This document shows, one piece after another, positions 1 to 33,645 of a stretch of DNA of 33,645 nucleotides. The DNA is from a virus. The stretch is taken from IMG/VR virus record IMGVR_UViG_3300027969_000266, positions 1 through 33,645 of that record; one strand, written 5' to 3'. Numbering within the stretch: position 1 is the first letter of the stretch; the number at the start of each line of letters is the position of its first letter. The notes beneath the pieces were generated by a model. It worked only from the letters and a program-made list of their open reading frames with translations. It was not told the origin of the DNA and did no database searches. The position numbers were made by a program, and so were the translations under genes.

Positions 1-52
1 AAATTCAGGATTTTTGCATGATTTTTTAGGGCAAAATGAGGTGATAAAGTGA
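1..52 (+). CDS. 3' end of the ORF that crosses the genome ends (begins at 33557)
   Basis: If the window is circular, this is the last third of a 46-residue protein that starts at 33557. The split codon (AC at the window end plus A at base 1) reads Thr, the frame then stays open, and it ends at TGA 50-52. That stop overlaps the GTG start of terS at 49 in the 4-base GTGA pattern used for translational coupling elsewhere in this genome. AGGTGA at 39-44 is the terS ribosome binding site and lies inside this ORF. I do not recognise the product. Confidence 0.5.
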   Translation, partial: NSGFLHDFLGQNEVIK

Positions 53-531
53 CTAGAGGTAGAAAACCTAATAAGAGACAAATATTATCTCTTAATCCAA
101 ACCCAAGACCATCGACTGTGAACCCATCACCTGTTGAATGGGATGTGAACGATCCAAGAATGCCAGACTGGTTAGATGCAATAGGTCAGAAAAAGTGGCA
201 CGATCTTCTGACAGGTTTAAAACCAATGGCTATTCTTTCATCAGTCGATGCTGATGCGATTGCAGTCTACTGTGCGATGTATTCCCAAGTGGTTAGGTGC
301 CAGCAACAGATTAATAATTCTGGTGGATTCATTCAGGAGGAAGGCCGACCAAAAAAATCAGATCCTGCAGTAGATCAGCTAACCAGTTTATCAGCCCGAC
401 TTTCCACCCTTGGGAAATCTTTGGGGCTATCACCGATGGCCAGATCCAAGATGGTCAGCGATCCTGTGGTTACCCAGGGCAATTGGATCAAGGATTTATG
501 TGGTGTGGATATTGGTGCCAATGGCGATTAA
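49..531 (+). CDS. terS: Terminase small subunit, P27 family
   Basis: This 160-residue protein binds phage DNA at the packaging site and loads the large subunit. The N-terminus has the basic GRKP pattern followed by Asn/Pro-rich residues and an EW/P segment (about residues 4-30), typical of P27-type small terminases. A helical body follows, and the C-terminus contains the SKLGLSP-like stretch (here near residues 123-130) that is common in the family. The start is GTG at 49, with AGGTGA at 39-44 as ribosome binding site. It lies between an HNH nuclease gene (across the circular junction) and terL, which is the standard HK97-type packaging order. It overlaps terL by 11 bases. The family assignment is from pattern recognition and I consider it firm. 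Confidence 0.9.
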   Translation: MTRGRKPNKRQILSLNPNPRPSTVNPSPVEWDVNDPRMPDWLDAIGQKKWHDLLTGLKPMAILSSVDADAIAVYCAMYSQVVRCQQQINNSGGFIQEEGRPKKSDPAVDQLTSLSARLSTLGKSLGLSPMARSKMVSDPVVTQGNWIKDLCGVDIGANGD

Positions 532-2074
532 GAAACCCAAGAAAAAACCTGCTGCTGCAGATCCATTGATCATTCCATTTATCGAACGAGCCTTGAAACA
601 TCACAAGGGTGAATGGTCAGGGAAGCGTTTCGCTTTGCAGGAATGGCAGAAGGAAATACTGCGTGAAGTGTTTGGGAAAGTGGACAAAGACGGCAACAGG
701 ATTATCAGGCAAGTTTATCTTGAGGTTCCAAGGAAAGCAGGCAAGACAACCCTAGCATCAGCCATTGCTCTATGGCTTTTGATAGAAGGTGAACCAGGTG
801 CAGAGATCTACAGTGCAGCAGCTTCTAGAGAGCAAGCACACATCTGTTTTGATTCGGCTAAAAACATGGTGGAAGCTTGCCCACCACTAGCTGCAAAACT
901 GCAACCATTCAAAAATACCATCATCTATCCTGACACGAAATCGTTTTACAAGTCGATTAGTGCGGATGCACACACAGCGCATGGTGGCAACCCTCATGGA
1001 ATTGTAATTGATGAATTGCATACTCAGAAATCGCGCGAACTTTATGACACCCTGATGACTGGAACACTAGCTAGACGGCAACCATTGTGTGTAATGATTA
1101 CCACTGCTGGAAGTGATCGAACATCTTTCTGCCACGATATGCACAGTCAGGCTATGAAATGGTTGGATGGAACTATCCAGGACAAAACATTCTATGCAAA
1201 GATCTTTGCTGCTGATTTGGATGATGATTGGACCAGTGAGGATACATGGCGCAAAGCTAACCCTGGCTATGGGATCACAGTTAAGCCAGCCTATTTTCAT
1301 CAGAAGGTTCAGGAATGCAAGGACAACCCAGCACTTGAAGCAGCTTTTCGCAGGGATCATTTGAACCAATGGATTGAAACCGATGTCCGATGGATCAGTC
1401 CGTTGAAGTGGGATGAGTGTGAAATAGCAGCACCCGATATGACTGGGAGGGAATGCTGGGCTGGACTGGATCTTTCAGCCACTATGGATCTCACAGCACT
1501 GACTTTGTTTTTCCCTAGCACTCATGAAGATGAACCACACTATGTGCTGCCCTTCTACTGGGCACCTGAGGAAGCTGATAAACTGCGGGAGCGACTCAAC
1601 CGATTTAGAATTGGTCCATGGGTGAAGTCTAAAAAGATCACAGCCACCCTGGGCAATCGGGTGGACTATCGTCAGATCAAACGAGACATCATGCAGTTAG
1701 GTGAAATCTACAAAATTCAAGAGATTGCATACGACCCTTGGCACTCTGATCAGATCGTTCATGAACTGTCAGATGATTTCACGATGGTCAAGTTCGGTCA
1801 AACCCCAGTAAACCTAAGCCCACCCACAAAAAAACTAGAGGAATGGATTTTATCAAGGCAGATTTCGCATGATGGAAACCCTGTTTTGAGGTGGAATCTA
1901 GGCAACATCTCAGTATCTCTTGATGACAATAATAACTACAAGTTGTCGAAAAAGAAAAGTCGTGACAAAATAGACGGGATTATAGCTTTGGTGATGGGAT
2001 TAGGTCGCTGGATGGTCACCGCAGGGGCAGAAACGCACAATGAAACCACAGGAGCAGGGATAGAATTCCTGTAA
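521..2074 (+). CDS. terL: Terminase large subunit (ATPase and nuclease)
   Basis: This is the motor that translocates DNA into the prohead and cuts concatemers. The ATPase Walker A is PRKAGKTT near residues 69-76, and Walker B is VIDELH near residue 163, followed by the TTAGS coupling motif. The C-terminal RNase H-like nuclease shows its acidic residues in AGLDLSATMD (about 315), in AYDPW (about 403) and in the RDKIDG segment (about 482). At about 517 residues it is full length for the HK97-like group. A longer open frame reaches back to 410, but ATG 521 (MAIKKPKKK) is the sensible start because an upstream start would bury the frame in terS. The 11-base overlap with terS suggests coupled translation. 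Confidence 0.95.
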   Translation: MAIKKPKKKPAAADPLIIPFIERALKHHKGEWSGKRFALQEWQKEILREVFGKVDKDGNRIIRQVYLEVPRKAGKTTLASAIALWLLIEGEPGAEIYSAAASREQAHICFDSAKNMVEACPPLAAKLQPFKNTIIYPDTKSFYKSISADAHTAHGGNPHGIVIDELHTQKSRELYDTLMTGTLARRQPLCVMITTAGSDRTSFCHDMHSQAMKWLDGTIQDKTFYAKIFAADLDDDWTSEDTWRKANPGYGITVKPAYFHQKVQECKDNPALEAAFRRDHLNQWIETDVRWISPLKWDECEIAAPDMTGRECWAGLDLSATMDLTALTLFFPSTHEDEPHYVLPFYWAPEEADKLRERLNRFRIGPWVKSKKITATLGNRVDYRQIKRDIMQLGEIYKIQEIAYDPWHSDQIVHELSDDFTMVKFGQTPVNLSPPTKKLEEWILSRQISHDGNPVLRWNLGNISVSLDDNNNYKLSKKKSRDKIDGIIALVMGLGRWMVTAGAETHNETTGAGIEFL

Positions 2075-2078
2075 AATT

Positions 2079-3722
2079 ATGCCATTTAAAGCCCTCAGAT
2101 CATTTGTTTCGCAAACAATCGGCAAATGGGGTGGCTACAGTGTCCTAAGTAACTATGGTTCATGGTTCTATAGCTCAACTAGCACCGCAGGCGCACAGGT
2201 AAACCAAGCCACCGCACTCACATCATCCGCAGTGTGGTCTGCTGTCAGGCATATTTCGGAAGGTGTTTCAAGCTTACCACTTATCCTTTACAAAAAAGGC
2301 GCAGATGGTGCCAGAGTTTGTGCGGAATTTCATCCCCTATACAGAATTTTAAAAGATCGTGCTAACCCTGAAATGTCGTCTATGATCTTTCGGGAAACTC
2401 TCATGGGGCATGTGTTGACCTGGGGAAATGGATACGCAGAAATTGAACGAGATCCTGACACCGGCAGAGTGGTTGCACTTTGGCCTTTGCGCCCAGATAT
2501 CATGGAACCTGTGCGTGATAAAAATGGTGATCTGTTCTATCGCTATGGATCTTTGATCTTTCTCCCTGAGGAAATCTTCCACATCAAAGGTTTGGGTTTT
2601 GATGGTGTCAAAGGTTACTCGGTGGTAGCGCAGGCTAGGGATGCAATTGGGCTTTCGATGGCCCTTGAAAACTTTGGCAGTACCTTTTTTGGCAATGGTG
2701 CAAAACCTGCAGGGGTCATCTCAGTACCAGGGAAACTATCAGCAGAAGCTTTGCAAAATATGCGGAAGTCTTGGGAGGATATGCACTCATCCCAAAGGAA
2801 TGCACATCGAGTAGCCATCCTGCAAAATGGCGTTACCTTCCAGAGCATTGGCACTGATCCAGATGATAGCCAGTGGCTAACATCCCGAGCATTTCAACTT
2901 CAAGAAATCGCGCGATGGTTTAAAATACCTTCTAGCAAGCTGGGTGATAATGCAAATAAGACCTACAGCAGCTTAGAACAAGACAATTTAGCATTCCTTC
3001 AGGAAACCCTGCGACCATGGATGGTTAGGTGGGAACAGGAAATCCAGCATAAGCTGATTTGTGACATGGATTCCATGTACGCAGAACATAATAGCGATGC
3101 ACTTCTGCGATCTGATTCTGCTGGTAGGGCTGCATTCTATGCCAGTGCTTTGTCTTGGGGATGGCTAAGCCGTAATGAAGTCCGCATGATGGAATCACTT
3201 AGCCCATTTGAGGGTGGTGATTCTTACATGACACCCAAAAACATGGACCCAACTTTTGGCCCAGGACAAACACCGGAAGCGGTGGATCAGTCCAAGACAC
3301 TAGGTCAGATGCCATACGATGAGCCAGGACTAATTCCGATACCAGTTCCACCACCCCAACAAAATACCTTTGGTTTTGCTAAATTGTTGGAAGCTGCCCG
3401 AAAACAAATTAGGAAGATTGAATCTCACCACCTTGCAAGGATTTCCAATAAGCCTGGGGAATTTATCCCAGCCTTAGAAAAGTTTCTGGAAGCACATCAG
3501 GAAAGGGTGCAAATCATCCTTGAACCTGTGATGGAATTTATTAAGCCTGAATCGGGCGGTGGTGTCCGAGCTGCTGCTGATCACTGTGAAGCATTGAAGG
3601 CTGAATGGTTGGATCTTGCTGGATCAGCAACACCAAGGAACCTAAAACTTTTGGCCGATGCTAAATTAGTAAACTGGATCGATACCAAAGCTAACTGGGA
3701 GAAAACATCATGGTTAAACTAG
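2079..3722 (+). CDS. Portal protein, HK97 family, with C-terminal extension
   Basis: This protein forms the dodecameric ring through which DNA enters and leaves the head. The N-terminal part matches the HK97 portal pattern: a SSAVWSAVRHIS helix, the SLPLILYKK strand, LRPDIMEPV and IFHIKGLGFDG. Later comes the wing/stem segment QLQEIARWFKIPSSKLGD, with TYSSLEQDNLAFLQETLRPW, near residues 265-310. The core ends near residue 390 in the Pro-rich GPGQTPE region. About 155 more residues then form a Pro linker and a charged helical domain, making it longer (547) than the roughly 420 of HK97. It starts four bases after terL and overlaps the protease gene by 13 bases. Confidence 0.93.
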   Translation: MPFKALRSFVSQTIGKWGGYSVLSNYGSWFYSSTSTAGAQVNQATALTSSAVWSAVRHISEGVSSLPLILYKKGADGARVCAEFHPLYRILKDRANPEMSSMIFRETLMGHVLTWGNGYAEIERDPDTGRVVALWPLRPDIMEPVRDKNGDLFYRYGSLIFLPEEIFHIKGLGFDGVKGYSVVAQARDAIGLSMALENFGSTFFGNGAKPAGVISVPGKLSAEALQNMRKSWEDMHSSQRNAHRVAILQNGVTFQSIGTDPDDSQWLTSRAFQLQEIARWFKIPSSKLGDNANKTYSSLEQDNLAFLQETLRPWMVRWEQEIQHKLICDMDSMYAEHNSDALLRSDSAGRAAFYASALSWGWLSRNEVRMMESLSPFEGGDSYMTPKNMDPTFGPGQTPEAVDQSKTLGQMPYDEPGLIPIPVPPPQQNTFGFAKLLEAARKQIRKIESHHLARISNKPGEFIPALEKFLEAHQERVQIILEPVMEFIKPESGGGVRAAADHCEALKAEWLDLAGSATPRNLKLLADAKLVNWIDTKANWEKTSWLN

Positions 3723-4279
3723 AAACGAGATTCACTACGGAATTCCGAGTGGAGCAAGATGGAAAGAAGTTAGTAGGCTATGCTGCTAAGTTCTCACCTA
3801 ACAGGTCGCAGGATCTCGGTGGATTCATCGAGCAGATCGATTCTAGAGCTTTCAGTCGATCACTGGCACAGGGTGCAGATGTTCGCGCACTTATTAACCA
3901 TGATCAAAACCTAATCCTAGGAAGGTCCACCAGCGGAACCTTGAATCTTTCAGTTGATTCTGAAGGTCTGCTTGTAGAAATTACCCCACCTGACACCAGC
4001 TATGCAAGGGATCTCATGGTCTCGATGAGTAGAGGTGATGTAACCCAGATGAGCTTTGCCTTTGTGACTAAAAAAGATTCATGGGATAAAGAGGGAGATA
4101 GTAATATCCGAACCCTGCTTGATGTAGACCTTCATGATGTGTCTGCAGTTACCTACCCTGCCTACTTGAATACTGAAATAGGGCTAAGAAGTTTGTCAAG
4201 TTTCTTAGCAGAAAAACAGAATCAGGAATTAGAAATGCAAAGAAGAATCAATCTGGTTAACCTTTTAAAAGTTAAATAA
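3710..4279 (+). CDS. Prohead maturation protease, HK97 (U35) family
   Basis: This serine protease removes scaffold and capsid delta domains during head maturation. The catalytic pattern is visible: His64 in LINHDQ, Ser115 in TQMSFAF, and the intervening GRSTSGTLNLSVDSEGL strands typical of the family. The length of 189 residues is normal. The ATG at 3710 has GGGAG at 3697-3701 and overlaps the end of the portal gene, so the two are probably translationally coupled. Its substrate is presumably the capsid protein encoded from 5083, which carries an N-terminal coiled-coil delta-like region. Confidence 0.93.
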   Translation: MVKLETRFTTEFRVEQDGKKLVGYAAKFSPNRSQDLGGFIEQIDSRAFSRSLAQGADVRALINHDQNLILGRSTSGTLNLSVDSEGLLVEITPPDTSYARDLMVSMSRGDVTQMSFAFVTKKDSWDKEGDSNIRTLLDVDLHDVSAVTYPAYLNTEIGLRSLSSFLAEKQNQELEMQRRINLVNLLKVK

Positions 4280-4281
4280 TC

Positions 4282-4413
4282 ATGGTTGAGTTAATGCATC
4301 CAGACTATTTGATACCTAGTCTATGGATGATACTTATTTTCATGATAGGAGTTATTTTAAATATTTGGGCTATTTATAACGATGATCATCCCGGCTCTGA
4401 TGATTATTTTTAA
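4282..4413 (+). CDS. Small single-pass membrane protein (43 aa)
   Basis: This open frame of 43 codons begins two bases after the protease stop. It encodes a protein with one clear hydrophobic segment (about residues 12-31, rich in Ile, Leu, Met, Phe and Trp) followed by a short acidic tail ending DDYF. No strong ribosome binding site is seen, so it would depend on read-through from the protease gene. It sits next to a second small membrane protein gene. I do not recognise it. The position and hydrophobicity make a real gene plausible, but the short length leaves doubt. Confidence 0.45.
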   Translation: MVELMHPDYLIPSLWMILIFMIGVILNIWAIYNDDHPGSDDYF

Positions 4414-4486
4414 GACTAAAATTATATAGGCATATTTAAACTTTATTGATAGCATGGTTTCATTACTCTTTCATGAGGATGGAACC

Positions 4487-4747
4487 ATGGGTCATGCTGT
4501 TTTCATTGTGCTGCACTTCCTAGCATTCATGTGCGGATTCTTTGGGTTATTCATCACCATACCCCTGCATGTGATCTATGCAACGATGGCTAATCAGAAC
4601 CAGGCACCAGCACCACCACAAAACATGGGTCATTTAATTGGATTGTGCATTCGGGTAATTCTAATATTTGTTGCAGGTTTCTTTGTGTTTTTAATATTGG
4701 CCCCAGTTTATGTTTACCTGAAAAGTAATATCTCTTGGTTAAGATAA
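4487..4747 (+). CDS. Small two-pass membrane protein
   Basis: The protein has 86 residues if it starts at ATG 4487 and 97 if it starts at ATG 4454. I prefer 4487 because GAGG at 4475-4478 lies 8 bases upstream, whereas 4454 has no ribosome binding site. Two membrane segments are evident. The first starts at the N-terminus and contains FLAFMCGFFGLFI. The second contains VILIFVAGFFVFLILAPVYVYL near the C-terminus. A short loop rich in Gln, Ala and Pro joins them. A strong terminator follows directly. The function is unknown. It might be a holin-like or superinfection-exclusion protein, but neither is shown. Confidence 0.7.
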   Translation: MGHAVFIVLHFLAFMCGFFGLFITIPLHVIYATMANQNQAPAPPQNMGHLIGLCIRVILIFVAGFFVFLILAPVYVYLKSNISWLR

Positions 4748-4764
4748 CACCCATCCAATCAATC

Positions 4765-4795
4765 AGCCCCTAGCTAATCCTAGGGGCTTTTTTTA
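4765..4795 (+). terminator. Intrinsic terminator after the prohead module
   Basis: A perfect 9-bp stem (AGCCCCTAG at 4765-4773 paired with CTAGGGGCT at 4780-4788), with a 6-base loop, runs directly into seven T residues. It ends transcription after the membrane protein gene, so the capsid gene likely needs its own promoter or an antitermination mechanism. Confidence 0.88.
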
Positions 4796-5082
4796 TTCCT
4801 TAGTTCACGCAAAGCCATTTCCCTGAACTAAGCCACATCCTTAGTTCACTTTGCTGGACTACTGATTTGATCACGAAATCTGTTTCGTTAGCAAACGCAT
4901 AAACACTATAAACATAGCCATTCACCATGCGGTCATTTCCTTCATTCCCTACGATTTGACACATTCCCAACCCATGTGAAAATTGATGTAGCCATAGCAG
5001 TATTTACGCATGGTGGCCCCAGAGCATTCTGGATCGGTGCCACTGCGTATGGCACCAAAACAATTTTTAGGGGATGACACAC
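4796..5082 (+). promoter_or_regulatory. Non-coding leader of the capsid gene: repeats, possible promoter, two hairpins
   Basis: No credible gene lies here. The 9-mer CTTAGTTCA occurs at 4799 and 4840, with its reverse complement TGAACTAAG at 4824-4832. A small dyad ACGAAA/TTTCGT lies at 4873-4888. A perfect -35 box TTGACA is at 4956-4961, but the -10 candidate 17 bases later (AAAATT, 4979-4984) is poor. Nearer the gene are two consecutive hairpins: CCAGA/TCTGG at 5019-5032, and a perfect 7-bp stem GGTGCCA/TGGCACC at 5036-5056. The ribosome binding site AGGGG is at 5069-5073. I infer a capsid promoter and a structured, possibly stabilising, mRNA leader. Confidence 0.5.
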
Positions 5083-6453
5083 ATGGCTATTGCCGAACTT
5101 AGAAAACTTCAAAGTGATCGAGTTGAAATAGTTACCAAGCTGGAAGATCTTTCCAAGCGAAACCTGACACCAGAAGAGCAAACCGCATTTGATGGTTTGG
5201 TTACTCAAGTCGCAGGAATTGATGAACGAGTCAAAACACTGGAGGATGAAATGGCACAAGACGCAAGCGCAGACGCAGCAGCAGCTCCTGCACCCGCAGC
5301 AGCTCAACAGAATTCTGCAAAGCTTGACCTTATCAAAAGGTCTACCCGCAAGTCAGCACCCATGTATGGTGCAGCAAACTTTGTTTCTGACCTAGGTGAT
5401 AAGCGAGCTACCAAAAATAGATCTGATGCATTTCGTGGGTGGATGCTTAAAGGCACAAAGGGATTTAGATCGGAATTTGCCAAGGCAGCTCATGAAATTA
5501 ATTTTGATCTTAATAGCAATACCATCAACATTGAAGGTATAGCTGAAGATCGCGCTCAAGGTATCGGATCGACTGGCATCGGTGGTGCTTTAATTAATCC
5601 AACTTTTTATGGCACTTTGACCAGTGCTTTGAAAGATTATAACGGTGTTCGCCAGATCGCTAAGATTTTGCAAACCAGCAATGGTTCAAACATCAGCATG
5701 CCTTGTTTGGATGACACAGCCAATGCTGGAACCTTGATTGCAGAAAACGGTTCTATCTCGGAAGTGGCTTTGACTTTCACCAGCAAAACCAGCACTCCCT
5801 ATAAGTTCTCTTCTGGTCAGATCCTGACTAGCTATGAACTTTTGCAAGATTCCTTGATCGATGTGGAATCCCTTGTAGCTCAAACTGCAGGTGTAAGGAT
5901 TGGCCGAATTGAGGAAAGCTTATTTACCACTGGTAGCGGAAGTGGTGAACCTCAGGGGGCTGTGACTGCTAGTTATGTTGGTGTAACTGCTAGTTCAACC
6001 ACTGCCATCACCATTGATAATGTGCTTGATTTATTTTTCTCGCTGGACCCAGCTTATAAGCAAAGCACTGGCTGTGCATTCATGTGTCACAGTTCGGTTT
6101 TGTCTGCGCTTTCCAAGTTGCGCGGTTCGGATGGTCATCCTGTTTTGTCTAACAACTATAATCAAGCAGATGGCCGAGTGCCAATGATCCTAGGATATCC
6201 TGTAGTCATCAACCAGAACATGGCTAGCACAATTGGTGCTGGTGCTAAAGTTCTATTGTTTGGTGATTTTTCTTCTTATCTTGTGCGTGATGTTGCGGGT
6301 GATGGCGGTCTAACTATCGTTAGACAATCTGAAACCTATGCAACCTCTGGCCAAATCGGTTGGGTTGCTATTCACCGTAGTGGTGGTCTTTTGTTGGCTG
6401 CAAACGCAACCACTCAGAACCCACTTAAGCACCTTAAGATGGCAGCATCCTAA
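5083..6453 (+). CDS. Major capsid protein, HK97 fold
   Basis: This is the shell protein of the icosahedral head. The first 60 residues (AIAELRKLQSDR onward) are a charged coiled coil like the HK97 delta/scaffold domain. An Ala/Pro-rich linker follows (about 62-80). The HK97 fold begins near residue 160 with the characteristic GGALINPTFYGTLTSAL segment, later SGQILTSYELLQDS, SGEPQGAV, and a typical C-terminal part with DFSSYLVRDV and HRSGGLLL. ATG 5083 is chosen over an in-frame ATG at 5074, because AGGGG at 5069-5073 is correctly spaced only for 5083. It lies downstream of its protease and of a terminator and structured leader. Confidence 0.95.
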   Translation: MAIAELRKLQSDRVEIVTKLEDLSKRNLTPEEQTAFDGLVTQVAGIDERVKTLEDEMAQDASADAAAAPAPAAAQQNSAKLDLIKRSTRKSAPMYGAANFVSDLGDKRATKNRSDAFRGWMLKGTKGFRSEFAKAAHEINFDLNSNTINIEGIAEDRAQGIGSTGIGGALINPTFYGTLTSALKDYNGVRQIAKILQTSNGSNISMPCLDDTANAGTLIAENGSISEVALTFTSKTSTPYKFSSGQILTSYELLQDSLIDVESLVAQTAGVRIGRIEESLFTTGSGSGEPQGAVTASYVGVTASSTTAITIDNVLDLFFSLDPAYKQSTGCAFMCHSSVLSALSKLRGSDGHPVLSNNYNQADGRVPMILGYPVVINQNMASTIGAGAKVLLFGDFSSYLVRDVAGDGGLTIVRQSETYATSGQIGWVAIHRSGGLLLAANATTQNPLKHLKMAAS

Positions 6454-6716
6454 TGATAGTAAAAATATTAATCAATCTGGTTGGCCTTGGCAAAGGTCTA
6501 AGTGCCGACCAGATAACTGAAATCCCTGACGATGTCGCTGCTGAGTGGTGCAGGATTGGTTATGCCAGTCCTGTATCACAAGCGGTGCCAGAAAAAGCCA
6601 CTTCCAAGATCACACCTGAGGTGAGAGATGCAACTACTAGGATCGTATCAGGTGATGTCACAGCCAACGCAGGAACCAGTCAGCCTGGCAGAAGCAAAAA
6701 GCCACCTAAGGATTGA
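6453..6716 (+). CDS. Small capsid-cassette protein of unknown role
   Basis: The product has 87 residues. The N-terminal half has the pattern VKILINLVG-GKGLSADQI-EIPDDVAAEWCRIGYA, a compact SH3-like or head-accessory style often encoded just after HK97 capsid genes. The C-terminal half is Ser/Thr/Pro/Lys-rich and looks disordered. The ATG overlaps the capsid stop (TAATG), so translation is probably coupled. The next gene starts within its last 90 bases. Function is unknown; a head accessory or connector-assembly role is inferred from position only. Confidence 0.8.
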   Translation: MIVKILINLVGLGKGLSADQITEIPDDVAAEWCRIGYASPVSQAVPEKATSKITPEVRDATTRIVSGDVTANAGTSQPGRSKKPPKD

Positions 6717-7266
6717 TGGCACTTACGATGATACCCTAATAGGTTTATGCATTGGGGCAGCTCGCCAATACTTTGAAAACAGTTGTCAGATTCATATAGC
6801 ACAGAAAACAGTGCAGCTAGTCTTGGACAGTTTCCCTGCCACAGTTCCAAACCTGACAGTGACTTCAAATATTAATTACCCATTCCAAACCAAGTATTAT
6901 CCGTTTGACGGAACGATTTACCTCACTGGCCCAGTCCAGTCTGTGGAGAGTGTTTCCTACACCGATACAGCCTTGACTGAGCAAAGTTTAACAGGATATC
7001 GGGTAGACCTGATTAGCAGCCCTGCAAGAATAACTTATGCCAATACATGGCCGACTACAGCCAAGATAACTAATTCAGTTCGGGTAAATTACACTGCAGG
7101 TTTTACCACTGTAAACATGCCCAAGCTTTTAAAAAGTGGAATGCTTTTCTATGTTGGGCATCTTTATGAAAACAGAGAAGGTGTAGTTACTGGAACCATA
7201 GCCACAGATATTCCTTTAGCAGTGGAATCCATCATTCAGCAGTACAGCTCAGGAGTCTACCATTGA
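6628..7266 (+). CDS. Head-tail connector, HK97 gp6-like
   Basis: This adaptor sits below the portal ring. The diagnostic EPVSLAEAKSHLRIDG motif with the following YDDTLIGLCIGAARQYFENSC helix defines the gp6-like (Phage_connect) family. The C-terminal part, with KLLKSGMLFYVGHLYENRE, is also typical. The frame opens at ATG 6628 with GAGGTGAG just upstream; ATG 6655 is an alternative that still includes the whole domain. Its start lies inside the preceding gene and its stop overlaps the TTG start of the next one. Confidence 0.9.
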   Translation: MQLLGSYQVMSQPTQEPVSLAEAKSHLRIDGTYDDTLIGLCIGAARQYFENSCQIHIAQKTVQLVLDSFPATVPNLTVTSNINYPFQTKYYPFDGTIYLTGPVQSVESVSYTDTALTEQSLTGYRVDLISSPARITYANTWPTTAKITNSVRVNYTAGFTTVNMPKLLKSGMLFYVGHLYENREGVVTGTIATDIPLAVESIIQQYSSGVYH

Positions 7267-7580
7267 AAAGTGGACCGATGAGATACCGAGTTGAAGTCCA
7301 AGAGATTAGCAGCACACCTGATGCGCTGGGTCAGCCAACAATCACATGGAACACAACGCAGACAGTTTATGCACAGATCATGCCTTTAACAGCGCGCGAA
7401 CTTTACTTCACTAAAACAGTCCGACCTGAAACCACCCATCGAATAACCCTTAGGTATTTTGCAGGGTTGACTAGTGCAAACAGGCTCAAGATGGGATCAA
7501 GGATTTTTAATATCGTTGGGCTAATTAATCAGGATGAAATGAAACGAGCATGGCTAGTTGATGCAGTGGAGGTGCCATGA
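7263..7580 (+). CDS. Head-tail joining protein (gp7 / SPP1 gp16-like)
   Basis: The product has 105 residues. The order MRYRVEVQEISSTPDALGQP, then W-T-T-VYAQIMPLTARELYF, then R-T-HRITLRYFAGL, SRIFNIVGLINQDE and AWLVDAVEV is the classic Phage_H_T_join β-barrel pattern. The start is TTG 7263, supported by AGGAG at 7251-7255 seven bases upstream; ATG 7278 has a weaker site. It overlaps the stop of the connector gene and is followed by the gp10-like gene with ATGA overlap. Confidence 0.9.
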   Translation: MKSGPMRYRVEVQEISSTPDALGQPTITWNTTQTVYAQIMPLTARELYFTKTVRPETTHRITLRYFAGLTSANRLKMGSRIFNIVGLINQDEMKRAWLVDAVEVP

Positions 7581-8107
7581 GTAAACTAGACCGATCCAAG
7601 TTAATCAAGGCTGGTAAAGTTTCCATTGAAGGATTGGATGCCCTATTGCAGACCTTCAAAGATTTATCGGGTGGCAAGTCCGATACCAAGCTTGTGTCAG
7701 CCATGCGCTATGCCCTTGTACCACTTCAAAAACAGATGAAATCCAATGCACCAAGGCTTAGGACTAACAAGAATAAAGATGGCAGGACTGGCCTATTAAG
7801 AAAAGCTATAGCTGTAAAGGCTAGAAAATACGGTAGAGGTAAGAATAAAAAAATAGTGGGATTGGTGGGTCCAAAGTTCAGTGATGTTGGCACTAGGCCA
7901 AATGGGAAAAAGAAACTTCCACCTCACAAGTATGCACATCTTGTTGAGAGAGGCGCAAAACCACACAGGGTAGGCACCTACATGCATCCAGGCGCAACAG
8001 CAAAACCCTTCATGAAGCCAGCATTAGAAGCAGTTGGTGAGCAAATTTTTAATAGGTTTGCTGAAAAGATGAAGGAAATTATTCAGCAGTCAGGAGGCCG
8101 AAAATGA
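7577..8107 (+). CDS. Tail completion / neck protein, HK97 gp10-like
   Basis: The product has 176 residues. An N-terminal segment VSIEGLDALLQTFKDL is followed by a basic middle (RLRTNKNKDGRTGLLRKAIAVKARK). The typical C-terminal portion has HLVERGAKPHRVG and GATAKPFMKPALEA. This layout defines the HK97 gp10 (minor tail/neck) family that closes the head-to-tail interface. GGAGGTG precedes the ATG, which overlaps the previous stop. The high Lys/Arg content is normal for the family. Confidence 0.9.
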   Translation: MSKLDRSKLIKAGKVSIEGLDALLQTFKDLSGGKSDTKLVSAMRYALVPLQKQMKSNAPRLRTNKNKDGRTGLLRKAIAVKARKYGRGKNKKIVGLVGPKFSDVGTRPNGKKKLPPHKYAHLVERGAKPHRVGTYMHPGATAKPFMKPALEAVGEQIFNRFAEKMKEIIQQSGGRK

Positions 8108-8526
8108 TAGAAGCTGAACTATACTCCTACATTACTGCTCAAGCTTCCATTACTAGCCTTGTAGGAACTCGCATCTATCCTGACACCGCACCGCAGAAAT
8201 GCGATTCCCCATTCATAGTATACAGCAAGATTGACACCACCCGAGAGATGCATCTTAGGGGTGCAACTGGGGTCTGTGTCGCAAGGTTCCAGCTCGATGT
8301 GTATGCATCAAGCCGTATGATTTGCGAAACGATTATTGAACAGGTTAGACTTAGGTTTAGTGGTTTTAAAGGTAACTGGGGAACCACATTCATTCATCAG
8401 GTTCGGATGGAATCCGAATCAGTTGGATGGGATATTGAGTCAGGGAAGGACACAGGAATCCATACCGGAAGTGTGGATCTAGTTGTAATTTTTACAGAAT
8501 CCACCACCGATTTTTTTGGAGGCTAG
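8104..8526 (+). CDS. Tail terminator-type protein (DUF3168-like)
   Basis: The product has 140 residues. It begins MIEAELYSYITAQASITSLVGTRIYPDTAPQ and continues PFIVYSKID, RFQLDVYA, then IIEQVRLRFSGF. This is the standard DUF3168 / gpU-like tail terminator pattern. Such a protein caps the tail tube and joins it to the neck. The ATGA overlap with the gp10-like gene indicates coupled translation. It lies immediately upstream of the tail tube gene, as expected in lambda-like tail modules. Confidence 0.85.
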   Translation: MIEAELYSYITAQASITSLVGTRIYPDTAPQKCDSPFIVYSKIDTTREMHLRGATGVCVARFQLDVYASSRMICETIIEQVRLRFSGFKGNWGTTFIHQVRMESESVGWDIESGKDTGIHTGSVDLVVIFTESTTDFFGG

Positions 8527-8530
8527 AATT

Positions 8531-8938
8531 ATGCCAGAATTAGCAGTAGCACAAACTTATGGAGTTACCCTCACCGCAGGCACTGCGGTAGCTGAAGTGA
8601 TATCTATCACTCCACCACAGAGCAAAACTTCAGCTATACAGACCAGCAACCTTTCCACCACTGGTCAAACCCACACCTTTATCGCAGGCTGGGAAGATCC
8701 AGGGGAAATGTCGTTTGAAGTTCATTTAACTGCAGCAAATTTAGCAGCCATGAATGCGCTTGCAAATGCTACGCCTGTTGTTGAAACCACATTTACGATT
8801 GCAATTCCTAGTCCTATCAGTTTATCGCTTGCAGTCAAAGGTTTTATTACCTCTAGAGGTATTAGCACCATTGCAGTGGGTGATGACCTGATCAAGGCAT
8901 CTTTCACAGTTAAAGTTTCAGGCGCATGTTATGTATAA
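8531..8938 (+). CDS. Major tail (tube) protein
   Basis: The product has 135 residues from ATG 8531. GGAGG at 8518-8522 with 8-base spacing supports this start; an in-frame TTG at 8516 would overlap the site itself. The sequence is all-β, Ser/Thr/Ala-rich and low in charge, with an EMSFEVHLTAANLAAMNAL segment and a C-terminal VKGFITSRGISTI strand, as in siphovirus tube proteins. Its position between the tail terminator and the frameshifted chaperone genes is diagnostic of the tube gene. The fold call rests on style and synteny. Confidence 0.85.
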   Translation: MPELAVAQTYGVTLTAGTAVAEVISITPPQSKTSAIQTSNLSTTGQTHTFIAGWEDPGEMSFEVHLTAANLAAMNALANATPVVETTFTIAIPSPISLSLAVKGFITSRGISTIAVGDDLIKASFTVKVSGACYV

Positions 8939-8955
8939 TTTAGGAGTTTTTTAAT

Positions 8956-9309
8956 ATGTCTTTATCTCGATCACAGATCCTTTCAAAAAAAGACAACCTG
9001 CCTAGGCAGGAAGTTTTAGTTCCAGAATGGGAAGGATCTGTATGGGTCAGAAGTCTTACTGTTGGCGAACGAGATAGCATAGATAACGAATTCAACGCAG
9101 CACGAGTCAAGAATAAAACCCCTGACAACCTTAGAGCAAGGATGCTTATTAAAGGGTGCTGCGATGAAAAGGGAAAAGCATTATTTACAGAAGCGGATAT
9201 CGCTGAAGTGAATGTGTTACCTGCAACGATCTTGGAAAAGATCTTTGATGCGATTCTAAAAATTAATCGCATTGGAGCAGGGGCAGTAGAGGATGCGGAA
9301 AAAAACTAA
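8956..9309 (+). CDS. Tail assembly chaperone (gpG-like), 0-frame product
   Basis: The product is a 117-residue protein that would coat the tape measure and recruit tube subunits during tail assembly. It begins SLSRSQILSKKDNLPRQEV and contains VPEWEGSVWVRSLTVGERD, typical of tail assembly chaperones that precede the tape measure. The last codons GAA AAA AAC TAA carry the slippery heptamer A AAA AAC in frame, so a fraction of ribosomes shift to the -1 frame and make the longer gpGT-like protein (continuing to 9629). TAGGAG precedes the ATG. Confidence 0.9.
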   Translation: MSLSRSQILSKKDNLPRQEVLVPEWEGSVWVRSLTVGERDSIDNEFNAARVKNKTPDNLRARMLIKGCCDEKGKALFTEADIAEVNVLPATILEKIFDAILKINRIGAGAVEDAEKN

Positions 9310-9343
9310 GGGAAAGCCCGAGTAGATTATTTCTATTCAGGCT
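9300..9343 (+). promoter_or_regulatory. Programmed -1 ribosomal frameshift signal
   Basis: The slippery heptamer A AAA AAC (9300-9306) is read in the 0 frame, with the 0-frame stop TAA immediately after it. Eight bases downstream begins a hairpin: AGCC (9315-9318) pairs with GGCT (9340-9343), a single C/A mismatch follows, GAGTAG (9320-9325) pairs with CTATTC (9333-9338) with one G-U, and the loop is 7 bases. Heptamer, spacing and stem together form a textbook stimulator, like the lambda G-GT arrangement. Confidence 0.88.
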
Positions 9344-9629
9344 GGCTGGACATCTGAAAAAGATGGTCAGTGAGATCGAGCAGGATATGAGCCATTCCGA
9401 ATTCATGGAGTGGGTCGCGTTTGCTAGGATCGAACCCATAGGGGATGCGCGATTAGATTTCCTAGCTGGGAGTGTTCAGCATACTCAGGTTGCTTGCACA
9501 TCAACCAGCAAACACAAGCTATCTGATTTTATCCCTGATTGGTTAGGTGAACGAGCAGTAGAGCAAAAGCAGACCCCTGAAATGCTTGCAGCAATTTTAG
9601 GCGGGTTGGTTACTAAGCAAAGGAAATAG
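9306..9629 (+). CDS. gpT-like extension of the tail chaperone, reached by -1 frameshift
   Basis: This frame is the -1 continuation of the chaperone gene. After the slip at AAAAAAC the ribosome reads CTA AGG GAA and on without a stop to 9629, giving about 224 residues in total. The extension contains an SRLFLFRLAGHL helix and the block HSEFMEWVAFARIEPIGDARLDFLAG, which resembles the gpT-type region of other phages (E/W-M-A-EPFG-RADLRAG pattern). An ATG at 9363 exists inside it but has no convincing ribosome binding site and would lose the N-terminal helix, so I treat it as internal. It ends two bases before the tape measure ATG. Confidence 0.87.
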   Translation, partial: LRESPSRLFLFRLAGHLKKMVSEIEQDMSHSEFMEWVAFARIEPIGDARLDFLAGSVQHTQVACTSTSKHKLSDFIPDWLGERAVEQKQTPEMLAAILGGLVTKQRK

Positions 9630-9631
9630 AC

Positions 9632-12600
9632 ATGGCAGATACATCCTTAGGACGAGCCAGTCTATCCGTTACAGCAGATCTTTCAGGCTTCACATCTTCC
9701 CTAGACACAGCATCCACAAAAGTTCAAGCCTTTGGTAGTAGCAGTGTAGCTGCAGCTATGGATGCCAATAAGGTTACTACCGCAACCGAAAAGGTTACTC
9801 TCTCGCTTGAGCAGCTCCAACAGGCAGCAGTATCAGGTTCCATCAATGCGACCATGTTCAAGCAAACATCTGCAGCAGCTAAGCTGGCAGTGGATCAGAT
9901 GGTCTTGCTCGATGGCGCAACCCTGTTGTTGATGAAGGATGAAAACGAACTTCAATTCCAGACTGCTAAACTTCAGACAGGTTATAAAGAGCTTGAAAAT
10001 AATCTGATGAAGACAGATGCAGCATTCAAGAATAATACGCTCTTGATCGAGTTGAACACCCAGAAGCAAAAGCTGTTGGCCCTTGAAAATAAGAATGTAA
10101 TTGCATCCATGATGGCGGTGGATGATCAGGCAATAGGCTATGCAGCCAACACCAAAACACTTAACGCAGAATTAGACATCAATGCCAGAAAGCTTGAACT
10201 GCAAGCACGACAAATGATGTTAGATACTGGGGCAACCAAAGCCCTTCATGATGAGCTAGTGAAATTAGAAGAACAGGAAAAAGCCCTGGCATTAGCAGAA
10301 GATAAAGTAAAGGGCATTAACCAGCCAGTTCCAATCATCGAACCACCCGCAGTAGTTGAACCACCCAAAGTGGATACGAATACACCTGAGTATGTCCAAG
10401 AGCAAATCAACCTAAAGTCTAAGACCGATCTAGCATCCAAAGCTTTGGAACTGCAAGCAAGGCAAATGAATGTAGATAGTGGGGCTACTAAAAAGCTTCA
10501 TGATGAGATGGTCAGGTTGGAGCAGATTGAACAAAAGTTAATCGCTGCTGAGAATAAGGCTAGGGGAATTCCCCCACCCCTACCGATCAAGCCACCACCG
10601 ATTCCAGAGAATAAGAATACTGCTGCCTATGTCACGAATGCAAAAAAGATGTCTGCAGAAACGGACATCTTAAATAAGAAACTGGATATGCAAGCTAGGC
10701 AGATGATGATAGCTGATGGTAGTGCCGCCAAGTTAGCCAGGGAATTATCAGCATTAGAAAAGGCTGAAAAGAAACTGTCCGATGCTGAAATAAAATTAGG
10801 AATTAGAAAACCACCAGAAGAGAAAAAAGCTAAAGAATCTAAAGGTGGCATGAAAATCACCGACATGCTCGGCATCGGATTTTTTACATCCGCATTCAGC
10901 AAAATCTTTGATGGTGCTTTGAATCTGGTAACTAAGATTACATCCTCTGTGATTGATCTAGGTGCCAAGGTTATTGAATCTGGAAGTAAGTTTCAGGAAC
11001 TAGATAACAGGCTTAAGGCACTGACCGGATTTAAAGGGATAGCTAAAGGACTTCAAGACATCATGAAGACTGGCCCCAGTGCCAGCTTTAATGCACTAGG
11101 GGAAGCTGCTACCCGATTAGCTCAGATGAAGTTCAGACCCGATGTGGTCACTGGTTTGATTAAGGACTTTAATAGGTTGGGTGTAGCTTTAGGAAATCCC
11201 GAAAAGATCGTAGCCCTTATTACAGATAAGCTTGCAGATATGGCAACAGAAGGTATTGCCACTATGTCAGCCCTGGGCAAGTTGGCAGATGAGGGTATCC
11301 CGATCTTTGAAGCTATGGCTAGTAGGATGGGAATCAGTGTTGATGAATTAAAGAGGCGAGTAGCAGCAGGGCTAATATCTGTAACAGATGCAGCGGTTGG
11401 TTTGCAAGATGCAGCCAATATGCCAAACATGGCAGCAGCAGCAGCAGAATCTGCCAATAGTTTTTCAGGAGTCTGGAGCAGGGTTACCAATAATATTGAA
11501 GTCCTGATGCAGAAGCTTGGCACCAGTCTTTTAGAGGGTTTTGGTTTAGTCAACCTTGGGGATTCTGTTACCAACTTTTTTGATGCAGTCTTTAAAAAGG
11601 CTGAGGATTTAGAACCCCTATTACAAAAGATAGGTGCCTTTGTTTCCACCACTACCGGAATGGTGATGGATAACCTTTCAAGCATCATTGATGAATGGGT
11701 AATCTTTACGGAAAAAATGACCATCGATGAAATGTTAGCGCAGGTTCAAAAAGCTGCAGCACAGATGCTAGAAGATTTAAAACCTTTTATTGATGCCCTA
11801 AAATGGATACTTGGTTTTACCAAAGATGTGGTGGTCATCACTATCGACATTGTCAAAAAGGGTGACCTTGTGGCCCGATGGATTCAGAATAATATTCTCA
11901 ACCCAGTAGCAGATGCAGGGGTGGCAATTGCTCAATCGGGTGCAGATGTAGTTGACTGGGCGACAGGGGTGGAAACAATCGGTGGCAGCGCAAACAATGC
12001 CGCGGATGGGGTCAACAACCTAGCCAATGCTTTAGGCCAAGCAGCAGAAAATGCTCAGGCATTAGTGGACACAGAATTTAGTGGGATTGGTGCTGGCTTT
12101 GGCGCAGATGCCCCAGTGTTTGAACCACCCCAACAGATGAATGGTGGAGGTACTTGGCTAACTGAACTTGAACAAGAAATGCAGTTAGCTGAAATGGAAC
12201 TGGCTGCATTTGATCGGCAGTGGCAACAGCTTAGTGATGATCTTCAGAAACCTATGCGGATAGAAGAACCAGGTTGGAAGAAGTTCTTTGCCGATAACAT
12301 CACACCTCTGCAACAGTATGAAAATGAACTTGCCAAACTTAGGGGCATGCTGGATGGATCTAAGGAAGGGGCTATGGCCTTTGCGCTTGGTTCTGCCAAT
12401 GCTATCAAAAAGCTTAAAGAAGCCACTGGGTTAGGGGGTCCACAACAATTTGCATCCGCAGTTCAAGCTGGATCGGCAGCAGAATTTCAGGTCAAGGTTG
12501 ATGAAATGGGCAAGGCCAAAAATGTTCAGGAAGAAATCAGGCAACTGATGGAAGCTGCTGCTGAGGTAGAAGCCCAACAGTTAGAAGCTGCTAGAGAAAT

Positions 12601-12673
12601 TGCTGCAGCCATTGACAGACTACCCGCACAAATGCCAAGACCCCAAGCCATTGCTGTTGCAGTGAACCCATAA
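9632..12673 (+). CDS. Tape measure protein
   Basis: This 1013-residue protein would set tail length and is ejected ahead of the DNA. At about 0.15 nm per residue it predicts a tail near 150 nm. Residues 1-400 are helical coiled coil. They include three tandem copies of a roughly 80-residue unit carrying the motif L-(E/D)-(L/M)-QARQM at residues 188, 272 and 351, the copies being separated by Pro-rich linkers. Residues about 400-440 have hydrophobic stretches. Residues about 450-600 hold the conserved tape-measure domain with ALGKLADEGIPIFEAMASRMG and DELKRRVAAGLIS. A further helical C-terminus follows. An AAGGAA site precedes the ATG, two bases after the chaperone stop. Confidence 0.94.
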   Translation: MADTSLGRASLSVTADLSGFTSSLDTASTKVQAFGSSSVAAAMDANKVTTATEKVTLSLEQLQQAAVSGSINATMFKQTSAAAKLAVDQMVLLDGATLLLMKDENELQFQTAKLQTGYKELENNLMKTDAAFKNNTLLIELNTQKQKLLALENKNVIASMMAVDDQAIGYAANTKTLNAELDINARKLELQARQMMLDTGATKALHDELVKLEEQEKALALAEDKVKGINQPVPIIEPPAVVEPPKVDTNTPEYVQEQINLKSKTDLASKALELQARQMNVDSGATKKLHDEMVRLEQIEQKLIAAENKARGIPPPLPIKPPPIPENKNTAAYVTNAKKMSAETDILNKKLDMQARQMMIADGSAAKLARELSALEKAEKKLSDAEIKLGIRKPPEEKKAKESKGGMKITDMLGIGFFTSAFSKIFDGALNLVTKITSSVIDLGAKVIESGSKFQELDNRLKALTGFKGIAKGLQDIMKTGPSASFNALGEAATRLAQMKFRPDVVTGLIKDFNRLGVALGNPEKIVALITDKLADMATEGIATMSALGKLADEGIPIFEAMASRMGISVDELKRRVAAGLISVTDAAVGLQDAANMPNMAAAAAESANSFSGVWSRVTNNIEVLMQKLGTSLLEGFGLVNLGDSVTNFFDAVFKKAEDLEPLLQKIGAFVSTTTGMVMDNLSSIIDEWVIFTEKMTIDEMLAQVQKAAAQMLEDLKPFIDALKWILGFTKDVVVITIDIVKKGDLVARWIQNNILNPVADAGVAIAQSGADVVDWATGVETIGGSANNAADGVNNLANALGQAAENAQALVDTEFSGIGAGFGADAPVFEPPQQMNGGGTWLTELEQEMQLAEMELAAFDRQWQQLSDDLQKPMRIEEPGWKKFFADNITPLQQYENELAKLRGMLDGSKEGAMAFALGSANAIKKLKEATGLGGPQQFASAVQAGSAAEFQVKVDEMGKAKNVQEEIRQLMEAAAEVEAQQLEAAREIAAAIDRLPAQMPRPQAIAVAVNP

Positions 12674-12683
12674 GGAACTAACC

Positions 12684-13655
12684 ATGGCTATTGATCTATT
12701 TGAAGAACTATGGGAAGAGAGAAAAGCAACTCTGGATAAGAGCTACCAGAACACCTACACCCGCACTTTTATCGTTCACACCAGCACCATTGAACAGACT
12801 GATATTAATATTTATGATGCCATTTATGGGCATCCTGACTGCCCACAAATAGGTGATAATTACCCTGGTGATACTGACACCTATGTTCAAAATGTAAACA
12901 TCAGCCCTGAGCAGGGTGATGCGCAGACATGGAAAGTCACGATTGAGTATTCCAGCAATCCAGATGCAGCATCCACCAGTTCAGATGGCAGCACCCCACC
13001 ACCACAAGTGGAAACCCAGCAGACCGGACAGAAACCAGCAGATAGGGAAGCGAACCCCACCCTAAGACCACCCGATTTTAAAGTAAACTTTGTTAGTTTT
13101 CCTTACATAGTACCGAACATCAACAACAGTGCAGGCGATCCTTTTGTTCCACCCATCACAGTGGAAAAGTTTAGGCCAGTGTTTTCAATTGGGTGCAATG
13201 TTAAATCGATTAATTCCTACACCCTAGCCACCTACATTGGCAAAGTGAATTCTACCAGTGTTACTTTTACCACAGGCACTGGGTGTGTGTTATCGATCCC
13301 AGCTAAAACAGGAAAAATCAAGAATATTAACACCGAACTATTGCTGGAAGGTAGCTTCCAATATTGGCGGCTTACCTATGAAATCGAAATCAACACCAGT
13401 GTTAGCCCGATTGATAACACCACTGTTATAGGCTGGGATATGTACTTGCTAGATATGGGTTATCGCATCAAGAAGGATGATAACGAGAGGGCACCCATCT
13501 TTGAGGGTGGGGTAAAGATTACTCAACCAGTCAGGCTGAATGGAGCAGGGAAGAAAGCTGCAGCGGGTGCTGCCAATAGCTATGTCATTTTTACTAGTGC
13601 CAATGTGTACGGAACTATCAACTTTGCAACTTTACCAGGATTAGGATTCTTTTAA
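12684..13655 (+). CDS. Putative tail tip protein
   Basis: The product has 323 residues, starting after AAGGA. An N-terminal domain (about 1-95, with TYTRTFIVHTSTIEQTDINIYDAI and a Trp-containing strand) is joined by a Pro/Gln/Ser-rich linker (about 96-140) to a β-rich C-terminal domain with several Ile/Val/Thr strands and WRLTYEIEIN. I do not recognise a named family. Immediately after the tape measure one expects distal tail or hub components, so a tail tip role is inferred. The ATG of the next gene overlaps its stop (TAATG). Confidence 0.72.
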   Translation: MAIDLFEELWEERKATLDKSYQNTYTRTFIVHTSTIEQTDINIYDAIYGHPDCPQIGDNYPGDTDTYVQNVNISPEQGDAQTWKVTIEYSSNPDAASTSSDGSTPPPQVETQQTGQKPADREANPTLRPPDFKVNFVSFPYIVPNINNSAGDPFVPPITVEKFRPVFSIGCNVKSINSYTLATYIGKVNSTSVTFTTGTGCVLSIPAKTGKIKNINTELLLEGSFQYWRLTYEIEINTSVSPIDNTTVIGWDMYLLDMGYRIKKDDNERAPIFEGGVKITQPVRLNGAGKKAAAGAANSYVIFTSANVYGTINFATLPGLGFF

Positions 13656-14836
13656 TGGCTGACCCAGTAGCATTTGAATTTGAAACGGCCAAGCAACTCC
13701 TAAGACTTTTAAAGAAGTCCAAGGATGGTGTATTTAATTCAGAGGTCAATGATGAAATTCCTTTGGATCATGCACCTGCATTCATTTGGGCTTATGTTCC
13801 AGCTACAGTTACCTGCACCTATGATGCCACAGTTAAGGCTTGGATTATTGGTGGGGCTGTTACTTGCTATCCCATCAACTCAGGGGTAGATGCTGCAGGT
13901 TTAATGCAATGGGGAAAGAATAATACTGATGGTGTTGTCACAGGTGGCATTACCTGCACCACTTTCACACCTAAGCTAACCTCTACTCAAACGGCTCCAA
14001 GCATAGGCAAGGGTTTCTACTTAGGCACTATCTTTGGATATAACGAATCCGAACAGCCAAGAGTGCTGATAGGGTTACCACCTGCACCCGCAACTGGTGG
14101 TAACGCAACCATAGAAGTGGTCACCGATGTTATCTGTACACCCACAGGGATTGAAGTATCCACAGTTACTTTGTCAGGTGCTGATTATGACAACGCAGTC
14201 ATAAGGCAATTCTTGGCTTTATCCGATGTTACGCCATCATCCTATTTAGGAAACCAAGGCCGAGTGGTCAAAGTTAATGATGCAGCAACTGGGTTGGAAT
14301 TTGGTGCCCTAACCGATGTAACTGCATCCACCTTCATTGCCTTGACAGACACTCCATCTGTATGGGGTACAACGAACACCTATAAAACTGTGGCTGTTTC
14401 TAGCACTAATAACAGTTTAGTTTTTGCAGCAAATAATGTGACCACAACAGACAGCATAGTGGGAGGTGGTAATCCGAACTCGCCAACCTGGGCAGCACTA
14501 AGTTTGGTAAACGACACCACAAACCCTGGAAATAACAAATATTACGCTACCACTTCCACAGGAGTTAAGGGCTGGCGGTCACCATCTCTAATAGGCGCAA
14601 CCGATTTTCCTGCAAACTACACCAGCGCAGGCAGTAAGTTTCTCAAAGTTAATGCAGGTGCTACAGCGGTTGAGTTTGTAGGGCCATTGGCAGCGGTTGC
14701 AGATGTGACAGCGTATACGATTTCGAGTGTAGATTTAGCTACGGCAGTATCGACAACACAAACAGCCATTGATGATTTAAAGACTCAAATGAACTTACTG
14801 TTAGCCCGCATCAGGTCACATGGGTTAATATCATAA
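13655..14836 (+). CDS. Tail protein with fibre-type repeat
   Basis: The product has 393 residues. The first ~160 form a β-rich domain with several Cys, starting VAFEFETAKQLLRLLKK. Around residues 190-217 is the recognisable fibre unit LSDVTPSSYLGNQGRVVKVN followed by AATGLEF. Related phrases recur later (FIALTDTPSVWG, and SKFLKVNAGATAVEF near 325). The last 35 residues are a short amphipathic helix with IDDLKTQMNLLLARI, likely a trimerising coiled coil. It overlaps both neighbours by TAATG. A role in the tail tip or fibre base is inferred. Confidence 0.75.
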   Translation: MADPVAFEFETAKQLLRLLKKSKDGVFNSEVNDEIPLDHAPAFIWAYVPATVTCTYDATVKAWIIGGAVTCYPINSGVDAAGLMQWGKNNTDGVVTGGITCTTFTPKLTSTQTAPSIGKGFYLGTIFGYNESEQPRVLIGLPPAPATGGNATIEVVTDVICTPTGIEVSTVTLSGADYDNAVIRQFLALSDVTPSSYLGNQGRVVKVNDAATGLEFGALTDVTASTFIALTDTPSVWGTTNTYKTVAVSSTNNSLVFAANNVTTTDSIVGGGNPNSPTWAALSLVNDTTNPGNNKYYATTSTGVKGWRSPSLIGATDFPANYTSAGSKFLKVNAGATAVEFVGPLAAVADVTAYTISSVDLATAVSTTQTAIDDLKTQMNLLLARIRSHGLIS

Positions 14837-16422
14837 TGCAATTCTCAACCACTCACTCTGGAATACAATCCTATTATTGCACCGCAATTAATGCCACTAC
14901 TGATAGCCTTACTTTGTCAGGGGGGACCATTACGGTAGGGAAAATTTACAAAGTCTTTATTACTAAATATGTTTTAGATTTACCTATCGAGATTGAAACA
15001 GAGAAGATTTATTTTTTAAGAATATCCAGTTCAGTCATCAAGATTTACTTAACTTTGGCAACTGCAAAAACGCAGACAAGTCCGATTAATTTTGCAACCA
15101 GTGCAAGTGGTACTTTGTTTATTGTTTACTTTCCTGAAAAGGCATACGCACCACTTACAAACGCAATATCAACCGCAGCGGAACCAGACCATATTTATTG
15201 CTGTCCACCTGTGGAACCAAGAAAAACTACCGACTTGATTGATACGGCAACCATAACTTTTTTAGGTACAACCGTAATTTTGAAGATGAAGTTTTGGAAT
15301 GTAGATGCATATAGTTGGGACTTTAGCCGATTGGCCTACCTAACAGCACCAGAAGTCACCATCGGATCTTACCAGTATAAATTTGAAATGTATTTTTATG
15401 ATGGCCCTTACCCTAGTTATAATAGAGACTACACTCAATGCAGGATGTCTGTAACTTCAAATGACCCTTCATGGAATGCTTTTTTCCCTGCAGTAACGGA
15501 AACAGGAACTACCTCTTTTTTAAATGCAGCCTTCCCCATGAGTGGCAATCTGGAAGGTGATAGGTATGTAGGAACTTATCCATCAGGATCTTGGGTATCA
15601 ACTTCTATTCCAGTTGTTTTTTCTGGAAACCAAACACTGCCAGACCAGTTGCGTTTTTATATGGTCGATGCCTATTTAGAACGCAGGGAAAGAGATCTTA
15701 CAGATCCTATTGTTCCTGAAGGCATTCAGAATAAGGTGGAGCTTGGCACGATTGATGTCATTTTAACTTATGATACTGATGCCTGTATGTATATCTCGGA
15801 TGTTCTCAACTATTACGAAATTCCAGGCAGGTTGGTTTATGCACCAGATAAAAACCCTGGTGGAAGTGCAAACGGGATAATCGACTATCCGACCATCACA
15901 AGCGGTAAGAAGTTCATCTCTTATCTAGGTCAACGAGATCAAAATATAAGCTTTTTAGGCACTGCGTCTCAGGATCCCTATGGATCACGAGCCCCAATAG
16001 ATAGATGGAACGCTTGGTTTAATGGTAGTTCCAGTTTTAGCTACAGAGACTTTATGCTTTCTCAGGACGACTCAGGTGGCTTTACGGATTATTATTTAGG
16101 GGTCAATCGTAGTTTTTCAGTTCGCTACACAGGAGGCACCCCATTTTTTACTGGGCTTCCTGATGGGGCAGTGTTCATGGACTCAAGGTTTCAATACACA
16201 TATGACACTGTTGGTCGTGGCTGGAATATGAATGGTGTTCCGCAAAAGTATATCCTATTTTATGCCATGCAAAAGTCAGCGAAAAAGCCAAACCCATATG
16301 GGCCTCATATTTTTACTGAAGGCCCAGGAAATATTTATAAGAACAACTATTACTACATCGTTTCTGATTCCGCTGAGTCTTATATAACCTCATTCATTAC
16401 CGCCCCACCACCACCACCCTAA
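14836..16422 (+). CDS. Large tail-module protein of unknown family
   Basis: The product has 528 residues. It is rich in Tyr, Phe, Thr and Pro and low in repeats, which suggests a compact β-structured receptor-binding or tip protein rather than an elongated fibre. Visible features are a β-rich N-terminal domain, a middle segment with YQYKFEMYFYDGPYPSYNRDY, a region with GTIDVILTYDTDACMYISDV, and a C-terminus ending in a run of six Pro. No signal peptide or membrane segment is present. I do not recognise it. Its position suggests virion assembly or host recognition. Confidence 0.75.
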   Translation: MQFSTTHSGIQSYYCTAINATTDSLTLSGGTITVGKIYKVFITKYVLDLPIEIETEKIYFLRISSSVIKIYLTLATAKTQTSPINFATSASGTLFIVYFPEKAYAPLTNAISTAAEPDHIYCCPPVEPRKTTDLIDTATITFLGTTVILKMKFWNVDAYSWDFSRLAYLTAPEVTIGSYQYKFEMYFYDGPYPSYNRDYTQCRMSVTSNDPSWNAFFPAVTETGTTSFLNAAFPMSGNLEGDRYVGTYPSGSWVSTSIPVVFSGNQTLPDQLRFYMVDAYLERRERDLTDPIVPEGIQNKVELGTIDVILTYDTDACMYISDVLNYYEIPGRLVYAPDKNPGGSANGIIDYPTITSGKKFISYLGQRDQNISFLGTASQDPYGSRAPIDRWNAWFNGSSSFSYRDFMLSQDDSGGFTDYYLGVNRSFSVRYTGGTPFFTGLPDGAVFMDSRFQYTYDTVGRGWNMNGVPQKYILFYAMQKSAKKPNPYGPHIFTEGPGNIYKNNYYYIVSDSAESYITSFITAPPPPP

Positions 16423-16433
16423 AGGATTCAACC

Positions 16434-16694
16434 ATGGTTATTCACTTTGAATTGCATCCTAGCTGGACTCAATCCTTACTATTTGGAGATGCCATCAAAG
16501 CTGGGGTATCATTAGGGAAGGATCAGCATTGGCATTACAACGGCATCACCGGACTTTGGGTGGTTTCCAATGGTTTCCTAATTATCGAGATCATTGAAAA
16601 GCCATGCGATATTGAACCCAGTTTAATCAGGGTTACGATCAGGCAGATCCAAGCACGACTAATGCAACCAAGGAAGAAAAAGAATGGGAAGTGA
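16434..16694 (+). CDS. Small tail-module protein of unknown function
   Basis: The product has 86 residues with an AAAGGA site before the ATG. It contains several aromatic and His residues in its first half (HFELHPSWTQSL, KDQHWHYNGITGLWVV), an amphipathic β segment FLIIEIIEKPCDIEPSL, and ends in a basic tail rich in Arg and Lys. It has no membrane segment. It lies in line with the fibre genes and may be a small structural or assembly factor. I cannot name a family. Confidence 0.7.
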   Translation: MVIHFELHPSWTQSLLFGDAIKAGVSLGKDQHWHYNGITGLWVVSNGFLIIEIIEKPCDIEPSLIRVTIRQIQARLMQPRKKKNGK

Positions 16695-16830
16695 AATCTT
16701 TTTTTGGTCTCAGGGTAGTAGCACTTTTAGTCAAACTGATATGGGAAACTCTGTGGTAATCATTTATTCAGGGAGGTCATTATGCCAGCAGGATCATATA
16801 GTTTTTACGCTGAGCAGGGTGCAACCCTAG
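16684..16830 (+). CDS. Possible 48-residue overlapping ORF
   Basis: An ATG at 16684 follows AAGGAAG at a suitable distance and overlaps the last 11 bases of the preceding gene. The frame bridges the otherwise empty 87 bases to the next gene and ends 49 bases inside it. The product starts MGSEIFFWSQGSSTFSQTD and is uncharged and unremarkable. It may be real, or it may only maintain translational coupling between its neighbours. Confidence 0.3.
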   Translation: MGSEIFFWSQGSSTFSQTDMGNSVVIIYSGRSLCQQDHIVFTLSRVQP

Positions 16831-17129
16831 AACGAGTTATCACTTATACCGACTCTGCAGAAGCCATCATCAACCTGACTGGCTACACCGCTAAAATGCA
16901 GGTACGGACCAGCGCAGAAAGTGCCACAGTAGTTCTAGAACTAACCAACTCTGCAGGCATCACCATCAATGGAGCTGCTGGCACTCTTACCATCTTAGTT
17001 GCAGCTTCCGTCTTATCAGCTATCGCACCCTTAATTTATGTCTATGATTTGGAAATCACTGCACCTAATGGGAAAGTGACGCGACTAATTGAAGGTCGTT
17101 TCTATGTCAAGGCAGAGGTAACCCGATGA
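16782..17129 (+). CDS. Conserved phage tail/baseplate-type protein
   Basis: The product has 115 residues, with GGGAGGTC just before the ATG. The pattern MPAGSYSFYAEQGATLERVITY, then IINLTGYTAKMQVR, a Leu/Thr strand, GAAGTLTILV, YDLEITAPNGKVTRLIEGRF and VTR is a widespread single-domain β-sandwich protein found beside fibre genes of many siphoviruses, related in layout to BppU N-terminal domains. It probably links a fibre to the tail tip. The ATGA overlap with the next gene supports a joint role. Confidence 0.8.
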   Translation: MPAGSYSFYAEQGATLERVITYTDSAEAIINLTGYTAKMQVRTSAESATVVLELTNSAGITINGAAGTLTILVAASVLSAIAPLIYVYDLEITAPNGKVTRLIEGRFYVKAEVTR

Positions 17130-17467
17130 GTGTAATTGTAGACGAAAATAATAATACGATCTTAGTCAGCAAAGAATCCAATGCTGTGGCGGTCACCCAG
17201 TCTAGTGGTCAAGTGGCTGTGGTGGATACTGGGGCAAACCGGATCAGTGTGTTATTTCCCAATAATGCCGTAGAAGTATCCAGCCCTGGATATGTTGGCC
17301 CAGTTGGTCCAGTTGGACCCCAAGGCGCAACAGGAACTAGCAATGGCCCACTGGATGATCTCACCGATGTGCTTATTGTCAGTCCTAGTGATGGCGATGT
17401 TTTAAAATACTCAAGCGGTTTAGCAGTATGGACTAACACAAACCGCCTTGATGGTGGAAACTTTTAA
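17126..17467 (+). CDS. Small fibre-associated protein with collagen-like segment
   Basis: The product has 113 residues. A β-rich N-terminal part (ILVSKESNAVAVTQSSGQVAVVD) is followed near residues 54-70 by a short Gly-X-Y stretch, GYVGPVGPVGPQGATGTS, which would form a collagen-like triple helix. The C-terminal part LDDLTDVLIVSPSDGDVLKYSSG is the common fibre phrase. The last residues are LDGGNF, and almost the same ending occurs in the next two fibre genes. It is probably a trimeric connector within the tail fibre assembly. Confidence 0.8.
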   Translation: MSVIVDENNNTILVSKESNAVAVTQSSGQVAVVDTGANRISVLFPNNAVEVSSPGYVGPVGPVGPQGATGTSNGPLDDLTDVLIVSPSDGDVLKYSSGLAVWTNTNRLDGGNF

Positions 17468-17478
17468 AGGAATCGATC

Positions 17479-18624
17479 ATGGCAACAACACTAAGAATCA
17501 AAAGAAGGTCTAGCTCCACAGTAGGGGCACCTTCCACACTTGCATCCTCAGAACTGGCATTTAACGAAACCTCTGGGGGTAGGGTGTTGTACTACGGATT
17601 GGGGGATGTCAGTGGCACAGCTTCCAGTGTGATAGCAATTGGTGGCCCAGACTTTGTTTCTAGCACCATACCCAACCTTACTGGGGTAGTCACTTCTGTA
17701 GGAACAACCACCAGCATTGCTAACGCAGCAATCACTAATGCCATGCTAGCTAATACAGCAGTAGCAAATTTAAGCGGGAGTAATACTGGGGATAACGCTG
17801 TTAACAGTTTGTACAGCAGTCTCATTTCCGATAAAACTGTAGTCTTAACGGCTGGCACTGGGGTTACTGTCACAGGAACTTATCCATCGTTTACGATAGC
17901 TGCCACCGGATCAGGTGGAACTATTACCAGTGTTAGTGTAGTATCGGCCAATGGCTTTGCAGGCACAGTTTCCACAGCAACATCCACACCATCAATCACG
18001 ATAAGCACTTCCATCACTGGCCTAATCAAAGGCAATGGAACCGCACTCAGTGCTGCTGTTGCTGCCACTGATTATGTTGCCCCAGGTGGTGCCCTTGGCA
18101 CACCCTCATCTGGTACTCTGACCAATTGCACTTTCCCGACTTTAAATCAAAACACCACAGGCACCGCATCTAATGTAACTGGAATTGTTGCAGTAACTAA
18201 TGGTGGCACAGGGCAAACTTCCAGCACTGGTTCTGGTGCAGTAGTACTAGCTAACACACCTACTCTTATAACTCCAAATATTGGGGCAGCGACTGGAACA
18301 TCATTAGTATTATCAGGTGATATGACCGTTAATAACCTGACAGTCAACGGCACAACCACAACCATTAACTCAACCACCCTTGCAGTGGGTGATAAAAACA
18401 TAATCTTGGCCAGTGCATCCACTACCGATGCGGGTGCAGATGGGGGTGGCATAACCATTAAGGGTCTCACGGATAAATTATTTAATTGGATTGATGCAAC
18501 CGATTCTTGGACATCTTCCGAGCATATCGATTTAGCCACAGGCAAGGTATTAAAAATCAATGGAACAACAGTACTTTCCGCAACCGCTCTTAGTGGTGTG
18601 GATATAGATGGGGGGTCATTCTGA
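17479..18624 (+). CDS. Tail fibre protein
   Basis: The product has 381 residues. It starts with the short module [26 protein letters not shown], frequent at fibre N-termini. Low-complexity Thr/Ser/Gly/Ala repeats follow, with phrases [28 protein letters not shown] and [20 protein letters not shown]. Near the end is a conserved block ([45 protein letters not shown]) known from many phage structural proteins. It ends IDGGSF. There is no signal peptide. It is probably a trimeric adhesin fibre; the next gene starts on its stop. Confidence 0.85.
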
Positions 18625-20018
18625 TGGCAACGATCAATGTAACTTCAACTGCTGATTCTGGTGCTGGTACGCTACGCCAAGCGATCACAGATCTTAATGC
18701 ACAGACAGGTAGTCACACGATTACCTTTACCGGACTAACAGGCACGATCACGCTGGCATCCGCATTACCAGCATTGACTAAAAGCATGACCATTACTGGG
18801 CCCGGCTTAAGTAGCTTGACCGTTAGCGGTAATAATCTTTATCGTGTGTTTAATTTAAATGCTAGCTTAACTTTTTCTATAAGTGGATTAACAATTGCTA
18901 ATGGTCGAGCAACAGGAACATATCCTGCAAATCTTGGTGGTGGTATTTATACCTCTGGATCTACACTTACAGTTAGTAATTGCACATTTAATGGATGTTA
19001 TTCTGGCAGCGTTGGTGGAGCAATTTATTCTGATGGCCAATTTTCAGTAACTAATTGCACATTTGCATCTAATACAGCATTGTCGGGTGGTAGTGCGATT
19101 CATGCATCTGGAGCAAGCACTGCAACTGTTGGTAATTGCACATTTTCTGGAAACACTGGTACGGCTTATATCGGTAATTGTTCTTTTACAGTTTATAACT
19201 GCACATTTAATGGAAATACTGGATTGAAAGCAGGAGCTATAAGCACAGGCGGAACCGTGTCGTCTGCTATTTTGTCAAGCACTATTTCTGGTAATAGTGC
19301 AACCGACACCTCTGGTTATCAGCCTGCTGGTGGTGGAATTTGGCATAGTGAGTATTGCTCACTAACAATTAAAAATTCAATCATTTCTGGTAATACTGGA
19401 ACTTATGCAGATGTAGGTGGGTACAACAGTTCAAGTATTCCAGTAGCAAAAGTTGCCAATATTGTTGGAAGTGCTTACAACTGGACTGGAGATGTTTCTG
19501 CTGCATCATTAGGTACGCTTGGAAGTTTAGCGAACAATGGTGGCACAACTTTGACGATGGCGATTCCCGCAGGGAGTTCAGCGATTGGTGCTGGTAATGC
19601 TACAGCAAGTAACGCATCCCCTGTGAGTGGACTAGACCAAAGAGGGACAGCAAGATCAGCATCTACACCAACGATTGGTGCAGTTGAATATTCATCATCC
19701 CCAACACCTACTCCAACGCCTACACCAACACCAACTCCAACTCCAACACCAACACCAACTCCAACTCCAACTCCAACGCCTACTCCAACGCCTACTCCAA
19801 CACCAACACCGACTCCCAGTCCAAGCCCAACACCGGCAAACATTATTCGACCCAAGCGCAGCACGACTGCTTCTGCGGTTCCAAGTTCATTGGTGGCTTA
19901 TGAAATTGCTGTCAATATTACGGATAAAAAAATCTGGGTAGCTGATGCAACAGGGGCACCTGTGCTAATGTCAGAACTTAATGACCTTCCACCTTCCATC
20001 GATGGCGGGACTTTTTGA
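18624..20018 (+). CDS. β-helix adhesin with host-like surface domain, PT linker and fibre module
   Basis: The product has 464 residues in three parts. Residues 1-350 are a right-handed β-helix with polymorphic-outer-membrane-type repeats ([35 protein letters not shown]), finishing with the choice-of-anchor-Q pattern [30 protein letters not shown] and TIGAVEY. Residues 360-404 are a Pro-Thr dipeptide linker. Residues about 405-464 repeat the fibre module [20 protein letters not shown] that starts the next gene, and end IDGGTF. The β-helix type is common on planctomycete cell surfaces, so I infer capture of a host domain as a receptor-binding fibre. It might also cleave polysaccharide, but I see no clear catalytic site. 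Confidence 0.85.
19701..19835 (+). repeat. In-frame hexanucleotide Pro-Thr repeat
   Basis: Forty-five codons alternate Pro with Thr (Ser in the last few units), from unit CCN-ACN. Third bases vary (CCA/CCT/CCG, ACA/ACT/ACG), so the tract is an imperfect hexanucleotide repeat with larger sub-repeats. Because the unit is six bases, slippage or recombination would change linker length without shifting frame. It separates the β-helix from the C-terminal fibre module of the adhesin. Confidence 0.92.
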
Positions 20019-20020
20019 AA

Positions 20021-20941
20021 ATGGCTAACACCATCCGACCTAAAAGATCGTATACCTCAGCAGCAGTTCCAACTGCTGTGATCGCTGGGGAAATGTCTGT
20101 AAATGTTACGGATGGTAAAATATGGATGACCTCATCCGATGGTTTAAGTCAGGTATTAGTATCATCACTTACTCGCAGTGACCACACAGGCACACTAGGT
20201 GTGGCATCAGGTGGAACAGGATTAGGAACACTCACGGCAAACAATGTTATCCTTGGAAATGGCACTAGCACCCCAAGCTTTGTTGCACCTGGTACATCTG
20301 GAAATCTATTAACATCAAATGGCACAACTTGGGAAAGCTCTACCCCAGCAGCTTCTTCCTCCCTGCCAACTGGCGCACTCATGCCCTATGCAGGCGCAAC
20401 GGCACCTACTGGGTATCTGTTATGCGATGGCAGTTCTGTAAGTAGTTCTACTTACTTGGCACTTCATGCAGTGTTATCTAACACCTATGGTGGATCTGCT
20501 TACACAGGGGCAGGCGCACTAAGTTTTAATCTGCCAGACCTGAGGGGCAGGCTCCCGATGGGTGCTGGCACAGGTAGTGGGCAGAACGCATCAGGCACAG
20601 GCGCACCGAGTGGAACAGCACAAACAGCTAGGACTAGGGGCCAGTGGGGTGGAGAAGAAACCAACCTTTTAAGCACCACAGAAATGCCTAGCCATAATCA
20701 CGGTGGAGCAACGCAGGGTGGTGGTAGTCATAGCCATACACCAGCAGGAAGCATTGGAAATGTAGGTCTAGGAACCAATAATCTGGCAGTTTCTGGTGGA
20801 TCTCAATGGGGCTTTTCATCTACTGCAACCATCACCAACACCGTAGCCAATCACACACACACTATCGATGCTCAGGGTGGCGGTGGAAGGCATAACAATG
20901 TGCCACCTTTTGTTGTCCTTAATTACATCATTAAAACCTAG
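20021..20941 (+). CDS. Tail collar domain fibre protein
   Basis: The product has 306 residues from ATG 20021 (TTG 20015 is in frame but overlaps the previous stop). The N-terminal module IRPKRSYTSAAVPTAVIAGE duplicates the C-terminal module of the preceding adhesin. A Gly/Thr/Ser shaft with GVASGGTGLGTL follows. The C-terminal half is a phage tail collar domain: LPTGALMPYAGATAPTGYLLCDGSS, then FNLPDLRGRLPMG, the His-rich EMPSHNHGG and SHSHTP, NHTHTI, and the signature ending NNVPPFVVLNYIIKT. The His residues probably coordinate metal in the trimer. This is the last fibre gene of the tail module. Confidence 0.92.
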   Translation: MANTIRPKRSYTSAAVPTAVIAGEMSVNVTDGKIWMTSSDGLSQVLVSSLTRSDHTGTLGVASGGTGLGTLTANNVILGNGTSTPSFVAPGTSGNLLTSNGTTWESSTPAASSSLPTGALMPYAGATAPTGYLLCDGSSVSSSTYLALHAVLSNTYGGSAYTGAGALSFNLPDLRGRLPMGAGTGSGQNASGTGAPSGTAQTARTRGQWGGEETNLLSTTEMPSHNHGGATQGGGSHSHTPAGSIGNVGLGTNNLAVSGGSQWGFSSTATITNTVANHTHTIDAQGGGGRHNNVPPFVVLNYIIKT

Positions 20942-20950
20942 GATCAAATC

Positions 20951-21139
20951 ATGGAAATACTCATAACTGAAACAGTGCAAAGTGAATTTGGCTCAGCAGG
21001 ATGCAATGTCACCTTCATTAATCGCACCAAAAAGAAAACGATTAATGATGCAGACTTTTTTCCAGAAGGATCAGAAGTAGATCTGAAAATTAAACAGTTA
21101 AAGAAGTTACTAAAAACCTACTTTGATGCACAGGTATAA
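20951..21139 (+). CDS. Small conserved-position protein, unknown
   Basis: The product has 62 residues, beginning 9 bases after the collar gene. It starts MEILITETVQSEFGSAGCN and ends with a Lys/Leu-rich amphipathic helix (KIKQLKKLLKTYFDAQ). It has no signal peptide or membrane segment. It lies between the fibre and the envelope/lysis cassettes. I cannot assign a function; a fibre-assembly chaperone is one possibility, based on position and small size only. Confidence 0.65.
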   Translation: MEILITETVQSEFGSAGCNVTFINRTKKKTINDADFFPEGSEVDLKIKQLKKLLKTYFDAQV

Positions 21140-21141
21140 AC

Positions 21142-21804
21142 ATGAACCTAATACCCATTCTATTCTTAGCCCTTGGTCAGCAGGTAACCCTGCCACAAGA
21201 AATCCATGGGCAGCCTGGAGCTTTCATCAGCATCCCATCTGTCACCGATTGCAAGAGTGTTCAATGGGTGGTCCTTGATCAGGGGCTAAACCTGTTTCCT
21301 GTGGAGCTGCTCAGGGATACCACCACCGCAGTGGTGAGCGCAAATGCTTCAGGTAAGTTTAGAGTCCTAGCCTATGCAGCTAAAGGGGATGCTGCCAGCA
21401 AGCCTGCCATGACTACTGTGATCATTGGAAATCCACCCGAACCAACACCAGCACCGGATGAAACCACTTCTAAACTAACCCGAGAACTAAAGTCCTTGTA
21501 TGTGTCATTGGGTGAGGATGATAAGCAGGGTAAGGTTAACAAACTTGCTGGGCTTTATGCCAGCTTTGCAACCACTGTGAAGGGTGAGGAAGTCCAGACC
21601 GCAGGAGAGTTATTAGGGTTATGTAAAGAGGCTGTTGCAAGGGTGCTTAGCCCTTCAGATTTGCGGGAAATAAGAGTCAGGATACAATCAGAGCTGTCAG
21701 GTTTCCCGACTGATCCAGATGAAAAGCTGGATGACAAAATAAAAAAAATGATAAGTGGGAAATTTATGGAAATATCTAAGGCACTGGAACGAATAACTAA
21801 ATGA
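21142..21804 (+). CDS. Exported two-domain protein of planctomycete type
   Basis: The product has 220 residues. A short hydrophobic N-terminus (NLIPILFLALG) looks like a signal sequence. It is followed by a β-domain with the pattern QEIHGQPGAFISIPS, VQWVVLDQGLNLFPVELLRDT, TAVVSANASGKFRVLAYAAKGD and a PPEPTPAP linker. I know this domain from planctomycete genomes. Residues about 110-220 are helical. It precedes the cysteine peptidase with ATGA overlap and so belongs to the same translational unit. A role in envelope contact during lysis or entry is inferred from company only. Confidence 0.75.
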   Translation: MNLIPILFLALGQQVTLPQEIHGQPGAFISIPSVTDCKSVQWVVLDQGLNLFPVELLRDTTTAVVSANASGKFRVLAYAAKGDAASKPAMTTVIIGNPPEPTPAPDETTSKLTRELKSLYVSLGEDDKQGKVNKLAGLYASFATTVKGEEVQTAGELLGLCKEAVARVLSPSDLREIRVRIQSELSGFPTDPDEKLDDKIKKMISGKFMEISKALERITK

Positions 21805-22715
21805 GTGGACCATCCAATCTAGGATGGATTCCACCCAGTGAACGCACCTCAGGACAGATCGAGCTGGACGCACAAATCCAAGCTCGATGGGAACCATTCA
21901 AGATCAGGGGCAAATACAAAGAACCCACCTCAGCCCTTCTCTATCGATTCATTCATGATCATAAACCCTTCTACCAGATGACAGGAAGTTGTGTAGGTAA
22001 TGGCCTAGGGATGGCTTTGTGGTGCTTGGAATCCATAGAGGTTAACCAACTCGGTCAGCTTGAAAATCCAGTCTGCCCATTTTGGTTATTGCCCTATGGG
22101 AAATCGCGCGAACTTGCTGGCATGAGTGGTAGAGGTGAAGGCAGTTTTGGCAGTGCAGCCATAGAAGCCTTGATGAAATTTGGCACCCTGCCTTCCGATG
22201 ATCCATCAGTACCCAAACCCAAACTGGTAGATGGGGCATGGACATGGGGGGAATCTGCGGAAATGCAGTGGTCAGATGGCGCAGCAATCAAACCTGCATT
22301 CCTACTTCAATCTAAAAAATACACCCTGCAAACATCCGCACGAATCAAGTCATGGCAGGAAGCCAAGGCAGCTTTAATCAATGGCTATCCCTTAACTTGT
22401 GCCAGCAACTGGGGTGGGGAAATGAACCCACCAATTAAAGGTACACCTGCAGTAATTCTAAATAGAATGGTGACCCAGTGGGGCCATCAGATGTGCTGCC
22501 TAGGTTGGGTGGATCATCCCGAACTTAAGGACATTTTCTGGATTCAAAATAGCTGGGGTGTGTGCCATGGGAAATCCCCTGGTAATTACCATGAACCAGA
22601 AGGTGGTTTTTGGATCTTAGCAAAAGACATGGAATGGATTTGCAAGGATGGGGAAGTGTTTTCCCTATCTAATTTTGAGGGTTTCCCAGTACAGAAACTC
22701 GATTGGTTAATTTAA
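21801..22715 (+). CDS. Papain-like (C1-type) cysteine peptidase
   Basis: The product has 304 residues. The catalytic set is in papain order: Cys64 in QMTGSCVGNGLG, His229 in WGHQMCCLGW and Asn250 in WIQNSWG; the NSWG motif is diagnostic. No signal peptide is present. It is flanked by an exported protein upstream and a secreted Cys-rich peptide and holin-like protein downstream. No muramidase, amidase or transglycosylase gene is visible in the window. I infer that this peptidase is the main lysis or envelope-degrading enzyme. A virion-borne role in entry is an alternative. Confidence 0.85.
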   Translation: MSGPSNLGWIPPSERTSGQIELDAQIQARWEPFKIRGKYKEPTSALLYRFIHDHKPFYQMTGSCVGNGLGMALWCLESIEVNQLGQLENPVCPFWLLPYGKSRELAGMSGRGEGSFGSAAIEALMKFGTLPSDDPSVPKPKLVDGAWTWGESAEMQWSDGAAIKPAFLLQSKKYTLQTSARIKSWQEAKAALINGYPLTCASNWGGEMNPPIKGTPAVILNRMVTQWGHQMCCLGWVDHPELKDIFWIQNSWGVCHGKSPGNYHEPEGGFWILAKDMEWICKDGEVFSLSNFEGFPVQKLDWLI

Positions 22716-22726
22716 TAGGAGTGAAT

Positions 22727-22912
22727 ATGTCATTTATTTTAGCAACAGTTTTGGCGATGACCCCAGTAGTTGATTCTTCCTGTGAAGAATGTAAACGCTT
22801 TAGCAAATCATGTGTATCAGGTGCAGCCGTTAACAGCTCCACAACTAAAGTAATAACCCGAGACCGATTCAGATTCAAAGGCCGATTTAAAAAAGGTGGA
22901 TGCTGTGCTTAA
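22727..22912 (+). CDS. Small secreted Cys-rich peptide
   Basis: The product has 61 residues from ATG 22727, chosen because TAGGAG lies just upstream (an in-frame ATG at 22703 has no such site). The N-terminus MSFILATVLAMTPVVDSS reads as a signal sequence. After it come CEEC, another Cys, a Thr/Ser region, a strongly basic stretch with RDRFRFKGRFKKGG, and a terminal CCA. Five Cys in such a short mature peptide suggest disulfides or lipid attachment. Position before the holin-like gene makes a spanin- or Rz1-like role conceivable, but no family is recognised. Confidence 0.62.
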   Translation: MSFILATVLAMTPVVDSSCEECKRFSKSCVSGAAVNSSTTKVITRDRFRFKGRFKKGGCCA

Positions 22913-23174
22913 TTATGATTGGCTAACTATCATTGATCGCTTAGGGCTACCAGTGGTGGCCCTTATAGCCATTGGTTATGGCCTCCATAATAGTGCTAGA
23001 TGGTTAGGAAATAACATCCTAATGCCCATTCATCAAAGGCACCTCATATTCTTAGACCGATTAGAGGCAGGCATATCTAGGATCGTAGATACCCAACACG
23101 ATCAAAGCAGCCAGATCATTCATCTAACACAAAAAATTTCAGATCATCTAGAAGCACAGGAGAAAAAGAACTAA
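22896..23174 (+). CDS. Holin-like membrane protein with C-terminal coiled coil
   Basis: The product has 92 residues with a GTG start at 22896, overlapping the preceding gene. One hydrophobic segment (LGLPVVALIAIGYGLHNSA, about 15-34) is followed by the pattern ARWLGNNILMPIHQRHLIFLDRLE and a charged coiled coil to the end. Single-span proteins of this layout are common next to phage lysis enzymes and are usually annotated as holins. It would form the membrane lesion or regulate the timing of lysis. The stop overlaps the next ATG (TAATG). Confidence 0.72.
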   Translation: MDAVLNYDWLTIIDRLGLPVVALIAIGYGLHNSARWLGNNILMPIHQRHLIFLDRLEAGISRIVDTQHDQSSQIIHLTQKISDHLEAQEKKN

Positions 23175-23503
23175 TGCTACTACCATTACCACAAGACCTA
23201 CCTATTGAAGGTGTAGGAATATTAATCGATAGACTCAGGGGCAAACCTATTCCCTTGCAAACAGCCCTAAATGCTGCTTGGAATCTTGCTGGCTATGCTG
23301 CCACTCAGGTTCCCTTAAATCAACCAGTAACAGAAGTGAACCACACCTACCCAGTCACGGATGATGAGGTGATCACCCTGTTAGAAATGATCAAAGGTGA
23401 GTATCAAACCCCATCAGAAGGGGATCCTATTAAATTTGCAGTGATCCCTTGGGCAATTGTGTTGAAAGTCTTGATCAAGATGATCATTAATGCTGCACTC
23501 TAA
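23174..23503 (+). CDS. Unknown protein downstream of the holin-like gene
   Basis: The product has 109 residues. The N-terminal half contains DLPIEGVGILIDRLRGKPIPLQTALNAAWNLAGYAA. An acidic middle part follows, and a hydrophobic C-terminal segment (FAVIPWAIVLKVLIKMIINAAL) could insert in a membrane. It is translationally coupled to the holin-like gene. It may be a second small holin, an antiholin, or a lysis accessory. No family is recognised. Confidence 0.68.
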   Translation: MLLPLPQDLPIEGVGILIDRLRGKPIPLQTALNAAWNLAGYAATQVPLNQPVTEVNHTYPVTDDEVITLLEMIKGEYQTPSEGDPIKFAVIPWAIVLKVLIKMIINAAL

Positions 23504-23816
23504 GCAGCCAGACCGATTATGTTTTGGAATCCCTAGGTCATCTAAATGGCCTGGGGTCCGAACGCAATACTTAAAACTAAATCCATTCTGCGCTGCATGT
23601 GGATCACCTGAAAAGGTAGAGGTTCACCATGTGGTTCCTTACCATACCCCTGCAGGAAAATCCCTAGAACTAGACTTTGAAAATCTAATTACCCTCTGCA
23701 TGGGAAGTGGTCGCTGTCACTTTGTTCATGGCCACCTGCTAAACTGGCGCTCTCATAACAGAGATGTTAGGATGGATTGTGTCAAGTATTATCGAAAAAT
23801 TGAAACACGACCTTAG
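23490..23816 (+). CDS. HNH endonuclease
   Basis: The product has 108 residues. The HNH/ββα-metal pattern is complete: zinc Cys34 and Cys37 (CAAC), HH at 46-47 in VEVHHVVPYH, Asn65 in ENLITLC, Cys70, and CHFVHGH at 76-82. The surrounding sequence (RSSKWPGVRTQYL, HLLNWRSHN) is a version I associate with planctomycetes and their phages. It overlaps the preceding gene by 14 bases. Its role could be nicking or cleavage in packaging or recombination, or it could be a selfish element. A second HNH gene near the genome end is the more likely packaging partner. Confidence 0.88.
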   Translation: MLHSKQPDRLCFGIPRSSKWPGVRTQYLKLNPFCAACGSPEKVEVHHVVPYHTPAGKSLELDFENLITLCMGSGRCHFVHGHLLNWRSHNRDVRMDCVKYYRKIETRP

Positions 23817-23843
23817 GATGGATCCGCAGCAATAGGATCCCCT

Positions 23844-24245
23844 ATGCCCACAGTCAGGATGATTGAATGTTTATTATGCGGACAAACCAAACCACACAAA
23901 TCTAGAAACCTCTGCTTGGCCTGTTATCAGAGGCCAGAATCTGAACCATTAAAAATAGAAACTCGCCACCGAGTGGAAAGAAATACCAACGCATTTATGG
24001 AGCCTATTGGGTTACCAGATTCCCCTACTCAGTTTCTACCAGGCTCAGAAGAAAAGATGGAAGTCATGGCCAAAAGGCTAGAAGATCTTAGGGAAATTCA
24101 TCATCCAGATGATGCGGTGGTAACACCTGACTGCTACTTTAAATCAGATGGAAGCATGAAGAAAAGAAAAGGAGTGCTATCAAATAATTGGGCACCTAAA
24201 AAAATTACCCTTGACATCGATGAGGATGATCTACTAGACTTCTAA
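23844..24245 (+). CDS. Zinc-finger protein of unknown function
   Basis: The product has 133 residues. A four-Cys zinc ribbon is visible at the N-terminus (CLLC at about 9-12, CLAC at about 24-27, with HKSRN between). The rest is charged, with a helical EEKMEVMAKRLEDLREIHH stretch and a very acidic end (DIDEDDLLDF). It sits just before the attachment site and integrase. A regulatory or DNA-binding role, or function as an inhibitor with its acidic tail, is possible. No family is recognised. Confidence 0.65.
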   Translation: MPTVRMIECLLCGQTKPHKSRNLCLACYQRPESEPLKIETRHRVERNTNAFMEPIGLPDSPTQFLPGSEEKMEVMAKRLEDLREIHHPDDAVVTPDCYFKSDGSMKKRKGVLSNNWAPKKITLDIDEDDLLDF

Positions 24246-24263
24246 TTATCTAGTACAAAGTCG

Positions 24264-24310
24264 CTTGGTTTGGGACCAAGAAGTCGCAGGTTCGAATCCT
24301 GTCTCCCCGA
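24264..24310 (+). other. attP: attP core: 3' half of a tRNA-Pro(TGG) gene
   Basis: The sequence folds as the anticodon arm (CTTGG 24264-24268, loop TTTGGGA with anticodon TGG at 24271-24273, CCAAG 24276-24280), a 5-base variable loop, the T arm with TTCGAAT loop (24286-24302), the 3' acceptor strand CTCCCCG (24303-24309) and discriminator A. The 5' half of a tRNA is absent and no CCA follows. It lies 59 bases before the integrase gene. This is what a tRNA-targeting phage carries so that integration restores the host gene. The inverted 8-mers TTATCTAG (24246-24253) and CTAGATAA (24330-24337) flank it and may be integrase binding sites. Confidence 0.85.
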
Positions 24311-24369
24311 CTCACATGGCGGTTCTGTTCTAGATAAGGATACTTTTTCCCTTACTAGGATGGAACCCT

Positions 24370-25278
24370 ATGAAAAGCTTAGTCACCATTTCGTTTCGTA
24401 ATTTTTTGGACTACCTCCAGACCTATCTACAAAACTCAACCGAGTTAACCACTCACAGATGCGCTCAGGCTAAGTTCCTAGAGTGTGTCAGTTTACCCGA
24501 TCCCAAGAAATTAGCTGTATCCCACCTGAGAAAATTTAGGGATCACATGATCGCTCAGGGTCTGGCTCGCAAGACCATCAGGGAATACCTGCACCGGATT
24601 ATTAGGTGGGTAGGTTTTTGCTGGGAGCAGGGCAAGGTTTCACAAGCAACCTATCTGGCTTGCAAGTCCATGTGGATGCCTAACCCTAGGCAGGGCAGAC
24701 CCCCAGTTAGGACTAAATCTGTTACATGGATACAAATTGCAGAACTCCTACCACATTTACCTACATATCTTTCTAACCTAATCCAGCTGCACTGGCTGAC
24801 AGCAGCTAGGCCATGCGAGATAGTGCAGATCAATTCCAACAACTTTTCCAAAGTTAAGCCTGACCTATGGATCTGGACTTTACCTGACCATAAGGGTGCT
24901 TGGAGGGGTCAGGATCGGCAGTTATATCTAGGTTCTGATGCCATTAGGATTGTTCAGCAGATTGAACCATGCCCCAAAGGATTCCTATTTCCCAGTAAAA
25001 AAAATATTGAGGGATTTTTAACAAGGCTAACCTACCAGCGAGTAGTGAAAAAATGTACACTACAATTAATTAAGAATGGAATTCTAAAGCACCCACCTGA
25101 ATGGACTATTAGGGGCATTCGCTCTGGCCGAGCAAGACACATGCAGACATTGCATGGTCTAGAGGCTGCACGAATATTGCTGGGTCATACTGATCAGCGG
25201 ATGACCAGTCACTATGCAGGGACACCGATTCCCAATGGTGACTTTATTGGTGGCCTTAACCATGAGATTCAAAACTAA
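24370..25278 (+). CDS. int: Tyrosine integrase
   Basis: The product has 302 residues and integrates the phage at the host tRNA-Pro gene. The N-terminal SAM-like core-binding domain (about 1-100) precedes the catalytic domain. Visible catalytic positions are Arg147 in TAARPCEI, Lys175 in DHKG, Arg251 in RGIRSG, His273 in LLGH and nucleophile Tyr282 in TSHYAG. The usual His of the H-x-x-R box is Arg248 here (R-x-x-R), an unusual but possibly functional substitution. The phrase GLEAARILLGHTDQRMTSHYA follows planctomycete-type integrases. AGGATGGA lies upstream of ATG 24370. The adjacent attP supports the call. Confidence 0.92.
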   Translation: MKSLVTISFRNFLDYLQTYLQNSTELTTHRCAQAKFLECVSLPDPKKLAVSHLRKFRDHMIAQGLARKTIREYLHRIIRWVGFCWEQGKVSQATYLACKSMWMPNPRQGRPPVRTKSVTWIQIAELLPHLPTYLSNLIQLHWLTAARPCEIVQINSNNFSKVKPDLWIWTLPDHKGAWRGQDRQLYLGSDAIRIVQQIEPCPKGFLFPSKKNIEGFLTRLTYQRVVKKCTLQLIKNGILKHPPEWTIRGIRSGRARHMQTLHGLEAARILLGHTDQRMTSHYAGTPIPNGDFIGGLNHEIQN

Positions 25279-25314
25279 CACTTCAGACAACACTATTTAG
25301 AAAGGATTCTAACC

Positions 25315-25605
25315 ATGAATAATAATCAAGACGATGCAAAACATTTTAAACTAGTTCAGGATGAATCATCAGGGCAGGATGCCCTACCTTCCAAAAAGAA
25401 AAATAAAAGACCCAAGCACTGGCGGTTCTTTACCGAGCTTGAATTGTTGGTGATTAGGTCTGTTAAAAAAGAAATCATATCAGCACAGCAAATAGCCAAC
25501 CTCCTTCAGCTAGATAACAGCAGTAGCTTTCGGGCATGTCTCAGCAACATGGTCGAGCGGATGATTCTAATCCGCGCTAAAGGTGGTTACAAAATCAACA
25601 GATAG
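25315..25605 (+). CDS. Winged-helix DNA-binding protein, candidate regulator
   Basis: The product has 96 residues, with AAAGGA before the ATG. A disordered charged N-terminus ends in a Lys-rich patch (KKKNKRPKHWRFF). Residues about 38-96 have the winged-helix layout: helix LELLVIRSVKKE, helix-turn-helix SAQQIANLLQLDNSSSFRACLSNMVERMIL, and a wing IRAKGGYKI. It lies just upstream of a promoter region with phased GTCAG repeats, and it is the best candidate to bind them. Given that no cI-like gene is seen, it may govern the lysis-lysogeny choice. This is inference from fold and position. Confidence 0.75.
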   Translation: MNNNQDDAKHFKLVQDESSGQDALPSKKKNKRPKHWRFFTELELLVIRSVKKEIISAQQIANLLQLDNSSSFRACLSNMVERMILIRAKGGYKINR

Positions 25606-25697
25606 CCATGTCAGACTTCTGACGGCAGATGTCAGGCAGGTGTCAGACAGACAACTGTAAACTATTAAGATAGAATAAGTTTATAGGAGTGACACAC
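25606..25697 (+). promoter_or_regulatory. Early promoter with phased GTCAG operator repeats
   Basis: Three copies of (A/G)TGTCAG(A/G)C start at 25608, 25629 and 25640. The spacings of 21 and 11 bp place them on one face of the helix. The first is also part of a perfect dyad GTCAGA/TCTGAC (25610-25623). A promoter candidate CAGACA (25648-25653) with 17-bp spacer and TAGAAT (25671-25676) overlaps the third copy, so binding there would block it. The ribosome binding site AGGAG of the next gene is at 25685-25689. Confidence 0.6.
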
Positions 25698-25895
25698 ATG
25701 GCACGGATGACAAAACAAATGGCGAACTTACTGTTAGATCAGATGTCCAAGGTCTTGGACTTCAGTTCCCAGCTACATCCTGAGAATACCAAACGACAAC
25801 AAAAGCACATTGAAGGGAGGGTGAAACGACACCTAGAAGTCTTGGCTGAATACATGGCGGTTTTACATGACGATGAACCCAAAGAAAAGGAGTAG
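25698..25895 (+). CDS. Small helical protein upstream of csrA
   Basis: The product has 65 residues from ATG 25698; AGGAG at 25685-25689 gives correct spacing, and the in-frame GTG at 25689 would overlap that site. It is helical and charged (MTKQMANLLLDQMSKVLDF, then a Lys/Arg/His-rich stretch KRQQKHIEGRVKRHLEVL) with an acidic-basic tail. It is the first gene behind the putative early promoter and ends 5 bases before csrA. I do not recognise it. Confidence 0.65.
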   Translation: MARMTKQMANLLLDQMSKVLDFSSQLHPENTKRQQKHIEGRVKRHLEVLAEYMAVLHDDEPKEKE

Positions 25896-25903
25896 CAAGG
25901 ATG
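25885..25903 (+). promoter_or_regulatory. Possible CsrA binding sites over the csrA ribosome binding site
   Basis: Two GGA motifs lie in the csrA leader. One is the ribosome binding site AAAAGGAG, and the other, CAAGGATG at 25896-25903, overlaps the start codon. CAAGGATG matches the core of the known CsrA consensus (CARGGAUG). A CsrA dimer bridging the two would block its own translation. Autoregulation is inferred from motif and position. Confidence 0.4.
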
Positions 25904-26092
25904 CTGGTATTAGAAAGAAAAGTGAATGAGTCAGTGTTGATCTGGGATGAATCCGACCCGAACAAGATTCTGGTGGTCACCCTTAAGCGGGCAGTGGATG
26001 GATCCTATCAATTAGGTTTTGATGGGCCAAGAAACTTTAGGATTTTTAGACAGGAAATGTTTAATGACAACAGCTTTGAAGACAAAAAATAA
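25901..26092 (+). CDS. csrA: CsrA/RsmA-family RNA-binding translational regulator
   Basis: The product has 63 residues. It aligns over its length with CsrA: MLVLERKVNESVLI corresponds to the E. coli start MLILTRRVGETLMI, and the end LGFDGPRNFRIFRQEMF matches IGVNAPKEVAVHREEIY. Leu4 and the RNA-contacting Arg (Arg50 here, Arg44 in E. coli) are kept. About five extra residues (ESDPNK region) lengthen the β1-β2 turn. Known CsrA proteins are dimers that bind GGA hairpins in mRNA leaders and repress or stabilise them. In a phage it could redirect host translation or regulate phage mRNAs. It sits in the early operon. Confidence 0.9.
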   Translation: MLVLERKVNESVLIWDESDPNKILVVTLKRAVDGSYQLGFDGPRNFRIFRQEMFNDNSFEDKK

Positions 26093-26093
26093 T

Positions 26094-26786
26094 ATGGAAA
26101 AGCCTACTGTTGCAGTAGCTATTAAAACGGATGCAGTCCTTATCCAGGGCGATCTATCCACCCTGAGTGAAGATCAACGCAGTGCCTATTACCTTAGGGT
26201 CTGTGAAAGTCTTGGCCTAAACCCCCACACCCAGCCCTTTGAGTTTATCCCACTGGGCGGGAAATTGAAGTTGTATGCCACGCGAGCTTGCAGTGATCAG
26301 TTACGGAAACTTCATGGGGTATCTATTCAGATCCTGAGTAGGGAACTGGTGGAAGACATCTACACAGTGACAGCTCGAGCAGAAGACATGACAGGGCGCA
26401 CTGATGAATCCTGTGGGGTGGTCAGTTTGAAGGGTTTGCAGGGTGAAGCCAGATCCAACAAACTTATGTGTGCTGAGACCAAGGCTAAAAGGCGAGTCAC
26501 CCTTAGCATCTGCGGTTTGGGTTGGTTGGATGAAACTGAGGTGGAATCCCAGATTCAAGCTCAGCCTATCAGACCTGTTGTCGCATCTCTGACAGCACCA
26601 GTAGTAGTTGATGAGCATAAGCCCATGGAAACATTCCAAGAGGCATGCCTAGCAGTTGAACATGCTTTCCCTGGCACCATAAAAAAGATGTTAAGCCATT
26701 ACAAGGTTGAAACAGTGGACCAGTTGGTAGAAGCGCAGAAGATTGAAGCACAGGCAACCATAGCTAAGAAACTGGGGGCTAAATAA
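26094..26786 (+). CDS. Conserved early phage protein, possibly a recombination factor
   Basis: The product has 230 residues from ATG 26094; ATG 26064 with AGGA upstream is an alternative that would overlap csrA. The conserved core reads AYYLRVCESLGLNPHTQPFEFIPL, KLKLYATRACSDQLRKLHGVSI, then GVVSLKGLQGEARSNKLMCAETKAKRRVTLSICGLGWLDE. I know this pattern from many phage early regions, usually unnamed and placed beside Gp157 and SSB-like genes. That company suggests a single-strand annealing or recombination role, but I see no motif that proves it. The C-terminal ~60 residues are helical. It overlaps the next gene by TAATG. Confidence 0.8.
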   Translation: MEKPTVAVAIKTDAVLIQGDLSTLSEDQRSAYYLRVCESLGLNPHTQPFEFIPLGGKLKLYATRACSDQLRKLHGVSIQILSRELVEDIYTVTARAEDMTGRTDESCGVVSLKGLQGEARSNKLMCAETKAKRRVTLSICGLGWLDETEVESQIQAQPIRPVVASLTAPVVVDEHKPMETFQEACLAVEHAFPGTIKKMLSHYKVETVDQLVEAQKIEAQATIAKKLGAK

Positions 26787-27292
26787 TGAGCATCCTAGAC
26801 CTAGCTTCTGGCGCAAAAATTCTGGAATTCTGGATTGAAAAGGATTCAGCCGTTGAAGGTGAACTGGATTCAGTCCTGGACGAATTGCTTCAGGAGCTTG
26901 AAGGCCAGATAGAAGATAAGGTTGAAGCCTATTGCAGGATTATCAGAGAGCTTGAGTTAACACAGGCAGCAAGGAAAGAAGAGTCAGACCGGATCCGAAA
27001 GCTGGCTGATCAGGATGGGAATACAGTCAAGGCAATGAAGGGCAGGTTAATGTTCTTCTTTGGCTTGCAGAAGATCAACAAGCTTAAGACCAACAACTTT
27101 AATCTGTCTATATGCGCTAATGGTGGCAATCAGCCAATAGAGGTCAACATCCTACCTGAGCTTCTGCCAGCAGAATTTCAGAAGGTCGAGATCAAACCCA
27201 ATATGGAAACCATTAGAGAGGCTTTAAAAATGGGCACCTCTCTTGATGGAGTTACACTTCTGCCCAGAGGCGAACACTTAAGGATAAAATAG
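26786..27292 (+). CDS. Gp157-like early protein
   Basis: The product has 168 residues. An acidic N-terminal half is followed by a long helical coiled coil (VEAYCRIIRELELTQAARKE through LKTNNF) and the conserved C-terminal pattern FNLSICAN, LPAEFQKVEIKPNMETIREALKMG and LRIK. This is the siphovirus Gp157 family layout. The family is linked to recombination and in some phages to resistance against host functions, although the mechanism is unsettled. It is coupled to the upstream gene and followed by the SSB-like gene, forming a recombination cassette. Confidence 0.85.
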   Translation: MSILDLASGAKILEFWIEKDSAVEGELDSVLDELLQELEGQIEDKVEAYCRIIRELELTQAARKEESDRIRKLADQDGNTVKAMKGRLMFFFGLQKINKLKTNNFNLSICANGGNQPIEVNILPELLPAEFQKVEIKPNMETIREALKMGTSLDGVTLLPRGEHLRIK

Positions 27293-27294
27293 TT

Positions 27295-27777
27295 ATGGCT
27301 CAGCAGACTTTTTCAATGGACAAGCAGGTTGATATGTCGTCAACCACTTACACTGATAACAAAGTGGAAACTCTTCCTGAAGGTGACTATGCAGGTAAGG
27401 TGGTCAGATGCACTTTAAAGCGCAAAGTAGAAACAAAGAGTGGTCCTACTGATATATTTGAAATCCTAGTGGAAATTGAATCTAAGCAGTACACCATTAC
27501 CTACTGGCTAAACTCTGATGGCAACATGAAAAGATGCCTAACTAGTCTGAAGAGGATTGGATTCCAAGTAACCCAATGGGGTCCAGACTTTGGCAGACCT
27601 TACCCTGATGAACTACAAAAAGCTGCTGCTGAGATGCAGAACAAAATGCTTAGCTTTACCAGGGGAACTAGTTCAGGTGGTTACAAAACTATTGGGCTAA
27701 CAGAGTTATCAGATTTTACAGTCACTGCAACCAATGCAGGTACGGCATTCATTGATCATAATGACCTGCCCTTCTAG
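27295..27777 (+). CDS. Single-strand DNA-binding-like protein (DUF669-like)
   Basis: The product has 160 residues. A β-rich core (EGDYAGKVVRCTLKRKVE, IFEILVEIESKQYTITYWL) has the size and strand pattern of an OB-fold protein, with a middle helix QKAAAEMQNKM. The last residues, HNDLPF, resemble the acidic-aromatic tip of bacterial SSB (DDDIPF), which docks partner enzymes. Together with the Gp157 gene upstream this supports a role in coating replicating or recombining DNA. A hairpin (CCACCC/GGGTGG, 27779-27795) without a T-run follows its stop. Confidence 0.78.
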   Translation: MAQQTFSMDKQVDMSSTTYTDNKVETLPEGDYAGKVVRCTLKRKVETKSGPTDIFEILVEIESKQYTITYWLNSDGNMKRCLTSLKRIGFQVTQWGPDFGRPYPDELQKAAAEMQNKMLSFTRGTSSGGYKTIGLTELSDFTVTATNAGTAFIDHNDLPF

Positions 27778-27984
27778 ACCACCCATTAGGGGTGGCAGGG
27801 TTATCATTGCCCCTGAGATACCTTGATGGGGTTGTCAGCACCCACCCACTGACAGCAATCGTATTCATGAGCTTATCAGGCTGGTTATGCCATATGAGAT
27901 ATTGGCTTAGTAACACACCTGACTTGTTGTCAGACTAGCCAGCCTGATATTTAAAAACACACACATCTAATTAGGATTATTTAA
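27778..27984 (+). promoter_or_regulatory. Intergenic control region with GTCAG motifs and a possible promoter
   Basis: No gene is seen in these 207 bases. A 6-bp hairpin (27779-27795) follows the SSB-like gene. The inverted pair TGTCAG (27833-27838) and CTGACA (27849-27854) is separated by 10 bases. A further CTGAC (27919-27923) and TGTCAGAC (27928-27935) lie nearer the next gene. A -35-like TTGTCA (27927-27932) overlaps the last copy, with ATTTAA 16 bases further as a poor -10. The motif is shared with the region at 25608-25648, which suggests one regulator acts at both. Confidence 0.45.
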
Positions 27985-28215
27985 ATGAATGAAAAACTAC
28001 ACCTACCCAACCCAGTACGGTTAGCAGTATCTGCTAGGGAAGTTGCCCGGATGCTAGGAATTGGAAAGTCGCAGGTATTCAAACTGCTTGATGAAGGTCA
28101 GTTTCCTGAACCAGTTTATTTAGGGAAAAGAAATCCAAGATGGATAGTTGCCGATTTGGAAAAGTTCTTGGCATCTGGTGGAACCAACTATGAAGGTGGA
28201 TCAAGGATCGGTTGA
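27985..28215 (+). CDS. AlpA/excisionase-type helix-turn-helix protein
   Basis: The product has 76 residues. The MerR-like HTH pattern LAVSAREVARMLGIGKSQVFKLLDEGQFPEPVYLGKRNPRW followed by VADLEKFLAS is the signature of AlpA-type regulators and excisionases. Such proteins bend attachment-site DNA and help the integrase to excise, or they activate excision genes. It begins a new transcription block after the 207-base control region. With the integrase 2.7 kb upstream, an excisionase role is likely but not proven. Confidence 0.85.
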   Translation: MNEKLHLPNPVRLAVSAREVARMLGIGKSQVFKLLDEGQFPEPVYLGKRNPRWIVADLEKFLASGGTNYEGGSRIG

Positions 28216-28251
28216 AAACTAGAAATTATCTAACTATTACAAGGAATGTAT

Positions 28252-28920
28252 ATGGCTGAACTTAGCAACCTAAAACCAATTCAAACTAAATATAAGGGCT
28301 ATCATTTTAGGTCAAGGCTGGAAGCTAGATGGGCAGTGTTCTTTGAAAAGATGGGGCTTGACTGGTCCTATGAGGTAGAAGGATTCCAACTTCCTAGTGG
28401 TGCATGGTATCTTCCAGATTTTTTTGTGAGAAATCCAAAAGACTGTTTTGATTATTGGTATGAGGTAAAACCTAAAGGAACTCCACCTTGCCCAAAAGTG
28501 AAAGAATTTTGTTTTTCATTGCCAGGTGATAGTGATTTTTTTTATCAAGGTGAAAATAATTTAACTGAAACAATTGTAATAAAGCCCCAGTTAATAATTC
28601 AGCTTAATGGTGATCCATTGGATTTTGGTATAGCAATGTGTCCAAGGTGCAAAAAAATAAGCTATGAAAACCCGTTGTTTGATCAACTTCAAGATAATTT
28701 TGTCAATGAATACAATTGTGAACAATGTGACATTGCAAAATGTGGAAGTGGGGTATTTTTAGAAACTAGAAGTGATGGTTCTGAATTTTACTGGCATAAA
28801 GGAACCATGGTTAATCTTAATCTTAATTATGATTATTTTATAGCATCCTTTGCTTGCGATATTGTAGATGCTGGCATGGCAGCTCGTGAAGCTCGATTCG
28901 ATGGGAGTGATTCCCAATGA
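28252..28920 (+). CDS. PD-(D/E)XK nuclease-like protein with zinc ribbon
   Basis: The product has 222 residues from ATG 28252; AAGGA at 28241-28245 fits this start better than ATG 28246. The first 75 residues hold the pattern FRSRLEARWAVFFEKMGLDW, with Glu24, Asp56 in YLPDFF and E-V-K at 71-73, a plausible nuclease active site. The later part has Cys130/133 and Cys156/159, forming a zinc ribbon. Codons from about 28500 to 28850 are clearly more AT-rich than neighbouring genes, suggesting separate origin. N-terminal R-LEARWA proteins are common in phages but poorly characterised. The next gene overlaps by ATGA. Confidence 0.72.
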   Translation: MAELSNLKPIQTKYKGYHFRSRLEARWAVFFEKMGLDWSYEVEGFQLPSGAWYLPDFFVRNPKDCFDYWYEVKPKGTPPCPKVKEFCFSLPGDSDFFYQGENNLTETIVIKPQLIIQLNGDPLDFGIAMCPRCKKISYENPLFDQLQDNFVNEYNCEQCDIAKCGSGVFLETRSDGSEFYWHKGTMVNLNLNYDYFIASFACDIVDAGMAAREARFDGSDSQ

Positions 28921-29222
28921 CCATTCAATTCACCCCACCACCAGACGATCATGAAAAGATTTACGCTTTTTTCCTTAGATGCTCTGATCTGATTAAGGAA
29001 AGAGCCAGCGAATATGAACCCCCAGCTATTAGCCTTGGAAAGATCGCGCTTTACTGGTCAGAGTATATAGATGCAGAGATCACACCATACGATGTGGCAA
29101 TCATGATGTGTCAGTTAAAAATAGCCAGACTTAGTAAGGGTCATCATCAGGATTCATTGGAAGATGCAGCAGCATATCTAGCAATCGCAAACAGTTTAAA
29201 GGATGAAACTAATGCCATTTAA
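28917..29222 (+). CDS. DUF6378-like phage protein
   Basis: The product has 101 residues. The pattern RCSDLIKERASEYEPP, IALYWSEYIDAEITPYDVAIMMCQLKIARLSKGHHQDSLEDAAAYLAIA matches a small helical family frequent in phages, with conserved D-V-A-M-LK-AR and H-DS-D-A residues. Some such proteins resemble nucleotide pyrophosphohydrolase helices, so a role in nucleotide metabolism is possible but unproven. It is coupled to both neighbours. Confidence 0.78.
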   Translation: MTIQFTPPPDDHEKIYAFFLRCSDLIKERASEYEPPAISLGKIALYWSEYIDAEITPYDVAIMMCQLKIARLSKGHHQDSLEDAAAYLAIANSLKDETNAI

Positions 29223-31647
29223 AACAGTAACTAAGACTAATCCATGTCCTATCTGTGGGAAGGGCGACCAGTGTTCAAAGGCAGAGGATGGTGGTGTGTG
29301 CTGCTATCGGTCCACTGGACCACAGACTGGCTACCGCATTCAGAAGAATAAAGATGCTACGGATGGCAGGGAATTTGCCATCTATCAACCCATCAGCAAT
29401 GGATCATGGCAGAAGCCAACAAAACAACCAGAGACTAATGATTTATGGGCTGCAATCTATGAATACATCCTGACCAAGTTTCCTTGTGATGCAGCAGAGA
29501 AACAGGAACTTTCCCGCAGAGGTGGACTAAGCCCAGATAACTATGGCACCATGCCATTTAGCAATTCATCCACCAGAAGGGAAGTGGCTCAGGAACTGCT
29601 GGAAAAGTTTGGGGAAGAAATATTCAAATGCCCTGGCATATCTAAGAACTGTCCATCAGGTAAAGGAACATTACCTTGGATTGAAGGGGCTGAAGGGTTA
29701 ATGATTCCTATTAAGGACTGGAAGGGAAGAATACAAGGAATACTGATCAGACCAAGATTGCAGGATGGTAATAGTAAGTATTTGTGGATGACTTCAAGCA
29801 ATAAGGGTGGAGCATCTGCAACCCCTAGAATGCATGTTCCCACCCGAACACCGCAGCTACTAAGGCAACCAGTTCAAACCGATGGTCTCTGGATTACTGA
29901 AGGTGCCCTGAAAGCTAATGTGTTATCTGGAATTTATGACATTGCCTGTGTAGGAACACCTAGTAACAACCTTGAACCAGCTAATGCGTTCATTGAAACC
30001 CAACCCATGCAGAAGATAGTGCTGGCCTATGATCAGGACATCAACCCAGTAGCTAGGAAAGTAACCTCTAAGAACCTTTTAAAAGTCTATGACAAGTTTC
30101 CAGATCACGATTTCTGGTTAGCTGTTTGGGATAGCGCAACAGCCAAAGGGATTGATGATCTACTTCAAGCTAATGGTACATACCAGCTATTACCAAAGCA
30201 TGAAGCTTTGGAATATTTAAAAGCGTATATAGGTAATGAGCAAACAGAGATCACAGATTACAACTATAACCCTGATAGCATGTTGAAAACTGAATGGACA
30301 GAAGCCATGGAACTTGTAGGGGCATTTGGATCAGACATGAAATTTATGTCAGAGTGGGAAGATTTTCTAATGTGGAATGGATCTACTTGGAAAACCGATA
30401 AGTATGGTCCTGGCATACTCTATAAAAAGTTTCTTGATAGAAGGATGCAGATGATAGCAGATAGGCAAGAAGATGATCCAGCTAGGAAGTGGCTTATTGG
30501 TGGACACAAGATGTCTAGGATGAATGCAGTCATGGCACACCTTAAAACTGAGGTGGCAATACGGAAGAGAGTTTCAGAAATACCAGTGGTTCGTAATGTA
30601 ATTACCTGCCCTAATGGAACTGTAGATCTGACCACTGGCGATATCAGGAAACATAGCAGGGATGATTGGCAAATGGCAGCTTGCCCGACTGTCTACGATC
30701 CTGAAGCCAGCTGCCCAAGATGGTTGCAGCTATTAGATGATGTATTCCTAGGATCTGCTGACCTAATTAACTATGTGCAAAAGTTGTTTGGCATGGCAAT
30801 CACAGGCGCACCTAATGACCATGTGTTCCCAGTGTTCTGTGGTGATGGTAGGAATGGAAAGTCTACTGTATTGGGAACCATCCAGAAGGTGCTAGGTGAT
30901 GATCTTGCTAGCACAGTGGCCAGTGATTACTTGTGTAAGGGCAATGAATCCCACCCAACATGGTTGGCTAGCTTTCACGGCAAAAGGCTGATGGTAGCTA
31001 ATGAAACAGCCAGGGGAATGGAATTGAATGTTGCACTGGTTAAACTGCTAACAGGTGGTGACATGATCACCTGCAGGAAGTTATTTCAAAACGAGTGGAG
31101 CTTTAACCCCACCCACACATTCATTCTTTGTACTAATGAAAAACCTGCAATTCATGAATCCAATATAGCTATATGGGCTAGGATCGCGCTTGTGCCTTTT
31201 AAAGCATCATTTAGTGAGGCTAACGGCAATCTTGATACAGATCTTCCCACACGCATTTTAACCGAATCTAAGGGCATCCTAGCATGGCTAGTGCAGGGTG
31301 CTTTAAAGTACCGATCTGAAGGGCTTACCAAACCAGAAGAGATCAAGAAGCAGAACGCAGAGTATCGTGAAGATTCTGATCCTGAAGAGTCTGTGACTAG
31401 CTGGCTCACCCAATTTTCATCACCAGCAAACAATGACTGGATGAAGTCCAGTGTCATTTATGCACACTACTACAACTGGTGCTTGGAAGGTGGAATCAAG
31501 GCACTTGGGATCAAGGGATTTAGCATCAGTTTGAGCAAGGATGACAAAGGCTTTGAGCGCAGACTTTCTGCTGGTTATAAAGAGTTTAGGCGCAAGGTTA
31601 CCCCTGTAAAAAGTGTTAAGATAGGTAAAGATGACAACAGCTTTTAG
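29212..31647 (+). CDS. Primase-helicase (TOPRIM plus D5/P4-type SF3 helicase)
   Basis: The product has 811 residues from ATG 29212 (AAAGGA at 29197-29202; the in-frame ATG at 29203 abuts that site). The N-terminus has a Cys cluster (CPIC at 12-15, further Cys at 21, 30, 31) as in primase zinc motifs. A TOPRIM-like segment is seen near 225-275 (LWITEGALKANVLSG, IVLAYDQDIN). A D5-type region covers about 360-540. The SF3 helicase has Walker A GDGRNGKST near residue 543, followed by GKRLMVANETARG and THTFILCTNEKPAI sensor segments. It would unwind and prime at the origin, which lies directly downstream. P4-type proteins of this class can bind origin iterons themselves. Confidence 0.9.
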   Translation: MPFKTVTKTNPCPICGKGDQCSKAEDGGVCCYRSTGPQTGYRIQKNKDATDGREFAIYQPISNGSWQKPTKQPETNDLWAAIYEYILTKFPCDAAEKQELSRRGGLSPDNYGTMPFSNSSTRREVAQELLEKFGEEIFKCPGISKNCPSGKGTLPWIEGAEGLMIPIKDWKGRIQGILIRPRLQDGNSKYLWMTSSNKGGASATPRMHVPTRTPQLLRQPVQTDGLWITEGALKANVLSGIYDIACVGTPSNNLEPANAFIETQPMQKIVLAYDQDINPVARKVTSKNLLKVYDKFPDHDFWLAVWDSATAKGIDDLLQANGTYQLLPKHEALEYLKAYIGNEQTEITDYNYNPDSMLKTEWTEAMELVGAFGSDMKFMSEWEDFLMWNGSTWKTDKYGPGILYKKFLDRRMQMIADRQEDDPARKWLIGGHKMSRMNAVMAHLKTEVAIRKRVSEIPVVRNVITCPNGTVDLTTGDIRKHSRDDWQMAACPTVYDPEASCPRWLQLLDDVFLGSADLINYVQKLFGMAITGAPNDHVFPVFCGDGRNGKSTVLGTIQKVLGDDLASTVASDYLCKGNESHPTWLASFHGKRLMVANETARGMELNVALVKLLTGGDMITCRKLFQNEWSFNPTHTFILCTNEKPAIHESNIAIWARIALVPFKASFSEANGNLDTDLPTRILTESKGILAWLVQGALKYRSEGLTKPEEIKKQNAEYREDSDPEESVTSWLTQFSSPANNDWMKSSVIYAHYYNWCLEGGIKALGIKGFSISLSKDDKGFERRLSAGYKEFRRKVTPVKSVKIGKDDNSF

Positions 31648-31758
31648 GCTCGTTTCTTGGTGGACTTTGCTGAAAAAATAGAAATATGAAGTACACCAAG
31701 TACACCAAAAATAACAATGAAATAAGTTAGCCTAGAAAAGGAAAATGGAATAAACAAA

Positions 31759-31899
31759 ATGGATAACATAAGCTTTATTGTAGTTAGTGGACTTGGTGGG
31801 CTTCTTGTAGTGGGTGTAAAAACCAAGTACACCAAAGTTAAGTTGTTTATTAGTAATGGTTTATATGTTCTTAGTGGACTTGTAGTACTTACTATTTAA
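31759..31899 (+). CDS. Possible 46-residue membrane peptide inside the origin
   Basis: An ATG at 31759, with GGA about 9 bases upstream, opens 46 codons. They encode two hydrophobic stretches (ISFIVVSGLGGLLVVGV and GLYVLSGLVVLTI) around a Lys-rich loop. Parts of the sequence are dictated by the iterons, so the frame may be accidental. If real, it would be a tiny hairpin membrane protein. Confidence 0.25.
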   Translation: MDNISFIVVSGLGGLLVVGVKTKYTKVKLFISNGLYVLSGLVVLTI

Positions 31900-31952
31900 A
31901 TAAAAGTATTTAAATAAAATAGTATAAAGAGATAGTGTACAAGTGTTCTTTA

Positions 31953-31969
31953 TGTCGGATATTCCGACA
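31953..31969. promoter_or_regulatory. 17-bp dyad, TGTCGGA-3-TCCGACA
   Basis: TGTCGGA at 31953-31959 and TCCGACA at 31963-31969 form a perfect 7-bp inverted repeat around TAT. No T-run follows, so it is not a + strand terminator. It lies after the AT-rich 13-mers and before the next gene. An operator or an origin accessory protein site is likely. Confidence 0.55.
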
Positions 31970-32085
31970 CATTGGTTAAGTATCCTATAGATTCTCAAAA
32001 ACTTACCGGAAAACGATCACCAAGTCCACTAACCCCACTAAACCGGATTTTTACCACAGGATGGATACCTGATTTAAGGTGTCCA

Positions 32086-32634
32086 ATGATCATAAATTTT
32101 GATGCAAAAGATACTGATTTACTATGGCAAATTGGTGAAGCAAAATCACTTTGGTTCAAGAAAAATAACTGGCCTATTCATATTCAGAGGATGACTAAGT
32201 TTGGGATCTCTGAAGAGCAAGCCAGAACCTATAACCAGTTTTGCGGGCTAGCTGGTGAAGCAGCTCTTTGGGAATGGCTGTATGGCGATCTCTCAGAGTT
32301 TTGGGCGCAACAAGCTTACCTGCATGAATCGCAATCCCTGACCGATGGTGGCACTGATATGGGGAGTCTGGATGTCAAGACTCGCGATTTGATCACTGAC
32401 CCAATCCCCTGGCTAATTATCACACCTCATAAATTAGATACCAAGGTCAGGTATGTGCTGTGTGTGGTCCAGTCTGAACACCCAAGCAAACCTGAGACTA
32501 TATCAGTTGAGATCATAGGCAGCATTCATGGTGAAGTTGTGGACAGACTGAAAGAACACTGGTGGCATGAAGGGCTGCACCGGATCACGATAGAGCAAGA
32601 GTATTTAACCCCACCCGAAACTTTAAAATGGTAG
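32086..32634 (+). CDS. PD-(D/E)XK nuclease-like protein
   Basis: The product has 182 residues from ATG 32086, with AAGG just upstream; the frame is open back to 31972, but those codons run through an iteron and look non-coding. The core is Glu59 in GLAGEAALWEWL, Asp91 in DGGTDMG and D-V-K at 96-98 in LDVKTR, the order and spacing of a restriction-endonuclease-like fold. Strands LIITPHKL and VRYVLCVVQSE follow. It could act in recombination, host DNA degradation or DNA processing. It is expressed from the origin-proximal end of the replication block. Confidence 0.72.
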   Translation: MIINFDAKDTDLLWQIGEAKSLWFKKNNWPIHIQRMTKFGISEEQARTYNQFCGLAGEAALWEWLYGDLSEFWAQQAYLHESQSLTDGGTDMGSLDVKTRDLITDPIPWLIITPHKLDTKVRYVLCVVQSEHPSKPETISVEIIGSIHGEVVDRLKEHWWHEGLHRITIEQEYLTPPETLKW

Positions 32635-32683
32635 GAGAATAGTTATTACTGAAGGCACTTGCAGGAGATGTTTAAGGATCAGG

Positions 32684-32863
32684 ATGCTTAGGTATGGTGT
32701 CTGCAATTACTGCGGATCTGAAGCCAGAACTACTACCCAGATGATGATCCTATTAGGCAAACAAAAAGCCATGATTAAACAGCTAAGGCATGAGAGAAGA
32801 TTGCTTAAGTTCCAATTGCAGACTGCCAAGGCTAAGTTGGCTAGGTGCAAATCCAGTCCTTGA
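32684..32863 (+). CDS. Small protein with CxxC and coiled coil (59 aa)
   Basis: ATG 32684 follows AAGGATCAGG and opens 59 codons to TGA 32861-32863. The product starts MLRYGVCNYCGSEARTTT, with a CNYC half zinc knuckle. It continues as a very basic amphipathic helix (KQKAMIKQLRHERRLLKFQLQTA) with a last Cys near the end. It fills most of the space between the nuclease-like gene and rusA. A DNA-binding or RNA-binding adaptor is plausible. No family is recognised. Confidence 0.6.
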   Translation: MLRYGVCNYCGSEARTTTQMMILLGKQKAMIKQLRHERRLLKFQLQTAKAKLARCKSSP

Positions 32864-32901
32864 GATTTTGTATCTAAAGGATTATCGGCAAAAATAGGAG
32901 C

Positions 32902-33264
32902 ATGAGGCTAGAGCTTCCAATACCACCGAGCGCAAATCACATCTTTCGGGCATCCCGCAGGGGTCAGGTCTACCGATCTAAAAAATATGTTGATTGGCAC
33001 AAAGCAGCAGAGCTTATGGCCTATGCAACAAAGAAGGGCAAGGTAATCAATCCACCCTATGCAATCACCATGGTGATCATAGGTGGGTCAGGATGGCGCA
33101 AGGATCGAGACCTAGACAACTGCTGGAAACCTGTGCTGGATCTATTGCAGCACATAGGAATCATTCAAGAAGACAACTGCCAACACATCACCCGATTGGT
33201 AGTCACTTATGCCAAAGGTGATGGTAGACCTGCAGAGTGCCACCTGACGATAGCAGGTGCATGA
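32902..33264 (+). CDS. rusA: RusA-type Holliday junction resolvase
   Basis: The product has 120 residues. It has the RusA pattern LPIPPSANHIFR at the N-terminus, then the active-site block DRDLDNCWKPVLDLLQHIGIIQEDN with Asp70, Asp72, Lys76, Asp80 and Asp91. RusA dimers cut four-way DNA junctions to resolve recombination or replication intermediates before packaging. TAGGAG lies before the ATG. The ATGA overlap with the HNH gene places it in the late part of the replication operon, close to the packaging genes across the circular junction. Confidence 0.92.
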   Translation: MRLELPIPPSANHIFRASRRGQVYRSKKYVDWHKAAELMAYATKKGKVINPPYAITMVIIGGSGWRKDRDLDNCWKPVLDLLQHIGIIQEDNCQHITRLVVTYAKGDGRPAECHLTIAGA

Positions 33265-33560
33265 TGCCATCAGATCACGACCACATTAAGCACGACTCAA
33301 GACCAAGACCAGCACAGGGAAGGCGCACAGATAGACCATCACCCCACCGCAGAGGCTATGGCCGATCATGGGAGAAGATCAGGCTAGCGATCCTCAGAGA
33401 AGAACCACTTTGCAGAGGATGTCAAGGGCCAGCCACCTGTGTTGACCATATCCAGCCTTTGAAACAAGGTGGAACTAATCACAAGACAAACCTGCAACCT
33501 TTGTGCGCATCATGCCACAACTCCAAGACATGGCATGAAACATGGGGAAAAAAACAATGA
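33261..33560 (+). CDS. HNH endonuclease next to the terminase genes
   Basis: The product has 99 residues from ATG 33261, which overlaps the rusA stop; an in-frame GTG at 33237 would extend it unnecessarily. The motif set is complete: zinc Cys51/54 (CRGC), Asp62-His63 in VDHIQPLKQGG, Asn78 in NLQPLC, Cys82/85 and His86 in CASCHNSKT. HNH proteins of this size beside terS/terL in HK97-like phages are needed for cohesive-end cleavage and packaging. With the junction closed it lies about 130 bases upstream of terS, as expected for that role. Confidence 0.92.
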   Translation: MMPSDHDHIKHDSRPRPAQGRRTDRPSPHRRGYGRSWEKIRLAILREEPLCRGCQGPATCVDHIQPLKQGGTNHKTNLQPLCASCHNSKTWHETWGKKQ

Positions 33561-33645
33561 TTAATGACTATTTCCTAGGGAAAACCAACCTGACAGATCG
33601 GCAGGTAGGGGGGGATCGAAAAATCCAGCATGGTGGCGGGAGTAC
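33557..33645 (+). CDS. 5' part of the ORF crossing the genome ends
   Basis: ATG 33557 overlaps the HNH stop and opens a frame that runs to the window end and, in a circle, through base 52 of the window (46 codons in total). The product starts MINDYFLGKTNLTDRQVGG and is Gly-rich at the junction. It is translationally linked to both neighbours by 4-base overlaps. I do not recognise it. The G-rich stretch at 33606-33613 and the following bases are candidates for cos or terminase recognition. Confidence 0.5.
   Translation, partial: MINDYFLGKTNLTDRQVGGDRKIQHGGGS

Follow-up and report, generated by a model that had tools for sequence, protein, structure and literature searches.

How does a temperate phage open its host when none of its genes resembles a classical cell-wall hydrolase? 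The question is raised by a freshwater virus record of 33,645 bases (the window, i.e. the whole stretch of DNA that was analysed), which holds most of a temperate siphophage-type genome. Its gene order runs from terminase, HK97-type portal, S78 protease and capsid to tape measure and collar-type fibres; after the fibres comes a five-gene block at 21142-23503, followed by the genes for an integrase, Gp157 and a D5-type primase (Table 1). A sequence-only reading had taken the block as a possible lysis or envelope system based on a papain-like peptidase, without a muramidase. We consider it rather probable that uncultured temperate tailed phages use the block as a lysis or envelope-rupture module, with a C1 peptidase instead of the customary peptidoglycan hydrolase.

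Table 1. Features of the window discussed in the text
Feature	Position	Strand	Characteristics
Fibre gene, first	17479-18624		shares short motif
Fibre gene, second	18624-20018		shares short motif; long PT repeat
Fibre gene, third	20015-20941		shares short motif
Ig220, 220 aa	21142..21804	+	N-terminal signal-like segment, Ig-like domain, C-terminal helical domain
C1/papain-type cysteine peptidase, 304 aa	21801..22715	+	Q59, C64, H229, N250
cys61, small Cys-rich basic peptide, 61 aa, predicted export	22727..22912	+	ATG start, AGGAG upstream
hol92, holin-like	22896..23174	+	one N-terminal TM segment, amphipathic/coiled cytoplasmic-type C-terminal part
g109, tail-anchored (predicted)	23174..23503	+	hydrophobic segment at C-terminus
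HNH endonuclease	23490..23816	+	PF01844 E 2e-7; 14-nt overlap with g109
tRNA-Pro(TGG), 3' half	24259-24313		anticodon arm, T arm, acceptor strand; likely attP
Tyrosine recombinase (integrase)	24370-25278		
CsrA homologue	25901-26092		PF02599, E 1.2e-8

All five genes are present, consecutive and on the plus strand, and they are tightly packed: Ig220 and the peptidase gene overlap by 4 nt (ATGA), hol92 and g109 by 1 nt, and cys61 and hol92 by 17 nt. Every gene compared is under purifying selection (dN/dS is 0.04-0.08 in the peptidase gene and 0.00-0.39 in the remaining genes, with cys61 at 0.08-0.39), and the order Ig220, peptidase, hol92, g109, HNH is kept in about 39 related contigs. A single order across about 39 close relatives could, taken alone, be explained by shared ancestry; low dN/dS and conserved order together argue that the block is not due to chance. 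A recoding of TGA was considered and rejected, as the signal is a mere upstream extension of the reading frame. Outside the block, the three fibre genes follow one another directly and have a short motif in common (IRPKRS / LRIKRRSS ... E.A.N.....), as if duplicated, and the CsrA homologue of the window phage has a further match in the relative G011 or G015.

The second gene had been read as encoding a C1-type cysteine peptidase with complete catalytic residues, and this held: the catalytic Cys, His and Asn and the oxyanion Gln occur in the order of family C1 and are invariant in close relatives. In 33 divergent homologues (identity down to 17%) Q59, C64 and H229 never vary, and N250 is kept in at least 90%; in the peptidase of locus L133 a Gln replaces the catalytic Asn. 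Distant homologues were reached stepwise, through close relatives first and then via the partner gene Ig220. Searches with the single sequence (Pfam C39_2, E 0.21; PHROG 16701 'peptidase', E 7.6e-4) merely hinted at a papain relationship. Six distant homologues (L132, L157, L165, L167, L171 and L172) pass Pfam Peptidase_C1 (PF00112) with 25-33 bits at a gathering cut-off of 20.7 bits, whereas the window peptidase scores below this cut-off. An AF2 model of the window peptidase, based on an alignment of 33 sequences (pLDDT 90.3, pTM 0.90), has the papain fold: Foldseek returned 225 PDB matches at E <= 0.001, the best 50 of which comprise xylellain, cathepsins, papain and relatives, with xylellain first (E 3.5e-13) and procathepsins and papains behind it. 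Xylellain was also retrieved by a profile search (E 1e-10). Xylellain (PDB 3ois) and the C1A cathepsins (MEROPS C1, PF00112) share their fold and the order of Q, C, H and N with the window peptidase, which differs from them in being encoded by a phage and in having only 18% identity; unlike the cathepsins, it has no I29 propeptide detectable with Pfam and is accompanied by a separate partner that is predicted to be exported. It matches neither NlpC/P60 nor CHAP in Pfam. Judging from its residues and modelled fold, the window protein is very probably an active C1-type peptidase. Among viral C1-fold models in BFVD there are entries named 'N acetylmuramidase (Fragment)' and 'Peptidoglycan binding-like'. 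Three relatives have an extra C39-like cysteine peptidase of about 146 aa, which bears a DGTDPRAIE motif and was not observed in the window: it lies between terminase and portal in G011 (L186:12822-13259) and elsewhere in G014 (L189) and G021 (L172).

A glycosidase or amidase, which the sequence-only reading had failed to see in the window, was also not found when all window proteins were searched against Pfam and many of them against PHROGs. The gene at 14836-16422 and the tape measure, both named beforehand as places where a peptidoglycan hydrolase might be found, carry no hydrolase domain in Pfam or PHROGs. In 29 virus contigs of relatives, mostly fragments, no match was obtained for Amidase_2, SLT, Phage_lysozyme or NlpC/P60 and none above the cut-off for M23 (one match below the cut-off comes from a 186-kb record); Amidase_3 had no match in nine virus contigs. 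Positive controls matched in every one of these searches, and CHAP, GH19, GH108 and M15 were searched in part of the contigs. The enzyme of the module itself belongs to no known peptidoglycan-hydrolase family, according to family searches with the window and its relatives.

The first gene of the block, Ig220, had been described as encoding an exported protein, and a signal-like N-terminal segment is indeed predicted; signal peptides are clearest in the homologues of L131-L133. A beta-rich Ig-like domain (residues ~15-97) is followed by a C-terminal helical domain (~108-220); the label Ig-like comes from the pattern of the sequence and from a weakly matching sialidase beta domain (E 0.0055). 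When loci are collected with Ig220, the peptidase comes after it in 29 of 30 loci (fewer than 30 of them independent, as some are repeat or nearly identical contigs); the exception, L179, ends 0.7 kb past Ig220. When they are collected with the peptidase (80 loci kept out of 211 relatives found in an IMG/VR scan), an Ig220 homologue is nearby in 78 and directly upstream in 74. Ig220 is a near-obligate partner of the peptidase. Among the loci charted, other sequence lies between the two genes only in L133 and L172, and the distances of the two proteins correlate (Mantel r 0.73; 0 of 2000 permutations). In L267 and L268 the slot upstream of the peptidase is filled by a 176-aa protein, predicted to be exported, that by eye resembles the helical domain only; it appears to have kept this domain and to have no Ig-like domain, which suggests that the helical part may be the one that is essential. 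Ig220 was also considered as a chagasin-type (I42) inhibitor of C1 peptidases, which is unsupported: there was no PDB chagasin match, and no Pfam inhibitor family was found among 27 Ig220 homologues at E <= 1.

The gene that had been called holin-like, hol92, does have a TM segment, but it matches no described holin family in Pfam or PHROGs; it does match PHROG 18771 (unknown function, E 1.9e-5). Homologues of hol92 occur in 61 of the 80 peptidase-first loci and in 17 of 28 charted loci, where they are found downstream of the peptidase (eight loci), upstream of Ig220 (eight loci) or after g109 (one locus). That hol92 is retained in three positions despite rearrangement points to a functional link rather than an inherited order. 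No hol92 is recognisable in 19 of the 80 loci (about a quarter), and in several of these the contig ends nearby. The window peptidase has neither a signal peptide nor a TM helix of its own. The peptidases of L132 and L134, two loci without hol92, have a weakly hydrophobic N-terminal segment (borderline hydropathy of 1.42 and 1.46) that may be a membrane anchor, i.e. an anchored counterpart of the hol92-type layout; those of L131 and L133 are soluble, and unrelated one- or two-TM genes lie close by. A role of hol92 as an i-spanin was rejected, as the distribution of its charges suggests the orientation N-out/C-in, which an i-spanin does not have; nor could a pair of spanins be recognised.

The partly hydrophobic fifth protein of the earlier description corresponds to g109, which has homologues in 21 of the 28 charted loci. 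The Cys-rich basic peptide is likewise present and predicted to be secreted, but its start was probably misplaced: ATG 22727, behind an AGGAG box, is more likely than TTG 22703. No lipobox was seen in cys61, and a lipoprotein or spanin was rejected. In L180 and L169 one module is accompanied by two hol92-type genes, behind which a small Cys-rich basic peptide similar to cys61 (predicted exported) is encoded. HNH homologues are found near the module in 14 of 28 charted and 60 of 80 peptidase-first loci; the endonuclease probably lies outside any lysis function and merely accompanies the module.

Very different phages retain one and the same module of partner, peptidase and, usually, a membrane protein. 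Its carriers are diverse, and two contigs already include three portal families. Five probes (peptidase or Ig220, from several clades) did not detect the module in 50,697 deposited phage records, and it was not found in plasmids either. A partner predicted to be exported by Sec, a signal-less enzyme, a single-TM protein and a place after the tail genes match, as far as the sequences tell, a holin-endolysin layout, and a site between tail fibres and integrase is usual for lysis cassettes. The proposed peptidase-centred cassette without a muramidase has gained support from a module whose members stay together in very different phages and from the absence, above cut-off, of six classical hydrolase families in the virus contigs tested; hol92, its candidate holin, is outside the known families. 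Besides hol92, we count against lysis the lack of a recognised spanin pair, the quarter of peptidase loci without a recognisable hol92, the extra C39-like peptidase of three relatives, the fact that the nearest solved relatives have proteins as substrates instead of peptidoglycan, and the fragmentary state of most contigs.

A further point on that side is that some module genes adjoin tail or baseplate-like genes (e.g. in L174, where the gene upstream looks baseplate-like to us), which fits a role in the virion. The peptidase would then be a virion- or tail-associated protease, an ectolysin or maturation factor used in entry or assembly, with Ig220 as an exported or structural partner, and the position of the block directly after the tail fibre and collar genes agrees with this. 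We nevertheless think it unlikely: a signal-bearing partner and single-TM proteins would be odd among virion genes, the window already has a dedicated S78 prohead protease, and the linkage to hol92 survives rearrangements. Less probable again is a function directed at the living host or at competing phages, by which an exported pair of protease and partner would remodel surface proteins (for superinfection exclusion, receptor removal, defence or counter-defence). The phage is temperate, with an integrase and a candidate tRNA attP, and predicted exported proteins and a small Cys-rich peptide accompany the peptidase, all of which would suit such a role; however, most peptidases of the module lack an export signal, late-type genes are packed together with the block, and its occurrence in contigs of about 18 to 190 kb points to a core need more than to an accessory one. 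A peptide-processing or bacteriocin-like system, in which the peptidase would mature cys61 or Ig220, is highly improbable, since cys61, although basic, Cys-rich, predicted exported and directly downstream of the peptidase, has no recognisable counterpart in many members where both Ig220 and the peptidase are retained.

Export, the opening of a hole, the binding of the partner, the substrate and lysis as such are all inferred in the favoured reading, which runs as follows. Ig220 and cys61 would be exported early by Sec, and the signal-less peptidase, translationally coupled to Ig220, would build up folded in the cytoplasm. At a set time hol92 (with g109) would open the inner membrane; the peptidase would reach the envelope and meet Ig220, a docking, folding or regulatory partner acting via its helical domain, and would cleave proteins of the envelope, or peptide cross-links, until the cell bursts. 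Solved C1 enzymes, including the nearest solved relatives of the window peptidase, cut proteins and not peptidoglycan, and peptidoglycan stem peptides contain D-residues; envelope proteolysis is therefore as likely as the cutting of cross-links. The most specific form of this proposal, in which a tailed phage breaks its host open by means of a cathepsin-like protease that attacks envelope proteins, without any peptidoglycan hydrolase, and an exported helical partner folds or controls the protease in trans, is possible but doubtful.

Papain-fold enzymes have been connected with phage lysis before. A papain-superfamily peptidase was proposed as an endolysin domain for the N5/N4 domains of mycobacteriophage lysin A, which are C39-like or RipA/NlpC-type and reside within modular lysins bearing wall-binding domains (PMC3314691), whereas the window enzyme is a stand-alone C1 protein without a wall-binding domain. 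The pseudomurein endoisopeptidases PeiW and PeiP (C71) and the CHAP endolysins are papain-fold phage enzymes that lyse by cutting peptide links (PMC10318531); they belong to families other than C1, have a known wall substrate and lack an exported partner. In the TA-TA prophages of Leptospira a holin/antiholin pair lies beside a predicted cysteine protease that is a putative endolysin (PMC8705779), which is alike by description, and the passages of that paper on the module report no exported partner. Given these precedents (PMC3314691, PMC10318531, PMC8705779), the module would be a variant of papain-fold lysins, and purely proteolytic lysis would go beyond them.

The host might be approached through the attachment site. 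The tRNA-Pro(TGG) segment just upstream of the integrase gene is likely, from its sequence and place, to be attP, and about a dozen related contigs share its 24-nt core; the segment offers a possible route to naming the host. A MAG labelled Rhodobacteraceae (L032 / G001) holds a 34-kb contig related to the window phage. The attP segment is absent from this MAG, with up to three mismatches allowed, and from all 398 genomes of its phylum, among which Ig220 was found in the MAG itself only; the placement of the contig may be a binning error. Planctomycetes possess peptidoglycan (PMC4432640, PMC4432595), so there would be a wall to overcome even if a planctomycete, as the sequence-only reading had supposed, is the host.

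If the module serves lysis, a large group of uncultured phages would use an enzyme class that we have not found described as a stand-alone endolysin in the literature, and would always combine it with a partner that is predicted to be exported; the gene pair would be a marker for the lysis genes of phages with seemingly 'lysin-less' genomes, and one could test by which means phages open hosts that have unusual envelopes. Should it not serve lysis, the near-obligate pair of partner and protease is still an uncharacterised core function, spread over phage contigs of about 18 to 190 kb and yet not found among deposited phages.
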